Part shown: in pieces, positions 1-64,000 of the stretch | Layout: each line of letters opens with the position of its first letter | How positions within the stretch are numbered: the first letter of the stretch is position 1 | Source of the DNA: Myxococcota bacterium | GTDB taxonomy: Bacteria > Myxococcota > B64-G9 | Length of the DNA: 64,000 nucleotides | Assembly: GCA_022710975.1 (NCBI GenBank) | Contig: JAKLGA010000001.1 | Coordinates: forward strand, 310,001-374,000 | Direction of reading: 5' to 3' | Made by a program: the position numbers and the translations under genes | The notes under the pieces: generated by a model | Databases searched by the model: none | Told to the model about the DNA's origin: nothing | The model's input: only the letters and a program-made list of their open reading frames with translations

Positions 1-20
1 GAGAGGGTATCCAAGCTGAG

Positions 21-1571
21 ATGGAGTTGGATCGCAACCGAAGCCGGCTCATGATGCTCACGTTCACGTTCCGTTGGAGCGAGGCAGGGGCTCTGTGCGA
101 CCACCTCTTGGGGATTGCCAGCGAGGAACCGGATGCACGGGTACGGGCTCGTATCCAGTGGGAACTTGCCGTTTATTTGAAGAACATGGAGAGATTTGAT
201 CAGGCAATTAAAATCCTCAGGTGTCTGCTCGATCAGGCACTCGCAGGAAGCGAACTGGATGAAACACTCTCCACGGATTCTCTCGAGGTACTTCTGTCGG
301 TGGGTCTGATGAAAGTCGGCAGGTACGAGGAAGCGCTCGCGCTAGTCGCTGCTGGCCTCGAGAGATCCTATGACCGGGAATGCTGCAAGTGCTTGAGGTG
401 GCGAACCAAACTTCTTCGTGTTGCTAGACTCGTGCATGAGAGCAATGGCGATCTCGGACTCGTTCGCAGGGATGAGGGCGAGCTCGAAAGCCTGAGTGAG
501 CAGATGGTGAGGGTCGATTGCGAACCCGGCTTGACACACATGTGCCCAAGGCATGAAAGATCAAGCAAGGTGGGTGATAAAGACATCTTCGTCACGGCTG
601 GGAAATACGTGTGTGGTGGCGGCGTCCAGGGTGATCTTTGCGGATGGATGGGCAGACTTGAAAAGGGGTTGACCCACGAGAGGGCAGCCGAGCTGTATAG
701 AATGAAGGGGGACTACGAGAATGCGCTGCTCTCCTATGGGCGAGCTTTGGCTCTCTTCGAGTCTCTTTCTCCTGAGCCGAACAAACGATCTCTGACCGGG
801 GAGTACGAGTATGCATTCGTCGAATGCCCACTTGGGCGCCATGTTCAGGCGCTCGAAAGGTTGAAGCGGGCCGCTTTGTCGATACGTGGCACGAGAGCGG
901 AGAAGACCTGGCATGAGGCCTTCATCAGTGAACAGATCCTGGGTCTGTCCCTGAAGATGGGGGACAAGGCCACGGCGATCGAGGCAGCGGAGGTGCTCGC
1001 GAAGATGATTGAGACCCTTGGGTATCGGGATCATCCCCTGCGACGCTGGGCGATCGGCACCTTGTGTGAGACGCTAGCAGAGGAGCGACGAGTGCAGCAT
1101 CTCTTGAAGTGGGTCGGGGAGTGGGTACGCCTCGCAGAGGCTTGCAGGGGATGCCACAAGTCTGTCCCCGCGAGGGCGTTGTCCATCCATGCGAAGGCCG
1201 CATGTGCAGACGGCAGACCTGAGCTAGCGCGAGAACTATTTGACAGGGCCAACGAATGGCTTGCCCGAGAGCCCCGCGCGCCGACCGACTCTGGAGAGAT
1301 CAAGGCCAACTACATGGTGCTCTTCGAGTACTTCAGGTGTGCCAAGGAGTACAACCAGGGCGAAGAGGTTGCGCTGAAATGCCTCGACGACCCGCGGATC
1401 GCCTTTCCTGAGAACGTCACTTGTGGAGGCGCAGTGATCGAGGCATTGCTTGATCAGAAGAAGGGGCCGGAAGCGGCGAGATTGATGACAATGCTCGAGA
1501 GCAGATTCCTGGGGAAGGATGCTTCTGTGGATGCATCTCTGACCGAGTTGAGGAAGGCACTGGGACCCTAG
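21..1571 (+). CDS. TPR-repeat protein, probably 5'-incomplete
   Basis: No named family is recognised. The protein is all-helical and built from tetratricopeptide-like pairs, seen near residues 40-75 (an AVYLKNMERFDQAIKI-type helix pair), 95-125, 218-250 (AELYRMKGDYENALLSYGRA) and 430-460. Several Cys pairs (ECCKC, CRGC) are scattered through it and do not form a known zinc motif. TPR proteins are scaffolds, so a protein-protein role is inferred. The first ATG has no clear ribosome binding site, and the reading frame is open back to base 3, so the true start may lie left of the window. Base composition is visibly less GC-rich than every following gene, and codons ending in A or T are frequent, as in recently acquired or weakly adapted genes. 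There is no signal peptide at the ATG used here. Confidence 0.7.
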   Translation: MELDRNRSRLMMLTFTFRWSEAGALCDHLLGIASEEPDARVRARIQWELAVYLKNMERFDQAIKILRCLLDQALAGSELDETLSTDSLEVLLSVGLMKVGRYEEALALVAAGLERSYDRECCKCLRWRTKLLRVARLVHESNGDLGLVRRDEGELESLSEQMVRVDCEPGLTHMCPRHERSSKVGDKDIFVTAGKYVCGGGVQGDLCGWMGRLEKGLTHERAAELYRMKGDYENALLSYGRALALFESLSPEPNKRSLTGEYEYAFVECPLGRHVQALERLKRAALSIRGTRAEKTWHEAFISEQILGLSLKMGDKATAIEAAEVLAKMIETLGYRDHPLRRWAIGTLCETLAEERRVQHLLKWVGEWVRLAEACRGCHKSVPARALSIHAKAACADGRPELARELFDRANEWLAREPRAPTDSGEIKANYMVLFEYFRCAKEYNQGEEVALKCLDDPRIAFPENVTCGGAVIEALLDQKKGPEAARLMTMLESRFLGKDASVDASLTELRKALGP

Positions 1572-2080
1572 GTGCCGGGCGGAACGAGCGACCCCACACG
1601 GCGGTGCTCCTAGCCCGGTGCTATGGTCCTTCTTGAGGTGGACCTTACCCGTGTCGCACACGTTCCTGGTTCCTCATTCATTCCTCCACTCCATGAATGC
1701 CCGGAGCGATTCACACACACAGGGTCCGCCAACGTCTTCGCGCCGCCTCGGGCGCCGACTGAGTTTCCTCTAGCCTTCGGCGGTGTCTCCCTTCCGGCCC
1801 TCGGAACTCCCGGCGTGGTCCCGCGCAGGCTTCGGCGTCACTCGGGGCAAGGCTGCTCGCTCCCTCACCCGCGGGGGGCTGCTGTGGGTCGGACACCTCG
1901 GGCCGTCAGGGAGACACCCCCTCGGGCTCTTCTCGCGCCCCAGGAGGAAGGTGTTCCCCCTTCATCGCGGGAGGGTGGCACCCACGCGAGGGGGCATTCG
2001 CCGAGGTGAGGGGGGCCAGCCGGGGCGTTGCATTTTCGGGGGTGATGGTGTTGTTTCGGGGCGAGAGACGGAGGCGCGGC
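1572..2080. other. 509-bp intergenic stretch without a credible gene
   Basis: Short open frames cross this region, but none has a ribosome binding site, a recognisable protein or coding-like third-position bias. It contains the long imperfect inverted repeat listed separately and, towards its right end, several G-rich runs. No convincing promoter for the following radical SAM gene was found; TTGCAT at 2028-2033 with TTGTTT 17 bp downstream is the best candidate and is weak. Confidence 0.5.
1772..1928. repeat. Imperfect inverted repeat with ~33-bp arms
   Basis: Arms at 1772-1804 and 1896-1928 are inverted copies that match at 25 of 33 positions when aligned by hand. The arms include a perfect 10-bp block (GGTGTCTCCC at 1782-1791 and GGGAGACACC at 1909-1918) and a perfect CGGCCC/GGGCCG block. 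They enclose about 91 bp. The RNA could fold as a long stem with a large apical domain. Whether it is a structured RNA, a decayed small transposable element or chance in GC-rich DNA cannot be decided here. Confidence 0.45.
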
Positions 2081-3118
2081 ATGCTCGGGCTCAGCCTGAA
2101 GGACGGCGCGAAGAAGGCCCGCTACCTGGCGAACTTCGCCCGGCGGCGCCTGGTCCACACCAACATGCAGCTCCTGTACGACTGCAACTTCCACTGCCGC
2201 ATCTGCGACTTCTGGCGGGAGAAGGGCAGGAACCCGCCCCGCCTCTCGGCCGCCCAGGTCCGGGTGCTCTCGGACCGGATGGCCGAGATCGGCCCCCAGG
2301 TGGTCAGCATCGGCGGGGGCGAGCCGCTGCTGCACCCCGAGCTGGTCGAGGTGGTCGAGGCGCTGGCCCGGCACCACTTCCCGGTCATGATCTGCAACGG
2401 CTGGTTCGTGGAGGAGCCCATCGCCCGGGCCCTGTGGCGGGCCGGCATCTACGAGGTGAGCGTGTCGGTCGACTACGCCGATCCCGCCCGCCACGACGCC
2501 CAGCGCGGCATGCCGGGCGCCTTCGAGCGGGCGCTCAGGGCGCTCGAGATCCTGGCGCGCACCCGCGTGGCCCCGCACCAGCGGGTGCACATGATCAGCG
2601 TGGTCATGGACGACAACGTGGACGACCTGGAGGCGCTGGTCCTGCGCTGCCGCGAGCTCGGCATCACGTACCTGGTGACCCTCTACTCCGACAAGCGCGG
2701 GGCCCTGCCCGTGCGGCGGGTGCCGAACGACGTTGGCGCGCGCCTGCTCGAGCTCAAGCGCCGCCACCCCGAGTTCGTGTCCCTGCGCGGCTACGTGGGG
2801 CGCTTCTCCGAGGCCATCCGCGCGGGCGGCCTGGGGCCCTGCCGGGCCGGGCGCAACCTGTGCAACATCGACTCCCAGGGCGACGTGTCCCTGTGCATCG
2901 ACAGGCTGCAGGAGCCGGTCGGCAACATCTTCCGGGACGAGCCGCGGCTGCTCGAGCGGCGATTGCGCGCGCGGCACGACGGGAACACCTGCCGGGCCTG
3001 CTGGACGAGCTGCCGGGGCTCCATCGAGACCCTGCTCTACGGCGAGCGGCCGCTCGCCAACCTGTGGGACTACCACCAGATGACCCGCGACGCGGCGCTC
3101 GCGGAGCGGCGGGTCTGA
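2081..3118 (+). CDS. Radical SAM/SPASM enzyme
   Basis: A 345-residue radical SAM protein. The [4Fe-4S]-SAM motif Cys35-x3-Cys39-x2-Cys42 (in CNFHCRIC) sits at the start of the barrel, followed by the SAM-binding GGGEPLLHPE stretch. A C-terminal SPASM-type auxiliary cluster region has Cys254, Cys261, Cys272 and the closing Cys304/Cys307/Cys311 (CRACWTSC). SPASM enzymes typically modify peptides or proteins (sactipeptides, quinohemoprotein subunits, anaerobic sulfatase maturation); the substrate here is unknown. The start at 2081 was chosen for a GGAG about 9 nt upstream and because it begins the conserved part. The next gene, 147 bp downstream, encodes a Cys-rich lipoprotein, which makes that protein a candidate substrate by proximity only. 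Confidence 0.88.
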   Translation: MLGLSLKDGAKKARYLANFARRRLVHTNMQLLYDCNFHCRICDFWREKGRNPPRLSAAQVRVLSDRMAEIGPQVVSIGGGEPLLHPELVEVVEALARHHFPVMICNGWFVEEPIARALWRAGIYEVSVSVDYADPARHDAQRGMPGAFERALRALEILARTRVAPHQRVHMISVVMDDNVDDLEALVLRCRELGITYLVTLYSDKRGALPVRRVPNDVGARLLELKRRHPEFVSLRGYVGRFSEAIRAGGLGPCRAGRNLCNIDSQGDVSLCIDRLQEPVGNIFRDEPRLLERRLRARHDGNTCRACWTSCRGSIETLLYGERPLANLWDYHQMTRDAALAERRV

Positions 3119-3150
3119 GCCGGCGTGGGCGCCCGCGCGGCAGATTTCCA

Positions 3151-3179
3151 TTGCGCGGCGCGTCGCCGGGCAGTACCTA
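3151..3179 (+). promoter_or_regulatory. Sigma-70-like promoter for the first Cys-rich lipoprotein
   Basis: TTGCGC (3151-3156), a 17-bp spacer and TACCTA (3174-3179) predict transcription from about 3186, giving a ~79-nt leader before the ATG at 3265. The same TTGCGC-GGCG start recurs in the promoter of the paralogous gene at 5420, which supports the call. Confidence 0.5.
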
Positions 3180-3264
3180 GTCGGCCTTGCCCCGGGTGGC
3201 CAGGCCGACGTCCTGGCGCCAGGGCCAATCCGGCGTGGGCGGAGCCACGAGAGGAGCGCGACAC

Positions 3265-5340
3265 ATGTGGAAGCGGCGGTTCGCGGGGGCGGCGTGGGCG
3301 GTGGCGGTCCTGGCGGCGGGGCTCGGGGCGGGCGCCTGCGGCGGCGGCGGCGGCGGGTCGACCTGCACCGAGCTGGACGTGCGCCCCTGCCCGGACTGCC
3401 CCAGCGGCACCCAGACCTGCACGGGCGGAGCGTGGGGCGCCTGCATGGTGCTGGCGGAGAGCTGCAACGGCGCGGACGACGACTGCGACGGCCAGACCGA
3501 CGAGGGCTGCGGCACCCCCTGCACCGGCGACGGCGACTGCGGCGCCGGCGAGGTGTGCAACGACGACGGCTTCTGCGAGGCGGGCTGCCGGCCCCAGGCC
3601 GAGGTGTGCGACGGCCTGGACAACGACTGCGACTCGCTGACCGACGACGTGGAGGGGCTGGGGGCGGAGTGCAGCGCGGGCCAGGGCGAGTGCCTGGCCA
3701 CGGGCACCCTGGTGTGCGATCTGCTGTCCCAGGCTCCGGCCTGCAGCGCCCAGCCGGGCCAGCCGGAAACCGAGGTGTGCGACACCCTGGACAACGACTG
3801 CAACGGCCAGGCGGACGACCTGCCGGGCGCGGGGCTGCCGTGCGACAACGGCCTCCTGGGGCAGTGCCTGGCCACGGGCGCCATGGCGTGCGACCCCGGC
3901 ACCGGCGCGCTGGCGTGCGACGCGCCCGTGCTCGAGCCCGGGGTCGAGGTGTGCGACGGGCTGGACAACGACTGCAACGGCAACATCGACGGGCTGGACG
4001 AGGACCTGGACGGCGTCGGGGCCCTGTGCGACAACTGCCCGACCATGGCCAACCCGGGCCAGGAGGACGCGAACCAGAACGGCGCTGGCGACGTCTGCGA
4101 GACCGCCTACTTCCACGGCGTGGCCCTGAACCTGCCCGAGGCCGGGCTGACCGGCTGGGCGCCGTGCTGGAGCGGGACGTACGACCAGAACGCGCCCGCG
4201 CTGGCCGACCTCCTGGCGGCCTGCCCGGGCAGCCACCTGCTGCTCGGCTGCAAGCCGACCGAGGCAGACACCCTGGCGGTCGCGGCCATGGCCGCGCGCG
4301 CGGACGTCCTGTGGGAGTGCGGCACCGACCCCGCCTGCCGCCACGAGGCCAACGGCGTGGGCTGGTATTTCAGCGGCGAGTGGTCCTGGGGCTTCGCCCC
4401 TGGGGGCGATGCCGTGGAGCGGAGCTCATGCGACATCGGCCCCGGCGCCGGGCGGCTGTGCTGGCACACCGGGGGCGGATCGATGAACGGGGGCTACCGC
4501 TGCGGCGACGACCTCGGCTTGTGGGATGTGACCTGGACGCGCGTGGTGTACCAGTACCTCGGCACGGACTTCGACGCGGACGGCGTGCCCGGGGCCCGCG
4601 ACAACTGCCCTGACCGCCCGAACCAGCACCAGGAGGACGGCGACGCCGACGGCGCGGGCGACGCGTGCGACAATTGCCCCGCGGGCTCCAACCCGGGCCA
4701 GGAGGACGCGGACGGGGACGGGCTGGGCGACGCCTGCGACAACTGCCCCGCGGCCGCCAACCCGGGCCAGGAGGACGCGGACGGGGACGGCCCGGGCGAC
4801 GCGTGCGACAATTGCCCCGCGGCCGCCAACCCGGGCCAGGAGGACGTGGACGGCAACGGGATCGGCGACGCCTGCGATCGCCTGCGCTTCTCCGGCATCC
4901 GCCAGGAGCTGCCCGAGGCCGACCTGGCGGGCTGGACCCTGTGCTGGAGCGCCACCTACGATCAGTTCGGCACGCCGCTGGCGGACATCCTGGCGGCCTG
5001 CCCGGGCAGCCAGCTCCTGCTGGGCTGCAAGCCCGTGGGCAACGCCGCGCTCACCCTGGCGGCCAACGCCCCCCGCGCGGACGTGCTGTTCGAGTGCGGC
5101 GCGGACCTGGCCTGCGTGCACCCGGCCAACGGCGCGGGCTGGTACTACAGCGACAGCTACTCCTGGGGCTTCGCGCCCGAGGGAGAGGGCGTCGAGCGGA
5201 TCTCGTGCGACGTCACCGCGGGTGCGCTGCGCATGTGCTGGCACACGAACGGCCAGGTCGTGGATTCCGGCTACCGCTGCGGGGACAACATGCTGAACGG
5301 AGATGCCGGCTGGCTGAAGGTGGTCTACACCGCCGACTGA
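3265..5340 (+). CDS. Cys-rich MopE-repeat lipoprotein with two copies of a novel module
   Basis: A 691-residue predicted lipoprotein. The signal peptide ends in the lipobox LGAGAC with Cys25, followed by a poly-Gly linker. Four MopE-type metal-binding motifs of the DNDCDG/DNDCNG kind lie near residues 68, 115, 172 and 230. Thrombospondin-3-like repeats (DNCP...NPGQED, Asp-rich, likely Ca2+-binding) occupy about 451-537. Two ~150-residue copies of an unrecognised Cys/Trp-rich module span residues ~282-431 and ~539-691. MopE family repeats bind copper or calcium in characterised members; metal binding here is inferred from the Asp/Cys spacing. The start at 3265 has GAGGAG upstream. The neighbour at 5553 is a larger paralogue. 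A surface-exposed, disulfide-rich role is likely; no enzyme motif is visible. Confidence 0.85.
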   Translation: MWKRRFAGAAWAVAVLAAGLGAGACGGGGGGSTCTELDVRPCPDCPSGTQTCTGGAWGACMVLAESCNGADDDCDGQTDEGCGTPCTGDGDCGAGEVCNDDGFCEAGCRPQAEVCDGLDNDCDSLTDDVEGLGAECSAGQGECLATGTLVCDLLSQAPACSAQPGQPETEVCDTLDNDCNGQADDLPGAGLPCDNGLLGQCLATGAMACDPGTGALACDAPVLEPGVEVCDGLDNDCNGNIDGLDEDLDGVGALCDNCPTMANPGQEDANQNGAGDVCETAYFHGVALNLPEAGLTGWAPCWSGTYDQNAPALADLLAACPGSHLLLGCKPTEADTLAVAAMAARADVLWECGTDPACRHEANGVGWYFSGEWSWGFAPGGDAVERSSCDIGPGAGRLCWHTGGGSMNGGYRCGDDLGLWDVTWTRVVYQYLGTDFDADGVPGARDNCPDRPNQHQEDGDADGAGDACDNCPAGSNPGQEDADGDGLGDACDNCPAAANPGQEDADGDGPGDACDNCPAAANPGQEDVDGNGIGDACDRLRFSGIRQELPEADLAGWTLCWSATYDQFGTPLADILAACPGSQLLLGCKPVGNAALTLAANAPRADVLFECGADLACVHPANGAGWYYSDSYSWGFAPEGEGVERISCDVTAGALRMCWHTNGQVVDSGYRCGDNMLNGDAGWLKVVYTAD

Positions 5341-5419
5341 GCCGGTCCTGCTCGCGCCGCCCCCCACCCGGTCCCCTGTCGTCTGTTTTACCCTGCCATA
5401 TCAATGAGCTACGTCTCTA

Positions 5420-5448
5420 TTGCGCGGCGGGTCAATCTGGGCTAGGCT
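5420..5448 (+). promoter_or_regulatory. Sigma-70-like promoter for the 1,130-residue lipoprotein
   Basis: TTGCGC (5420-5425), 17 bp and TAGGCT (5443-5448). The predicted start near 5455 gives a ~98-nt leader. It shares ATTGCGCGGCG and the downstream CTAG/CTCGGCC region with the promoter at 3151, as expected for co-regulated paralogues. Confidence 0.5.
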
Positions 5449-5552
5449 CGGCCGTCCTCGAATTTCAGGGAATCTCCTGCGTCGGAGGCTCCATCCAGCG
5501 AAACCGGTCCATGACGGACCCGAACTCGTTCCCTTTGAAGGAGGAGAGGTAC

Positions 5553-8945
<3,393 letters not shown>

Positions 8946-8961
8946 GCCGGCGCCGTCCCGC

Positions 8962-9987
8962 CTAGGTTCCCCTACCCAGCTTCGAACGCAGCACCCACCC
9001 GGCCTCCGCGAGCAGGGAGGCCGGGTGGTTCAAGATCAGCGCGAAGCCCAGCGCGCAGGCCGACTGGCAGCGGTTGTCGCAGGCTGGCTCCGGCCCGAAG
9101 CGCCGCAGGCCCGCGGCGCGGATGGCGTGCAGGTCCTCCGCGAGCAGGTTCCCGGCCACCTGACCGAGCTCCAGGCAGGGGTAGTAGACGCCCCCGTCGG
9201 GCGCGACCGCCAGGGTGGTGGACGGGCGGCAGCGGAACTGGGTGAGATCGCGCATGTGCTCGAGGTACAGGCGCGAGCCGTTCACCCGCGCCCCGCGCCG
9301 CTTCTCCGCGAGCAGCAGCTCGAACATGGCCCGGTAGGCCGGGGCGGCGCGGAGCGCCGGGTGCGGGTGCACCCCCACGAGCTGGGGGCAGAGCGCGAAG
9401 CGGAAGCCCCGCGCCTGGCTCCAGCGGTAGAGGGCCGGCAGACCCTCCAGGTTGTCGGGGGTGGCCACGGCCGAGACGATGATCTCCTGGCCGGCGGGCC
9501 GGGTGCGGCGCGCGAGCTCGATCTGCCCGAGCGCGTGGCCGAGCGCCCCGGGCCGGCCCAGCCAGCGGTCGGCCGTGGCCTCGTCCAGCGAGGACAGGCT
9601 GACCACCAGGTAGCGCACCGCCCGCTGGATGGGCCCGAGGTGGCCTGCCAGCGCCAGCGCGTTCGTGGTCAGCACCACCCCGTCGAAGCCGAGCGCCGGC
9701 AGGCCCGAGAGCACCGCGTCCACCTCGGGGTGCTCCAGCGGCTCCCCGCCGGTCAGCACCAGGTGGTCGGTGTGGCGCCGGATGCGGGCGAGCAGCTCGA
9801 GCACCCGCGGGGCGGGCAGGGCCGGATCGTCGAGCGTCCAGTACGGACGGCCCTCTCCGTCCGAGCAGAACGGGCAGCGGCAGCCGCAGCGGTAGGTCAG
9901 GTAGTAGACCGCCAGCAGCGGGTAGAAGCCCGCGGGGCTGCGCGACAGCGCGTGCCTGAGGTAGTTGTGCACCGCGCGCAGCGTCAC
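8962..9987 (-). CDS. Radical SAM/SPASM enzyme
   Basis: 341 residues with a GTG start, GGGGAGG upstream; the start lies 17 bp after the stop codon of the amidohydrolase gene. The radical SAM motif is CGCRCPFC (C-x3-C-x2-C, residues ~33-40), followed by LVLTGGEPLEHPE for SAM binding. C-terminal SPASM-type cysteines appear in FRCRPS, YYPCLE and the closing CDNRCQSAC. It is only distantly similar in appearance to the enzyme at 2081 and is not a recent duplicate. It is convergent with the giant lipoprotein gene, the two stop codons lying 16 bp apart, and is probably co-transcribed with the amidohydrolase lipoprotein. A peptide- or small-molecule-modifying role is expected for the family; the substrate is unknown. 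Confidence 0.87.
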   Translation of the reverse strand: MTLRAVHNYLRHALSRSPAGFYPLLAVYYLTYRCGCRCPFCSDGEGRPYWTLDDPALPAPRVLELLARIRRHTDHLVLTGGEPLEHPEVDAVLSGLPALGFDGVVLTTNALALAGHLGPIQRAVRYLVVSLSSLDEATADRWLGRPGALGHALGQIELARRTRPAGQEIIVSAVATPDNLEGLPALYRWSQARGFRFALCPQLVGVHPHPALRAAPAYRAMFELLLAEKRRGARVNGSRLYLEHMRDLTQFRCRPSTTLAVAPDGGVYYPCLELGQVAGNLLAEDLHAIRAAGLRRFGPEPACDNRCQSACALGFALILNHPASLLAEAGWVLRSKLGRGT

Positions 9988-10004
9988 CGCGGCCGCCTCC
10001 CCGC

Positions 10005-11117
10005 TCAGCGCACCTTCCAGATCAGGCGCTCGGCGTTCTGCCGGTAGATCCTGTCCAGCGCCTCGCGCGGCAGCCCGATGCCGTCCACCGTCCAGGCGCC
10101 CTGGATGGGGGTGGGGTGCCGGAGCCCCCGCCGCTCGGTCTCGAAGAAGTCCCGGTGGGCCTGGAAGAAGCGGACCGCGTCCTGGTCCTCGTCCGGCCAG
10201 ATGCTCAGGCTGCCGAGCTGGTAGCTGTCCTCGTCGATCACGATGTCCGTGCCGAACAGGATGCGGGCCTGGTGCTCGAGGAAGAAGGCGCGCACCTCGG
10301 CCGGCGGGTGGCGGCCGAACTCGGGCACCCGGGCCGAGGTGTCCACCAGCAGGTTCGGCCGGGCGTCGAGCAGCCGGTCGACGTACCCCAGATCCTCGGG
10401 GGAGTTGGCCAGGTGGATGCCCAGGAAGGTGGTGCCCGGGTGGCGCGCGAGGCGCCGGTCGCGCTGGGCCAGGAGCTCGGCCTTGGAGGGCAGCCCCTCC
10501 CCGGCGAAGCTCCAGTTCGGCGCGAACAGGAGCTCGAGGTGCCGCTCGTTGCGCGGGCCGGGCGGGTCGAAGAAGGTCAGCGGGTCCGCGGTGTGGATGG
10601 CGACGATGAGCCCCAGCCGGCCGGCGGCCTCGAACCACGGGTCCAGGCGCGGGTCGTCGACCGGGACCAGCCGGCCCTCCGGATCTCGCACGGACAGCCC
10701 CAGCGCCTTGAAGATCTTGACCCCGCGCGCGCCGTCCCGGGCCGCGACCTCCAGCCGGCCCACCTCCCGCTCGAGCCAGCCCGGCTGGCCGAAGCCGTCC
10801 CAGTCCGGGTTGACGAAGAAGGCGAAGCGCTCGCCCAGCCGGCGCTGCACGGCCAGGGTGGCCCGGTAGCGCCCCGAGCCGGGCACGCCCGCGCTCTTGG
10901 CGCAGAAGCGGGTCACCCCGACCTGGTCGAAGAGCGCCAGCGCCCGCGCCAGCGCCCTGGGGCTGGGCAGCAGGTGGACGTGGGAGTCGACCATGGGCGG
11001 CCGGCCGGCCGGCCCCGCCGTGGCCGGCCCCCCGTCCGCCCCATCCAGGGGTTCGGGGCAGCCCGCGGCCCAGAGCAGCAGGGCGGCGGCCAGGGCGGAG
11101 GCGATCGGGGCGCGCAT
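10005..11117 (-). CDS. Amidohydrolase-family lipoprotein
   Basis: 370 residues. The signal peptide ends in lipobox LWAAGC, so the enzyme should be anchored outside the cytoplasmic membrane. The TIM-barrel metal-dependent hydrolase (amidohydrolase 2-like) begins with the metal-binding DSHVHL motif near residue 45. Further metal and catalytic candidates are His in VAIHTAD, His in LGIHLAN and Asp in the late LFGTDI. Members decarboxylate or hydrolyse aromatic and lactone substrates; the substrate here is unknown. The downstream radical SAM gene starts 17 bp after this stop codon, so they probably form a two-gene operon. TACATT just upstream of the start on this strand could be a -10 box, but no good -35 is seen. 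Confidence 0.8.
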   Translation of the reverse strand: MRAPIASALAAALLLWAAGCPEPLDGADGGPATAGPAGRPPMVDSHVHLLPSPRALARALALFDQVGVTRFCAKSAGVPGSGRYRATLAVQRRLGERFAFFVNPDWDGFGQPGWLEREVGRLEVAARDGARGVKIFKALGLSVRDPEGRLVPVDDPRLDPWFEAAGRLGLIVAIHTADPLTFFDPPGPRNERHLELLFAPNWSFAGEGLPSKAELLAQRDRRLARHPGTTFLGIHLANSPEDLGYVDRLLDARPNLLVDTSARVPEFGRHPPAEVRAFFLEHQARILFGTDIVIDEDSYQLGSLSIWPDEDQDAVRFFQAHRDFFETERRGLRHPTPIQGAWTVDGIGLPREALDRIYRQNAERLIWKVR

Positions 11118-11188
11118 GCTGAGCGCAATGTACCACAGGCCCGGAGCCGGGACACCCCAGTTGCCCGGACGGGGCCGAGCGGGGGAGA

Positions 11189-11794
11189 ATGGCGGCCGTG
11201 GATCCCCTGGGCTACCTCGACGGGCTGGCCGGGCTCGGCGCCGCGGACGCGGAGGGCCTGGCCGCCAGCCTCGGGCCCGGGCCGCTCCTGCGCGTGCGGC
11301 TCGACCCGCGCGGCCATCCCGCCGCGGCCACCTGCCTGCTGCGGGTGGGCGCCCCGCCGGCGCGCCTGTGGCGCCGCATCCGCGATCTCGACGGCCTGCC
11401 GAAGCTGGTGGAGATGATGGAGGCCGTGGACCGGCTGCCGCCGCTCGCGGACGGGGGCGAGCAGGTGCGGGTGCGCCTGCGTTTCCACCTGGCCTTCCTG
11501 TCGGTGCGCTTCCACTTCACCGCCCGCGTGACCCGCCAGGAGGGGCGCTGGCTGCAGCTCACCTTCCTGGAGGGCAAGGTGCGCGACGTGCTCATCCGGC
11601 TGGAGACGACCCCGCTGGGCGCCGACGGCTGCCTGCTGCGCACCCACATCGCCTTCGACCCCCGCTCCCTGGGCTGGCTGCTCAACGTCTTCCTGCGCCA
11701 CCACCCGGAGATCGAGTGGGGGGTGCACGCGGGCGCCGCCCTGTGCGTGGCCCAGGCCGCCCGGGCGCTGGCCGAGCCACCCGAAACGGTGTAG
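11189..11794 (+). CDS. SRPBCC/polyketide-cyclase-like small-ligand-binding protein
   Basis: 201 residues from the first ATG. Residues ~45-200 look like the START/SRPBCC fold: a helix with PPARLWRRIRDLDGLPKLVEMM after the first strand, then a long beta sheet (VRVRLRFHLAFLSVRFHFTARV) and a C-terminal helix. Such proteins bind hydrophobic ligands. Ligand and partner are unknown. The ATG has no ribosome binding site, and a TTGCCC-18-GAGAAT promoter-like pair (11161-11190) overlaps it. If that is real, translation would instead begin at GTG 11198, exactly at the predicted transcript start. The gene is transcribed away from the amidohydrolase gene and towards the lipoprotein gene at 11829. Confidence 0.65.
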   Translation: MAAVDPLGYLDGLAGLGAADAEGLAASLGPGPLLRVRLDPRGHPAAATCLLRVGAPPARLWRRIRDLDGLPKLVEMMEAVDRLPPLADGGEQVRVRLRFHLAFLSVRFHFTARVTRQEGRWLQLTFLEGKVRDVLIRLETTPLGADGCLLRTHIAFDPRSLGWLLNVFLRHHPEIEWGVHAGAALCVAQAARALAEPPETV

Positions 11795-11828
11795 AGTCCC
11801 GCACGATCCCCACGCGGAGGTGGCAGAC

Positions 11829-13481
11829 ATGAAGCAGATCGGCTTGGCGGTGCTCCTGCTCGCGTCCCTGGGAGCGGGCTGCGACGAGGGCGGCGGCCTG
11901 GAGGCCCTGCCTTGCTCGACCGACGAGGACTGCGACGCGGACCAGGTGTGCAACCCCTGGAGCGGCCAGTGCATGGCGGGCTGCCGCGGCCACGAGGACT
12001 GCCTGCGGGGCGAGATCTGCAACCCCTACACGGCCCAGTGCATGCCGGGCTGCTTGACGACGGCGGAGTGCTCGCGCGGGCAGATCTGCAGCCCCTACAC
12101 GGCCCAGTGCGTGGACGGCTGCCTGCTGGACCAGGACTGCGAGCTGGGCCAGGTGTGCAGCCAGGCCACGGCCCGCTGCGTCAGCGCCCAGGCCACCGGC
12201 GACTGCCAGGCCGACGCCGACTGCCCGGCGGGCAAGCTGTGCGACCTGGAGGCCGGTCTGTGCGTGCCCGGGCCCCAGTGCCAGGCGGACGCGGACTGCC
12301 GCTTCGACGAGCGCTGCGCCGAGGGCCGCTGCGTGTGGGCCGGGCCGGTGTGCGCCACGACCGCGGACTGCCGCCTGGACGAGACCTGCGTGGAGGGCGT
12401 GTGCCAGCCCGTGGCCGTGGGCTGCCGCGAGGACACCGACTGCGCCGCGGGCGAGGTGTGCGTGCTGGGCGAGTGCGCGCCGGAGCCGCAGGTCTGCACG
12501 ACCGACGCCGACTGCGACGCGGGCGAGTTCTGCGATCAAGGCACCTGCCAGCCGGTGCTCCCGGAGTGCACCACCGACGCAGACTGTGGCGCGGGCGAGT
12601 TCTGCGATCAGGGTACCTGCCAGCCGGTGGCCCCGGAGTGCACCACCGACGCCGACTGCGACGCGGGCGAGGTGTGCAACCAGGGGGTGTGCGAGCCCGG
12701 GCAGGCGCGCTGCTGGACGGCGGCCGACTGCGCGGCCGGGGAGCGCTGCAATCTCTTGACCGGCGAGTGCGAGCTGGACCAGGGCAACACGGGCTGCGAG
12801 ACGGACGCCGACTGCCCCGCGGGCCTGACCTGCTCCTTCTCCATGTGCACCGGCTGCGACGACGACACCGATTGCTTCCCGGGCCAGACCTGCGTGCTGA
12901 CCGCCTGCTTCGGGGAGGCCGACGCCTGCGCCGGCGTCACTTGCGACCCGGGCTTCCACTGCGAGGCCGGCGGCTGCGTGGCCGACGGCACCGAGTGCAG
13001 CGTGGACGCCGACTGCCCCGCGGGCGAGCTGTGCCAGGGCGGCAACTGCGTGGAGGACACCTCGTCCTGCACCCTGGACGAGGACTGCGCCTACGGCGAT
13101 CGCTGCGAGGCCGGCACCTGCGTGGCCGACACCGGCTGCGAGGACATCTCGGACTGCGCCTTCGGGCTGCAGTGCCAGTTCAGCATGTGCATCGGCTGCG
13201 ACAGCGACGCGCAGTGCAAGCCGCGCGAGCAGTGCCTGCTGTCCGCGTGCATCCCGCGCCTGACCGATCCCTGCGCGGACGTGAGCTGCCCGAGCGGCGA
13301 GGTGTGCGATCCGGACAACGGCTCGTGCTACCCGGAGGACGGCACCTGCGCGGACGACGCGGACTGCCGCGAGGGCCAGACCTGCGGCATGCTGAGCTAC
13401 TGCCTGGGCTGCGCCGAGGACGGCGACTGCCGCTCGGGCCAGCGCTGCATCCTGAGCGCCTGCGTGCCCCTGGGCGGCTGA
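11829..13481 (+). CDS. Cys-rich repeat lipoprotein
   Basis: 550 residues. A short signal peptide ends at LGAGC (Cys18). The remainder is about twenty repeats of a ~22-25-residue Cys knot of the form C-x2-D-x-D-C-x2-G-E-x-C-x5-C, typified by CTTDADCDAGEFC, which resembles Dickkopf-N/EB-type disulfide modules common in myxobacterial secreted proteins. There are no DNDCDG MopE motifs. The ATG at 11829 has GGAGG eight bases upstream and was preferred over the in-frame GTG at 11820. A TAGAGT hexamer at 11792-11797 could be its -10 box. Likely a rigid disulfide-bonded surface stalk; no enzymatic motif is visible. Confidence 0.78.
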   Translation: MKQIGLAVLLLASLGAGCDEGGGLEALPCSTDEDCDADQVCNPWSGQCMAGCRGHEDCLRGEICNPYTAQCMPGCLTTAECSRGQICSPYTAQCVDGCLLDQDCELGQVCSQATARCVSAQATGDCQADADCPAGKLCDLEAGLCVPGPQCQADADCRFDERCAEGRCVWAGPVCATTADCRLDETCVEGVCQPVAVGCREDTDCAAGEVCVLGECAPEPQVCTTDADCDAGEFCDQGTCQPVLPECTTDADCGAGEFCDQGTCQPVAPECTTDADCDAGEVCNQGVCEPGQARCWTAADCAAGERCNLLTGECELDQGNTGCETDADCPAGLTCSFSMCTGCDDDTDCFPGQTCVLTACFGEADACAGVTCDPGFHCEAGGCVADGTECSVDADCPAGELCQGGNCVEDTSSCTLDEDCAYGDRCEAGTCVADTGCEDISDCAFGLQCQFSMCIGCDSDAQCKPREQCLLSACIPRLTDPCADVSCPSGEVCDPDNGSCYPEDGTCADDADCREGQTCGMLSYCLGCAEDGDCRSGQRCILSACVPLGG

Positions 13482-13556
13482 TCGCGCTGGCGGCCAACCA
13501 GCCACCAGCCACCCGATACCCGATACCAGGAACGAGCATCGTCCTCGGGGGTGACC

Positions 13557-15266
13557 ATGTCCCAGACCTGGAGGCCCACGCTGATCGCCGCGCTGTGCGC
13601 GGCCCTGCTCCTCCTGGCCGGCTGCGATGGGGGCGGCGGCGACGAGGACGCCGGCCTGGATGCGACCCTGGATGGCGACGCTGGCGAGGACGCTGGCGAG
13701 GACGCTGGCGAGGACGCTGGCGAGGATGCTGGCGAGGACGCTGGCGAGGATGCTGGCGAGGACGCTGGCGAGGACGCCGGCGAGGACGCCGGTGCGGATG
13801 CCGGCGAGGACGCGGGTGAGGACGCGGGTGAGGACGCCGGTGAGGATGCAGGCGAGGACGCCGGCGAGGACGCCGGCGCGGACGAAGGCGCCACCCCGTC
13901 CTACGGGTTGAGCCTGCTGCCCCTGGACGGCTGGCAGCGAGGCCCGGTGAGGGTGGACCTCGTGGCCATGGGCCCGGCTGGCGAGCTAGGGGACGTGGGC
14001 CTGTCCTTCAGCCAGGACGGGACCGCGTTCGTGCCGGCCACGGCGCTCCCCGGGAGCCTGGCCGGCTGCCACGGGCTCGGCCTGTCACCGGCCGGGGTGC
14101 CGGGACGTTGCGTGTGGGACTCCAAGGCGGACCTGGAGGTGGACGCCCAGGTGTGGCTCCGGGCCAGCCTGCGGGTGGGCGGCACGGTGCGCGCCACCGA
14201 CGAGCTCGGCCCGCTCGAGCTCCACGACGCGCGGGACTTCGACCGGCCCGGGCTGGTGGCGCACTTCTACGGTCCCGGGGCCTCGCTCCTGTGGCTGCGC
14301 GCCGACGGCAGCCTGGAGGACACCGGCCAGGACCTGGCCACGCCCGAGCGGGCCTCGCTGGTGGCCTTCACCGCGGACGGACGCTTCGGCGCGGTGCTGG
14401 CCGAGGGGGACGGCGGGGTGCACCACACGCTCACGCCCTTCGCCGTGGCCCGGGACGGGGCCGTCAGCGCGCTGGGTGGGACCCTCGACATCCAGGCGCT
14501 CGACCTGATGGGCTCGGACCTCGTACCCGCGCCAGACGGCTCGGGCTTGTGGCTCACCTACCGCACCGGCCAGGGCGGCCTGTTCTTCCTGTCCTTCGAG
14601 GGCGGCGCGCCCGCGCTGCTGGAGGACGCGGCCGGGGGCCACCTGCTGCTGCCGATGACGCTGCCCGCCGGCCTGGCCATCCTGCCTGACAACCGGCGGG
14701 CGATCGTCTCGGGCGGGGCCCTGGTCATCGACGACCCGCCCTACGACCTGACCCTCCTGGATCTCCAGTCCCTGACCGTCCTCGATCAGCAGGTGGCCGG
14801 GGTGGGCTCGCTGGCCGACACGGTGGCGGTCACCTCCGACGGCGCGCTCGCCCTGGTGCCCGCGGCCGACCCCTGGAACGATCCTCCCAACCCCCAGGTG
14901 CTGGTCGTGCGCTTCGACGGGGACACCATCTCGAGCTGGACCTCCGTCCCGGTGGTGGGCGCAGCGCGGGTGGCCATCCACCCGGCCGACGGCGCCGCCC
15001 TGGTGACGAGCTGGGACCAGGACGCGGTCTACGTGCTGGACCTGTCGAGCGACCCGCCCGCGCTGGTCCAGACCCTGACGGTGGGGCTGGCCGACCACCT
15101 CACCTGCGTGCGCGAGGGGAGCCTGGCCGGGCTGTGCCTGGTCAGCTCGGTCGCCGAGCTGGTGCCGCTCCGGCTCTCCCCCGACGCCAGCGTGGTGCGC
15201 GGCACCCCGCTCGGCTTCGGCGGGGGCAACGCCGGGATCGTGTACGGGGCTGCCATCCAGCCCTGA
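13557..15266 (+). CDS. Lipoprotein with Asp-Ala-Gly-Glu repeat stalk and beta-propeller-like domain
   Basis: 569 residues. Lipobox LLAGC lies near residue 23. An acidic linker of 17 Asp-Ala-Gly-(Glu/Ala) units spans residues ~41-108. A beta-rich domain (~115-220) follows, then repeated strands typical of a lactonase- or WD40-like propeller (LLDLQSLTVLDQQVAG, VAVTSDGALALVPA, VYVLDLSSDPPALVQTL). The acidic repeat probably works as a spacer between the membrane anchor and the propeller. A GTG lies six bases upstream of the ATG and the run of G bases serves as a poor ribosome binding site, so the start is uncertain by two codons. Confidence 0.75.
   Translation: MSQTWRPTLIAALCAALLLLAGCDGGGGDEDAGLDATLDGDAGEDAGEDAGEDAGEDAGEDAGEDAGEDAGEDAGEDAGADAGEDAGEDAGEDAGEDAGEDAGEDAGADEGATPSYGLSLLPLDGWQRGPVRVDLVAMGPAGELGDVGLSFSQDGTAFVPATALPGSLAGCHGLGLSPAGVPGRCVWDSKADLEVDAQVWLRASLRVGGTVRATDELGPLELHDARDFDRPGLVAHFYGPGASLLWLRADGSLEDTGQDLATPERASLVAFTADGRFGAVLAEGDGGVHHTLTPFAVARDGAVSALGGTLDIQALDLMGSDLVPAPDGSGLWLTYRTGQGGLFFLSFEGGAPALLEDAAGGHLLLPMTLPAGLAILPDNRRAIVSGGALVIDDPPYDLTLLDLQSLTVLDQQVAGVGSLADTVAVTSDGALALVPAADPWNDPPNPQVLVVRFDGDTISSWTSVPVVGAARVAIHPADGAALVTSWDQDAVYVLDLSSDPPALVQTLTVGLADHLTCVREGSLAGLCLVSSVAELVPLRLSPDASVVRGTPLGFGGGNAGIVYGAAIQP
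13677..13880 (+). repeat. 17 tandem copies of a 12-bp unit
   Basis: The unit GACGCTGGCGAG and close variants (GCC, GCG or GCA for Ala; GAT for Asp; GGT for Gly) is repeated 17 times in frame, encoding Asp-Ala-Gly-Glu. The left units are nearly identical and the right ones more diverged, which suggests recent slippage expansion at the left side. Length is expected to vary between strains. Confidence 0.9.
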
Positions 15267-15272
15267 TGGCGC

Positions 15273-15301
15273 TTGCTCCGGGGGAGCGACGAAACTAGAA
15301 T
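15273..15301 (+). promoter_or_regulatory. Sigma-70-like promoter
   Basis: TTGCTC (15273-15278), 17 bp and TAGAAT (15296-15301), with a start near 15308 and a 21-nt leader that contains GAGGAGG before the ATG at 15329. The -35 and spacer contain the small inverted repeat GCTCC-GGG-GGAGC, which could be an operator or a weak terminator of the preceding gene. Confidence 0.6.
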
Positions 15302-15328
15302 GGCGGCACCCACGAGGAGGGCGATGTC

Positions 15329-16483
15329 ATGAGAGACCCGATCCGGTTCGCCTTGGCGGCGGCGTTGCTCGGCCTGTGGTGCGCCCCGGCCCTGGCGCAG
15401 CAGCACGCACCCGTGGTGGCGGTGTTCCTGATGGAGAGCAAGGGCTCGACGCTGAACGCGGACGAGCCCGGGTACCTCACCGACTACATGTCGGCGCGCC
15501 TGGGCGAGGCCGGACGCTTCCAGATCATCCCCCGGGACGAGATCAAGAAGCGCCTGGTGGCGGCCAAGGCAGACACCTACAAGAACTGCTACGACACCGC
15601 CTGCCAGATCGAGGTGGGCAAGGAGCTGGCGGCCGAGTTCTCCATCTCCTCCAGCATCGCCAAGGTGGGCTCCAAGTGCCTGATCACCGCCTCGGTCTGG
15701 GATCTGCGGCGCTCCACCCAGATCCGCTCGGCCACCGACAAGGAGAAGTGCGACGCCGACGCGCTGATCGGCTCGATCGAGCGGGTGACCGACAAGCTCA
15801 TCGCCGCCATGGACAAGGCCCTGGCCGAGGCGCCCACGGCCCGGCCGACCGCGGTCAAGCAGCCCGAGCCCGTGGCCCAGCCCGAGCCCGTGGCGCAGCC
15901 CGAGCCCGTGGCCCAGCCCGAGCCCGTCAGGCAGCCCGAGCCCGTCAGGCAGCCCGAACCCGTGGCCCAGCCCGAACCCGTGGGGGGCGGCGAGGCCTTC
16001 GATCAGCCCTTCGTGTACCTGAGCCTCGGGCTCATCGGGATGGACAACTTGTACGTGGACACCGGGGACGATTTCTTCACCATGGGGTTCGACTTCGACT
16101 TCGACTTCCGGCTGGGCGGGAGCTTCATGCTGGGCGGCTACGTGGAGTACCTGGAGACCATCGAGGCGGATGACTCCTACCGCTACGGCCTGGGCATGCG
16201 CATCGGCGGGCTGATCAAGGTCGGCACCAAGGTGCTGCTGGTGCCCTTCGGGCGCATCGGGTTCGTCGGGGCGGGCGTCGCCGACTGCGACGAGTGGGAC
16301 TGCTATGGGGCCGAGGAGACCTTCGGTGTGCGCATCGGCGGCGGGTTCGGGGTGAAGGTCATGTTCCTGCGTTGGCTGGGGATGGGCGCCAACCTCCAGC
16401 TGGGCTACCTCTACTTCCCGGACTTCGAGGACAGCGGCTTCGTGGACGTCGGCTTCGACCTGGGGATCGTGTTCGCCTTCTGA
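15329..16483 (+). CDS. CsgG/LpoB-like periplasmic domain joined to a beta-barrel-like domain (paralogue 1)
   Basis: 384 residues with a cleavable signal peptide (ALA before Gln24). Residues ~26-170 contain [13 protein letters not shown] and [18 protein letters not shown], a pattern I associate with myxobacterial proteins of the CsgG/FlgO/LpoB-like fold (a Cys pair around an 'EVGKxL' helix), so this domain call is tentative. A Pro-rich linker (repeated QPEPVA) at ~178-222 is followed by ~160 residues of alternating hydrophobic strands ending in Phe, as in outer-membrane barrels. The linker may span the periplasm. The next gene is a close paralogue. Its own promoter lies directly upstream. Confidence 0.72.
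15600..15670 (+). repeat. 71-bp segment identical in the two tandem paralogues (copy 1)
   Basis: Bases 15600-15670 are identical to 16777-16847, inside the same domain of both genes. The surrounding regions differ at many positions, which is the mosaic expected from recent gene conversion or strong constraint on this stretch. Confidence 0.85.
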
Positions 16484-16511
16484 TCTCGGCGTTCCACGCG
16501 GGGGGTTTGCC

Positions 16512-17771
16512 ATGCCGCGCCTTCACACGATCCTCGCGTCGCTGCTGCTGCTGACCGCGCCTGCCCTGGCCGGCGAGGTGCGCATCCCCGTGGTGGCGGT
16601 GTTCACCATGGAGAGCAAGGGCTCGCCGCTGAGCGGGGACGATCTGGTGGGGCTGACCGACTACCTGGCGGCCCGCCTGGGCGAGGGCGGCGACTTCCAG
16701 ATCATCCCGCGCGAGGAGATCAAGAAGCGCCTGGTGGCGGCCAAGGCCGACACCTTCAAGGAGTGCTACGACTCCTCCTGCCAGATCGAGGTGGGCAAGG
16801 AGCTGGCGGCCGAGTTCTCCATCTCCTCCAGCATCGCCAAGGTGGGCAACCGGTGCCTGATCACCGCGTCGGTCTGGGATCTGCGGCGGGCCACCCAGAT
16901 CCGCTCGGCCACCAACAAGGGCCCCTGCGACGTGGACGAGCTGATCCCGCTGGTCGAGAAGGTCACCGACAAGCTGGCCGAGGCCATGACCCAGGCCATG
17001 AAGGACGCGCCGACCACCTGGCCCGAGCCGGCGAAGGAACCCGCCAAGGAGCCAGTCAAGGAGCCGGAACCGGTCAAGGAACCGGTGGTGCAGGAGCCCG
17101 AGCCGGTCCGGGAGCCGGAGCCTGTCAAGGAGCCGGAGCCCGTCAAGGAACCGGTGGTGCAGGAGCCCGAGCCGGTCCGGGAGCCGGAGCCTGTCAAGGA
17201 GCCGGAGCCTGTGAAGGAGTCCGAGCCCGTGACGGCCCAGGCCCCGGCGGGGCACCCCTGGTTCTACGGCACGCTCAGCATCCAGGCCCTGGTGAACGTG
17301 TACGTCGGGGACGAGAACCTGGGCAAGCTGCAGGACGAGCTCAGCCTGGGGTTCGACGCCGACATCGACTTCCGCATGGGTCCCTTCACCCTCGGGGTGT
17401 ACGTGGACTACATGGCCTTCTTCGACGATCTGGGCGACTGGGCCCGGTACGGGGCGGGGCTGAAGCTGGGCGGGCTCGTCGAACTCGCCGAGGGCTTGCT
17501 GCTGGCGCCCTACGGCCGGGTGGGCCTGGCGGCCAAGACCTTCACCGCCGACTGCTTCTCCTGGGAGTGCCCCGACGACAACCTCGGGGTGCGCTTCGGG
17601 GCCGGCCTGGGGGTCAAGTGGATGTTCCTCTCCTGGCTCGGGCTGGCCGCCGACCTGCAGCTGGGCTACTTCTTCTTCCCGGATCCCGTGCCCATGCTCA
17701 CGGAGTCCGACGGCGACGGGCACGAGTTCGTCGACCTGGGCTTCGACCTGGGCCTGGTCCTGGCCTTCTGA
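16512..17771 (+). CDS. CsgG/LpoB-like periplasmic domain joined to a beta-barrel-like domain (paralogue 2)
   Basis: 419 residues, starting 28 bp after paralogue 1, with a signal peptide ending ALA near residue 20. The N-terminal ~150 residues closely match the preceding gene. The linker at ~170-240 is longer and built from KEPEPV and [11 protein letters not shown] units. The C-terminal ~175 residues form predicted beta strands ending LVLAF, the terminal aromatic of outer-membrane barrels. The strands differ much more between the paralogues than the N-terminal domain does, suggesting a common periplasmic partner but different outer-membrane functions. Probably co-transcribed with paralogue 1. 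The stop codon overlaps a perfect palindrome, GAGGGGCCCCTC at 17770-17781, of unknown meaning. Confidence 0.72.
16777..16847 (+). repeat. 71-bp segment identical in the two tandem paralogues (copy 2)
   Basis: Partner of 15600-15670. It covers the Cys-containing [13 protein letters not shown] stretch and the following [10 protein letters not shown] strand. Confidence 0.85.
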
Positions 17772-17812
17772 GGGGCCCCTCCAAGAGATCCTCCCCCCTT
17801 GCGCGCTCCGGG

Positions 17813-17820
17813 TATAGAAT
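17813..17820 (+). promoter_or_regulatory. Extended -10 element TATAGAAT
   Basis: TATAGAAT is a strong -10 match 30 bp before the ATG at 17850. No good -35 lies at 16-18 bp; TTGCGC at 17799-17804 is too close. The predicted start is near 17827, followed by a GAGAGGAG ribosome binding site. Confidence 0.35.
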
Positions 17821-17849
17821 GTCCCCGGAACCTCGGAGAGGAGCGATCC

Positions 17850-20800
17850 ATGCCGCACCGCGTCCAAGCGCCTGTCTCCTGCGCGTCGCTCGGAGTGATC
17901 CTGGTACTGGTCCTGTCGCTGGCAGGCGCCGGCTGCAAGGACGCGGCGGGAGGGCCGCTGGCCTGCCTCACCCCGGCCGATTGCCCCGAGGACCAGGCCT
18001 GCTTCGAGGGCTACTGCTACCAGGTGTGCGGGCTGGCGGTGCCCTGCCCCGAGCCCCTGGTGTGCGCGAGCCAGGTCTGCCTGCTGCCGTGCAACCTGGA
18101 TTCGAACTGCCCGGGCGGCCAGGTGTGCAAGCTGGGCTACTGCCGCCCCGGCCAGCCGGACGGCCCGGACGGGGGCGACGGCGACGGCGGCCCGGTGTGC
18201 GTCGACCAGGACCAGGACGGCTTCGGGCAGGGCTGCGCGCGTGGCGCGGACTGCGACGACACCGATCGCAGCGTGCGCCCGGGAGCCCTGGAGATCTGCG
18301 GCGACGGCCGGGACAACGACTGCGACGCGCAGACCGACGAGGCCGACTGCGGCTGCACCCCGGGCCAGCGCGCGCCCTGCTACGACGGGCCGGCCCCCAC
18401 GACCGGGGTGGGCCTGTGCCGGACGGGCGTGGCCCTGTGCCAGCAGGATCGCACCTTCGGCGAGTGCACCGGGCAGATCCTGCCGGGCGTCGAGGCGTGC
18501 AACGGCCTGGACGAGAACTGCGACGGCCAGAGCGACGAGGGGCTGCTGAACCGCTGCGGCGCGTGCCTGCCGCTCGATCCCGAGCTTGTCGAGCTGTGCG
18601 GCAACGGGCTGGACGACGACTGCAACGGCCAGATGGACGAGAACTGCTCCTGCGATCCGCAGTGCCTGTGCGGCGAGCCGGGCGCGGGCTCGAACTGCAC
18701 CTGCCACCCGCCGATCCACCAGCCGTGCTACTCCGGCTCGCCCGGCACGCTCGGCTTCGGCCCCTGCCGGGGCGGCTTCCACGACTGCCAGGCCGATCCG
18801 GCCGGCGGGTGGTCCTGGACCGCCTGCGCAGGCGAGGTGCTGCCGACCCCCGAGTGCGTGGGCGGGGGCAACGGGCTCGACGACGACTGCGACGGCGCGA
18901 CCGACGACGGCTGCCTGCCGGACGGCGACGGTGACGGGTTCGCGCCGCCCGAGGACTGCGACGACACCAACCCGGACGTGCGCCCGGGCGCGGCCGAGGT
19001 GTGCAACGGGCTGGACGACGACTGCAACGGGGTGCCCGACGACGGGGTGACCAACGCCTGCGGCGGCTGCGGCGAGGTGCCCCAGGAGATCTGCGGCAAC
19101 GGGCTGGACGAGGACTGCGACGGCAGCCCGGACGGCGCCTGCGGCGGCTGCTCGGGCAGCGAGACCCGGCCCTGCTACCGCGGCCCGCCCGCCACCGCCG
19201 GCGTGGGGCAGTGCGTGTTCGGCTCCCAGGCCTGCGACGGTGAGTTCTGGAGCGAGTGCCAGGGCGACGTGCTGCCCGAGCTCGAGCGCTGCGACGGCGT
19301 GGACAACGACTGCGATCTCGAGGTGGACGAGCGCTGGGCCATGGGCTCGAACGCCTGCGGCTACTGCCAGGCCACCGAGACCTGCGACGGCACGGACGAG
19401 GACTGCGACGGGCTCACCGACGAGGGCCTCAGGAACGCCTGCGGACAGTGCCTGCCGACCGGCGGCGAGGTCGCCTGCGATGGCCTGGACGACGACTGCG
19501 ACGGGCTCGTCGACGAGGGCCTGCTCACGGCCTGCGGCACCTGCCCCGCCGTGGCCTGCTACGAGATGGGCTGGGACGACGCCGGCGACTGCGGCGCGGA
19601 TCTGCGCGACTGCGCCGGCACCGAGACCGATCCCAGCGATCCGACCGCGGTCACCCTGGGCCAGGGCGCGGCGCTCACCCCGTTCATCTACATCGCCGTG
19701 ACCCAGTTCAACACCGTGGCCAAGCTGGACACGGTGACCGGCCAGAAGATCTGGGAGGCGCCCACCTACGGCACCTGGCCGTCCCGCACCGCGGTGGCGC
19801 TCGACTACTCGGTGTGGGTGGGCAACCGCGGCTTCGACGACACCAGCAACGGGAACTACTCGAACGCCGCCCACCTGGACGCGGACGGCAACCTGATCTG
19901 CCGGGTGGACGCCCCCGGGCTGGTGCGCGGCGTGGCCATCGACGGCGGCGGGGACGTGTGGATCGGCCTGTACTACGGGCAGGCGGTGTGGAAGATCTCC
20001 GGCTCCCAGGTGGACACCAACCAGAGCCCGCCGCGCTGCGTGGTCCTGGCGCAGGTCCCGGTGGGGGTGTACGTCTACGGCCTGGCCATCGACGGCAACG
20101 GCTACCTGTGGACCTCCTCGAGCCCCACGGCCAAGGTGGACACGGCCACGGCCACGCTGGTCGAGACGGTCACCAACCCCACCCACTACGGCATCGCCAT
20201 CGACCAGCAGAACAACGTCTGGTTCGGCGGTTACAACGGGGGCGGGGACGTGCACCGGGTGGACGGCGCCGGCGCGCACGGCATCTTCAACACCGGCACC
20301 TACAACGTCACCGCGGTGACCGTGGCCCCGGACGGGTACATCTGGGGCTCGAGCTACGGCACCAACGAGGTGGTCAAGATCGATCCGAGCTCGGGCGCGG
20401 TGGTCTGCCGGGCCCCCACCCCCGCGGGCACCAACCCGCACGGCGTGGCGATCGACGCCAGCGGCCGGGTGTGGGTGCCCAACCGCTACGACGGCTACGC
20501 CAACCGCTTCAACCCCGACTGCACCGGCCCGGACACCTTCGAGGTGCACGCCGGCGCGGAGCTGTACACCTACTCGGACATGACCGGCATGCAGCTGCGC
20601 ACCATCACCACGCGCGAGGGGCACTGGATCCAGAATTTCGACTCCGGCTACCCGGCGCCGATCTGGGTGTCGGCCACCTGGGAGTCGGTCGAGCCGGCCG
20701 GCACCGCGGTGCGGGTGACGGTCAAGTCGGCCGACACCGAGGCCGGCCTGGTGACCGCGCCCTCCGCGCTCTGCGGCCCCTTCGCCACCTCGCCGGCCGA

Positions 20801-20921
20801 TTTCTCGGGCTGCGCGGATCTCCAGGGCCACCGCTGGCTGTCCATGGACGTGGTGCTGAGCACCACCCAGGACGGGGTGCGCCCCTCCTTCCGCAACCCG
20901 CACGTGTTCTGGTCACGCTAG
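17850..20921 (+). CDS. MopE-repeat and beta-propeller lipoprotein
   Basis: 1,023 residues. Lipobox LAGAGC (Cys29). Residues ~35-600 hold at least ten MopE-type motifs (DNDCDAQTDE, LDENCDGQSDEG, LDDDCNGQMDE and similar) separated by variable linkers with CYDG/CYSG/CYRG-PP-xT-x-G segments that recur three times. Residues ~609-897 form a Vgb/NHL-type propeller (repeats such as GVAIDGGGDVWIG, GLAIDGNGYLWTS, GIAIDQQNNVWFGG). The last ~125 residues are a beta-sandwich-like domain. NHL/Vgb propellers in such secreted proteins usually act in ligand binding, and no lyase active site is evident. Start chosen at 17850 for the GAGGAG upstream. Confidence 0.83.
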   Translation: MPHRVQAPVSCASLGVILVLVLSLAGAGCKDAAGGPLACLTPADCPEDQACFEGYCYQVCGLAVPCPEPLVCASQVCLLPCNLDSNCPGGQVCKLGYCRPGQPDGPDGGDGDGGPVCVDQDQDGFGQGCARGADCDDTDRSVRPGALEICGDGRDNDCDAQTDEADCGCTPGQRAPCYDGPAPTTGVGLCRTGVALCQQDRTFGECTGQILPGVEACNGLDENCDGQSDEGLLNRCGACLPLDPELVELCGNGLDDDCNGQMDENCSCDPQCLCGEPGAGSNCTCHPPIHQPCYSGSPGTLGFGPCRGGFHDCQADPAGGWSWTACAGEVLPTPECVGGGNGLDDDCDGATDDGCLPDGDGDGFAPPEDCDDTNPDVRPGAAEVCNGLDDDCNGVPDDGVTNACGGCGEVPQEICGNGLDEDCDGSPDGACGGCSGSETRPCYRGPPATAGVGQCVFGSQACDGEFWSECQGDVLPELERCDGVDNDCDLEVDERWAMGSNACGYCQATETCDGTDEDCDGLTDEGLRNACGQCLPTGGEVACDGLDDDCDGLVDEGLLTACGTCPAVACYEMGWDDAGDCGADLRDCAGTETDPSDPTAVTLGQGAALTPFIYIAVTQFNTVAKLDTVTGQKIWEAPTYGTWPSRTAVALDYSVWVGNRGFDDTSNGNYSNAAHLDADGNLICRVDAPGLVRGVAIDGGGDVWIGLYYGQAVWKISGSQVDTNQSPPRCVVLAQVPVGVYVYGLAIDGNGYLWTSSSPTAKVDTATATLVETVTNPTHYGIAIDQQNNVWFGGYNGGGDVHRVDGAGAHGIFNTGTYNVTAVTVAPDGYIWGSSYGTNEVVKIDPSSGAVVCRAPTPAGTNPHGVAIDASGRVWVPNRYDGYANRFNPDCTGPDTFEVHAGAELYTYSDMTGMQLRTITTREGHWIQNFDSGYPAPIWVSATWESVEPAGTAVRVTVKSADTEAGLVTAPSALCGPFATSPADFSGCADLQGHRWLSMDVVLSTTQDGVRPSFRNPHVFWSR

Positions 20922-21030
20922 GAACCCGAGCGCGTCTCCCCGCGCGAAGGGTCTCCAGCCCGCGAAGGGGGCTAGGAACCCGAGCGCGCCTCCCCGCGCG
21001 AAGCGTATCCTGTCCGCGAAGCGGGCTAGG
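20918..21030. repeat. 54-bp tandem direct repeat, two full copies plus a partial third
   Basis: Copies at 20918-20971 and 20972-21025 both begin CTAGGAACCCGAGCGCG and end before the next CTAGG at 21026. The first copy overlaps the stop codon of the preceding gene, and the third is truncated after CTAGG. Each unit contains CGCGAAG twice. It shares ACCCGAGCGCG-like sequence with the hairpin at 48214. Function unknown; it lies between a lipoprotein gene and the promoter of the molybdoenzyme operon, where a termination role is possible. Confidence 0.8.
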
Positions 21031-21048
21031 CTAACCCTCCGAGCCTGC

Positions 21049-21077
21049 TTGAGACTTGCGGGCCGGTTGGGTATCAT
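21049..21077 (+). promoter_or_regulatory. Sigma-70-like promoter of the molybdoenzyme operon
   Basis: TTGAGA (21049-21054), 17 bp and TATCAT (21072-21077), close to consensus in both boxes. The predicted start near 21084 leaves a ~38-nt leader with GAGGAGGGG before the MoaD-like ATG. Confidence 0.6.
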
Positions 21078-21121
21078 GGCGCCCGACCCCGGCCCGCCCG
21101 CGGGGGCGGCCGAGGAGGGGC

Positions 21122-21355
21122 ATGCGCATCGCCATCGAGGTGGAGCTGTTCGGCGCGCTTCGCGACCAGGTCGGCGCCTCCCGCCGCACCCTGGAGCTGC
21201 CCGCCGGCGCCTGCGTGCGCGACGCGCTCGCCGCCCTCGGCCTGCCGGATCGGGTGGACATCTGGGCGCTGGTCGACGACGCCCGCGCGGCGCGCGACGC
21301 GCCGCTGCGGCCGGGCGCCAGGTTGAGGCTGTTCCAGCCCGTCGGCGGCGGCTGA
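21122..21355 (+). CDS. MoaD/ThiS-family sulfur carrier protein
   Basis: 77 residues, the normal length for MoaD or ThiS. The ubiquitin-like fold is suggested by IAIEVELFGALRDQVGAS and the VRDALAALGLPD helix. The C-terminus ends in Gly-Gly-Gly (VGGG), the tail that is adenylated by MoaE/MoeB- or ThiF-type partners. In molybdopterin synthesis MoaD donates sulfur to cPMP. Being first in an operon for a molybdoenzyme points to a molybdopterin role, although no MoaE gene is present here. The ribosome binding site GAGGAGGGG ends one base before the ATG, which is unusually tight. Confidence 0.8.
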   Translation: MRIAIEVELFGALRDQVGASRRTLELPAGACVRDALAALGLPDRVDIWALVDDARAARDAPLRPGARLRLFQPVGGG

Positions 21356-21371
21356 CGGGGAGGAGGTGCGC

Positions 21372-23690
21372 GTGGCTCGTGCGCTCAAGGTCCTGGGCAA
21401 GCGGACGCGGCGGCTGGACGCCGAGGCCAAGGTGACCGGCGCGCTCGTCTACCCGTCCGACAAGGCCCCGGACGACATGCTGTGGCTGGCGGTGGTGCGC
21501 TCGCCCCACCCGCACGCGCGGGTGCTGGGCGTGGACTGCGCCGCGGCCGAGGCGGTGCCGGGCGTGGTGCGGGTGGCGACCGCCAGGGACGTGCCCGGCG
21601 AGAACGCCTTCGGCATCGCCATCCAGGACCAGCCGGTGCTGTGCGGCGAGCGGGTGCGCTACCAGGGCGACGCGGTGGCCGTGGTGGCCGCCGAGAGCCT
21701 GCGCGCCGCGCGGGCCGGGGCGGCGGCCGTGCGGGTGGACTACGAGCCGCTCGAGCCGGTGGTCGAGCCCGAGGCGGCCATGCGGCCCGACTCGCCGGCC
21801 CTGCACCCCGGGGGAAACATCCTGCACCAGGGCCACTTCACCAAGGGCGACGTGGCCGAGGGCTTCCGCCAGAGCCACGTGGTCGTCGAGCGCGAGTACG
21901 ACCTGCCCATGATGGAGCACGCCTACCTCGAGACCGAGGCGGGCGTGTCGTTCTACGACGAGCTGGGCCGGCTGACCGTGGACTCGTGCGGCCAGTACGT
22001 GTACCGCGATCAGACCCAGATCGCCCGCGCGCTCGGCCTGCCGCTGGAGCGCGTGCGCGCCATCGGCGCCCACGTCGGCGGCGCCTTCGGAGGCAAGGAC
22101 GAGATCACGGTCCAGATCCACCTGGCGCTGATGACCCACCTGACCGGGCGGCCCTGCAAGCTGGTGCTGACCCGGGAGGAGTCGATCCTCTTCTCCACCA
22201 AGCGGCACGCCACGCGCGTGCGCTACAAGACCGGCTGCAGCCGGGACGGCCGCCTGCTGGCGGTGGAGGCGCGTTTCGTGGCCGACACCGGGGCGTACGC
22301 CTCGCTGGGCGGGCCGGTGCTGAACCTCATGCTGGAGCACGTGGCCGGGCCGTACCGGGTGCCGCACGTCAAGGTGGACGGCTTCGCGGTGTACACCAAC
22401 AACGGGTTCGCGGGCGCCTTCCGCGGCTTCGGCTGCACGCAGGCCTGCGTGGGCATCGAGAGCCAGATGGATCTCATGGCCCGGGCCATCCGCATGGACC
22501 CGCTGGCGTTCCGGTTGAAGAACGCGCTGCAGACCGGGGACCGCGCGGCCCTCGACTACGAGATGAAGACCGCCGTGGGCGCCGCGGCCACCATCCGCTC
22601 GGCCCAGAAGGGCAAGCTGTGGCGCGGCCGGGCGGCCTGGCGCAAGGATCTCCGCAAGGTGCCGGCGGCGCTCCGGCCCCACGTGAAGCGCGGCCTGGGG
22701 GTGGCCAGCCAGATGCAGGGCATGGGGCTGGGCATCGGCCTGCCCGACTACTGCGAGGTGGCCCTCGAGCTCGGCCCCGCGGGCGACTGCACCCTGCGCG
22801 CGTCCACCAGCGAGTTCGGCCAGGGCGCCTACACGGCCTACGCCGCCATGCTGGCCGAGCGGCTGGACGTGCCCATGGAGCGCGTCCGCATCGTGGGCGG
22901 CGACACGGGCCTGGCGCCGGACTCGGGCACCACCACCGCCTCGCGCACGACCTACGCCGTGGGCAACGCCCTCCTCATGGCCTGCGAGCGGCTGGAGGCG
23001 GAGCTCGGACGGCTGGCCGCCGAGCGTCTGGGCTGGCCGGCCGGCCCAGCCCGCCTGAGGGCCGGCCGCGAGCCGCGCGTGCAGGGCGCGGGCGGCCAGG
23101 CGGCGCTGGCCGGCCTGCTCGGGCAGACGCCGCTGGAGGTTCGCGCCACCTACCACATCCCGGTGGCCGAGGTGGAGCTGGGCGACGGCCTGCCTCACCT
23201 GCTGTACAGCTACGGCACGCACGTGGCCGGGGTGGAGGTGGACACGCTGACCGGCGAGATCACCGTCCAGGCGGTCGAGGCCCACCTGGACGGCGGCCAG
23301 GTCATCCTGCGCACCGGCTTCGAGGGCCAGAGCGAGGGCGGCGTGGCCCAGGGCATCGGCTACGCGCTCTTCGAGGCCGTCGAGTTCGAGCGCGGGCGCT
23401 GCCTGACTACCAACTTCAACACCTACGTGCTGCCCACCAGCCTGGACGTGCCCACGGCCATCCGCACCGTGCCCGTGGTGGTGCGCGAGCCGACCGGGCC
23501 CTGGGGCGCCAAGGGCATCAGCGAGACCTGCATGGTGGGCGTGACGCCGGCCATCCTGAACGCGCTCGAGGACGCCCTCGGGGTGCGCTTCACCAGGCTG
23601 CCGGTGCGGGCCGAGGCGGTGCTCCGCGCCCTGGCGGAGCAGGCGCCGGGCGGGCGCGCCGGCGCGCGGACGCGGCGGAAGGGGAGCTGA
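21372..23690 (+). CDS. Xanthine dehydrogenase-type molybdenum-binding subunit
   Basis: 772 residues, the usual size for the large subunit of XDH/aldehyde-oxidase enzymes. The molybdopterin-cytosine-dinucleotide pocket motif GGAFGGKDE lies at ~235. AFRGFG at ~350 carries the Arg typical of the xanthine dehydrogenase branch rather than the AYRCSFR of CO dehydrogenase. The catalytic base is Glu718 in GAKGISE. It hydroxylates a heterocycle or aldehyde using water, passing electrons to the 2Fe-2S and FAD subunits encoded downstream. Identity of the substrate (purine or other) is not settled by sequence. AGGAGG precedes GTG 21372; an in-frame GTG six bases upstream is possible. Confidence 0.88.
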   Translation: MARALKVLGKRTRRLDAEAKVTGALVYPSDKAPDDMLWLAVVRSPHPHARVLGVDCAAAEAVPGVVRVATARDVPGENAFGIAIQDQPVLCGERVRYQGDAVAVVAAESLRAARAGAAAVRVDYEPLEPVVEPEAAMRPDSPALHPGGNILHQGHFTKGDVAEGFRQSHVVVEREYDLPMMEHAYLETEAGVSFYDELGRLTVDSCGQYVYRDQTQIARALGLPLERVRAIGAHVGGAFGGKDEITVQIHLALMTHLTGRPCKLVLTREESILFSTKRHATRVRYKTGCSRDGRLLAVEARFVADTGAYASLGGPVLNLMLEHVAGPYRVPHVKVDGFAVYTNNGFAGAFRGFGCTQACVGIESQMDLMARAIRMDPLAFRLKNALQTGDRAALDYEMKTAVGAAATIRSAQKGKLWRGRAAWRKDLRKVPAALRPHVKRGLGVASQMQGMGLGIGLPDYCEVALELGPAGDCTLRASTSEFGQGAYTAYAAMLAERLDVPMERVRIVGGDTGLAPDSGTTTASRTTYAVGNALLMACERLEAELGRLAAERLGWPAGPARLRAGREPRVQGAGGQAALAGLLGQTPLEVRATYHIPVAEVELGDGLPHLLYSYGTHVAGVEVDTLTGEITVQAVEAHLDGGQVILRTGFEGQSEGGVAQGIGYALFEAVEFERGRCLTTNFNTYVLPTSLDVPTAIRTVPVVVREPTGPWGAKGISETCMVGVTPAILNALEDALGVRFTRLPVRAEAVLRALAEQAPGGRAGARTRRKGS

Positions 23691-23693
23691 GCC

Positions 23694-24179
23694 ATGGCGG
23701 TGAGCGTGAACCTCAAGCTGAACGGCGCGGCCTGCCGGTTCGAGGTCGAGCCGGACGAGCGACTGGTGGAGACGGTGCGCGAGAAGGCCGGCCTGACCGG
23801 GACCAAGCTGGGCTGCGGGGTGGGGGAGTGCGGCGCCTGCTCGGTGCTGCTGGACGGCAAGCTGGTGTGCGCCTGCCTGGTGCTGGCCGCCCAGGCCGAC
23901 GGCTGCGAGGTGTTCACCGTGGAGGGCCTCGCCCCGGGCGGACGCCTGTCGGACCTGCAGCGCGCCTTCGTGGAGGAGGGCGCGGTGCAGTGCGGCTACT
24001 GCACCCCGGGCATGCTGATGGCGGCCGAGGCGCTGCTCCGGCGGCACAAGCGGCCGACCGGCGAGCAGATCCGTCAGGGGCTGGCCGGGAACCTGTGCCG
24101 CTGCACCGGGTACACCAAGATCGTGGCGGCCGTGCGCAAGGTGGCCAAGCGCCGCGCCGCGCGCGGCGGGAGGAGGTGA
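23694..24179 (+). CDS. 2Fe-2S subunit of the xanthine dehydrogenase-type enzyme
   Basis: 161 residues with two [2Fe-2S] domains. The plant-ferredoxin-like N-terminal cluster has Cys41, Cys46, Cys49 and Cys61 (CGVGECGAC...CAC). The all-helical C-terminal cluster has Cys100, Cys103, Cys135 and Cys137 (CGYC...CRC-TGY). It relays electrons from the molybdenum centre to FAD. The start codon follows the upstream stop by four bases, indicating translational coupling. Confidence 0.93.
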   Translation: MAVSVNLKLNGAACRFEVEPDERLVETVREKAGLTGTKLGCGVGECGACSVLLDGKLVCACLVLAAQADGCEVFTVEGLAPGGRLSDLQRAFVEEGAVQCGYCTPGMLMAAEALLRRHKRPTGEQIRQGLAGNLCRCTGYTKIVAAVRKVAKRRAARGGRR

Positions 24180-24182
24180 GCC

Positions 24183-25028
24183 ATGCAGCCGACCTCGACC
24201 GAGGGCCTGCAACTGCTGGCGCGCGAGATCCAGCGCCTGGTGGAGGCCGAGGAGCCCGGGGTGCTGGCCGTGGTCACCTCGGTGAGCGGCTCGGCCCCGG
24301 GCAAGGTGGGGGCCAAGATGCTGGTGCTGGCCGACGGCAGCATCCGCGGCACCGTCGGCGGGGGCGTGCTGGAGGCGCGGGTGATCTCGGATGCGCTGAA
24401 CGCGCTGGAGGACGGTCAGGGGCCGCGCACGACCGAGTACCAGCTGGCCGAGCTGGGCATGGGCTGCGGGGGCCAGATGGGCGTGTACCTCGAGCCCATC
24501 GTGGCGCCGCGCCGGGTGGTCATCTTCGGCGCCGGGCACGTGGGCACGGCGGTGGCCCGGGTGGCCAAGCTGCTCGGCTGCCACGTGACCGTGGTGGACG
24601 AGCGGCCGGAGTGGGCCAGCCGCGAGCGCCTGCCGGAGGTGGACGTGATCGCCACCCGCCCCTTCGCCGAGCACCTGGCCAGCCAGCCGCCCACCTCGAA
24701 GGACCACGTCATCATCGTCACCCGCGGGCACGACCACGACCAGCTCGTCCTGGAGGGCGTGGTCCACAGGCGGCCGGCCTACGTGGGCATGATCGGCAGC
24801 CGCAAGAAGGTCAAGGCCGCGCTGGAGAAGCTGCGCGACCTGGAGCTCCCGGCCGAGGCGCTGGAGGCGGTGCACGCGCCGATCGGCCTGGACATCGGCG
24901 CGGTCACCCCGGAGGAGATCGCCGTGGCCATCGGGGCCGAGCTGGTGTGGCTGTGGCGCCGGGGGGCCGTGCCCGAGGACCGGCGGGCCAGGCCGCTGAA
25001 GGCCAAGCGCGGCGCCGCCGAGGGCTGA
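24183..25028 (+). CDS. xdhC: XdhC/CoxI-family molybdenum cofactor maturation protein
   Basis: 281 residues. The N-terminal XdhC/CoxI domain has the typical SVSGSAPGKVGAKM and GTVGGGVLEA motifs. The C-terminal half is a Rossmann fold with GAGHVGTAVA near residue 117 and a VGMIGSRKK signature near 200. Characterised XdhC proteins bind the sulfurated cofactor and insert it into the apo-enzyme. It sits between the 2Fe-2S and FAD subunit genes with a 3-bp gap, consistent with dedicated maturation. Confidence 0.9.
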   Translation: MQPTSTEGLQLLAREIQRLVEAEEPGVLAVVTSVSGSAPGKVGAKMLVLADGSIRGTVGGGVLEARVISDALNALEDGQGPRTTEYQLAELGMGCGGQMGVYLEPIVAPRRVVIFGAGHVGTAVARVAKLLGCHVTVVDERPEWASRERLPEVDVIATRPFAEHLASQPPTSKDHVIIVTRGHDHDQLVLEGVVHRRPAYVGMIGSRKKVKAALEKLRDLELPAEALEAVHAPIGLDIGAVTPEEIAVAIGAELVWLWRRGAVPEDRRARPLKAKRGAAEG

Positions 25029-25042
25029 GGAGCGAGGACGCC

Positions 25043-25960
25043 ATGCCGAGTTTCCTGAGCTTGACCAGCCTGGAGGACGTGGCCGAGATGCTGTGGGCCG
25101 AGGGCCCGACCTGCGCGCTGGTGGCCGGCGGGACGGACCTGCTGGTGCGCGCCCCGCGACCCGAGCGGACCCTGTGGCTGGACATCAGCCGCTGCGCGGA
25201 GCTCGCGGGCATCGGCCTGGACGCGCAGGGGCGGCTGCGGGTGGGTGCCCTGGCCTGCCACCAGGAGGTGGTCGAGCACCCCCTGGTGCGCCGGCACGCC
25301 CGCCTGCTGGGCCTGGCCTGCGCCTCGGTGGGCTCGCTGCAGATCCGCAACCGCGGCACGCTGGGCGGCAACCTGGGCAACGCCTCGCCCGCGGCCGACA
25401 CGCTGCCGGCGCTGGTGTGCCTGGGAGCCAGCGTGCGCCTGGTCGCCCGCCAGGGGGCGCGCGAGGTGCCGGTGAGCGAGCTCTACACCGGCCCGGGCCA
25501 GACCGTGCTGCGGCCGGACGAGCTGATCGAGTCGGTGCGCGTCCCGCTCCGGCGGGGGCGCGCGGCGGCCTGCTTCAAGAAGGCCGGCCAGCGCAAGGGC
25601 ATGTGCTGCTCCAAGGCCAGCGTGGCCCTGGACGCCCGCGTGCGGCCCGGCCTGCGCCTGGTGGACGTGCGGGTCGCCATGGGCGCAGTGGCGCCCACGG
25701 TGCTCGGCGTGCCCGCGGCCGAGGCCCTGCTGGAGGGCCAGCGCCTGAGCCCGCGGCTGATCGCCCAGGCGGCCGAGGCGTGCGTCGCGGCCGCCCGGCC
25801 CATCGACGATCTGCGCTCCAGCGCCGGCTACCGGCGCGCCGTCGTGGGCGCGCTGCTCAGCGAGGGGTTGCTGGAGATCCTCGAGCGGCTGCGCCGGGCC
25901 GAGCGGCGGGCCGAGGGCCTGCGCCGCGCCAGGCGCGCCCGCGGTCGCGGTCGCCGATGA
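25043..25960 (+). CDS. FAD-binding subunit of the xanthine dehydrogenase-type enzyme
   Basis: 305 residues of the molybdopterin-dehydrogenase FAD family. The N-terminal AGGTDLLV loop (~27) binds the FAD pyrophosphate and the RNRGTLGGNLGNASPAAD motif (~100-118) forms the second FAD loop. The C-terminal ~100 residues are the CO-dehydrogenase-flavoprotein C domain. The extreme C-terminus is Arg-rich (RRARRARGRGRR), which is unusual and may be only a trailing extension. Its TGA overlaps the ATGATGA start of the next gene. Confidence 0.9.
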   Translation: MPSFLSLTSLEDVAEMLWAEGPTCALVAGGTDLLVRAPRPERTLWLDISRCAELAGIGLDAQGRLRVGALACHQEVVEHPLVRRHARLLGLACASVGSLQIRNRGTLGGNLGNASPAADTLPALVCLGASVRLVARQGAREVPVSELYTGPGQTVLRPDELIESVRVPLRRGRAAACFKKAGQRKGMCCSKASVALDARVRPGLRLVDVRVAMGAVAPTVLGVPAAEALLEGQRLSPRLIAQAAEACVAAARPIDDLRSSAGYRRAVVGALLSEGLLEILERLRRAERRAEGLRRARRARGRGRR

Positions 25961-26565
25961 TGAGGCTGGCCGGGGCGGTGCTGGCCGGCGGCGCCTCGCG
26001 CCGGATGGGCCGGCCCAAGGCCCTGCTGCGCGTGGGGGGGCAGACCTTCCTGGAGCGGCTGACGGGCGCGCTGGCCGCGGGCGGCTGCAGCCCGGTGCTG
26101 GCGGTCGTGGCGCCGCCCTGGGCCGAGGCGATCCAGGCCGCCTGCCCCCTGCCCGCGGCCCGCTACGTGTTGAACCCCGAGCCGGCCCGGGGCCAGATCT
26201 CCTCGCTGCGCTGCGCGCTGGCCGCCACGGGTGAGGTGGACGGGCTGCTGGTGGTCACCGTGGACCAGGCCGGGCTCGAGCCCGGCACGGTGGCCGCGGT
26301 GGGCGCGGCCCTGGAGCGGGCGCCGCTGGCGGTGGCCCGCCACCGGGGCCAGCCCGGGCACCCGGCGGCCTTCGCCCGGGAGCTGTTCCCCGAGCTGCGC
26401 GCGCCGGCCTGCGACCTGGGCGCCCGGGCGCTGACGGAGCGCCTGGCGCTCGCGGGGCGGCTGGCCTGGGTGGAGCTCGACGATCCGGGAGTCACCTGCA
26501 ACTTGAACACCCCTGAGGAGCTGCTCGCCTTCCTGCGGGCCAGCGGGGAGCCCGATGCCGGCTGA
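25957..26565 (+). CDS. MocA/MobA-like molybdenum cofactor nucleotidyltransferase
   Basis: 202 residues. The NTP-transferase signature LAGGASRRMGRPKALL is at ~8-23, with a metal-binding VTVDQAGLEP segment where MobA and MocA carry the conserved Asp. XDH-family enzymes use the cytosine dinucleotide cofactor, so a MocA-type CTP transferase is likelier than MobA; the residues that separate the two are not decided here. The start overlaps the FAD-subunit stop (ATGATGA; second ATG at 25960 equally possible), and its own stop overlaps the start of comEC. Confidence 0.85.
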   Translation: MMRLAGAVLAGGASRRMGRPKALLRVGGQTFLERLTGALAAGGCSPVLAVVAPPWAEAIQAACPLPAARYVLNPEPARGQISSLRCALAATGEVDGLLVVTVDQAGLEPGTVAAVGAALERAPLAVARHRGQPGHPAAFARELFPELRAPACDLGARALTERLALAGRLAWVELDDPGVTCNLNTPEELLAFLRASGEPDAG

Positions 26566-29053
26566 GCGCCTGCCCATGCGGCGGCCCCTGCTGGGTCTGG
26601 CCGTGGCCTACAGCCTGGGCCTGGTGCTGGCCGACGCGCTGGCCCCGCCGCCCGTCCTGGGCTTCGCCCTGGCAGGCGGGATGGCGCTCGCGGCCGGGGG
26701 GCTGGCGCTCGCCCGGCGGGGGGGGCCGCTGCGCTTCCTGCTGTGGCTGCTGGCCCTGCTGGCCCTGGGGCTCGCCCGGGGGGTCTTCCCCGCGGCGCCG
26801 GCGGGCGAGCCGCCCGAGGAGCGGGCCGTCGTCCGCGGACGGGCCCTGTCCGGCTGGGCGCGCGGCCCGGACTCGCTGGAGCTCCGGCTGGCGCTCGAGG
26901 CGGTGCAGCCGCCGCTCGGCGACTTCCGCCCCCTGGGAGGCGTGGCCCGCCTGCGGGTGCTCGGCGGCGAGGAGCCGGGCGGGCTCGCGGGCTGCCCCGA
27001 GGTGCTGCCCGGCGACCGGGTGCGGGCGCTCTCCCGCCTGCGCCCGGTGCGCGGGCCGGCCAACTTCGGCCTGCCCGACGCCAGCCTGGCCCAGCGGCGC
27101 CAGGGGCTGTACTGGTCGGGCAAGGTGGCGAGCTGCCGGGATGTCCTGCTGGAGCTCGAGCCGGTGGCGCCCTCCCTGGCGCGGCTCGCGGCCCGCTCCC
27201 GCTCGGCCGTGGGAGCGCTGCTGGCAGGTCGAGAGGGCCCGCCCGAGGCCCGCGCCGTGCTGGCCGCCTTGACCACGGGGGACACCGCCGGGTTGAGCCC
27301 GGAGGTGCGCCAGGCCTTCGCCCGCTCGGGCCTGGCCCACCTGCTGTCCATCTCCGGCCTGCACCTGGGCCTGGTGGCCCTGGGGCTGTACCTGGCCCTG
27401 CGCTGGCTGCTGGTGCGGCTGCCGCGCCTGGCCCTGCGCCTGGACGTGCGCCGGCTGGCGGCCTGCCTGTGCCTGCCCGCGCTCGGGTTCTACGTCCTGT
27501 TGACCGGGGCGCAGGCGCCCGTGGTGCGGGCCGGGGTCATGGTGGCCGCCTTCCTGGTGGCCGAGATCCTGCGCCGGCGGGCGGACGCGGCCCAGACCCT
27601 GGCGGCCGCCGCGCTGGTCATCCTGGGCCTGTGGCCGCAGGCGCTGTTCGGTGCCTCCTTCCAGCTCAGCTTCGCCGCGGCCGCCGGCCTGGTGCTGGCC
27701 GCGCCGCGCCTGTGCGCGTTCCTGGGGGCGCCGCTCGGCGCCCCGCCCGCCGGCGCGTGGGCGCGGCTGCGGGCCAGGCTTTTGCAGCTCGGCGTGGTGA
27801 GCCTGGTGGCCGGGCTGGCGACCGCGCCGCTGGTGGCCCACCACTTCGGCCAGGTGAGCTGGATGGGCTTGCTGGCCAACCTGGCGGCGGTGCCGCTGTC
27901 CACCTGGTTGATCGTTCCCCTGGGGCTCGGGGCGGCCGTGCTGCTGCCGCTGGGGGCGGTGGTCGCGGGTCCAGTGGCCGATCTGGGGGTGTGGCTCTGC
28001 CAGGGGCTGGTGGCCCTGGCCCGGTTGCTGGGCGGCCTGCCGGGCGCCGCGCTCGAGCTCAATCCGCCCGGCTGGCTCGGGGTGGCCCTGGCCTACGCGC
28101 TGCTGCTGGGGCTGCTGGTCGCGGGTCGCGGCCGCCTGGGCCGCGGCCTGGCGGCGGCGGCCGGCGCGCTGCTCGTCGTGGGCCTGGCCTGGTCGGCCTG
28201 GGCCCCGCGCCTGGGCGGCGGGCTGGAGCTCGTCGTCCTGGACGTGGGGCAGGGCGACGCGATCCTGGTCCGCCTGCCGGACGGCGCGGACGTGCTGGTG
28301 GACGGCGGACCGGGGCGCTTCGGCCCGGGGTACGATCCGGCCGCGCGGGTGCTGCTGCCGGCGCTCGGCGCCCTGGGGGTGCGCCGGCTCGAGGCCGTGG
28401 TGGCCACCCACCGCCACCCCGATCACACCGGCGGGCTCCCGGCCGTGCTGCGCGAGCTGCGTCCGCGGGCGCTGTGGTGGCCTCCGCGGCAACCCTGGGC
28501 GGAGGACGAGGCCGGCAGCCAGGCGCACGCGGAGGTGCTGGCGGCCGCCCGGGAGGTGGGCGCCGAGGTGCGGGAGCTGGGCCAGGGCGACCGGCCGCTC
28601 GAGCGCGGCGGGGCGAGCCTCGAGGTGCTCTGGCCGCCGCGCCAGGGCGCCGACGCGCTGGACGAGAACGAGCGCTCGCTCGTGCTGCGGGTGGCGCTCG
28701 GGGAGCGCCGGGCGCTCCTGGCGGCCGACCTGGAGGGCGAGGGCGAGCGGGCGCTGACCGCGGGCGGCGGTGACCTGCGAGCCGAGCTGCTGAAGGTCGG
28801 GCACCACGGCTCTCAGGGCGCCAGCGCCTCGGCTTTCCTGCAGGCGGTGGGGCCGCGCCGGGCGGTGATCTCGGTGGGCGCCGGCAACCCCTACGGGCTG
28901 CCACACCCCAGCGCGCTCGCCCGCCTGCGGGACTCGGGTGTACACTGGCTGCGCACCGACCGGGACGGCGCGGTGCGCTTCCGGACCGATGGGGCCGGGT
29001 GGCGCGTGGAGTGCGCCCGCGGCTGCCCGCCGGACGGACAAGGAGGGCCCTGA
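26555..29053 (+). CDS. comEC: ComEC/Rec2-type DNA uptake channel
   Basis: 832 residues, normal for full-length ComEC. Several N-terminal membrane segments, the Competence domain with HLLSISGLHLGLVALG near residues 265-280, many more membrane helices to ~545, and a C-terminal metallo-beta-lactamase-like domain with LDVGQGDAILV (~563-573) and THRHPDHTGG (~617-626). The family carries incoming single-stranded DNA across the inner membrane. A likely later start is Met8. The first codons overlap the nucleotidyltransferase gene by 11 bp, an odd functional pairing but clear transcriptional linkage. Confidence 0.92.
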   Translation: MPAERLPMRRPLLGLAVAYSLGLVLADALAPPPVLGFALAGGMALAAGGLALARRGGPLRFLLWLLALLALGLARGVFPAAPAGEPPEERAVVRGRALSGWARGPDSLELRLALEAVQPPLGDFRPLGGVARLRVLGGEEPGGLAGCPEVLPGDRVRALSRLRPVRGPANFGLPDASLAQRRQGLYWSGKVASCRDVLLELEPVAPSLARLAARSRSAVGALLAGREGPPEARAVLAALTTGDTAGLSPEVRQAFARSGLAHLLSISGLHLGLVALGLYLALRWLLVRLPRLALRLDVRRLAACLCLPALGFYVLLTGAQAPVVRAGVMVAAFLVAEILRRRADAAQTLAAAALVILGLWPQALFGASFQLSFAAAAGLVLAAPRLCAFLGAPLGAPPAGAWARLRARLLQLGVVSLVAGLATAPLVAHHFGQVSWMGLLANLAAVPLSTWLIVPLGLGAAVLLPLGAVVAGPVADLGVWLCQGLVALARLLGGLPGAALELNPPGWLGVALAYALLLGLLVAGRGRLGRGLAAAAGALLVVGLAWSAWAPRLGGGLELVVLDVGQGDAILVRLPDGADVLVDGGPGRFGPGYDPAARVLLPALGALGVRRLEAVVATHRHPDHTGGLPAVLRELRPRALWWPPRQPWAEDEAGSQAHAEVLAAAREVGAEVRELGQGDRPLERGGASLEVLWPPRQGADALDENERSLVLRVALGERRALLAADLEGEGERALTAGGGDLRAELLKVGHHGSQGASASAFLQAVGPRRAVISVGAGNPYGLPHPSALARLRDSGVHWLRTDRDGAVRFRTDGAGWRVECARGCPPDGQGGP

Positions 29054-29439
29054 TGCTGCAGATGCTCAAGGAGGCCGGGCTGTTCGGCTACATGGTGGTG
29101 ATCGTGGGCGTGCTCTCCGCCGGCTTCTCGGTCTGGACCTGGGCCGTGGCGCGGAAGGAGGCCAGCCCGCGGCGGCGCCTCGTCCTGGGGGTGGCCTGGG
29201 TGCTGGGCGCGCTGCTGATCTTCGGGCTGGGGGTGATCGGCTACCTGGTCGGGATGAAGGCGGTGGGGCAGGCGCTGGCCGCGGCCTCGCCGGACGTGCG
29301 GGACGCGCTGCTGGCCCAGGGGCGCTCCGAGGCCTCGCAGAACATCGTCCTGGGGGCGATCTTCTGCGCGGTGCCGGCGCTGTCCGGGCTGCTGCTCCTC
29401 ATGTCGGGCAGGAAGAAGGGACCGCAGACACCCGCCTGA
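29053..29439 (+). CDS. Small inner-membrane protein, three or four predicted helices
   Basis: 128 residues. Hydrophobic segments at ~10-30, ~45-67 and ~98-118 suggest a three-helix membrane protein with a polar loop (VGQALAAASPDVRDAL) between helices two and three. The general look recalls MotA/TolQ/ExbB fragments, but no diagnostic motif is present, so no family is assigned. It follows comEC with a one-base TGATG overlap and a strong AGGAGGG site, so it is the last gene of the operon. Confidence 0.7.
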   Translation: MLQMLKEAGLFGYMVVIVGVLSAGFSVWTWAVARKEASPRRRLVLGVAWVLGALLIFGLGVIGYLVGMKAVGQALAAASPDVRDALLAQGRSEASQNIVLGAIFCAVPALSGLLLLMSGRKKGPQTPA

Positions 29440-29452
29440 GCCCGGGTCCCGG

Positions 29453-31615
29453 TCAGCCACCGATCGTCAGCGCCCAGCGGTTCAGCCGGCCCACGTCCTG
29501 GGCGGCGGTGTCCACCACCTTGAGCGTCCAGGTTCCGGCCGCCGGCAGCCCCTCGAAGTCGACCGGGCTGAACTGGCGCACGAGATCCTGGGCCGAGCCG
29601 CCCGCGCGGTCCTGCAGGCTGATCGTCTTGCCGCCGTGCTCGAGCGTCACCACCAGATCGCCCACGTAGGTGTGGGTGATGTCCACCTCGACCTGCAGCC
29701 CGCGCACGTCGCGCTCCGCGGTGACCTCCAGGCTCGAGCTCACCCCCCCGGGCGCGTTGTCCGGGATGTCCAGACCCGGCTGGGCCTCGACGTGCACCGG
29801 GTCCTGGACCTCGCCCTGGAAGGAGAGGGTGAGCGTCCAGGCGCGGAGCGTGCCGGCGTCCCGGGCGGCCAGATCGGTGACGATCAGCGTCCAGTCGCCG
29901 GTGGAGGGGGTGCCGTCGAAGCCGATCGGCCTCCACTCCTTGATCAGGTCCTGCTGGGAGCCGCCCTCGCGGGACTGGAGGGTCACGCGCTTGCCGGCGT
30001 GCTCCAGCTCGATCACCAGATCGCCCACGAAGGTGTGGGTCAGGTCGACCTGGACCACGAGGCCGGTGAAGGCGATCTGCTCGGGCACGCTGAGGGTCGA
30101 GCGCACGCCGGCGGGGTCGTTGTCCGGGATGGCCGTGGCCGGGCTGGCGGTGTGAGTGACGCTCTCGCCGCCGCCGGTGTCGTCGCGCTCGCCCTTGCAG
30201 GACTCCGGGTTCTGCGGGTCGTAGCAGTTGGTGCGCACGCCGCTGACGCCGTAGATCTCGTGGCTCTTCATGCCCCAGGCCCGGTAGCGGTCCAGGGCGT
30301 GCTTGTTCATGGCCTCGATGATGGCGTCCCAGGTGTACTGGCGCGTGCCCTCCTGGCCGCCGCTCTCGCAGCCGGCCAGCAGGTTGGTCAGCAGGATGCG
30401 GGTCTCCTCGGCCATGTTGGTGAACCAGCCGCTCTCGGTGTCGTTGACCACGTCCGCCAGCGACCAGCCGCTGGGGTCGGCCGCGGTGGCCTTCATCTGG
30501 AACACCTGCTTGGTGTAGTACTCGTAGCTCCAGCAGGAGTTCATGAACAGCACCTGGTAGGTGTCCGCCGGGTAGGCGTCCTTGTCCCCCAGCACGCTGA
30601 GCGAGCCGTAGAAGGAGTGGCCGTCGTACACCATGACCTCGTGGGTGCGAAGCGCGGTGCGGAACAGGCCCTGGGTGTCGCTCTGCAGGGAGTGCAGATC
30701 GTAGGGGCTGACCACGTCCACGATCTCCAGCAGGCCGGCCTTGGTGCGGGTGTAGCGCGCGCCCTTGGGCTGCAGGTCCTCGGTCTTCTTGAAGCCGCGC
30801 GACTTGAGGGCGGAGACGAACTCGTTCCACTCCTGCACGCCCTCGTCGCTCGCCGGCACCGTCTCCTCGTGGCCCGCCGCGCCGAAGAACACCGCCACGG
30901 TCACCTGCCCGTCGGCCACCAGGCGGTGGTACTCGGGGTAGGTGGTCTTGCGCGGCAGGAGGGAGTTCAGGGTGAAGGTCGCGTCCACGAGATCCAGGTC
31001 GCAGCCGGCCTTGGCGGGCGTGAAGTAGGAGAAGTAGTTGTAGTCGGCCAGGTCGCCGGCGGTGAAACCCTCGGCGCAGCGCTCGCTCACCCGGGCGAAG
31101 ATGTCGCGGTGGTCGGCGGGCAGCTTGACCGGGAAGGCGCGCTCGGTCAGGGTGTCCGGCTCGATGCCCGCCGCGCGCAGCTCCTCGAAGGACACGATGG
31201 TCTCGATGCGCAGCGCGTAGGGCACGCGCACCAGCGTCCCCTCGACCAGCACGTCGGACTGGACGATGTCCTGGGCCGACAGGTTCATGTGCAGCTTCTC
31301 GGTGTTGAGCTGGTTCTTGCCGAACTTGATCTGGTCGCCGATGAGCGAGCGCAGGCTCCAGGAGCCGCCGCGGAGCTGGCTGACGAAGGTGTCGCGCGAC
31401 GCCGGGTCCATGCTGGAGGTGTCCAGCCGCAGCTCGGCCACGAACATGCCCTCCATCTCGGTGGCCTGGTCGGACAGGTAGCCGGTGTCCTCCTTGTCGA
31501 AGGACGCCACCAGGTCCTCGTCCTCGGAGGGGATGTCCAGGGCGCTCTCGCCCGAGCAGCCCGCGAGTCCGATCGCCAGGAACTTGGCCAGCCACAGCGC
31601 CACGAGCTTCTTCAT
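29453..31615 (-). CDS. Putative clan-CD cysteine peptidase lipoprotein with two P domains
   Basis: 720 residues. Lipobox GLAGC near residue 19. The central domain has the signature of caspase/gingipain-type peptidases: a hydrophobic strand ending in His333 (VMVYDGHSFYG) and, 28 residues later, a strand ending in Cys361 (YQVLFMNSCWSYEYY). The family dyad is His-Gly-type followed by Cys; here the residue after His is Ser. The C-terminus carries two tandem proprotein-convertase P domains (~490-600 and ~610-720), each with IPDN-P-G-V at its start, THT-F/Y-VGDLV in the middle and G-W-T-L at the end. P domains usually stabilise or target secreted proteases. The ATG at 31615 has GAGGTGA upstream; a GTG nine bases earlier is less likely. 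Convergent with the preceding operon. Confidence 0.7.
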   Translation of the reverse strand: MKKLVALWLAKFLAIGLAGCSGESALDIPSEDEDLVASFDKEDTGYLSDQATEMEGMFVAELRLDTSSMDPASRDTFVSQLRGGSWSLRSLIGDQIKFGKNQLNTEKLHMNLSAQDIVQSDVLVEGTLVRVPYALRIETIVSFEELRAAGIEPDTLTERAFPVKLPADHRDIFARVSERCAEGFTAGDLADYNYFSYFTPAKAGCDLDLVDATFTLNSLLPRKTTYPEYHRLVADGQVTVAVFFGAAGHEETVPASDEGVQEWNEFVSALKSRGFKKTEDLQPKGARYTRTKAGLLEIVDVVSPYDLHSLQSDTQGLFRTALRTHEVMVYDGHSFYGSLSVLGDKDAYPADTYQVLFMNSCWSYEYYTKQVFQMKATAADPSGWSLADVVNDTESGWFTNMAEETRILLTNLLAGCESGGQEGTRQYTWDAIIEAMNKHALDRYRAWGMKSHEIYGVSGVRTNCYDPQNPESCKGERDDTGGGESVTHTASPATAIPDNDPAGVRSTLSVPEQIAFTGLVVQVDLTHTFVGDLVIELEHAGKRVTLQSREGGSQQDLIKEWRPIGFDGTPSTGDWTLIVTDLAARDAGTLRAWTLTLSFQGEVQDPVHVEAQPGLDIPDNAPGGVSSSLEVTAERDVRGLQVEVDITHTYVGDLVVTLEHGGKTISLQDRAGGSAQDLVRQFSPVDFEGLPAAGTWTLKVVDTAAQDVGRLNRWALTIGG

Positions 31616-31968
31616 CGAAATCACCTCGCGTGGGGTTCGCCGCGGAGTAGAGCAACCGGCATGCCACGGCCTGGATGGCGCTCATCTGTGGCTATCAATA
31701 TGAAATCAAAGAATATTATTCTTCTCCGGGAGAGGCGTGGCGAGCACGCGGTGTAACCCCAGGGATGCATTCGAGGGCCTCGGGGCTACGAACGGCCGGG
31801 CAGGCCATGCGTGCGAAAGCGCGCCGCGTGCACCCGGCGTGCGCCGGGGCACCGACCACCGCGCGCGGGGACGAGGTCCATGTGCCTCTCCTAGCCATCC
31901 TTGCTGAGCCCTTTCAGTGGGTTGGAGCTGGCGGGCCGAATGGCTCGCGGCTTGCTCTTCACCAGGGC
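31616..31968. other. Divergent intergenic region of 353 bp with an AT-rich island
   Basis: It separates two divergent lipoprotein genes. Bases ~31690-31735 are strikingly AT-rich for this genome (contains AATATTATTC) and should hold promoter or UP-like elements. For the minus-strand gene TTGATT-17-GATGAG is the best pair and is weak. A near-perfect hairpin, CCCGGCG-TG-CGCCGGG, is at 31833-31848. No gene is credible here. Confidence 0.4.
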
Positions 31969-33384
31969 ATGCGCACCTCCGTCCCCATCCTGTCCCTCGC
32001 GCTCCTGGCCGGGTGCGGCCTCGAGCAGGGTGCGCCCCTCGGCCTGGAAGAGCTGGGTTACCTGCCCTGCTCCGACCCGTGGGAGTGCGGGCCGGGGCGG
32101 TTCTGCAACCCCGACGGCTTCTGCGCGGCCGAGTGCCGCCACAGCGGTGACTGCGCGCTCTTGGGGCAGCCGGAGGCGGTGTGCACCACGCTCGGCCGGT
32201 GCGTCGCGGCCACCCGGCCGCGTGCTTGCCAGGGCCACGCGGAGTGCGGCTTCGGCGGGCTGTGCCAGGGCCGCTGCGCCTCGAGCGGCGCCCTGTGCGC
32301 AGAGGACGCCGAGTGCCCCTGGCCGGGCGAGGGCTGCCTGGCGAGCTGCGCGGCGCCGTGCGGCCTGGACGACGATTGCCTGGGGCTCGGGGAGGGGCTC
32401 GACTGCACCCCGCTCGGGCTCTGCCTGCCGCCCGGCTGGGAGCGCTGGGTGTCGCCCGCCGCGCTGCCGCCGCTCGACTGCCGGCGGGACAGCCAGTGCC
32501 AGGCGCTCGGCTGGGGACACGCCTGCGACTGCGCCACGGAAGAGGACGGCCGCTGCGCGCCTGGCCAGACCGGCCGCTGCGTCGAGGATCCCGGGGACCT
32601 CCTGCCGGGCGCCGGGCCCGCCGGGCGGCCGGCCCACGCCTTCGAGGGCACCTGGGGCATGCGGTTGAACATGGCCATGGTCACCCTGGGGCTGCCGCTG
32701 CTGCAGCGCCAGACCACCAACGCCTCGAACCTGATCCTGGTCAAGCTCCGGCACCAGGCGGGGGACAGGCTGGAGCTCACCGAGAAGCTGTGCGATCTCG
32801 GCATGACCAACTTCTCGGACTCGGGGGAGCCGCCCTCCGATCTGATCCACGTGACCATCCCGGCCACCTTCCTGGCGGCCCTTCCGCTGGTGCGCCGCAG
32901 CGTGGAGCTGCCCTCCGCCGGGGCGGGCGCGCCCTGGCGCTCGGACCAGTCGCTCGAGGTGCGCGGCGCGGCGCTGACCGCGCCAGCGCTGGATCCGCTG
33001 CCGGATCGGGCGGACTTCGAGGCCGATCCGCGCGACCCGCGCTTCCTGGACCAGGACGAGGACGGCCGGGTGGGCATGACCACGCTGACCGACGGGGTGC
33101 TGCGGGGGGAGATCTACGTCGTGCAGCGCGTGCGCCTGGCCCTCGACGGCCGGGTGGTGGACGGGGATCGGGTGCAGGGGCTGGTGCGCCTGGTCACGGA
33201 GGAGAAGCTGATCTCCTCCAGCAAGCGCGAGCTGGTCTACGACATCCAGACCTCGGTGCACCCGGAGCCGGAGCGCACCCACTTCCGGATGCAGCGCCTG
33301 GACGAGGCGGCCTCCTGCGCGGATCTGGTGCGCGAGGCCGGCCGGGCGGCCAGCTGGCTCCACCCGCTCGAGCGCTTGCCCTAG
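31969..33384 (+). CDS. Cys-rich lipoprotein with uncharacterised C-terminal domain
   Basis: 471 residues. A very short signal peptide ends at LLAGC (Cys16). Residues ~25-220 hold irregular Cys knots (PCSDPWECGPGRFC, CRHSGDCALLG, CDCATEEDGRC) of the Dickkopf/EB style seen in the gene at 11829. The C-terminal ~250 residues form a mixed alpha/beta domain with an EF-hand-like DQDEDGRVGM loop near residue 364 and no recognised family. The ribosome binding site (AGGGC) is weak. The TAG stop is shared with the opposing gene: the four bases CTAG at 33381-33384 supply both stop codons. Confidence 0.7.
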   Translation: MRTSVPILSLALLAGCGLEQGAPLGLEELGYLPCSDPWECGPGRFCNPDGFCAAECRHSGDCALLGQPEAVCTTLGRCVAATRPRACQGHAECGFGGLCQGRCASSGALCAEDAECPWPGEGCLASCAAPCGLDDDCLGLGEGLDCTPLGLCLPPGWERWVSPAALPPLDCRRDSQCQALGWGHACDCATEEDGRCAPGQTGRCVEDPGDLLPGAGPAGRPAHAFEGTWGMRLNMAMVTLGLPLLQRQTTNASNLILVKLRHQAGDRLELTEKLCDLGMTNFSDSGEPPSDLIHVTIPATFLAALPLVRRSVELPSAGAGAPWRSDQSLEVRGAALTAPALDPLPDRADFEADPRDPRFLDQDEDGRVGMTTLTDGVLRGEIYVVQRVRLALDGRVVDGDRVQGLVRLVTEEKLISSSKRELVYDIQTSVHPEPERTHFRMQRLDEAASCADLVREAGRAASWLHPLERLP

Positions 33385-34898
33385 GGGCCGTCCCAGCAAC
33401 AGCGGATGCCGTGGGCGAACCAGGAGCTGGTGGGCTCGTTGCACCAGGAATCGACCCCTGGCCCGCCGCAGCAGTAGCGGCTCTCGATGTCGTCCGCGTG
33501 GGCCGGGTTGGCGGGGTCGCAGGGCGCGCCGCCCGAGTCGCAGGAAGTGGAGCCGCCCTGCAGGTGGTACTTGGTGCTGTCCCAGGCGCAGACATCCGCG
33601 ACCCACTCGGTCAGGTTGCCGCTCATGTCGAAGACGCCGACGGACGAGACGCAGCCGGTGTAGGAGCCGGTGGCCAGGGCCCACTCGGACACGCTGAAGT
33701 CCACGCACACCCCCGCCTCGAAGTCCGCCCCGTAGGGGAAGGCCTGGCTCTGGGGCCCGCCGCAGGCGGCCACCCACTCGGAACGGGTGCACAGCCGCTT
33801 GCCCTGGAACTCGCAGGCCTTGCGCGCCTTCTCCCAGGTGACGTAGCCCGAGGGCCGGACGCCGGGCAGCGAGCAGGCGTACAGGAAGCTCTGGGCCGGG
33901 AAGGAGGCCGGGTAGTCGTCCTCCAGCTCGCCGTAGCGCGTCCCGGTGCAGTCGCTGTTGAGGAAGACGCTGGCCTCGAACCGGTCGATCCACACCTCCA
34001 GGCCGGGGATGGGCCGCAGGCAGCCCCCGGGCTCATCCACCAGCCCGTCGCAGTTGTTGTCGATCCCGTCGCGGGCCAGCGGGCCGACCTCGCAGCTGTC
34101 GTTCTCCGGAAGACCCTCGTCCACCTCGCCGTCGCAGTCATTGTCCCGGCCGTCGCAGGTGAGCTCGACCTCCTCGTGGAACGGCCCGTACAGGCAGGGG
34201 GTGTAGCTGTGCTCGAGGCACATCTGCACCACGCCGGCGCACACGCCCTGCTGCAGGGGGCAGGGCCGGTCGGGCAGGCCGACGTCGGTCGCCCCGTCAC
34301 AGTCGTTGTCCAGTCCGTCGCACAGCGTCTCGCCTTCTGGCTCGTGGCTCTGCGGGTACTGGCAGTCGCTCCAGCCGGTCTGGCCCTGGCAGACACGCAC
34401 CCCCGCCGCGCATACCCCCAGGGTGAGAGGGCAGGCTGGCGGAGCGGCGTTGTCCACCAGCCCGTCGCAGTTGTCGTCCTCCCCGTCACAGATCTCCGCG
34501 GTGGGCACGCGCGCGTCGCACGCCCACGCCCCGGCCTGGCAGGACTCGCTGCCCGTGCAAACGCCCTGGGCGTTGCGGCGCTCGCAGTCCCTGGGCGCGA
34601 GCTCCTCGTCGGTCGCGCCGTCGCAGTCGTTGTCCTGGTCGTCACAGGCCTCGACGCCGCCGTTGCTCGGGCGGCAGCCGGGCGCGCAGCGGCCGCGCAG
34701 GGTGCAGGTGTAACCCTCGGCGCACTCGGCGTTCGAGGTGCAGTCGTAGCTGCACTCGCCCGTGCTGAGCTGGCAGTAGCGTCCGATGGGGCAGCTCTCG
34801 TCGCTGGCGCAGCGATCCGCGCCCCCTCCGCCGTCGCAGGCGGCGCACAGCCAGCCCAGGGCGGCGAGGAGCGCCGCGGGGAACAGCGCAGCACGCAT
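33381..34898 (-). CDS. MopE-repeat lipoprotein with a formylglycine-generating-enzyme-like (SUMF1) domain
   Basis: 505 residues. Signal peptide with lipobox LCAAC, then two EB-like Cys knots, five or six MopE motifs (DDQDNDCDGATDE, GEDDNCDGLVDN, DGLDNDCDGATD, DGRDNDCDGEVDEG, DNNCDGLVDE) to ~residue 280, then an FGE-sulfatase fold of ~215 residues: VWIDRFEASV at the start, VTWEKARKACEFQGKRLCTRSEW in two pieces, VFDMSGNLTEWVADV, and a closing GIRCC. True FGEs oxidise Cys to formylglycine, but many SUMF1-like domains are only binding modules. The catalytic Cys pair is not clearly conserved, so a non-catalytic role is favoured. GAGGTG precedes the ATG. It probably belongs to the response-regulator operon. 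Confidence 0.82.
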   Translation of the reverse strand: MRAALFPAALLAALGWLCAACDGGGGADRCASDESCPIGRYCQLSTGECSYDCTSNAECAEGYTCTLRGRCAPGCRPSNGGVEACDDQDNDCDGATDEELAPRDCERRNAQGVCTGSESCQAGAWACDARVPTAEICDGEDDNCDGLVDNAAPPACPLTLGVCAAGVRVCQGQTGWSDCQYPQSHEPEGETLCDGLDNDCDGATDVGLPDRPCPLQQGVCAGVVQMCLEHSYTPCLYGPFHEEVELTCDGRDNDCDGEVDEGLPENDSCEVGPLARDGIDNNCDGLVDEPGGCLRPIPGLEVWIDRFEASVFLNSDCTGTRYGELEDDYPASFPAQSFLYACSLPGVRPSGYVTWEKARKACEFQGKRLCTRSEWVAACGGPQSQAFPYGADFEAGVCVDFSVSEWALATGSYTGCVSSVGVFDMSGNLTEWVADVCAWDSTKYHLQGGSTSCDSGGAPCDPANPAHADDIESRYCCGGPGVDSWCNEPTSSWFAHGIRCCWDGP

Positions 34899-34927
34899 GG
34901 GGCACCTCGCGCGGTCCGTCTCCAGGC

Positions 34928-34957
34928 AGTCTAGCGCGCCGTGCGCTCGGGCGACAA
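34928..34957 (-). promoter_or_regulatory. Possible internal promoter for the MopE-FGE lipoprotein
   Basis: Reading on the minus strand, TTGTCG (34957-34952), 18 bp and TAGACT (34933-34928) lie at the 3' end of birA. This would allow the lipoprotein to be expressed apart from the upstream housekeeping genes. Confidence 0.35.
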
Positions 34958-35707
34958 GGCCGCGGGCAGGGCGTCCACCTCGCCGGCCTCGACGCGCAGG
35001 AGCGCGCCGCGCTGGTCCTCGACCACCAGCACACCGTCCGCGTCGATGCGGCGGGCCAGCGCCAGGTAGGGCGGGGCGCCGGGCGGCTCCACCCGCACCC
35101 GCGCGCCCAGCGTCTCGCAGCGCGCGCTGAAGGCCGCCACCACCTCGGCCGGCGCGGAGCCGGCCCGGGCGCGCCAGTCGTCCAGCGCCGCGAGCAGGTG
35201 CTCCAGGCAGGCCGCGCGCTCCAGGGGCGCGCCCCGCAGCATGGCCAGCGAGGTGGCCGGCCGGCGCAGCTCCGCCGGGAACTGCCAGGGCTGCATGTTC
35301 ACGTTGAGCCCGATCCCCACCACCCCGGCGGGGGGCTGCCCGGCCACCCACTCGCACAGCACCCCGGCCAGCTTGAGCCCCCCCACCCGGACGTCGTTGG
35401 GCCACTTGAGGGCCGGGAGCGGTCCGTCGGGCAGGCCGGCGTGCACGGCCTCCCAGGCCGCCAGCCCCCCGGCCAGCGGCAGCAGCCGCAGGCCGGCCGC
35501 GGGCAGGCGCGCCACCTGGGAGAGGTACAGGTTGACCCCGGCCGGCGAGCACCAGGCACGCCCGAGCCGGCCCCGGCCCGCGGTCTGGGTGTCCGCCACC
35601 ACCGTGGCGCCGTCGGGCGCCCCGGCCTCGGCCCAGGCGCGGGCCTCCGCGTTGGTCGACTCACACACCTCGAGGAAGCGCAGGTGCGCGCGGTCCAGGG
35701 TGCGCAT
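34931..35707 (-). CDS. birA: Biotin-[acetyl-CoA-carboxylase] ligase
   Basis: 258 residues, a class I BirA without the N-terminal DNA-binding domain, so it should ligate biotin but not repress the bio genes. The ATP/biotin-binding loop GRGRLGRAW is near residues 44-52, followed by CSPAGVNLYLS and LKWPNDV (~92-98), which contains the Lys/Trp/Asn core. The C-terminal SH3-like cap is present (ARRIDADGVLVVEDQRGALLRV). The ATG directly follows the nadC stop codon, indicating co-translation. Confidence 0.93.
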   Translation of the reverse strand: MRTLDRAHLRFLEVCESTNAEARAWAEAGAPDGATVVADTQTAGRGRLGRAWCSPAGVNLYLSQVARLPAAGLRLLPLAGGLAAWEAVHAGLPDGPLPALKWPNDVRVGGLKLAGVLCEWVAGQPPAGVVGIGLNVNMQPWQFPAELRRPATSLAMLRGAPLERAACLEHLLAALDDWRARAGSAPAEVVAAFSARCETLGARVRVEPPGAPPYLALARRIDADGVLVVEDQRGALLRVEAGEVDALPAALSPERTAR

Positions 35708-36544
35708 CTACCGACCGAAGTCCAGGGCGATGTCGGCCGAGGGTGCGCTGTGGGTCAGGGCGCCCACCGAGACGTAGTCGACGCCGGTCCGGGCCACCTC
35801 GGCCAGGCGCGCCAGGGTCACCCTGCCAGAGGCCTCGGTCCTGGCCCGCCCGGCCACGCGCCGCACGGCGGCCGCCATGCGCGCGGGCGGCATGTTGTCG
35901 AGCATGACGATGTCCGCCCCGGCCCGCACGGCCTGCTCGACCTGCGCCAGGCGCTCGCACTCGACCTCGATGCGCACGGTCGGGGGCACGCGCCTGCGGG
36001 CGGCGGCCACGGCCCGGGCGATGGAGCCGGCCGCGGCGATGTGGTTGTCCTTGATCATCACCCCGTCGAACAGCCCCATGCGGTGGTTGTGGCCTCCGCC
36101 CGCCCGCACGGCGGCCTTCTCCAGCGCGCGCATGCCCGGGGTGGTCTTGCGGGTGTCGAGCAGCGTGCAGCCTGTGCCCGCCAGGACCCGCGCGTAGCTC
36201 CGGGTCAGGCTGGCCACCCCGCACAGGTGGCGCACGAAGTTGAGCGCGGTCCGCTCGCCGGATAGCAGGGCGCGCGTGGGGCCGCGCACCTCGGCCAGCA
36301 CCGCGCCCGCCCGGACCCACGCCCCCTCGTCCACCCGGGCGCGCACGCGGCAACGTCCGTCCAGCCGCTGGAAGATGACCTCGGCCAGCCACAGCCCGCT
36401 GACCACGAGCGGCTCCCGCGCCACCAGCCGGGCGGCGCTACGGCGCGTGGGCGAGAACAGGGCCTCGCTGGTGAGATCGCCGGTGCCGAGGTCCTCGGCC
36501 AGGGCCAGCTCGATCAATGCCTGGATGGCGACGGGCGGTGGCAT
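35708..36544 (-). CDS. nadC: Nicotinate-nucleotide pyrophosphorylase (carboxylating)
   Basis: 278 residues, standard length. It converts quinolinate and PRPP to nicotinate mononucleotide in de novo NAD synthesis. Recognisable signatures are EDLGTGDLTSEAL near the N-terminus, the RTALNFVRHLCGVA helix, LDTRKTTPGMR (quinolinate-binding Arg/Lys), GGGHNHRMGLFDGVMIKDNH in two adjoining motifs, and late VDYVSVGALTHSAP. No nadA or nadB is nearby. It lies 32 bp downstream of the response-regulator gene. Confidence 0.95.
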   Translation of the reverse strand: MPPPVAIQALIELALAEDLGTGDLTSEALFSPTRRSAARLVAREPLVVSGLWLAEVIFQRLDGRCRVRARVDEGAWVRAGAVLAEVRGPTRALLSGERTALNFVRHLCGVASLTRSYARVLAGTGCTLLDTRKTTPGMRALEKAAVRAGGGHNHRMGLFDGVMIKDNHIAAAGSIARAVAAARRRVPPTVRIEVECERLAQVEQAVRAGADIVMLDNMPPARMAAAVRRVAGRARTEASGRVTLARLAEVARTGVDYVSVGALTHSAPSADIALDFGR

Positions 36545-36576
36545 GGGAGCGCGGGCGACCCGGCCGGTCGAGGCCG

Positions 36577-38298
36577 TCAGCCCTCGCGCAGCTTCTCCTG
36601 CACGAGCTTCTCGATCTCTTCCCTCAGGATGGTCTCCGCCAGCGAGGGCACGACCTCCCAGGCCACCTTCTCCAGGAGCTCACGGGCGGCCTTGGACAGC
36701 ACCTCGCGGGCCACGCGCTCGACGATCTCGCGGACCACGCGCTCGACGGCCTCGCCGGCCTTCTCCTGCACGGCCTCGCGGGCCTGGGCCTCGAGCTTGG
36801 CCGGATCGACGACCATGCGCCGGGTGGCAGGCGCGGGCTCCTCCTCCGGCTCGGGCCTGTGCGCGGCCTTGGCCGGCGGCGCGCCGACCGCCTCGGAGGC
36901 GGGGATGAACTCGTGCATGGGCGCGAGCCGGGGGCGATCCTCGGCGGCGCCCTCGTCGTCGATGTCCACCGAGGGCATCTCGCTGTCGGGCGGCGGCGGG
37001 GCGGTGACCGTCTCCTGGGCCAGCTCGGCCAGCGAGGCCGGCCTGGCCACCATGGGCTCGGTGGCGGGCGGCTCGGGCTCGAGGTCGATCGGCATCGCGG
37101 CGTCCGGCTCGGCCGGCGGGGTGCTGTCCCAGGTGGGCGGCTGCGACGCGGCCGCGCCCCAGCCCTCGACGGTCGGCTGGTCCTGGGGCGCCGGCTCGAG
37201 GTCGGCGGCCGGCGGCTCGGCCGGCACCTCCTCCATGGGAGTCTCCTCCATGGGGATATCCATGGCGGCCGGCTCCTCGACCGGAGCGTGCGCGGGCTCC
37301 TGCGCCTGCCCCCAGTTCACCGTGTCGAAGCTCAGGGGGGCGGCGCCGGACTGCGCCGCCGGAGCGGGTTCGGGCTCGACCGGCATGGGCTCGAGCGGCT
37401 CGGGCTCCATGGGCTCCAGCTCGATGGGCTCCGAGGCGGGCGGCTCCAGGGCGTCGGCGCCGAAGAGATCCGGCATGGTCGGTCGGGCCGCCGGCGGCTG
37501 CGCGCCGAGCGGAGAGGGCGAGACGGGCGTGCCGACCACGGGCCTCGAGGAGGGCTGCACGGCCGGGACGGGCGCAGCCTGGACCGGGGGCAGGGGCTGC
37601 AGCGGCGCGACCGGCCGGGGTTGGACCGGGGGCAGGGGCTGCAGCGGCGCGACCGGCCGGGGCTGGACCGGGGGCAGGGGCTGCAGCGGCGCGACCGGCC
37701 GGGGCTGGACCGGGGGCAGGGGCTGCAGCGGCGCGACCGGCCGGGGCTGGACCGGGGGCAGGGGCTGCACCGGCGCGACTGGCCGGGGCTGGACCGGGGG
37801 CAGGGGCTGCACCGGCGCGACCGGCCGGGGCTGGACCGGGGGCAGGGGCTGCACCGGCGCGATCGGCCTCGGCTGGGCCACCGGCGCCGCGGCCACGGGC
37901 TGGGCAGCCGCCGGGCGCGCGGCGTCGCCACCGCCCGCCAGCAGCTCGTTCACCTTGTCGATGAGCGCCTGGCTCTCGAAGGGCTTGGTGATGTGGCCGT
38001 TGGCCCCGGCCTCGCGGGCCCGGTTCTCGTCGAAGGCCTCGAAGGTGCCCGCCAGCAGCAGCACGGGGATCCCGCGTAGCTCGGGATCCGACTTGACCGC
38101 CTGGCACACCTCGTAGCCGTTCTTCTTCGGCATGATCACGTCCGCCAGGATGATATGGGGCTTCAGCTGGCGGGCCTTCTGGATGGCGTCCTCGCCGTTG
38201 TCCACCGTGGTGATGGTGAAGTCCTCGTTGGCGAAGGTGATGCCGACCACGCGCTGGATGGTGATGCTGTCATCCGCCAGTAGCAGGCTCTTGGGCAT
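36577..38298 (-). CDS. Response regulator with Pro-rich repeat linker and C-terminal helical domain
   Basis: 573 residues. The receiver domain (1-~125) is complete: acidic pocket Asp9/Asp10, phosphoacceptor Asp53 (ADVIMPKKNG), Thr85 and Lys105 (TKPFES). Residues ~140-245 consist of seven tandem 14-residue Pro/Val/Gln units, then an acidic, Pro-rich spacer (~250-470). The C-terminal ~80 residues are amphipathic helix (EAVQEKAGEAVERVVREIVERV) ending in EEIEKLVQEKL. No DNA-binding or enzyme output domain is present. This design resembles cell-polarity or gliding regulators of myxobacteria with receiver plus disordered linker, but the match is only general. GGAGG precedes the ATG. Confidence 0.82.
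   Translation of the reverse strand: MPKSLLLADDSITIQRVVGITFANEDFTITTVDNGEDAIQKARQLKPHIILADVIMPKKNGYEVCQAVKSDPELRGIPVLLLAGTFEAFDENRAREAGANGHITKPFESQALIDKVNELLAGGGDAARPAAAQPVAAAPVAQPRPIAPVQPLPPVQPRPVAPVQPLPPVQPRPVAPVQPLPPVQPRPVAPLQPLPPVQPRPVAPLQPLPPVQPRPVAPLQPLPPVQPRPVAPLQPLPPVQAAPVPAVQPSSRPVVGTPVSPSPLGAQPPAARPTMPDLFGADALEPPASEPIELEPMEPEPLEPMPVEPEPAPAAQSGAAPLSFDTVNWGQAQEPAHAPVEEPAAMDIPMEETPMEEVPAEPPAADLEPAPQDQPTVEGWGAAASQPPTWDSTPPAEPDAAMPIDLEPEPPATEPMVARPASLAELAQETVTAPPPPDSEMPSVDIDDEGAAEDRPRLAPMHEFIPASEAVGAPPAKAAHRPEPEEEPAPATRRMVVDPAKLEAQAREAVQEKAGEAVERVVREIVERVAREVLSKAARELLEKVAWEVVPSLAETILREEIEKLVQEKLREG
37581..37874. repeat. Seven tandem 42-bp repeats in the response-regulator gene
   Basis: Units start at 37581, 37623, 37665, 37707, 37749, 37791 and 37833 and are nearly identical. 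They encode the 14-residue unit PVAPLQPLPPVQPR on the minus strand. The near identity at DNA level, including synonymous positions, indicates recent expansion. Confidence 0.92.
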
Positions 38299-38398
38299 CC
38301 GGGCCTCCTGATCCCCGCATGGCCGCACGCGGCGGCCGCCGGGCGGGGGTGCTGCGGTCCTCGTGGGTACGCGAGGAGCGACTCGAAAATCCTTCTTG

Positions 38399-38427
38399 CG
38401 GTAGCACATAACCATTCGGGGTGTCAA
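38399..38427 (-). promoter_or_regulatory. Possible promoter of the response-regulator operon
   Basis: On the minus strand a consensus TTGACA (38427-38422) is followed after 17 bp by CTACCG, or after 18 bp by TACCGC. The -10 box is poor, so the call rests mainly on the perfect -35. It is divergent from the promoter at 38461. Confidence 0.35.
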
Positions 38428-38460
38428 GAGAGCGGCCAGGTTCGGGGCGTGGTTTCCGTC

Positions 38461-38489
38461 TTGACGTAGTGCGTCAAAGGAGCTATGTT
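38461..38489 (+). promoter_or_regulatory. Promoter with a perfect palindrome over the -35 box
   Basis: TTGACG (38461-38466), 17 bp and TATGTT (38484-38489). The inverted repeat TTGACG-TAGTG-CGTCAA (38461-38477) covers the -35 and half the spacer, and a further CGTCAAA half-site lies at 38496-38502. A dimeric repressor bound there would block RNA polymerase. The regulator is not identified. Confidence 0.6.
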
Positions 38490-38519
38490 GCAAGGCGTCA
38501 AACCACCCGGAGGAACACC

Positions 38520-39242
38520 GTGGTCGATGTCGCCTACCTGAGGACCCTGCCTTCGTACCTGAAGGGCTCGACCCTCCAGACCCTGGCCACCCTGGTGCCG
38601 CCGGCGCGCTTCGAGGCCCGTCCGCCCCGGCCCGTGGTGCTGGTGCCCGGGGCCTTCTGCACCGCCAGTGTGATGAACTGGCTCGGACGGCGCATGCAGG
38701 CGCACGGCGGCTCCGTGGCCGTGGCCCCGACCTTCCCCTTCTACGTGGCCGCCGCGGCCAACCTGTGCCGGCTGGAGCAGGCGGTCGACCGCTTCCTGCC
38801 CTGGCTGGACGAGCTCGGCGGCCGCCTGGGGGTGGAGGAGGTGGACGTGGCCGGCCACTCGAACGGCGGGCTGATCGCGCTCCTGGCGCACGATCGCGTG
38901 GCGCGCGGCGAGGCGAGCTGCAGGGTCCGCCTGCGCCGGGTGGTCACCATGGCCACGCCCTTCCGGGGCTTCCCGGGGGCGCGGGCGCTGAGCCCCATGC
39001 TGCCCTGCTGCCGGGATCTGATCCCCGGGGCCGAGGCCCTGGCCCGCGCGGAGCGCGCCTCCCACCTGGTGGTGCGCTGCCTGGTGGCCACCCACGACAG
39101 CCTGATCCCCCCGGACAGCCAGTACGTGGACATGGAGCGCAGGACCCTCATGGAGGGTTACCAGCACATGGACTACATCGTCGGACCGGCGGAGCGCATC
39201 GAGCAGGCCGCCACGGAGGTGCTGCGATGGCTGGACAGCTGA
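38520..39242 (+). CDS. Alpha/beta-hydrolase (lipase/esterase-like)
   Basis: 240 residues with a GTG start and GGAGG upstream. The oxyanion region VVLVPGAFCTASVMNW and the nucleophile elbow AGHSNGG (Ser114) are typical of alpha/beta hydrolases related to bacterial lipases and PGAP1-like esterases. Asp and His candidates lie in CLVATHDSLIPP and EGYQHMDYI near the C-terminus. There is no signal peptide. Its stop precedes by 32 bp the start of an acyltransferase gene, so a role in lipid turnover is plausible, and the pair is controlled by the palindromic promoter at 38461. Confidence 0.8.
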   Translation: MVDVAYLRTLPSYLKGSTLQTLATLVPPARFEARPPRPVVLVPGAFCTASVMNWLGRRMQAHGGSVAVAPTFPFYVAAAANLCRLEQAVDRFLPWLDELGGRLGVEEVDVAGHSNGGLIALLAHDRVARGEASCRVRLRRVVTMATPFRGFPGARALSPMLPCCRDLIPGAEALARAERASHLVVRCLVATHDSLIPPDSQYVDMERRTLMEGYQHMDYIVGPAERIEQAATEVLRWLDS

Positions 39243-39274
39243 GCGAGAAACTGGAGCCGGCAGGAGGGGAACCC

Positions 39275-40132
39275 ATGGGCGTGAGGGAGCTCCTGCGCCG
39301 CCTGCGGCGCGCGCTGGCCTCCGGGGTGGACCCGGACGACGTGGACGGCTTCGACGCGGCCCTGCTCGCCCGCGTGGCCCCGGCCATCGACGCCCTGTCC
39401 AGGCTCTACTTCCGCATGGAGGTCGAGGGGCTCGAGGGCGTGCCCGACGGGCCCGCGCTGCTGGTGGGCAACCACAACGCCGGCATCACCTTCATGGAGC
39501 CCTTCGGCTTCGGCGCGCGCTGGTACCGCCAGCGCGGTGGGCGCGATCCGTTGCTGTGGCTGGTGCACGACGCCATGCTGGCGCTGCCTGGCCTGCGCAC
39601 GCTGCTGGTGCGCGCCGGGTGCGTGCGCGCCTCCCACAGCAACGCCGAGGCGGCCCTGGGCCGCGGCCACAAGGTGGTGGTCTTCCCGGGCGGGAACCTC
39701 GAGGCCTTCCGGCCATACCGCGAGCGCTACCGCATCAAGTTCGCCGGCCACAAGGGCTTCGCCCGGCTGGCCCTCCGCGCGGGCGTGCCGGTGGTGCCCT
39801 TCGTCGTGGTCGGCGGCCACGAGAGCTTCTACGTGTTGCACGACGGCCAGCCCCTGGCGCGCAGGCTGGGGCTCAAGAAGCTGGTGCGCTCGGAGACCTG
39901 CGCCATCTTCCTGGGGCTGCCCTGGGGCCTGGGCGTGGGGCCGATCTTCCACCTGCCGCTGCCGACCAAGAGCCAGGTCCGTTTCCTGGAGCCCATCCTG
40001 CCCGACCCGCGAGGGGCCGCGGCCGCGGACGATCCCGCCGCGGTGGACGCCCTGTACGCGCAGGTCACCAGCCGGATGCAGGCCGCCATGGACGAGCTGG
40101 GCGGTAAGCGCCGCCTGCCCATCCTGGGCTGA
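39275..40132 (+). CDS. PlsC-like lysophospholipid acyltransferase
   Basis: 285 residues. The acyltransferase block appears as GNHNAGITFMEP (the His of the H-x4-D motif is present, with a non-standard follow-up), then an FPGGNLEAFRP motif in place of FPEGTR, and VPVVPFVVVGGHES further on. This is the diacylglycerol-acyltransferase/PlsC-like branch seen in several bacteria. It likely acylates a lipid glycerol or similar acceptor. Start at 39275 chosen for GGAGGGG; an upstream ATG at 39228 overlaps the hydrolase gene. Confidence 0.82.
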   Translation: MGVRELLRRLRRALASGVDPDDVDGFDAALLARVAPAIDALSRLYFRMEVEGLEGVPDGPALLVGNHNAGITFMEPFGFGARWYRQRGGRDPLLWLVHDAMLALPGLRTLLVRAGCVRASHSNAEAALGRGHKVVVFPGGNLEAFRPYRERYRIKFAGHKGFARLALRAGVPVVPFVVVGGHESFYVLHDGQPLARRLGLKKLVRSETCAIFLGLPWGLGVGPIFHLPLPTKSQVRFLEPILPDPRGAAAADDPAAVDALYAQVTSRMQAAMDELGGKRRLPILG

Positions 40133-40161
40133 GCCGCCGCGCTGGCAGGGGCGCGCACCCG

Positions 40162-40428
40162 TCAGGCCGGCAGGCCCTCCGGCTGGATGCCGCCCTCCTC
40201 GTGCACGCGGATCAGGTAGCCGAGGATCATGAGCGAGGAGCTGTTCTCGATGGTCCGGCTGGGATCGGACTCCATGATCAGCTTGGCGTAGTTGAACATG
40301 ATCGCCGCCAGCTCCTCGCCCACCTTGGTGCGGATGAGCTCCTGGAGCCGCTCGCGCGGCATGCCGGCCAGCTCCTGCAGGAAGGTCATGGCCAGGTCCT
40401 TGGGGGTCGTCGGGTTCGTCGGGTTCAT
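40162..40428 (-). CDS. Conserved-looking small protein of unknown function
   Basis: 88 residues, acidic and helical (TFLQELAGMPRERLQELI, GEELAAIMFNYAKLIM, SSLMILGYLIRVHEEGG), soluble. GAGGGAAG lies before the ATG, 20 bp downstream of the previous gene of the same operon. No family is recognised. Confidence 0.6.
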   Translation of the reverse strand: MNPTNPTTPKDLAMTFLQELAGMPRERLQELIRTKVGEELAAIMFNYAKLIMESDPSRTIENSSSLMILGYLIRVHEEGGIQPEGLPA

Positions 40429-40448
40429 CGCTTCCCTCGCCTCGCCGT

Positions 40449-41918
40449 TCAGCGGGCCAGCTTGGGCAGGTCCTTGAACGCCTGGAGCAGGCAACGCAGG
40501 GTCTCCTTGCCCAGCTTGCCCAGCCCGAGCTGGATCGGCCCCAGGCCGAGCTGGGTGGAGACCAGGCCCTTCTTGACCTGCACCTCGCCCTCCACCCGCG
40601 CGTAAGGGATGCGCGCGCCCGGCTGGCCCACGCGCCGCGCGTACAGGGCGCGGTCGGTGAACAGCATGCCCTCCTGGCGCGGCTCGCTCTCCATCAGCAG
40701 CACCAGCCCCTGGGGCACCTCCTCGGCCGGGAGGAGCTGGCCGAACTCGTCCATGAACTCCTCGATCAGCGGCTGGGTGAGGCGCGCCGGCAGGATGACG
40801 GCCGGGTCGTTGCAGGTCTCCAGGTGGTAGCACAGCAGCCCGCCCACCGGGTCCTGCTTGGCGTCGGGGGCCATGCCGGCCCGGCCCGGCAGCTCCCAGA
40901 CGAGGTGCTTCACCTCGACCAGCTCCTCGAGGTAGCTGCGCAGCCAGTGGAACTCGGCGTCCGGGGCCTCCACCTTCCAGCGGTGGTGCATGCCCGAGCC
41001 CTTGATCACCAGGGTGAGCGCCGCCGCGTCCCAGCTCACCTCGTCCACCTCGCCCACGTTGAACAGCACGTCACGCCCCAGGAGCTTGCGGGGCAGGAAG
41101 AGCTCGCCGTGCTCCACGCCCAGCGCGCCCGACAGGCGCTCGCCGCGGTAGACCACCTCGGCCTTGGCCCGCGGGCCGAAGCTGAGCAGGGCGATGGCCC
41201 AGGGCGCGCGGAAGAGCCTGCTCGGCAACCGATCGTAGTCGAGCTCGGACTGCGCGTGGCGCAGCTCGTCCACCAGGCGGACCAGCTCCGCCACCTCGCA
41301 GGTGCCCACCAGCGGCAGGTTGGGATCGGGCTTCGGATAGGGTTTGGAGACGAAGCGCGGGCCGAGCGTCAGCCGGAGCTGGGGGTTCTGCGGGATGGCC
41401 GCGCGCAGCTCATGGCTCTCGGCGCGGAGATCGACCTCCAGGTCCAGGTGAGCCAGTCGGTCGGAGCCCTGGTGGTACATGAACGCGGCCAGGCCGGCCA
41501 GCGGCAGGCTGAGCACCGGCTGCAGATCGGGGAAGAACAGCTTGGCCATGCGGGCCCGCAGCGCCAGCACCTCGCGGGCCTTCTTGGGGAAGAAGCGGGC
41601 CGCCCGCTCGCGGTCGAGCGGCTGATCGAGCAGCAGGCTCTCCACCAGGTAGCCGGTGGCCACCTGCAGCTCGCGGTCCAGCTCCCCGGTGACCGGCCTG
41701 AGGAAGAACAGCATGCGGCGATCGGTGGAGCACAGCACCCCGCGCTCGGGGCGGCCCTGGACCGCGTCGCCCGCCTTGGGCGTGAGCTCCGCCACGCGCA
41801 GATCCAGGACCCGCTCGTCCTCGGGCAGGTTGACCAGCATGTCGATGCCGGGCACGTCCGGCAGGTGGTGGGCCAGATCCATCAGCGTGGCCCGGCTGTA
41901 GGCGCTCTCCTGGCTCAC
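40449..41918 (-). CDS. Unknown protein with possible PH-like modules
   Basis: 489 residues with a GTG start overlapping the HEAT-gene stop (GTGA). No signal peptide. Two spans, around residues ~60-100 (LCSTDRRMLFFLRP) and ~425-460 (LFTDRALYARR...IPYARVEGEV), look like the strand pairs of bacterial PH-like domains, and a third (HGELFLPRKL...VGEVDEVSWDAAALTLVIKG) looks similar near ~285-330. This reading is tentative and no enzyme motif is present. It lies in a five-gene operon with HEAT-repeat and FadL-like proteins. Confidence 0.6.
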   Translation of the reverse strand: MSQESAYSRATLMDLAHHLPDVPGIDMLVNLPEDERVLDLRVAELTPKAGDAVQGRPERGVLCSTDRRMLFFLRPVTGELDRELQVATGYLVESLLLDQPLDRERAARFFPKKAREVLALRARMAKLFFPDLQPVLSLPLAGLAAFMYHQGSDRLAHLDLEVDLRAESHELRAAIPQNPQLRLTLGPRFVSKPYPKPDPNLPLVGTCEVAELVRLVDELRHAQSELDYDRLPSRLFRAPWAIALLSFGPRAKAEVVYRGERLSGALGVEHGELFLPRKLLGRDVLFNVGEVDEVSWDAAALTLVIKGSGMHHRWKVEAPDAEFHWLRSYLEELVEVKHLVWELPGRAGMAPDAKQDPVGGLLCYHLETCNDPAVILPARLTQPLIEEFMDEFGQLLPAEEVPQGLVLLMESEPRQEGMLFTDRALYARRVGQPGARIPYARVEGEVQVKKGLVSTQLGLGPIQLGLGKLGKETLRCLLQAFKDLPKLAR

Positions 41919-43003
41919 GGCTGGGCCTCCTCGCTGTCCCCCAGGATGGCGCGCAGGGCGCGCTTGGCCGCCGCCTGCACGGCGGGCTCCTGATCCTGCG
42001 AGGCCTTGCGCAGCGCGTCCACGGCCGGCCGGGCCGCGGGCCCGATGCCGCCCAGCGCGTGGGCGGCCAGCTCGCGGAAGCGCGGCGACTGGCTCTCCAG
42101 CTCCGCGGCGAGCAGCGCGACCGCCGGGGCGCCGTGGGCGCCCATGCGCGCCAGCGCGAACATGGCGGCCTGCCGGACGCGGGGCGGGTGCTGCTTGCCG
42201 AGCAGCCCCACCAGCCCGGGCACGGCCGCCGCCGCCGCCGGGCCGAGCACGCCGACGGCCTTGGCCACGGCCGCCAGGCCGGTCTCGTCGCTGCGCTCGA
42301 AGCCCGGCAGCAGCTCCCCGGCGGCGTCCTCCAGGGCCTCGGCGTCCTGGCACGGCATGACCGCCAGCGCGTCGGCCGCCTCGGCCGGGATGCGGCCGGG
42401 GTGCCTGGCCACGCTCTCGGCCACCTCGCTCAGGTGATCGTCGCAGTCGGCCCCGGCGCGCACCAGGGCGGCCCGGGCCCAGGCCGCCACGGCCGGGCTC
42501 TGGTCCTTGAGCGCCCGCTCGAGCGCGTCCTCGCTCGAGGGCGAGGCGATGGCCGCCAGCGTCTTGGCGCCCACCAGGCGCTGCTCCGCGTCGGAGGAGC
42601 GCAGCAGCTCGAGCGCGCGCGGCGCCGCCCCCTCGGCCGCCTGGCCCCACTCGGCCAGCACGTCCACCGCGCGCTGCCGCACGGCCGGGCTCGGGTCGGT
42701 CAGGAACGCGGCCACCTTGGCCGCGGCCTGCGGACCCTCCAGCCGGAGGGTGTCGACCTGCGCCAGGCCGATGCGATCGGCGTGGGCGGCGAAGCCCGAC
42801 TCCTCGATGTCGCCCGGCGTAACCTGGTAGGCCGAGCCGCCGATGGTCTGGCCCCAGTCCCTGGCCCCGGCCGGTGTCTGCGCTGCCGCCTTGGCGGGCT
42901 TCTCGTCGGCCTGCTTGGCCTGGAACAGCTTGCAGCCCGCGCCGGCGGCCAGCAGCGCCAGGCCCGCCAGCGCCAGGCGCCAACCCCTGGGGTGTCTGCG
43001 CAT
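41915..43003 (-). CDS. HEAT-repeat lipoprotein
   Basis: 362 residues. Lipobox AAGAGC near residue 24, then a disordered Lys/Ala linker and HEAT/PBS-lyase-like helical repeats from ~90 to the end ([81 protein letters not shown]). HEAT arrays are binding scaffolds. Start taken as ATG 43003, which has GGAGG 5 nt upstream; a GTG at 43009 is in frame. Confidence 0.82.
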   Translation of the reverse strand: MRRHPRGWRLALAGLALLAAGAGCKLFQAKQADEKPAKAAAQTPAGARDWGQTIGGSAYQVTPGDIEESGFAAHADRIGLAQVDTLRLEGPQAAAKVAAFLTDPSPAVRQRAVDVLAEWGQAAEGAAPRALELLRSSDAEQRLVGAKTLAAIASPSSEDALERALKDQSPAVAAWARAALVRAGADCDDHLSEVAESVARHPGRIPAEAADALAVMPCQDAEALEDAAGELLPGFERSDETGLAAVAKAVGVLGPAAAAAVPGLVGLLGKQHPPRVRQAAMFALARMGAHGAPAVALLAAELESQSPRFRELAAHALGGIGPAARPAVDALRKASQDQEPAVQAAAKRALRAILGDSEEAQP

Positions 43004-43034
43004 GCTCACCTCCCTGTCCCGCGCGCGGCGGGCC

Positions 43035-44459
43035 TCACAGGCGCACCTCGAGCTGGAGCGAGACGGTGTCCACGCTGCCGCCGAAGTCCACGTTCTGCGG
43101 CGGGGTGAGGACCGAGTCCGTGGTCTCGTCGCGCAGGTAGAAGTAGTGGTAATAGGTCAGCACGCCGCGCCAGGTCTCGTTGAAGTCGTAGCGCAGCCCG
43201 AACGAGAACCCCCACAGATCCACGGTGGGCGAGTCCAGGCTCTTGGTGCGGTTGGGCGCCGGCGACTCGTCGTAGGTGAAGCCCGCCATGAGGTCGAGCG
43301 GCACCCGGTCGGGCAGCGGGGTCACCTGGAAGCCCAGCGAGAAGGTCCACGAGTCGCCGTAGTCCTTGGGGGTGATCAGCGGGTTCGCGACCGCCGGCTG
43401 GCCGAGGATCTCGAGATCGATGTCGTGGTACATCTCCTGCTTGTCGAACACCCGGTAGAACCAGTAGCGGAAGTCCAGGGCCACCGCCAGGTACTCGCTG
43501 TGCTGGTAGTGCAGGCCGGCGCACAGACCCGGCGGCACCTGCATGACCGTGGTCTGGTCGTACTCGCCCGCCAGCCCACCCAGGGCCCGGATGATGGGGT
43601 CCTCCTCGGTCACCCCGGGCGGCAGCCCGATCTCCAGGCTGCCGTCCAGGCGCACCTCGCTGCCGCCGATGAAGGCCAGGCCCAGGGTGAGCTGGTCGGT
43701 CGCCCGCACGGTCGCGCCCACGTTGTAGAACGGGATCACGTCCTCGCCCTGCAGTCGCAGCACGTAGTCCGCGCTCAGGCCGGCCAGCAGCGGCTGGTTC
43801 AGCCAGCGGGCGCCCTGGATGCGCACGTACATCACCCCGGCGCTGACCCCCAGCGCCACCCGATCCACGGGCGCGGGCAGGCGGTAGCCCACGGTGAGCG
43901 CCGCCATGCCGGCCACGAAGTAGGCCTCGGTCACCATGTAGCGGGTGGGCGCGTCCTCGGGCAGGAAGGCGCCGATGAAGTCGGGCACGTAGGCCGCCAG
44001 CGCCACCACCGGGCCGTTCTCCAGGCCGAAGTCGGAGGAGGCGGCCAGCATGGGCATGACCCCGAAGTACTTGGTGGGCTTGATGGTGCCCTCGAAATAG
44101 CCGTCCGCGCCGACCGGGGTGTCGATGAAGTCCTCGCTCGCCCCGTAGCCCGGGCCGGCCTCCCACGGCCGCAGGCGCAGCTCGGCGTCGACGAAGGACA
44201 GCCCGGCCGACAGGTGCAGCCGGGTGCCGTGCAGGTCGGCGATGCCGGCCGGGTTGTGGTACACGCCCGACAGGTCGTAGGGCTTGGCGATGGAGGTCAT
44301 CATGCCCGTCTTGGCGCCGCCGAACTCGATGATGGTGAAGCCGCCGGCCCGGACCGCGGGAGCCGCGGCCAGGACCAGGAGCCCGGCCAGGAGTCCGGTC
44401 AGCGGTCCGCGTCCGGCTCCGGGAGCGAATGGCCACCGCGCCTTGTGCTCGCCTTCCAC
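43035..44459 (-). CDS. FadL/OmpP1-family outer-membrane transport protein
   Basis: 474 residues. The signal peptide ends AVRAG. The mature N-terminus begins GGFTIIEFGGAKTGM and continues to SGVYHNPAGIADL, the 'NPAG' signature of FadL porins, followed by ~14 amphipathic strands to a short C-terminus. FadL proteins import hydrophobic compounds such as fatty acids or aromatics through a lateral opening. The GTG start follows GGGGG and is uncertain; it lies 26 bp downstream of the peptidase-like gene. Confidence 0.85.
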   Translation of the reverse strand: MEGEHKARWPFAPGAGRGPLTGLLAGLLVLAAAPAVRAGGFTIIEFGGAKTGMMTSIAKPYDLSGVYHNPAGIADLHGTRLHLSAGLSFVDAELRLRPWEAGPGYGASEDFIDTPVGADGYFEGTIKPTKYFGVMPMLAASSDFGLENGPVVALAAYVPDFIGAFLPEDAPTRYMVTEAYFVAGMAALTVGYRLPAPVDRVALGVSAGVMYVRIQGARWLNQPLLAGLSADYVLRLQGEDVIPFYNVGATVRATDQLTLGLAFIGGSEVRLDGSLEIGLPPGVTEEDPIIRALGGLAGEYDQTTVMQVPPGLCAGLHYQHSEYLAVALDFRYWFYRVFDKQEMYHDIDLEILGQPAVANPLITPKDYGDSWTFSLGFQVTPLPDRVPLDLMAGFTYDESPAPNRTKSLDSPTVDLWGFSFGLRYDFNETWRGVLTYYHYFYLRDETTDSVLTPPQNVDFGGSVDTVSLQLEVRL

Positions 44460-44485
44460 GCTGGCACCCCCTTCGGGCTCTGGGT

Positions 44486-46507
44486 TCAGGGCGTCACCGA
44501 GTACACGAAGCTCGCCTTGGGAAAACGGAGGTACCGCGCCGCCACGTCGGCCTGGCGCACCAGGGGGAGGTGCTCTCCCCGGAGGTACGGCTCGAGCAGG
44601 TCGCGCGCCTGGGCCGGATCGCCCGTGGCCAGTGCCCTGGCGGCCAGCCCCATCAGCTTCTCGGCCGCGGCCGGGAGGCGCTCGAAGCGCACCTCGAAGC
44701 GGCCCTGGGCCTGGCCGTCCGCCGCGGGCTGATCCGGCCGCCACTGGAGCGCCCCCTCGCGCGACAGGAAGGCCACCTGGACCGCGGCCACCTGGCTGTA
44801 GTGCTTGGGCGAGCCGTCGGCCTCGAAAAGCCCGCGGGCGATGTGCCCGAAGCACCACACCAGCGCGTGCAGGTAGACCCGCTCGGCGTCCTCGGCGCTC
44901 AGCAGACCCTTCTGCCGCAGCAGGTCGACGAACAGCAGGCTGCCGGTCTGCGCCTTGAGCTCCTCCAGCACCGTGGCCGTGGGCCCGCCCAGCAGGTCGC
45001 GCACGGACTTGCCGCTGATCCGGGTGTCCGAGCTGGGCCCGAAGTTGTGGGTGGCCTCGTGCAGGATGATGTCGAGCAGCGTGAGCCGTTTCTCCTCGGT
45101 CAGGCGGGTGACGGCCTCGGGGGCGAGCAGGCTCATGGCCTGGGCGCGCGCGACGGCCCGGGAGTCGGGGTCGGTGTACAGGTTGGACATGACCACGGTG
45201 CGCCCGCGGCCCTCGTCCGCCACCGGGCCCCAGTTGGGCAGCGACTGGCCGATGGTGGCCCCCAGCGGGCTGCGGCTGTCCCCGGCGTTGAGCACCACCT
45301 CGATGAAGTCGGGCAGGTGCACGCGCACGTCCCGCGCCTGGTAGGTCGGGCCGGCCAGCGCCGCCACCCGCCCCTCGAGCTCGGCCCTGAGCGGCGTGAG
45401 GCGCTCCTGCCAGTAGGCCGCGTCCGGATCGATGCGGGCCAGGTCGGCGTGGAAGCCGCCCTTGCGGCCGCAGGGGTCCTCGTACACCTCGTCCGGGCCG
45501 ATGCGCAGGTAGTAGCGGCTGTTCTGGCCGTTCATGGCGGCCCAGGCCTCGTCCGCCGCGCGCCAGTCCCCGGACTCGAAGCCCGCGGCCGCGGCCCGCA
45601 GGTAGGCCTGCAGGGCTGGCTCGCGGGCCTGGAGCGCGTCCGCGGCCGCGCGCAGCTCGAGTGCCACGGCGCGCGCGCGGGGGGCGAAGGCCTCGTGGTA
45701 GGGCAGCGCGCGGAGCTGGCCGTCCACCTCGCGCACCACGCTGAAGGGGGCGTCGAGCTGCGCGGCGTCCGGGTGGCGGGTGAGCTCCTCGCAGAAGCCG
45801 GGCTTCGCCTGGAGGGCGGCGGGGTACAGCGCGCTGCGCTGGGGCGGGAAGTCCGGGCAGGCGTTGCAGAAGGGGTCGTGCTCCCCGCCGGGCGTGACGC
45901 ACCAGGGCGACTGGTTGCGCCGGAAGAGCGCGGCGCTCGCCAGGTCGCCCGGCCGCAGGCAGGCGCGTAGGCGGAGCGTGCCGCGCTGCTCGGCGTACAT
46001 CTCCTCCACGATCCGGGCGGCCTGGATCACCCGGGCCAGCATGGCGCGCTCCTCGGGCGGCGCGTCGAGGAACTCGGTGCGAACCAGCGTGGGCCGGCCG
46101 GCGTCCAGCTCGCGCTGGACGGCCTCCAGGCGGCGGGCCTCCACCAGGGCGGCCCGGTCGCGCTCGAAGGCCGGGGCGAAGCGACCCTGGGGGTCCACGA
46201 ACCGCTCGCGGGGGTTGCCGACCCCCAGGATGACCAGCTCGTCGGGATCGAGCGCGCCCGGATTCACGTCGTCACGCGCCCAGAAGAGCGGCCGCTCCAG
46301 CTTGACCGCCAGACGGTTGAAGTCGGCCCGGGGGAGCGCCAGCAGCGCGGTCGGGGAGGCCGGCGCGATCCGCAGCGCGCCCGGGTGCTCCCCGGGCGCG
46401 GGCCGCGGCCCCTCGGCCGCGGGCCCGGCGCAGGCGGCGAGCAGGAGGGCAAGTGCGCCGGCGGTGAGCAGCCAGGCGGGCAGGGCGGGGATCGGGTGCG
46501 CGCGCAT
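44486..46507 (-). CDS. M49-like zinc peptidase lipoprotein
   Basis: 673 residues, close in size to dipeptidyl-peptidase III. Lipobox LLAAC. A zinc motif His483-Glu484-Ala-Thr-His487 is followed at 515-516 by Glu-Glu in LEELKAQTG, matching the EEC/L-R/K-A-E/D second motif of M49. Classical M49 has HELLGH, with one extra residue between the zinc histidines, so this protein shows a five-residue HExxH form. The N-terminal ~100 residues carry RPLFWARDDV. The likely activity is release of peptides or another periplasmic hydrolysis. AAGGAG precedes the ATG. First gene of a five-gene operon. Confidence 0.75.
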   Translation of the reverse strand: MRAHPIPALPAWLLTAGALALLLAACAGPAAEGPRPAPGEHPGALRIAPASPTALLALPRADFNRLAVKLERPLFWARDDVNPGALDPDELVILGVGNPRERFVDPQGRFAPAFERDRAALVEARRLEAVQRELDAGRPTLVRTEFLDAPPEERAMLARVIQAARIVEEMYAEQRGTLRLRACLRPGDLASAALFRRNQSPWCVTPGGEHDPFCNACPDFPPQRSALYPAALQAKPGFCEELTRHPDAAQLDAPFSVVREVDGQLRALPYHEAFAPRARAVALELRAAADALQAREPALQAYLRAAAAGFESGDWRAADEAWAAMNGQNSRYYLRIGPDEVYEDPCGRKGGFHADLARIDPDAAYWQERLTPLRAELEGRVAALAGPTYQARDVRVHLPDFIEVVLNAGDSRSPLGATIGQSLPNWGPVADEGRGRTVVMSNLYTDPDSRAVARAQAMSLLAPEAVTRLTEEKRLTLLDIILHEATHNFGPSSDTRISGKSVRDLLGGPTATVLEELKAQTGSLLFVDLLRQKGLLSAEDAERVYLHALVWCFGHIARGLFEADGSPKHYSQVAAVQVAFLSREGALQWRPDQPAADGQAQGRFEVRFERLPAAAEKLMGLAARALATGDPAQARDLLEPYLRGEHLPLVRQADVAARYLRFPKASFVYSVTP

Positions 46508-46576
46508 CGCTCGTTCTCCTTGTGGAGACCCATGATTTCACAGGGGGCACCCGCCCGCAACCGCTTCTCGCCCCGT

Positions 46577-46605
46577 TTGACAGCCCCCTGGGGAGGGCCT
46601 AGATT
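46577..46605 (+). promoter_or_regulatory. Consensus promoter abutting the start codon (leaderless candidate)
   Basis: TTGACA (46577-46582), 17 bp and TAGATT (46600-46605). The predicted transcription start, near 46612, is two bases from the ATG at 46614, and there is no ribosome binding site. Confidence 0.65.
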
Positions 46606-46613
46606 GGGGTGCC

Positions 46614-47957
46614 ATGACGCGCCTCGCCGCCGCACTCACCGCCCTGCTGCTCGTCCTCGCCGGGGCCGGGTGCAAGCACGGACCGGACCTCCGGCTGCCC
46701 CGGGATCCGATCGAGGCGGCCCGCCAGCTCACCCGCCAGGGCGAGCCCGAGGAGGCGCTCAAGCGCCTGGACAGCTACCTGGCCGGCAAGCCGGCCGAGC
46801 TCGCCGCCCACCGGGCGCTGGTCGAGGCCGCGCTGGCCGCGGGCCGGCTGGCCGAGGCGGAGGCGCGCTACCAGAAGCTGCTGGCCGCGCCGGGCAGCGC
46901 CGGCCTCGGCCGGTACGGGCTCGGGCTGGTGGCGCTCGCGCGCGGGCCGGCCGGCATGGCCGCGGCCCTGGAGGCCTTCGCCCTGGCGGAGGCGCTGGTC
47001 GACGAGCCCGAGCTGCCCTACCGCATCGGCCGGGTGCTGGCGCTCGACGGGCGGCACGCGGAGGCGGTGGTGGCCTTCCAGCGGGCGCTCGGCCGGGGCC
47101 AGCCCGAGCCGGCCGTGCGGCTGCACCTGGCCGCCAGCCTGGCCCGGCTGGGCCGCGCGGCCGAGGCCCTCGAGCAGCTCCGGGCCGCGGCCGGGCAGCC
47201 GCTGAAACCGGTCGAGGCCGCGCTCGGCCGGACGGTGGCCGAGGAGCTCTACGACCCGACCCGGGCCCTCCCGCCCGAGGTGGCGGCCGAGGTGCACCGG
47301 GCCGAGGAGCAGCTCTCCCAGGACCTCGCCAACCAGGCGCTCGCCCAGCTCGACGGGCTGCTCACCCGCTTCCCCGAGACCGCCTACCTGCACACCCTGC
47401 GCGGCCTGGCCCACAGCCGCCTGCAGAACGACGGCCAGGCCATCGCCGCCTTCGAGAAGGCGCTGGAGCTGCAGCCGGCCGACCCGGTGGCCCTGGTGGG
47501 GCTGGGGGACGTGTACCAGCGCCTGGAGCGCTGGAGCGAGGCGCGCGACTTCTTCGAGCGCGCGTCCGCCCTGGACCCGTTCGACCCCGAGGCCTGCCAG
47601 CGGCTGGGCAACCTGGCGCTGGCGCTGAACGACTTCGCCCGGGCCCTGGTGGCGCTGGAGCGGCTCGGCATGCTGTTGCCTGACGACCTCAAGGTGCGCT
47701 ACCAGCTCGGCCAGCTGCTGATCCGCGAGGGGCGGGTGGACGAGGCCCTGGCCGTCTACGAGCAGCTCATCGAGCGGCCCGAGGACGACCTGGCGGCCCG
47801 GCTGGCCCTGGCCCAGATCCACCTGAAGCTGGCCGAGTCCGATCCGGTCGCCAGGAAGAAGCACCGGGAGCAGGCGCTCCAGCACCTGGACCGGGCCGAC
47901 GAGCTCGCGCCCGACGACGCGCGGGTGGCGGAGCTGCGCAAGAGCGCGGAGGAGTGA
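46614..47957 (+). CDS. TPR-repeat lipoprotein
   Basis: 447 residues. Lipobox LAGAGC (Cys20). Tetratricopeptide repeats fill the rest: two to three at ~40-110, a gap, then five at ~255-420 (AFEKALELQPADPVALVGLGDVYQ, ARDFFERASALDPFD, CQRLGNLALALNDFARALVAL, YQLGQLLIREGRVDEALAVYEQL). Typical of outer-membrane assembly or secretion scaffolds; no partner is evident. No ribosome binding site is present and the promoter at 46577 points to leaderless translation from this ATG. Confidence 0.85.
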   Translation: MTRLAAALTALLLVLAGAGCKHGPDLRLPRDPIEAARQLTRQGEPEEALKRLDSYLAGKPAELAAHRALVEAALAAGRLAEAEARYQKLLAAPGSAGLGRYGLGLVALARGPAGMAAALEAFALAEALVDEPELPYRIGRVLALDGRHAEAVVAFQRALGRGQPEPAVRLHLAASLARLGRAAEALEQLRAAAGQPLKPVEAALGRTVAEELYDPTRALPPEVAAEVHRAEEQLSQDLANQALAQLDGLLTRFPETAYLHTLRGLAHSRLQNDGQAIAAFEKALELQPADPVALVGLGDVYQRLERWSEARDFFERASALDPFDPEACQRLGNLALALNDFARALVALERLGMLLPDDLKVRYQLGQLLIREGRVDEALAVYEQLIERPEDDLAARLALAQIHLKLAESDPVARKKHREQALQHLDRADELAPDDARVAELRKSAEE

Positions 47958-47960
47958 GCC

Positions 47961-48179
47961 GTGCCCATCTACGAGTACGTGTGCTGCAAGTGCGAGCACG
48001 AGTTCGAGGAGCTGGTGTTCGACCGCAGCACGACGCCGCCCTGCCCCAAGTGCGGGGCCACGAAGGTCAAAAAGTGCATGTCGGTCTTCGCCCACAAGAG
48101 CGACTCGGGTTTCACCCCGTCCGCGGGCAAGTCCTCCTGCTCGGGCTGCAGCTCGTCGTCCTGCTCGGGTTGCCATTAG
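47961..48179 (+). CDS. FmdB-family zinc-ribbon protein
   Basis: 72 residues, normal for the family, with a GTG start three bases after the TPR gene stop. It begins PIYEYVCCKCEHEFEEL and has CPKCG at the second half of the zinc ribbon, then KKCMS and a Ser/Cys-rich tail (CSGCSSSSCSGCH). FmdB proteins are small regulators of unknown mechanism. The gene ends at two hairpins that probably stop transcription from both sides. Confidence 0.88.
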   Translation: MPIYEYVCCKCEHEFEELVFDRSTTPPCPKCGATKVKKCMSVFAHKSDSGFTPSAGKSSCSGCSSSSCSGCH

Positions 48180-48238
48180 ACTCTCAAGCGCCGAAGGCGC
48201 GCAGAGAGTCTTACCCCGAGCGCGTAGAGCGCTCGGGG
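48179..48238. terminator. Two adjacent hairpins between convergent genes
   Basis: First hairpin: GACTCTC (48179-48185) pairs with GAGAGTC (48204-48210), with inner GCGCC-GAA-GGCGC. Second: CCCCGAGCGC (48214-48223), loop GTAGA, GCGCTCGGGG (48229-48238), a perfect 10-bp stem. There is no clear U-tract, but the position between convergent stop codons suggests a bidirectional terminator. Confidence 0.6.
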
Positions 48239-48246
48239 CCAGATCC

Positions 48247-50010
48247 TCACGGGCAGGTCGCCTCGTAGTCCACGCGCACCTGGGAGAAGGCCGGCGGGGT
48301 GTGCTCGGCCGCGAAGCCGATGGCCGGCTGGTCGAGCTCCAGGCTCCAGCCCTGGGCCGGCTGGCCCGCCACCTCCACCCGGACGGTCTCCGGCGCCACG
48401 GGCGCCGCGCCCAGCGGGAAGTGCAGGCGGGCCCCGCTGCTCAGCCCGCCCACCCGCAGGGTGGCGTCGGTGTAGTCCTCCTGGCAGATGGACTCGATCG
48501 CCCCGCCCGTGGCGAGCGCCAGCGCGATCTGGCGGGTGCTGGGGTAGGCCTGGCAGGCGGGCCCCGTGCAGCCCGGGCGGGCGCACACGGTCTGCACGTT
48601 CGCGTGCTCGCTGGTGTCCACGTACTCGATGGTCGTGTCCTCCGGGTGCCCGGGATCGTCCACCCCGGCGATGACCGAGAAGGTCGCCCGCGCAGGGTCG
48701 CCTCCCTTGAGCTCTCGCAGGAACGCGGCGTAGTCCTCCACCGGAGTGAGCCGGTAGGGCAGGCCGGCCACGGGATCCTCGCCCGAACCGTCCGGGCCCT
48801 CGCCCCTGGAGGCGTAGTAGCACACCTTGCCGCCGATCACGGACATGCCCTCGGTCACCTCGCCCACCTCGCCGCAGTCTTCCTCGTCGGTGAAGGACAG
48901 CACCGCCAGGCGGGCGTGTTCGCGCAGGAACCCCTGGTTGGCGACGTCGGCCAGGGGCGCGGAGAGCGCCAGGCGCATGGCGGCCAGTGGCCGTTCGTAG
49001 CCGCAGCCATTCGTGCCCACCAGGGCCACGCTGGACTGGTCCGCCTCGCGCCACAGGCAGTCGAGGTTGTCCCGGGTGATCACCCGGCAAGCGGGATCCC
49101 GGGTGAAGGCGAAGGTCGGCGGCTCGGTGGTCGGGTCGTCGATCCGGCCACGCCGGTCCTGGAAACGGCCGCTCTCGCCGGTCTCGTTGGTGCAGCTCTG
49201 CATGATCAGCCCGTCGCAGGGTGGGCAACCGGGGCACTCGATGCCCGGTGTGATGATCGCGAGGCGGAAGTCGGTCAGGGTGGCCTCGAGGGAGGCGGCC
49301 AGGGCTCTCAGGTTCTGGGCCAGCACGAGCTGGTCCGCGGCCATGGAGCCGCTGCTGTCCACGACGAGCAGGAGGTCGAGCGCCCCGCCGCCGCCCTGGC
49401 TGTACACCTCGGTGCGCGGCTCGCCGGGCTGACACACGTAGGCCGGATCCGCCTGGAGCGGGACCGCGCCCACGGACACGGCCTGGCCCGGGCGCGGGCG
49501 CACCCCGGCGCGCGCCTCGAGCGCGCCCACCGCGGTGGCCACCAGCTCCCAGTCGCCCGCGGGCAGCCCCACCCGGAACCGGCCGGCGTCGTCCGGCCGG
49601 AGCACGAGCGGCGTGCCCTCGACCCGCACCGCGGCCCGGCGCGGGGCCGCGAACTCCAGCCGGCCCTCGATCACCCCCACCCCGGAGAGCAAGAGCTCGC
49701 CCAGGTCCCGCACCCGGTCGCCGGGTAGATCGACCCCTCGGCGAAGGCCGTGGGAGGCGCCCCACAGGGCCACGAGCTGCCGGTCGCGGCCCGACACCGC
49801 GGCGAGCTCGAAGCGGCCGTCGAGATCGGTGGTGGTCACGGCCCGGGGCTCGCCCCGCACGAACACCAGGGCGCCCGGGGCGGGCGCGCCGCCCTGCAGC
49901 AGCCGGCCCGTGAGGGTGCCCTCGCCGTGGTACAGGAAGTCGTTGTCCACCGAACCGCAGCCCGCGGCCAGGGCTGCGACGATCATCCATGCGCCGTGCG
50001 TCCGCGTCAT
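48247..50010 (-). CDS. Von Willebrand factor A lipoprotein with carboxypeptidase-like domains
   Basis: 587 residues. Lipobox LAAGC. Two beta-sandwich domains resembling carboxypeptidase-regulatory repeats (GRLLQGGAPAPGALVFVRGE..., and a second at ~120-200). A vWA domain begins near residue 217 with LLLVVDSSGSM, the MIDAS Asp-x-Ser-x-Ser motif for Mg2+, and is rich in Cys (CPGCPPC, CTNETGESG, CVDTSE-like). vWA domains mediate metal-dependent protein adhesion. It is the last gene of the sigma-factor cassette, 14 bp after the caspase-like gene. GGAGGGAGG precedes the ATG. Confidence 0.82.
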   Translation of the reverse strand: MTRTHGAWMIVAALAAGCGSVDNDFLYHGEGTLTGRLLQGGAPAPGALVFVRGEPRAVTTTDLDGRFELAAVSGRDRQLVALWGASHGLRRGVDLPGDRVRDLGELLLSGVGVIEGRLEFAAPRRAAVRVEGTPLVLRPDDAGRFRVGLPAGDWELVATAVGALEARAGVRPRPGQAVSVGAVPLQADPAYVCQPGEPRTEVYSQGGGGALDLLLVVDSSGSMAADQLVLAQNLRALAASLEATLTDFRLAIITPGIECPGCPPCDGLIMQSCTNETGESGRFQDRRGRIDDPTTEPPTFAFTRDPACRVITRDNLDCLWREADQSSVALVGTNGCGYERPLAAMRLALSAPLADVANQGFLREHARLAVLSFTDEEDCGEVGEVTEGMSVIGGKVCYYASRGEGPDGSGEDPVAGLPYRLTPVEDYAAFLRELKGGDPARATFSVIAGVDDPGHPEDTTIEYVDTSEHANVQTVCARPGCTGPACQAYPSTRQIALALATGGAIESICQEDYTDATLRVGGLSSGARLHFPLGAAPVAPETVRVEVAGQPAQGWSLELDQPAIGFAAEHTPPAFSQVRVDYEATCP

Positions 50011-50024
50011 GGCCTCCCTCCGCG

Positions 50025-51677
50025 TCAGAACCGCCAACCCAGGCCCGCCAGCAGCTCCACGAAGCCCAGGTGGCGGACCGACTCGCCCGCCTGCAGGGCG
50101 AAGTAGTGCAGCCGGGCCTCGAGCTCGAGGACCAGCCCCTCGGCGAGCGCCACCCGCGCGCCGGCCACCAGCCCGCCGGCGAAGTTCCATACCTGCTGGG
50201 TGCGCTCTGCGGGCGAGCGGATCCAGCGCTTCACGTGCAGCCCGGCCAGGCGCGGGCCGAGCAGCAGCTCCACGGGCTCGAGCTCGAAGCGGTAGAGCGC
50301 GCTCAGCCCGTAGTGCCAGGTCAGGCAGTCCTGGTCGAGCGGCGCCCCGGCCTCGGTGAGGCGCTGGCGGGCCCCGCCCAGGCCCACGTCCAGGCGCGTC
50401 TCCAGGGAGGCCACGGGCCAGTCGAGCAGGCTGAGCGACAGATCGGCCAGCCCCAGGTCGCCCACCAGCGAGGCGCGCGTGGCCCCGTCCAGGAAGGTCT
50501 GGTACCCGCCCCGCGCGGCGAGCAGCCAGCGCGGCCGCTCGCGCGAGAGCAGCTCCTCCACCCGGAGCTCGTCCCCCTCGCGGAGCTCGACCTCGCGGTC
50601 GACGAGCGCCCCCTGGGCGCCCGCCTCGCGCAACACCACCCGGTGCGCCCCGGGCTCGAGCACCAGCCGGGCCGGGAGCTCGCCCTTGTCCCGGCCGTCC
50701 ACCTCCACCCGCAGCCCTTGCAGGGAGGGCAGGAAGGAGAACAGCACGGGCTGGCCCGGCCGCGCCCGCTTGCCGGCCAGCACGATGGGATCCGCGCCCA
50801 GCACGCTGGACTCCGCCTGGGGGCGCTGGCGACCGCCGGAGAAGTAGTAGGTGCGCTCCATGGCCCGGGCGTGGGCCTCGGAGGCGGTCACCGCGCCGTC
50901 CCTGTCCGTGTCGCCCTCGCGCAGCGCCTCCAGCAGGAAGGCGGTGTAGATGTCGTGCCCGAGCGCGTCGTCCTCGCGGGCCGTCTCGCCCCAGGCGCAG
51001 GCCGAGAGCACCATGCTGGCCTGGCTGATCTCCTCCAGCGGGCGCACGAAGAAGCCGCTCTTCAGGCCCTGGAGCTCGTCGGCCACCTCGGCGGGCAGGC
51101 CGGACTTGCCCGCGCCCGAGTGGCAGGAGGCCAGCACCAGGGCCTTCCTGCGGGAGGGCAGTCGCTCGAAGTCATCCAGGAGCTCGCGCACCGGCAGCGC
51201 GCTCGTGGGCACGTGGGCCTGGTCGGTGTCGGAGGCGACCAGGTAGCGGGCCAGCGCGCCGTCCGGCCCGCGGGCGAGCGTGCCGTGGGTGGAGAAGTAG
51301 ACCACCAGCGTGTCGGCCGGGCTCTGGTTGGCCTCGGCCAGGCGGTCGAGCGCCGCGCGGATGTCCGCCAGCGGCGTGCCGGCCTCGGCGGCCAGCACCT
51401 CGACCCGGTCGAAGTCTCCCAGCTCTGGCGCCCCGAGCGCCGCGCCCAGCGCGCTGGCGTCCGCGGCCGCGTGCCGCAGCGCCGGCCAGCGCGCGTCCTG
51501 GAAACTGTCGATGCCGACCAGCAGCGCGAGCCGGCGGGGGCCGAGGGCCGCGTCCACCGCCTCGGCGCTCACCCCGGGGAGCGGCTCCAGGCCGCCCTTG
51601 GGGCGCCCGCCCGCGAGGCAGGCGGCCAGCCAGGCGGCGGCGCAGAGCGCCGCCAGGGTGAGCCCGGCGCGCTTCAC
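50025..51677 (-). CDS. Caspase-like (C14) lipoprotein with PEGA and outer-membrane barrel domains
   Basis: 550 residues. GTG start overlapping the anti-sigma stop (GTGA), GGGAGG upstream. Lipobox WLAAC near residue 20. The metacaspase-like domain has RLALLVGIDSF at its first strand, the catalytic His131 (VVYFSTHGTL) and Cys185 (KALVLASCHSG), the canonical dyad. An EF-hand-like DTDRDGAVT loop lies near 270. A PEGA domain follows at ~330-400 (LRVEVDGRDKGELPARLVLEPGAHRV). The last ~170 residues are amphipathic beta strands ending in Phe, like an outer-membrane barrel. Caspase-like peptidases cut after Arg/Lys or acidic residues; specificity here is unknown. Lipidation plus a barrel is an unusual combination. 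Confidence 0.83.
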   Translation of the reverse strand: MKRAGLTLAALCAAAWLAACLAGGRPKGGLEPLPGVSAEAVDAALGPRRLALLVGIDSFQDARWPALRHAAADASALGAALGAPELGDFDRVEVLAAEAGTPLADIRAALDRLAEANQSPADTLVVYFSTHGTLARGPDGALARYLVASDTDQAHVPTSALPVRELLDDFERLPSRRKALVLASCHSGAGKSGLPAEVADELQGLKSGFFVRPLEEISQASMVLSACAWGETAREDDALGHDIYTAFLLEALREGDTDRDGAVTASEAHARAMERTYYFSGGRQRPQAESSVLGADPIVLAGKRARPGQPVLFSFLPSLQGLRVEVDGRDKGELPARLVLEPGAHRVVLREAGAQGALVDREVELREGDELRVEELLSRERPRWLLAARGGYQTFLDGATRASLVGDLGLADLSLSLLDWPVASLETRLDVGLGGARQRLTEAGAPLDQDCLTWHYGLSALYRFELEPVELLLGPRLAGLHVKRWIRSPAERTQQVWNFAGGLVAGARVALAEGLVLELEARLHYFALQAGESVRHLGFVELLAGLGWRF

Positions 51678-52498
51678 GGATCGCCTCCCAGCACCTCGAC
51701 GGCGGCCAGCGCGTGGCCGAAGGGGAGCGTGCCCGAGTCCGGCTCCGCGCCGGCGGCCAGCGCGCGGGCGAGCGGCGCGAGGGCCGCGGGCAGGTCGAGC
51801 GGCCTGGCCGAGCAGGTGGCCACGAACACCTGGCGTCCGCGCAGCCCCGCCAGCGGCAGCCCCAGGCTGGCGGCGCCCGGCACCCCACCCGCCGTGGGGG
51901 TGTGCACCCCCGGGCCGAGCTCGAGGGGCGCCCCGGGCGGCTCGGGCAGCAGCGGCGCGATGGCCCCGTCCGGGCCGAGGCGCGCCAGGCCCAGGTGGCA
52001 GCGCTCGCGGAGGGTGATCTGGAACACCAGGGTGCGGTCCTGGGGCAGGCGGGCGTCCGCTCCGAGCCGGGTGATCTGGGCCTCGCCCTGCCCGCCGCGG
52101 ACCACCACCCCCAGGGCGAGGCCGATTTCGGGCACCCCGCCGGGGCCCTTGATCCGCTGGCCCGGCCCGGGCGGCGCGGGCGGCGCCGGCAGCCACAGCC
52201 ACGCCAGGAGCCCGAGCGCGACCGCGGCGACCGGCGCCAGCCAGGCCAGGCGCCACCAGGCGGGCCGGGAGAGGGCGCGCTCGACCGCCTCCGCCGGGAG
52301 CCGCGCCGCGGGCGCGGCCTCGGCCCGGGCCAGGAGCCCGATCAGCGCGGCCTCGTCCTCGGCCGGGAGCTCGGCCAGGGCGGCCTCGCAGGTGTCGCAG
52401 CCGGCGGCCAGGTGGGCGGCCAGCGCGCGCTCCTCCTCCGGCGTGAGCCCGCCCAGGAGCAGCGCCTGCAGGCGCGCGCGGTCGAGGTGCGCGCTCAC
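51674..52498 (-). CDS. Zinc-finger anti-sigma factor with a DUF4384-like periplasmic domain
   Basis: 274 residues. The N-terminal ~45 residues carry a zinc-finger-like HLAAGCDTC motif (H-x4-C-x2-C; the classical ZAS motif has H-x3-C). One membrane segment follows at ~84-105 (LAWLAPVAAVALGLLAWLWL), then a beta-rich extracytoplasmic domain with TLVFQITLRERCHLGLARLGPDGAI that resembles DUF4384. It should bind and inhibit the ECF sigma factor encoded just upstream and release it upon an envelope signal. Start GTG overlaps the sigma gene stop. Confidence 0.75.
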   Translation of the reverse strand: MSAHLDRARLQALLLGGLTPEEERALAAHLAAGCDTCEAALAELPAEDEAALIGLLARAEAAPAARLPAEAVERALSRPAWWRLAWLAPVAAVALGLLAWLWLPAPPAPPGPGQRIKGPGGVPEIGLALGVVVRGGQGEAQITRLGADARLPQDRTLVFQITLRERCHLGLARLGPDGAIAPLLPEPPGAPLELGPGVHTPTAGGVPGAASLGLPLAGLRGRQVFVATCSARPLDLPAALAPLARALAAGAEPDSGTLPFGHALAAVEVLGGDP

Positions 52499-53076
52499 GG
52501 GCTGGCCTCCCCCGTGCGCAGCGCGAGCACGCGCTGGATCAGGCGGGCGCGCAGCCTGGCGCGCAGGCGGAACAGCCAGGTGGACACCGTGCCCTGGGGC
52601 ACCCCCAGGCGCGCGGCGATCTCCGCCGTGTCCAGCCCGTCCAGGTAGTACAGCCGGCCGGCCTGCTTCGGGCCGGAGTCCTCCAGGCGCGCGAGCTCCT
52701 CGGCCACCACGGCCTGCTCGGCCTCGCGCTGCCTGGCGGCTCCGACCGGGTCCTCCCGGGTGGCCAGCTCCTGGGCGAAGGCCTCGAGCGCCCGGCGCTG
52801 GCGTCCGAGCTGGCCGAGGTGAGTCAGGCAGCGGCCGCGGGCGATGGCGAACAGCCAGCCCTCGAAGCGCGCGGGCTCGCGCAGGCCGCCAAGCCCGCGC
52901 AGCGCGCGCACCAGCGTGTCCTGGGCCAGATCCATGGCGTCGGCCTCCCGGATGGCGGGGAAGCTCAGGCAGAAGCGCACCACGCGCCTGTGGTAGCGCG
53001 CGGCCAGCGCCTCGGCGGCGGGCCGCTCCCCTCGCCGGGTGCCCTCCACCAGGGCGATGAGCTCCCCATCGACCAT
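52495..53076 (-). CDS. ECF-type RNA polymerase sigma factor
   Basis: 193 residues. Sigma region 2 covers ~10-85 (RYHRRVVRFCLSFPAIREADAMDLAQDTLVRALRG in overlapping parts, with FEGWLFAIARGRCLTHL in region 2.4). Region 4 is at ~130-190 with a helix-turn-helix TAEIAARLGVPQGTVSTWLFRLRARLR. Absence of regions 1 and 3 marks it as an ECF sigma. It should read the cassette's own promoter or other surface-protein promoters. The start is uncertain: Met at 53076 fits the domain, while an in-frame GTG at 53121 overlaps the protease gene. Neither has a good ribosome binding site. Confidence 0.87.
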   Translation of the reverse strand: MVDGELIALVEGTRRGERPAAEALAARYHRRVVRFCLSFPAIREADAMDLAQDTLVRALRGLGGLREPARFEGWLFAIARGRCLTHLGQLGRQRRALEAFAQELATREDPVGAARQREAEQAVVAEELARLEDSGPKQAGRLYYLDGLDTAEIAARLGVPQGTVSTWLFRLRARLRARLIQRVLALRTGEASP

Positions 53077-53110
53077 CCGACCGGTAGACCCCCTCACCCC
53101 CGGCGCCGTT

Positions 53111-55417
53111 TCAGCGGGCACGGCGGCCGAGCCCGGCCAGCCCGAGCGCCGAGAGCAGGAGCGCGGGCCCGCCGCCGAGCGCGCCGGCCGAGGCGCAGCC
53201 GCCGTCCCGTCCGAAGTCCGGATCGCTGGCCTCCTGGTAGGAGCGCGCCACCCTGAGCTCCGGGGCGGCGCTGAAGGGCTCGCCGCCCGCGGCGCAGCGC
53301 AGCGCGAGCACGCGGCCGCGCGGGACCGCCGCCCGGAGCGCGCGCAGGTACAGCCCGTCCCCGCGGTCCTCGACCGGCCCGTCGAAGGCGGCGCCGTCGG
53401 CCTCGATGGTGATCGGCAGGCCCGGCCCCGCGTTCAGCCCGGCCGCGTCCCGGGGTACGGCCACGGCCCACACCCGCGAGCCGTCGTCCGGCAGCCACAG
53501 CTCGCTCGCGCCGCACAGCCCCTCGGCCTCCGCGGGCGCCCCGCCGGGCTCGCCCGCGCCCAGGCCGAGCAGGCGCGCTGCCTCGGCCTTGCCCAGGCCC
53601 CAGCCGGGCTCGAACAGCGCCCGGCCGGTGTCCGCGTCGGCCAGCCCGCCCAGCTCGAGCAGCGCCCGCAGCTCGGCGCCGGTGCGCTCCGGGTCCTGCT
53701 CCAGGAGCAGCGCCATCAGGCCGGTGGCGAAGGGCGCGGCCATGCTGGTGCCCGAGCCCAGCGCGTGCCGGCCGTCGGGCAGCACCAGGCGCAGGCTGCC
53801 GCCGGCGTAGAACATGCTGGCGGGCGTGCGCGGATCGGCGTCCGCGGAAAGGCTGGAGGCCACCGCCACCCCCGGGGCCGTGAGCGTCGGGCTCAGGCGC
53901 CCGTCGCGTGTGGGGCCGCGGGTGGAGAAGGAGGCCAGCGCGCCCGGCGGCACGCCGGTCAGGTGGACCTCGCCCACGGCGTCGGTCCAGTCCGTGCGGT
54001 GGTGCCGTGCGGCCACCGCCACCGCGTCCGCGGCCGTGGCCGGGGGCCCCACCATGGTGCCCGGATCCTGGTGATCGACGAAGCGCGGGAGGGGCGTGCC
54101 CAGCAGGTCCAGCTCGCCGATCCAGGCGTCCAGGCGGCCGGCGCTGCCGCGGACCACCAGGGCCCAGTCGCCGAGCTCCAGGGGCGCGCCGGCCTCGCCC
54201 GAGAGGGTGAGCGTGGTGCGCCACAAGCCGCTCTCGGGCGCCGCCTCCGCGGCCGCCACGAGCTGCACCCGGCCGTAGGTGTCGCGCTGGTCCACGGCCA
54301 GGTTCGGGCCGCGCCCCGAGACCGGCTCGCTCCGCGCCCCGGCCGGGCTCTCCACGCGCACCTCGAGCGCCGCGTCGTGCCACAGGTCCACCACCACCCG
54401 CGCGGGCCGGTCGGGGCTGGGCGGCTCGGCCTCGGCCACCCGCAGCCCGAGGCGCAGCTCGTCCGCGACGGGCGCGCGGGCGTGCAGCCAGAGCTGGCCC
54501 TCGTTGCCGGCCGCCACGGCCACCCCGCACCTGGGCGCGCTCCCGCGCGCGAGCTGGGTGAGCGCCAGCTCCACGGCCTCGCTGCCGTTGTGGGCGCCCA
54601 TCTGGCTGCCCAGGCTGAGGTTGAGCGCCACCGGCGCGCCCTCCAGGCGCGCGGCCTCGGCCACGAAGGCCAGCGCCCGCAGCACGCGCGCCTCGTCGAA
54701 GCCCGTGTCCCCCGCGCCCATGGCCTTGACCGCCACCAGGCGCGCGCCCGGGGCCACGCCCGCGTACAGCGGGTCGTCCCCGGCGGCGACGCCGGCCACG
54801 TGGGTGCCGTGGCCGAAGGTGTCCCGGCCCGCGCCCAGGGCCGCCCCGGACTGGCCGTCGAGCGCGGCCTGCAGCTCGGCCGCGGAGAACACCGCCCCGC
54901 CGCCGAGCGCCTCGAGCTCGGGGTGCAGCCCGGCGGCCGGCAGCGTCTGATCGAGCAGCCAGGCCACCCGGGTCTGGCCGGCCGGGTCCAGGAAGTCGGG
55001 GTGGCCCCAGTCCAGGCCGGTGTCCACCAGGGCCACCAGCACCCCCTGGCCGGTGAGCCTGTAGCTCGCCCGGGCCTCGGGCAGGCGCAGGGAGGCTCCG
55101 GCCTGCTCGAGCCGCGGGCGGAACCGACCCGGGCGATCCACCCGCCTGAGGCCGGGCCGGGCGAGCAGGGCGGGCAGCGCGGCGCGCGGCCACACCAGCG
55201 CGCAGGCCCGGCCCACGCACACGGCCCCCGCGGGCGCCTGCCCGGGCGCGTCCCAGGTGGTGACGAGCTGACCGGGGTCGGCCTCGCGCAGGCCGGGCCG
55301 GTCCCCGGCCGCGCGCAGCTCGAGCGCCAGGCGCGGGCCCAGCACGGGGCCGGCCCGGGCCGCCCCCGCGAGCAGCAGGCCCGTTCCCAGACACGCGAGC
55401 AGGCGCGCGCGACGCAT
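53111..55417 (-). CDS. Subtilisin-family (S8) secreted protease with MYXO-CTERM-like tail
   Basis: 768 residues. The signal peptide ends ARAG. The catalytic triad is intact: Asp132 (VALVDTGLDWGHPD), His203 (FGHGTHVAGVAAG) and Ser558 (GSGTSMAAPFATG). A ~150-residue insertion between Asn and Ser blocks (about 320-480) is beta-rich, as in PA/Fn3-bearing subtilases. The C-terminus ends in a GGC motif, a hydrophobic stretch (ALLLSALGLAGL) and GRRAR, the pattern of MYXO-CTERM sorting tails, which predicts outer-surface anchoring. The ATG has no ribosome binding site. A promoter (55424-55452) places the transcript start exactly at this ATG. First gene of the sigma-factor cassette. Confidence 0.88.
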   Translation of the reverse strand: MRRARLLACLGTGLLLAGAARAGPVLGPRLALELRAAGDRPGLREADPGQLVTTWDAPGQAPAGAVCVGRACALVWPRAALPALLARPGLRRVDRPGRFRPRLEQAGASLRLPEARASYRLTGQGVLVALVDTGLDWGHPDFLDPAGQTRVAWLLDQTLPAAGLHPELEALGGGAVFSAAELQAALDGQSGAALGAGRDTFGHGTHVAGVAAGDDPLYAGVAPGARLVAVKAMGAGDTGFDEARVLRALAFVAEAARLEGAPVALNLSLGSQMGAHNGSEAVELALTQLARGSAPRCGVAVAAGNEGQLWLHARAPVADELRLGLRVAEAEPPSPDRPARVVVDLWHDAALEVRVESPAGARSEPVSGRGPNLAVDQRDTYGRVQLVAAAEAAPESGLWRTTLTLSGEAGAPLELGDWALVVRGSAGRLDAWIGELDLLGTPLPRFVDHQDPGTMVGPPATAADAVAVAARHHRTDWTDAVGEVHLTGVPPGALASFSTRGPTRDGRLSPTLTAPGVAVASSLSADADPRTPASMFYAGGSLRLVLPDGRHALGSGTSMAAPFATGLMALLLEQDPERTGAELRALLELGGLADADTGRALFEPGWGLGKAEAARLLGLGAGEPGGAPAEAEGLCGASELWLPDDGSRVWAVAVPRDAAGLNAGPGLPITIEADGAAFDGPVEDRGDGLYLRALRAAVPRGRVLALRCAAGGEPFSAAPELRVARSYQEASDPDFGRDGGCASAGALGGGPALLLSALGLAGLGRRAR

Positions 55418-55423
55418 GGCCCG

Positions 55424-55452
55424 ATCATCCCCCAGCCCGCCCCCGCCGGCAA
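55424..55452 (-). promoter_or_regulatory. Promoter of the subtilisin-sigma-caspase cassette, leaderless candidate
   Basis: On the minus strand TTGCCG (55452-55447), 17 bp and GATGAT (55429-55424). The six bases after the -10 end directly at the ATG of the protease gene, so the mRNA would start at the first codon. No ribosome binding site is present, which agrees with leaderless translation. Confidence 0.45.
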
Positions 55453-55534
55453 CCCCGCCAGCGGCCCTGGGAGGCTGGCCGGGCTTGGGGTAGGATGGGC
55501 CAGTCGCTGGCGAACGAGGGAACGGAGGCCTGTC

Positions 55535-56575
55535 ATGAGTTGCTGCGGCGAGTTCCGAGACTCCCTGGTGTGCCTGGCCTGGCTGCTGCCGGCCCTGCCG
55601 CTGGCCGCCCTGGCGGCCGGACCCGCGAAACCCACCGGGCCCGAGGGGCTGGCCCTCGAGGCCACGCCGGTGGAGGTGCTGGCCGGCCGGCTGACCGTCC
55701 AGGTGCCCAAGGGGATGCGCCTGGAGGCGCGCCAGGCGAGCATCATGGCCGCGCCCGAGGCCGGCGAGGACGAGTCGCGGCTGGTGCTCGACCACCAGGG
55801 CGTGCGCCTGGTGGTCATGGTGTACGAGCTGTACGCCCGGGTGGAGGGCGATCTGCTGGGCGCCGTGCGGGCCGACGTGTCCGCAGGGTGGGGCGCGCAG
55901 GCCAAGGACTGCAAGCTGGAGGCGCTGGCGGTGGGGAAGCCGCTCGCGGCGGTGGCCAACACCCCCCCGCGGCCCACCGGCGCCGGCCCGGCCAACCTGG
56001 TGCTAGGGGTGTACGTGCGCCACGGGGACGGCCTGGCGCAGTACCTGGCCTTCTACGTGAGCCCCGAGGGGGTCCCGGCGGCCGAGGGCTGGATCGCGCT
56101 CGCGCGGCGGATGGCGGCCACCCTCGGCCAGGGGCGGCGCGCGCTCTCCTTGACCGCCGGGGAGCGGCGGCTGCGGGGGCTGGACGGCGGCTTCCTGGTG
56201 ATCCGGACGCCGGCTGGGACCAGCCAGTCCACCCAGCAGGGGCCGGATTTCCTGGTGCACCACCTGCGCCTCGTCGCCCCGCTCGGAACGGTCGGCGCCT
56301 CCTGCGGCCTGTACCAGGGCGGCCACCCCTCCTACCAGCACCGCCAGACCGGGCTGCCCGAGGGCCAGGTCGAGCAACACAAGGGCACGCTGCTCGGCCA
56401 GGAGGTGAGCTGGCAACGCTGGCAGCGGGAGGGGCGGCACATGCTCGAGGGCATCGTCCCCATGCCAGGGAGCAACGGGCTGAACGTGCACGCCTTCTGC
56501 GGCGCCCCCACGGCCGCCGAGCTGGAGCCGCTGCGGGCCATGCTCGAGGGGTTGCGCTTCGAGGGTGGCAAGTGA
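55535..56575 (+). CDS. Secreted protein of unknown function
   Basis: 346 residues with a signal peptide (AALAAG) and GGAGG site. Two related halves of alternating beta strands are visible: residues ~45-190 (VEVLAGRLTVQVPKGMRLEA...LGVYVRHGDGLAQYLAFYVSPEG) and ~200-346, which looks like a distant duplicate (RRLRGLDGGFLVIRTPAGTSQ). No motif indicates an enzyme. TAGGAT at 55491-55496 may be its -10 box. Divergent from the protease gene and overlapping the next gene by GTGA. Confidence 0.7.
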   Translation: MSCCGEFRDSLVCLAWLLPALPLAALAAGPAKPTGPEGLALEATPVEVLAGRLTVQVPKGMRLEARQASIMAAPEAGEDESRLVLDHQGVRLVVMVYELYARVEGDLLGAVRADVSAGWGAQAKDCKLEALAVGKPLAAVANTPPRPTGAGPANLVLGVYVRHGDGLAQYLAFYVSPEGVPAAEGWIALARRMAATLGQGRRALSLTAGERRLRGLDGGFLVIRTPAGTSQSTQQGPDFLVHHLRLVAPLGTVGASCGLYQGGHPSYQHRQTGLPEGQVEQHKGTLLGQEVSWQRWQREGRHMLEGIVPMPGSNGLNVHAFCGAPTAAELEPLRAMLEGLRFEGGK

Positions 56576-57615
56576 GCCACCGCCTGGGGCTCGACGGGGC
56601 GCTCGCCCTGGCCGCCCTGGCCGCGCTGGGCTGCGGCCTGGGGGCCTGCAGCTCGGAGGGCTCGGGCTGCCCGGCCGTGGCGACCTCCGTGCGCCTGCCG
56701 GCGGACGCGGCGCCGCACGACGACTCCATGGAGTGGTGGTACTACACCGGCCACCTGTTCGCCGGGCAGCGGCGCTTCGGCTTCGAGCTGACCATCTTCC
56801 AGGTCGACGTCGGCGCGGACCTGTCGTACATCGGCCACGCGGCGCTGACCGATCTCGAGCGCGGCGAGCACGTCTACGCCCAGGACATCATCACCCGGGC
56901 GGAGCTCTACCCGCGCTTCGACCTGGCGGTGGGACCCTGGAGCATGCGCGCGGAGGGCCAGACAGACCGCCTGGAGTTCGGCCTCGAGCGCTACGCGCTC
57001 TCCCTCGAGCTCGTGCCCGAGAAGCCGCCCGCCATCCACGGCGGGGACGGGCTGATCGACATGGGCTCGGACAAGACCTCCTTCTACTACTCCAAGACTC
57101 GCCTGCGGGCCGCGGGCAGCCTGAGCCTGGACGGCCAGGCGCTGGCGGTCAGCGGCCAGGCCTGGATGGACCACCAGTGGGGAGACTTCGACGTGTTCGG
57201 CTCGGACGGCTGGGACTGGTTCAGCCTGCAGCTCGAGGACGGCTGGGAGCTGATGCTGTTCCTGCTGCACTTCACCGACGGCCACGTCGACATCACCGGC
57301 GGCACCCTGGTGTCCCCGGAGGGCTGCGCGCGCGAGTTCACCGACTTCGAGATCCAGGCCACGGGCGAGTGGGTGAGCCCGCACACCGGCGCGGTCTATC
57401 CCCACGGCTGGACGCTGTCGGTGCCCGACGAGGGCCTCGAGCTCGTCATCACGCCTGCGCTGGCGGACCAGGAGGTCGACTCCCGCGCCACCACCCTCAA
57501 CGTGTACTGGGAGGGCGCGGTGGACGTGGCCGGCACCCACCGCGGCGCCGCGACCGCGGGCCTGGGCTACGTCGAGCTGGCGGGCTACAGCGCCTGGGGG
57601 CCGGAGAGCCCCTGA
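56572..57615 (+). CDS. CrtC/AttH-like lipocalin-fold lipoprotein
   Basis: 347 residues, GTG start coupled to the previous stop (GTGA), GAGGGTGG upstream. Signal peptide with lipobox LGAC. EWWYYTGHLF near the mature N-terminus is the hallmark of the CrtC/AttH family (carotenoid 1,2-hydratase and relatives), followed by GFELTIFQVD, SGQAWMDHQWGDF with the conserved MDHxWG, and WDWFSLQLEDG. In carotenoid producers CrtC hydrates carotenoid ends; many secreted homologues have unknown substrates, and no carotenoid genes are present nearby. Lipocalin-like binding or hydration of a hydrophobic ligand is the best guess. Confidence 0.82.
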   Translation: MSHRLGLDGALALAALAALGCGLGACSSEGSGCPAVATSVRLPADAAPHDDSMEWWYYTGHLFAGQRRFGFELTIFQVDVGADLSYIGHAALTDLERGEHVYAQDIITRAELYPRFDLAVGPWSMRAEGQTDRLEFGLERYALSLELVPEKPPAIHGGDGLIDMGSDKTSFYYSKTRLRAAGSLSLDGQALAVSGQAWMDHQWGDFDVFGSDGWDWFSLQLEDGWELMLFLLHFTDGHVDITGGTLVSPEGCAREFTDFEIQATGEWVSPHTGAVYPHGWTLSVPDEGLELVITPALADQEVDSRATTLNVYWEGAVDVAGTHRGAATAGLGYVELAGYSAWGPESP

Positions 57616-57690
57616 GCCGCGGTCCGTTCCCGCGGTTCGTCCTGGGGCCGAGAGCGCGAGCCTGGGTCCGCCTGAATCGTCAGGAAGAGA

Positions 57691-57719
57691 GGTCCCGGTC
57701 ACGGATCGCTGACCGGACC
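57691..57719 (+). terminator. Possible hairpin terminator after the lipocalin gene
   Basis: GGTCC-C-GGTCA (57691-57701) pairs with TGACCGGACC (57710-57719), leaving one bulged base and an 8-nt loop. A smaller CCTGA-ATCG-TCAGG hairpin precedes it at 57671-57684. No U-tract follows. Confidence 0.4.
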
Positions 57720-57733
57720 GCCAAACTCTGGCC

Positions 57734-57762
57734 TTGACAATTATGAGCATATGTTCAATAAG
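57734..57762 (+). promoter_or_regulatory. Promoter with an ArsR-like palindrome
   Basis: A consensus TTGACA lies at 57734-57739, followed by AATAAG after 17 bp (57757-57762). The spacer contains TGAGCATATGTTCA, an inverted repeat around CATATG with one mismatched pair (57744-57757), of the type bound by ArsR/SmtB-family and related metal-sensing repressors. It controls the UPF0251-NifX pair. Confidence 0.5.
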
Positions 57763-57780
57763 GCAGCCTGGAGGTGAGCC

Positions 57781-58191
57781 GTGCCGCGACCCCCCTGTTG
57801 CCGCCGGGTGTCCGGGAGCCCGGCCGCCAGCGTGTTCAAGCCCGCGGGCATCCCGGCCCGCGAGCTGGACGAGGTGGTGCTGGCGCTCGACGAGTTCGAG
57901 GCGCTGCGCCTGGCTGACCTCGAGGGCCTGTACCAGGAACAGGCCGCGGAGCGGATGGGGGTCTCCCGACCCACGTTCGGCCGCATCCTCGACGCGGCCC
58001 ACCGCAAGCTGGCCGATGTCCTGGTGCACGGGCACGCCCTGCGCATCGAGGGTGGGCCGGTGGCCTGCGCGGGGCCCCGCGCATGCTGTCGCTGGCACGA
58101 TGGAAGAGAAACCGACGAGGCGCCGCAGCGGTCGGGCAAGGGCCCGGGCCGCCGCTGCCGGCGCCGCGGATCACCCGAGGAGGACCGATGA
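57781..58191 (+). CDS. UPF0251/DUF134 putative DNA-binding protein
   Basis: 136 residues, GTG start with GGAGG upstream. The N-terminus MPRPPCCRRV and the sequence LALDEFEALRLADLEGLYQEQAAERMGVSRPTFGRI (in two stretches) are diagnostic of UPF0251/DUF134, which contains a sigma-region-4-like helix-turn-helix. Members often pair with dinitrogenase-iron-molybdenum-cofactor-like proteins, as here. The C-terminal ~40 residues are basic and Cys-containing (ACCRWHDGRE). A regulatory role on its own operon is likely. The palindrome in the promoter is a candidate site. Confidence 0.85.
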   Translation: MPRPPCCRRVSGSPAASVFKPAGIPARELDEVVLALDEFEALRLADLEGLYQEQAAERMGVSRPTFGRILDAAHRKLADVLVHGHALRIEGGPVACAGPRACCRWHDGRETDEAPQRSGKGPGRRCRRRGSPEEDR

Positions 58192-58559
58192 ACCTGTGCA
58201 TTCCGGTGGAAGAGGATCTCGGCCTGAAGAGCCTGGTGTGCGCCCACTTCGGCTCCGCCCCGCTGTTCCTGATCGTGGACACGGACAGCCTGGCCTGCCG
58301 GCCGGTGGTGAACCAGAACCAGCACCACGGCCACGGCATGTGCATGCCGCTGCAGTCGCTCTCCGGCGAGCAGCTCGATGGCATGGTGGTGGGCGGGATC
58401 GGCATGGGCGCCCTGAACAAGCTCATGGCGGCCGGCATCCAGGTGTTCATGGCCCAGCACCCCACCGTGGAGGAGACCCTGGCGGCCTTCAAGGCGGGCC
58501 AGCTCCAGGTGGTCCAGCCCGGCCAGGCCTGCGCCCACCATGGGCACCAGCACGGCTGA
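58188..58559 (+). CDS. NifX/NifB-C-terminal-like (dinitrogenase cofactor) family protein
   Basis: 123 residues, ATG overlapping the UPF0251 stop, GGAGGA upstream. The family core runs from NLCIPVEEDLGLKSLVCAHFGSAPLF (split in two) through LDGMVVGGIGMGALNKL to the C-terminus. Two His-rich stretches (QHHGHGMCM near the middle and AHHGHQHG at the tail) suggest metal binding. No nitrogenase genes are present, so this is one of the stand-alone proteins thought to handle metals or cofactor precursors. Confidence 0.85.
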   Translation: MNLCIPVEEDLGLKSLVCAHFGSAPLFLIVDTDSLACRPVVNQNQHHGHGMCMPLQSLSGEQLDGMVVGGIGMGALNKLMAAGIQVFMAQHPTVEETLAAFKAGQLQVVQPGQACAHHGHQHG

Positions 58560-58604
58560 GCGCGGCCCGCGGGGGGGCTGGTCTGCGGGCGCGACGTGGG
58601 TAAA

Positions 58605-59132
58605 ATGGCACTTGTGAGACGTATCCCTGGCTCCCGGAGCCTCCCCGGCTGGCCGCTCGCGGCGCTGCGGGACGCCTGCCTGGTGGCCGCGCTGGCCTCC
58701 GGGCTGGGCCTCGCGGTGAACGCGCTCCGGCCGGGCGGCCTGCCGCTCCTGGCCGAAAAGGAGTACGAGATCCTGGTACCCTGCTCCGAGGTCCAGGGCG
58801 AGGCGGACGCGCTCGAGCCCGACCATCCGGCCCTGCGGGAGGCGCGCACGCTGCTGCTCGACGCGCGCTCCGCCGAGGAGTTCCAGGCCTGGCACGCGCC
58901 CGGGGCCACGCACCTGCCCTACGACTACCTGGAGCCGGTCTCGCCCGGGGCCCTGAAGCGCGTGCTGCAGAGCGGCGCGGCCCGGGTGGTGGTGATCGGC
59001 GACGGGGCGGATCCCGACTCGGGCGAGCAGCTCGCCCGCGAGCTGGCCGGCAAGGGCATCCGCCACGTGGGCTACGTGCGCGGCGGGGCCGCCGCGCTGC
59101 GCCAGGCCGGGGCCGCCGGGAGGGCGCCTTGA
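58605..59132 (+). CDS. Membrane-anchored rhodanese-like protein
   Basis: 175 residues from this ATG. One N-terminal membrane segment (ACLVAALASGLGLAV), then a rhodanese-like domain: TLLLDARSAEEFQAWHAPGATHLPYD is its signature (split here), and residues VVVIGDGADPDSGEQLARELAGKG follow. Where active rhodaneses have Cys, this protein has Gly-Asp-Gly (IGDGAD), so sulfur transfer is unlikely and a binding role is favoured. Start is unsure: TAAAAT at 58601-58606 resembles a -10 box and would put the transcript start at GTG 58614, giving a leaderless mRNA. The stop overlaps the next gene (TTGA). Confidence 0.75.
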   Translation: MALVRRIPGSRSLPGWPLAALRDACLVAALASGLGLAVNALRPGGLPLLAEKEYEILVPCSEVQGEADALEPDHPALREARTLLLDARSAEEFQAWHAPGATHLPYDYLEPVSPGALKRVLQSGAARVVVIGDGADPDSGEQLARELAGKGIRHVGYVRGGAAALRQAGAAGRAP

Positions 59133-59614
59133 AGCGCTGCCTGGCGTGGCGCGGCCACCCCTGGCTGGCGCTGCCCGCGCGCGTCTACCTGGCGGCCGTG
59201 TTCCTGCTGGCCTGCTGGCACAAGCTCGCCCACCCGGAGTCCTTCGCGGTCGACATCGCCACCTACCAGATCCTCCCGCTCGCCCTGGTGAACCCGCTCG
59301 CCATCGCCCTGCCCTGGGTGGAGCTCGCGGCCGGGCTGCTGCTGCTCGTGGGGTTCCGGGCGCGGGCCGCGGCCCTGCTGGTCGCGGGCATGATGCTCAT
59401 GTTCAGCGTGGCCATCGCGCTGGCGCTCTCGAAGGGCCTGGACATGTCGTGCGGCTGCTTCGCCTCCCAGGGCGCGGCGGAGGACCCCATCTCCGGGCTG
59501 ACCGTGCTGCCGGATCTCGGCTGGCTGCTGCTGGCCGTGTACGTGTTCCTGTGCGACCACACCCCGGTGGGGCTCGACGGGTGGCTCGCGCGGCGGAGAG
59601 AGGAGAAGCCATGA
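59129..59614 (+). CDS. MauE/DoxX-like membrane protein
   Basis: 161 residues, TTG start with GGGAGGG upstream. Four membrane segments (~14-32, ~53-75, ~78-99, ~122-140), as in MauE/DoxX proteins. A Cys pair, MSCGCF, in the third loop, and Lys-Leu in ACWHKLAHP near the first loop, match the MauE pattern. MauE homologues support disulfide formation in periplasmic redox proteins. The flanking genes encode a rhodanese-like and a DsbA-like protein, which supports a redox role. Stop and next start overlap. Confidence 0.82.
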   Translation: MKRCLAWRGHPWLALPARVYLAAVFLLACWHKLAHPESFAVDIATYQILPLALVNPLAIALPWVELAAGLLLLVGFRARAAALLVAGMMLMFSVAIALALSKGLDMSCGCFASQGAAEDPISGLTVLPDLGWLLLAVYVFLCDHTPVGLDGWLARRREEKP

Positions 59615-60447
59615 GGAGCGGACTCCTGCTCGTGGGCCTGGCCTGGCTGGCGCTGGCGGCGCCCGCCCGGGCCGGGGCCCCGGCCTGCGACGCCCTGCCG
59701 CCCGAGCTCCGGGCCAGGGCCGTCGAGGCCCTGGACAGGCTGCACCCCTACGACGGCTGCGACCAGACCTTCACCCGCTGCCTGGCGGAGACGCCGCCCG
59801 CCCCGGTGGTGCTGCGCCTGGCCGCGGAGGTGTGCCGGCGGGTCCAGGCCGGGCAGGACGTGAAGTCCATCGAGCACGCGCTCGGCAAGCGCGCCCGCAG
59901 CGTGCTGGGCCTCGGCAAGAAGGCGAGCATCACCCTCGACGAGGCCTGCCGGGCGGGCGAGCCCGGCGCCCCCGTGGTCATCGCGGTGTACGCCTGCGCC
60001 CGCTGCCCGTTCTGCGCGGTGCTCGTGCCCGCGCTGCACCGGGCGGTGACCGTCGGGCCGCTCCAGGGCAAGGCCCGGCTGTACTACCGACCCTTCCCCA
60101 TCAAGGACCACCCCTTCTCCGCCGAGGGCGGCCTGGCCATGGTGGCCGCGGCCCGCCTGGGCCAGTTCTGGCCCGAGGTGCTCGACATCTACGCCCGCTT
60201 CGCCGAGTTCAGCCCGGACAGGCTGGCCGGGTGGGCCGCCGGGCTGGGCCTGCCGCGGGGGGAGTTCGAGGCCCTGCTGGCGGACCCCGCCACCCGCGCG
60301 GCACTGGTCGCGTCCAAGCAGGAGGGCGTGCGCAACAAGGTCAAGGTCACCCCCACCCTGTTCCTGGACGGGGTCGAGTATGTGCACGAGCTGAAGGTCG
60401 AGGCCGTCATCGACGTGGTGGAGGAGCTCTTCGAGCGCGCGCGCTGA
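59611..60447 (+). CDS. Secreted DsbA-like thioredoxin-fold protein
   Basis: 278 residues, signal peptide ending ARAG, GGAGAAG site. N-terminal ~100 residues include four Cys. The thioredoxin fold begins near 118: VVIAVYACARCPFCAVLVPAL with the active-site Cys132-Pro-Phe-Cys135, preceded by an extra Cys129, and the cis-Pro in VTPTLFLDG near 249. The DsbA-type helical insertion sits between. It is expected to oxidise or isomerise disulfides in secreted proteins, fitting the very large number of Cys-rich lipoproteins in this window. Confidence 0.85.
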   Translation: MRSGLLLVGLAWLALAAPARAGAPACDALPPELRARAVEALDRLHPYDGCDQTFTRCLAETPPAPVVLRLAAEVCRRVQAGQDVKSIEHALGKRARSVLGLGKKASITLDEACRAGEPGAPVVIAVYACARCPFCAVLVPALHRAVTVGPLQGKARLYYRPFPIKDHPFSAEGGLAMVAAARLGQFWPEVLDIYARFAEFSPDRLAGWAAGLGLPRGEFEALLADPATRAALVASKQEGVRNKVKVTPTLFLDGVEYVHELKVEAVIDVVEELFERAR

Positions 60448-60512
60448 TCCGCGCGTGCCAGGCGGCGCAGGGCTGTGCGGGGGTGGAGGCCGGGGCGAGG
60501 AGGCGGGCCCGC

Positions 60513-63500
60513 TCAGAAGCTCGAGCCCAGGCCGATCGAGATGCGGAAGCTCTTGGGCTCGGTCTCCGAGTAGCGCGGGTCGTTCGGGTAGTTGTCCACG
60601 TACACCCGGTCGTCGTTGACCTCGAAGCGCCCGGCGATCTCGTTCAGCCCGTAGCTCAGCCGCACGAAGCTGTTCCAGATGTTGTCGTTGGAGAAGTAGC
60701 CCTTGAGCTTCAGCGTCATGCCCACGTCGTACAGCATGTAGTTGCCGTTCTTGGAGGCGATGTCCACGAAGGGCCGCTCGCGCCGCACCGTGCCGCGCTT
60801 GACCATGGGATCCCAGGGGCTGTTGTCGTCCGGCCTGATGTTGCCGTAGGGGTCGGTGACCAGCTCGCCGGTGTAGCCCCACAGGTTGCCGGCCGTGCCG
60901 AACAGCTCGCAGTACAGGTCGGTGAAGAAGAACGGCCCCATCTTCAGCCCCATCTCCTTGTAGATGGGGAAGCGGTACATCAGCGACATGATCAGCATGG
61001 TCTCGCCGCCCAGCGAGAAGTCCTCGTAGCCGGCGAACTCGTGGGTGGTGGACTGGGTCGGCACCCACCGCATCGGGTGCAGCGAGCCGGCGAAGAACTC
61101 GTCGAAGCGGTCCACGTTGCGGTTCTGCCAGCCGCCGCGGAAGTGGAACTCGAGGGTGTGGCCGGCGTCGCGGTTCCACCAGGTCACCGGGATGGACTCG
61201 GTGTAGCCGAGCTGCAGCTCGTGGTAGTTGTAGTCGTCCGAGTGATCGCCCGGCGGGTTGATGCGCCCGAGCCACTCCACGTCGGCGAAGCTCTTGGTGG
61301 GCAGGCCGGTGCGGGTGAACACGTACTCCAGCATGAGGTTGCGTCCGCGCGGGTTGATGATCCCGTAGTAGGACGGCAGCGCGTTCGTGTACTCCAGGGT
61401 CAGGCGGTAGGAGTTGTTGGTCAGGTAGGCCTGGGCCTTGTCGTTCGAGCGCCCCTGGCCGGTGATGTAGCGGTAGTCGTAGTTGGCCGAGATCGACAGC
61501 GTGTTGGTGATGGGGAAGTCGATGCTGATGGCGGCCAGGTCGTAGGACTGGCGGTTCTTGTAGGTCAGCGGCGCCTCGAAGTGGAACTCCGGGTCGCCGT
61601 AGGTGTTGTTCTCCAGGTAGCCGGCGCTCATGCCCTGGGAGAAGTCGTAGTTGATGTCGGCGTGTAGGTAGACCAGGCCGATGGTCGGGTACCACATCGC
61701 GTTCTCGTAACCGATGTAGTAGTAGGTGCTCTGGCCGAGCAGCGCCTGGGCGAACAGGGTGTGCTTGTCCAGCATGTCGCTCATGAAGGCGGCCGCGCCG
61801 AGCTGCAGGCCGCGGCTCTCGTAGATGAGCAGCGGCAGCCCGATGGGCGGGGCCCAGTTCGACGGGGCGAACGGGTTGTAGGACTCGCTCTTGTCGCGGA
61901 TCTCGGGCAGCGGCTCGTGGTAGGCCAGGTTGCGGGCCACCTCCTCCGCGGTGAAGTCGTAGCCGGCGTCCACCACCTGGTTGTAGAAGTTCTCCTTCTT
62001 CAGCCCGTGGATCTCGAAGCGCAGCGAGGTGAAGTAGGCGTAGAGCAGGTTCCCGTTGGGGGTCAGCCACGGGGTGTAGGCGCCGCCCAGCACGTTGGTG
62101 AGCTGCTTGACCTCGCGCTTGGCCAGGTCGAGCTGGTAGATGTTGAACACGCCGCTGCGGTCCGAGCTGTAGATGACGGACTTGCCGTCCGGGGCGAACT
62201 TGCCGTCGCGGTCCTCGGCCCGGTCCCAGGTCAGCGGCTCGAGCCCGCTGCCGTCGGCGTTGATCCACCACACGTCCTGCTGGTTGTTGCGGAACATGTC
62301 GAGCACGATCTTCTGGCTGTCCGGGCTCCAGGAGGGCTGCCCGAGCAGCGTGCCGTCGTGCTTCTTGATGAGCCAGGTGATGCAGTTCTCGCGCGGCTCG
62401 CCGTCGATCTCGCACTTGCCTTCCTTGGTCACCTCGCGGGCGTTGGCCGGCATGACGCCCAGCCAGTTCTGGCCGTCGAAGAAGTGGATGAAGGCGATGC
62501 GGGTGCCGTCCGGGGAGTAGGCCGCCAGCTCCACCCGCAGCTTCTTGGTCAGCCGGGTGACGTCCTCGGTCTCGATGTCGTACTCGTACAGATCCAGGCG
62601 CTGGTAGCCGTCCAGCTCGATGCAGGGCAGGTAGGCGCTGCCGCAGAAGCCCGGGTAGAGCACCTTCTTCGAGTCCGGGCTGAAGTCGAAGCTGCCCTCG
62701 TAGGACGGCTCGGAGCCCGGCAGCACCTTGGTGTCCTCGCCCAGCTTCTCGTTGACCTTCTTGCCCAGGTAGCGGCCGGCGAACACCGGCCAGTCCTCGA
62801 CCGCCAGGGGGTAGAGGGTGATGCCCATCTCGCTGGCGAAGGCGGTGTACTTGCCGTCCGGCGAGGAGCGCGGCCACAGGTTGAAGCCCGGGCGGGGGCC
62901 GAACTTGGCCCGGCGCTGGCGCCGATCGAGCCAGGCGGTCTTGGGCTTCTCCTTCTTGCGGGCCTCCTCGAGCTCCTTCTTCTCCTCCTCGTCCGCGGGG
63001 ACGGGGTCCTCCTGGTAGCGGCGGCCCATCTCCACCTTGACCCGGCCGTCCGCGGCCCGCTCGACGACGTCGAGCTCCTCCTCGCGGGAGGTGGTGAAGA
63101 GCTTCCGCCCTACGTGCTCGGCCTTCAGGATGGGCTCGATCTGGCGGTTGTAGCGGTCCTTCATCCACTTGATGTAGCCGTCGAACAGCGCCTTGCCGTC
63201 CACCCCGAGCACGTCCTCGAGGTTCTTGTCCCAGTTGGTGTAGCCGTTGCGGGAGTTGTTCAGCGCGAGCTGGGCGTACTTCTCGGCGCCGAAGTTCTCC
63301 TGGACGTACAGGCCCATGGAGTAGCCCTGCTGGTAGCCCTTCTCGCCGTCGAAGCGGCTGGAGAAGTAGGCGTTCGACATCTCGTCGTAGGTGAGGAAGG
63401 TCTCCTCCAGCACGGCCATGCGCAGGTGCATGTCGCGCGAGGTGGTCCACCAGTTGAAGCCGGTCATGTGGTCGCTGTACTCGGCGATGCCCTCGATCCA

Positions 63501-64000
63501 CCAGAAGGGCAGGGTGAAACCGATGGTGAAGGCGATGCCGTAATCGGCGTTGCGGACGCCGTCCTCGATCAGGCCCGAGCCGATCAGCAGCGTGGGCACG
63601 GCCTTCCAGTCGTTGGCCTTGAGCGACACCATGTGGCCGAACTCGTGGGCGAAGCAGTCCGGGATCCAGTCCTGGCGGCCACGCAGGATGTAGTACAGCG
63701 GCTTGGCCCAGATGGCGATCTTGTCGATCAGGAAGGCTGCGTAGCCGTTGGAGTAGTCCTCCTGGTCGCGGATCATGATGCCGAGCTTTTCCTTCAGCGG
63801 GAAGTCGAACAGCGCGGTCACCTTGGGGTAGGACGCCTCGGCGTACTTGGCAGTCATCCGCGCGGTCCACTCCACCTCGGGGTAGTAGTAGATGCGGAAG
63901 TGCTCGGTCTCGAGCGTCAGCCAGTCCACGTCCGGGTAGGTGGAGTAGCTCTGGCCCGTGGCCAGCGAGGGGGTGAGCAGGGCGCCGACCAGCGCGAGCG
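60513..64000 (-). CDS. Metallopeptidase/TolB-propeller/beta-barrel protein, 5' end beyond the window
   Basis: At least 1,161 residues; a signal-peptide-like stretch (LALVGALLTPSLATG) lies at the right window edge, so only a few N-terminal codons are missing. Numbering from the internal GTG at 63929, residues ~1-250 form a gluzincin-like metallopeptidase: His95-Glu96-Phe-Gly-His99 and a third-ligand region WIEGIAEY (Glu146/Glu150). Residues ~330-640 are TolB/WD40-like propeller blades (FAPDGKSVIYSSDRSGVFN, SPDSQKIVLDMFRNN). The last ~430 residues are beta strands rich in Tyr ending in GLGSSF, as in an outer-membrane barrel. A protease held at the cell surface by its own barrel is suggested. 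Function is inferred from domain order. Confidence 0.8.
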   Translation of the reverse strand, partial: LALVGALLTPSLATGQSYSTYPDVDWLTLETEHFRIYYYPEVEWTARMTAKYAEASYPKVTALFDFPLKEKLGIMIRDQEDYSNGYAAFLIDKIAIWAKPLYYILRGRQDWIPDCFAHEFGHMVSLKANDWKAVPTLLIGSGLIEDGVRNADYGIAFTIGFTLPFWWIEGIAEYSDHMTGFNWWTTSRDMHLRMAVLEETFLTYDEMSNAYFSSRFDGEKGYQQGYSMGLYVQENFGAEKYAQLALNNSRNGYTNWDKNLEDVLGVDGKALFDGYIKWMKDRYNRQIEPILKAEHVGRKLFTTSREEELDVVERAADGRVKVEMGRRYQEDPVPADEEEKKELEEARKKEKPKTAWLDRRQRRAKFGPRPGFNLWPRSSPDGKYTAFASEMGITLYPLAVEDWPVFAGRYLGKKVNEKLGEDTKVLPGSEPSYEGSFDFSPDSKKVLYPGFCGSAYLPCIELDGYQRLDLYEYDIETEDVTRLTKKLRVELAAYSPDGTRIAFIHFFDGQNWLGVMPANAREVTKEGKCEIDGEPRENCITWLIKKHDGTLLGQPSWSPDSQKIVLDMFRNNQQDVWWINADGSGLEPLTWDRAEDRDGKFAPDGKSVIYSSDRSGVFNIYQLDLAKREVKQLTNVLGGAYTPWLTPNGNLLYAYFTSLRFEIHGLKKENFYNQVVDAGYDFTAEEVARNLAYHEPLPEIRDKSESYNPFAPSNWAPPIGLPLLIYESRGLQLGAAAFMSDMLDKHTLFAQALLGQSTYYYIGYENAMWYPTIGLVYLHADINYDFSQGMSAGYLENNTYGDPEFHFEAPLTYKNRQSYDLAAISIDFPITNTLSISANYDYRYITGQGRSNDKAQAYLTNNSYRLTLEYTNALPSYYGIINPRGRNLMLEYVFTRTGLPTKSFADVEWLGRINPPGDHSDDYNYHELQLGYTESIPVTWWNRDAGHTLEFHFRGGWQNRNVDRFDEFFAGSLHPMRWVPTQSTTHEFAGYEDFSLGGETMLIMSLMYRFPIYKEMGLKMGPFFFTDLYCELFGTAGNLWGYTGELVTDPYGNIRPDDNSPWDPMVKRGTVRRERPFVDIASKNGNYMLYDVGMTLKLKGYFSNDNIWNSFVRLSYGLNEIAGRFEVNDDRVYVDNYPNDPRYSETEPKSFRISIGLGSSF

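Follow-up and report, generated by a model that had tools for sequence, protein, structure and literature searches.

A conserved sigma factor, anti-sigma factor and caspase-barrel lipoprotein module in Myxococcota, with a predicted Lys-Gly cleavage site for sigma-factor release

Genes at the locus and extent of the unit

The window, by which we mean the whole 64,000-nucleotide stretch of Myxococcota DNA that was analysed, carries a run of five minus-strand open reading frames encoding an S8 subtilase, an ECF sigma factor, an anti-sigma factor, a C14 caspase-family lipoprotein and a vWA lipoprotein (Table 1). All five are real and correctly placed, in agreement with the original prediction, whose two GTGA stop-start overlaps correspond to 4-nt overlaps at 52495-52498 and 51674-51677 and whose short gaps measure 14 nt between the caspase and vWA genes and 34 nt between the S8 and sigma genes. 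The unit, however, comprises four genes and not five: the ECF sigma factor, the anti-sigma factor, the caspase lipoprotein and the vWA lipoprotein, with S8 lying outside.

Table 1. Features of the locus, in coordinates of the window
Feature	Position	Strand	Basis
S8 subtilase	53111-55417	minus	PF00082, E 8e-32
ECF sigma factor, 193 aa	52495-53076	minus	Sigma70_r2 PF04542 1.2e-14, r4_2 PF08281 1.6e-9; TIGR02937
Anti-sigma factor, 274 aa	51674-52498	minus	zf-HC2-like H29/C34/C37, TM, linker, beta domain
C14 caspase-family lipoprotein, 550 aa	50025-51677	minus	PF00656, PEGA, lipobox, AF2 barrel
vWA lipoprotein with CarboxypepD_reg-like domains, 587 aa (operon gene 4)	48247-50010	minus	PF13620 4e-10
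Predicted ECF-type autoregulatory promoter, GAAACG-N15-GGGTC	53087-53112	minus	Conserved in the window's family
Predicted scissile K|G, anti-sigma K117-G118	52145-52150	minus	Invariant Lys, unstructured linker
Predicted auto-release site, caspase K27-G28	51594-51599	minus	KG near lipobox in orthologues
Predicted activation site, caspase K206-S207	51057-51062	minus	Invariant Lys in disordered loop
EF-hand-like acidic loop D256-E267 (DTDRDGAVTASE), caspase, possible Ca2+ site	50877-50912	minus	Invariant residues

A promoter-like element, newly recognised here and conserved in the window's family, lies directly 5' of the sigma gene. The pattern GARACN-N15-GGGTC (equivalently GARAC-N16-GGGTC) precedes the sigma gene in 6/6 loci of that family and has a single match in the window, where 0.42 would be expected by chance; its predicted -35 element overlaps the S8 stop codon, and the sigma ATG follows 10 nt further on. 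Because this predicted promoter comes immediately after the S8 stop, S8 stands upstream of the operon's own promoter. In its strict form the pattern has one other perfect match genome-wide, ahead of a vWA lipoprotein gene paralogous to gene 4. The conserved element precedes the sigma gene as well as unlinked vWA lipoprotein genes. A Myxococcaceae form, GTGGCC-N15-GGGTC, was present in 19 of 75 upstream regions (0.43 expected) and absent near the window operon; across six Myxococcaceae genomes it is no commoner than its reversed control and is therefore unable to define a regulon there.

These results bear on the proposal that all five genes form a cassette transcribed from a promoter at 55424-55452, with S8 and the caspase executing or shutting down the response, a reading we now regard as very improbable. 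S8 and the sigma gene do share a strand and are separated by a small gap, yet a search of 40 relative caspase loci turned up no S8 match, five relatives have their S8 orthologue elsewhere, with no sigma, anti-sigma or caspase gene beside it, and the adjacency of S8 to the sigma gene was seen in no genome besides the window's. Moreover, no sigma-70-like site was found at 55424-55452, and the conserved promoter-like element intervenes between S8 and the sigma gene. The suggested link of two proteases to the sigma/anti-sigma pair thus survives for the caspase and fails for S8, which is outside the module. The MYXO-CTERM-like tail attributed to S8 is plausible by eye and matched no NCBIfam model.

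A recurrent module and its component proteins

The combination of an ECF sigma factor, a transmembrane anti-sigma factor and a caspase-PEGA-8-strand-barrel lipoprotein is a conserved module. In named loci found by caspase sequence patterns alone, the sigma gene adjoins the caspase gene in 70 of 71, with some sigma genes missed by the gene caller being recovered by tblastn, and nearly all members of a set of 40 loci from other genomes, which overlaps the named one, preserve the gene order. Almost every locus also has the anti-sigma gene alongside, and several diverged copies of the module occur per genome. The gene-neighbourhood comparison proposed with the original prediction was therefore strongly positive for the sigma-caspase pair in distant Myxococcota, and gene 4 recurs too: each of the five closest relatives has its orthologue at the equivalent position (a contig end truncates one of them), and in many other loci that place is taken by a CarboxypepD_reg lipoprotein. 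The gene 4 product is a vWA/CarboxypepD lipoprotein with the MIDAS sequence DSSGSM; identity with the gliding motility lipoprotein CglD was rejected (NF033765, 28.5 bits against a curated cut-off of 400).

The sigma protein scores 82 bits against TIGR02937 (cut-off 42.9) and matches regions 2 and 4 with no match to regions 1 or 3, the arrangement of an ECF factor. Its partner is modelled as an anti-sigma factor with one membrane helix and a C-terminal domain that is predicted to be exported, encoded by a gene overlapping that of the sigma factor. The AF2 model places the helix at residues 85-101 and a beta domain from residue 125, giving a layout of H29/C34/C37, transmembrane segment 85-101, disordered linker 102-124 and a putatively periplasmic, DUF4384-like beta domain at 125-270. 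The N-terminal Hx4CxxC motif, by which a class I (zinc-finger) anti-sigma factor would be recognised, matches zf-HC2 in the window protein at E 0.046, below the Pfam cut-off (the best family member reaches E 4e-4); H29, C34 and C37 are conserved in at least 90% of 36-44 members, while Pfam recognises zf-HC2 in 8/36 and DUF4384 in 5/36. A fold search with the anti-sigma model returned nothing significant (best E 0.011).

The caspase-family protein consists of a lipobox (LAAC, Cys20), a catalytic domain (48-300, with H131 and C185), a PEGA-like domain (310-372) and an 8-strand outer-membrane barrel (384-549). Pfam matches are 6.7e-14 for PF00656 and 0.004 for PEGA, and the AF2 model (pLDDT 88) has exactly 8 barrel strands; in Foldseek comparisons its catalytic domain resembles MALT1 and metacaspases, and its barrel OmpA, NspA and OmpX. 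The His-Cys dyad is intact in 41/41 caspases, as in peptidase C14 orthocaspases, and the predicted signal/lipobox and barrel would suggest a periplasmic location. Residues D256, G261 and E267 are invariant, and family members show weak EF-hand Pfam matches. In MALT1 and metacaspases, an Asp two residues before the catalytic Cys helps build the basic S1 pocket; the window protein has Ala183 at this position, a difference that counts against the cleavage model set out below.

A basic-Gly motif common to enzyme and anti-sigma factor

A Lys-Gly motif, also newly recognised, is near-invariant in the disordered, predicted periplasmic linker of the caspase-linked anti-sigma factors. K117 is conserved in 36/36 and 44/44 members, and across caspase-linked anti-sigmas a basic residue stands at the motif in all 110 (KG in 103, RG in 4, KA in 2 and RSG in 1). 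Comparable motifs recur in the enzyme itself. KG lies within 30 residues of the lipobox in 68/68 caspase orthologues with a recognised lipobox, and K206, in the p20/p10 loop (204-218, disordered in AF2), is invariant in 51/51; the residue after it was scored as Gly (16), Ser (12), Ala (10) or Thr (1). In a sister caspase subfamily, every member with a located active site, an Arg clade apart, has KG exactly at catalytic Cys+9 in the p20/p10 loop, and most members have K/R-G at the pre-barrel junction. The Arg clade has Arg at Cys+9 in 30/30 and RG at the pre-barrel junction in 30/30, and RG appears in nearly all of its callable anti-sigmas. One locus, L257, is mismatched, with RG in the anti-sigma and KG still in the caspase loop. 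The caspase tree shows a single K/R switch and not many, so that this concordance does not amount to many independent tests. Cleavage behind positively charged residues has been reported for orthocaspases (PMC6426788); the conserved K/R-G linkers indirectly suggest that the present caspases may do likewise.

The motif could instead be structural or serve trafficking, as a membrane-exit turn or lipoprotein sorting element in proteins whose genes are merely co-regulated. Conservation of sequence cannot prove cleavage, and some anti-sigmas lacking a caspase partner retain KG; we nevertheless consider such a role distinctly unlikely. In the AF2 models both KG motifs fall within unstructured linkers (pLDDT about 55 at K117-G118 of the anti-sigma, below 50 at caspase residues 22-29), which makes a folding role less likely, and the motif is found in two proteins whose linkers are not homologous, and in different linkers of two caspase subfamilies, with the identity of the basic residue differing in concert.

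The motif is not a general trait of zinc-finger anti-sigmas: among 19 zf-HC2 matches in the window's own genome, KG follows the helix in two only, both beside other caspases, and other zinc-finger proteins carried a linker KG in 0/15 (controls from other genomes) and 0/17. Nor is it strictly limited to caspase-adjacent anti-sigmas, as it is retained beside barrel-only proteins (L242, L244-246) and matrixin metalloproteases (L237), and KG could therefore be ancestral or serve another protease. This observation also speaks for a second alternative, in which the sigma/anti-sigma pair senses the envelope in some other way and the caspase lies downstream of the sigma factor, induced to process surface proteins such as the gene 4 product or to lyse the cell, with KG either ancestral or the target of another site-1 protease. 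The caspase gene does sit in the predicted sigma-controlled operon, and an earlier study proposed programmed cell death as the role of these proteins (PMC3501461). Against this reading, which we judge unlikely though the more serious of the two, a basic-Gly motif with a concerted K/R difference is common to the enzyme linkers and the anti-sigma, KG is absent from zinc-finger membrane proteins outside the family, and genomes with barrel-only operons carry orphan caspases elsewhere.

We favour, with moderate confidence, a caspase-triggered envelope sigma-factor switch, in which the caspase would act as site-1 protease, cutting the anti-sigma at K|G and freeing the sigma factor. The caspase domain would be held in the periplasm by its lipid anchor and/or its barrel, the latter possibly a sensor of the envelope or of the cell exterior. 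Activation would follow a signal, perhaps Ca2+ acting through the EF-hand-like loop; the enzyme may then first cleave its own linkers after Lys (in one clade, after Arg) and next cut the anti-sigma at K117|G118, some 16 residues beyond the membrane helix. An intramembrane protease would complete release, and the freed sigma factor would transcribe its own operon, in positive feedback, together with vWA-domain surface lipoproteins. The direction proposed originally, with proteases executing or shutting down the response, is probably reversed: these sequence patterns point to the caspase as an activator that cuts the anti-sigma, and not only as an executor or off-switch. For the broader generalisation, that Myxococcota maintain parallel, paralogous envelope systems in which barrel-anchored outer-membrane caspases serve as ECF site-1 proteases with one K/R|G code, in transcriptional signalling and not as death executors, we see the chances as evenly balanced.

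Relation to known systems

Multicellular predatory myxobacteria possess many caspase homologues, commonly supposed to serve programmed cell death; if the proposed switch is correct, they would have a residue-level job, cutting a single Lys-Gly bond of the anti-sigma. MALT1 and the metacaspases, to which the catalytic domain is closest in fold (best Foldseek matches) and with which it shares the His-Cys dyad, are enzymes with a basic P1 that cut after basic residues. The window protein differs in being bacterial and, by prediction, exported, in its PEGA-like domain and OmpA-type barrel and, within its subfamily, in the Ala at Cys-2.

The same gene association was reported in 2012, with no mechanism given, for sigma-70/metacaspase operons of Myxococcus xanthus (four such operons), Anaeromyxobacter, Haliangium and Sorangium, with Ralstonia and Fibrobacter also noted (Asplund-Samuelsson et al. 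2012, PMC3501461); the passages of that paper on these operons mention the shared sigma factor only, and not anti-sigma linkage, the KG motif, the barrel, the promoter or a mechanism. The proposed switch would offer an explanation for this repeated pairing, and the present analysis names a predicted promoter and first predicted regulon members. ECF54 loci likewise place proteases beside an ECF sigma factor, with proteolytic control proposed, but their context comprises a subtilase, a carboxypeptidase and CHAT, without an anti-sigma factor (PMC8999054); membership was rejected, the anti-sigma being adjacent in nearly all loci here and the non-conserved S8 subtilase incidental. In the CRISPR-associated Csx29-Csx30-CASP-sigma system, a protease with a caspase fold cleaves the inhibitor of an ECF-type sigma factor, and the sigma factor autoregulates its locus; that system, however, is RNA-triggered, and its protease is a TPR-CHAT protein encoded with a type III-E effector and bound to Cas7-11, whereas the window protease is predicted to be exported and has a barrel (PMC10028731). 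Membership was again rejected, since the window protein combines a PF00656 caspase with PEGA-like and barrel domains and has no TPR match, and no CRISPR component was recognised among the neighbours scanned.

A further parallel is the release of ECF sigma factors of the DegS-RseA-RseP/sigma-E type, with its single-pass anti-sigma factor, cytoplasmic sigma-binding end and periplasmic domain, and with a cut that is here predicted just outside the membrane. The predicted site-1 protease, in contrast, is a C14 caspase-family outer-membrane protein encoded within the operon of the sigma and anti-sigma genes and directed to a Lys/Arg-Gly site; if so, a caspase-family member would join the proteases known to start the release of envelope sigma factors.

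Composition and recurrence of the module

The five minus-strand genes of the original prediction are all present, with slightly corrected coordinates, and its two GTGA overlaps are genuine. The window corresponds to G000:C1:310001-374000 (its own genome and contig) in a 7.1-Mb genome whose nearest relatives are deltaproteobacterial/Myxococcota MAGs.

Features of the operon region and related clusters in the same genome
Feature	Position	Strand	Remark
S8 subtilase	53111-55417	-	
Promoter-like element	53087-53112	-	GARACN-N15-GGGTC
ECF sigma	52495-53076	-	
Anti-sigma	51674-52498	-	
Caspase lipoprotein	50025-51677	-	
EF-hand-like acidic loop	50877-50912		caspase p10 part
vWA/CarboxypepD lipoprotein (gene 4)	48247-50010	-	
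FmdB-like zinc-ribbon small ORF	47961-48179	+	convergent with operon end
Further caspase + ECF/anti-sigma clusters (L173, L174, L175)	G000:C12 and C23		

Full-length relatives of the caspase, C-terminal barrel included, were matched in 103 of 193 Myxococcota genomes. Across 40 neighbourhoods the order sigma, anti-sigma, caspase is kept nearly always, 4-nt overlaps are frequent, and a CarboxypepD_reg-domain lipoprotein usually lies 3' of the caspase. When 84,980 named species were searched using nothing but caspase patterns, 78 loci emerged, some of them the same records as in those neighbourhoods; 71 had the caspase called and sufficient upstream sequence. The anticipated recurrence of the sigma-caspase pair across Myxococcota was borne out: in 70 of the 71 the sigma gene lies next to the caspase in the same orientation (64 through gene calls, the rest through tblastn), M. 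xanthus, Corallococcus, Archangium and Anaeromyxobacter included, the exception being a divergent sigma gene in L139. The S8 subtilase, originally counted as a cassette member, does not belong: it is absent from all 40 neighbourhoods, and its orthologues in five relatives (~43-51% identity) occupy other loci, away from any sigma, anti-sigma or caspase gene. Genes 5' of sigma vary by genome (xanthine/uracil permease, MscS channel, LPG synthase-like, subtilase; e.g. L031:7086-8429, L034:16343-17410), which supports the view that the module begins at the sigma promoter.

Full-length anti-sigma relatives in ten genomes mostly adjoin a caspase, and the window's own genome encodes three further caspases beside an ECF/zinc-finger pair, in L173 with altered order (caspase, unknown, ECF, anti-sigma). 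Variant loci also occur. At L242, L244, L245 and L246 the ECF/anti-sigma pair is followed by a barrel-only secreted protein, the caspase half apparently missing; these genomes also have an orphan caspase (L271, L275 and others), which suggests a split or trans-acting version of the system. At L237:3390-7164, a pair whose anti-sigma bears a Lys-Gly (KG) motif precedes two secreted matrixin (M10) metalloproteases, both with MYXO-CTERM-like tails, in the caspase's place.

Candidate promoter and regulon

Each of the six loci in the window's family has a GARACN-N15-GGGTC element ahead of its sigma gene; the window copy, the sole match in 64 kb (0.42 expected), starts inside the S8 stop codon. The Myxococcaceae counterpart at the equivalent position, GTGGCC-N15-GGGTC, occurs in 19 of 75 upstream regions versus 0.43 expected, and in Corallococcus additionally 5' of two neighbouring lipoprotein genes. 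The window's genome contains just two perfect copies of the strict form TGARAC-N16-GGGTCT: one is at this operon, and the other lies 72 nt 5' of the gene for a vWA lipoprotein that shares 49% identity with gene 4 over its vWA part. In three relatives, homologous vWA lipoprotein genes are preceded at 37-71 nt by family-form sites (at most one mismatch); other near-matches there mostly lack an evident target gene. Together these motifs constitute good evidence for the predicted autoregulation of the sigma operon, with vWA lipoproteins as targets.

Protein architecture and the Lys-Gly motif

The AlphaFold2 model of the caspase (pLDDT 88; low confidence at 22-29, 189-194 and 204-218) starts with an N-terminal helix and continues through a caspase domain and a PEGA-like domain into a barrel of exactly eight strands. 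In Foldseek searches, MALT1 paracaspase and a yeast metacaspase matched the first part; OmpA, NspA and OmpX matched the barrel. Even-stranded barrels of this type keep both termini in the periplasm, which is therefore the expected location of the modelled caspase domain. Catalytic His and Cys are retained in 41/41 caspases. Key positions of the EF-hand-like loop are invariant, and calcium control of the caspase is possible.

In the anti-sigma model (pLDDT 84), zinc-finger-like helices are followed by a membrane helix (85-101), then an unstructured linker (102-124) and finally a beta domain; DUF4384 was found in 5/36 members. The linker, predicted to face the periplasm, contains Lys117, conserved without exception, and Gly118, conserved almost as strictly, in an alignment whose mean column identity is just 26-28%. 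Caspase-linked anti-sigmas (n=110) carry KG in 103 cases, RG in four, KA in two and RSG in one. Among 19 zf-HC2 matches elsewhere in the window's genome, KG follows the helix in only two, both beside other caspases, and is absent there from the other 17 (a few of which have no nearby membrane helix); membrane-helix controls from other genomes gave 0/15. The caspase has its own KG between lipobox and catalytic domain (68/68), and an invariant Lys206, followed by G/S/A, in the disordered p20/p10 loop.

Non-lipoprotein caspases linked to sigma/anti-sigma pairs carry KG exactly at catalytic Cys+9 and, in most members, KG or RG at the pre-barrel junction. One clade has Arg at Cys+9 and RG at the junction (each 30/30), and nearly all its callable anti-sigmas carry RG. 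The Lys/Arg difference is a single change on the tree, arguing for one concerted event rather than many. By its sequences, this second subfamily appears to say the same as the first. Orthocaspases are reported to cleave after positively charged residues (PMC6426788).

A proposed proteolytic switch and its precedents

The best reading of these sequence patterns is that the caspase acts as the site-1 protease, or first cutter, of the anti-sigma factor. It would self-activate and leave its anchors by cutting its own K/R-small bonds and then cleave the anti-sigma at K117|G118, whereupon the freed sigma would transcribe the operon that encodes it as well as genes for vWA surface lipoproteins. The main weaknesses of this model are the KG-bearing anti-sigmas without an adjacent caspase (the genomes with barrel-only operons do have orphan caspases) and Ala183, at a position close to the active site that is normally Asp. 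The sigma-metacaspase operon was already recorded in 2012 (PMC3501461), and a full-text literature search of partial coverage turned up no mechanism. Mechanistically, its closest precedents are DegS-RseA and the CRISPR Csx29-Csx30-CASP-sigma system (PMC10028731).
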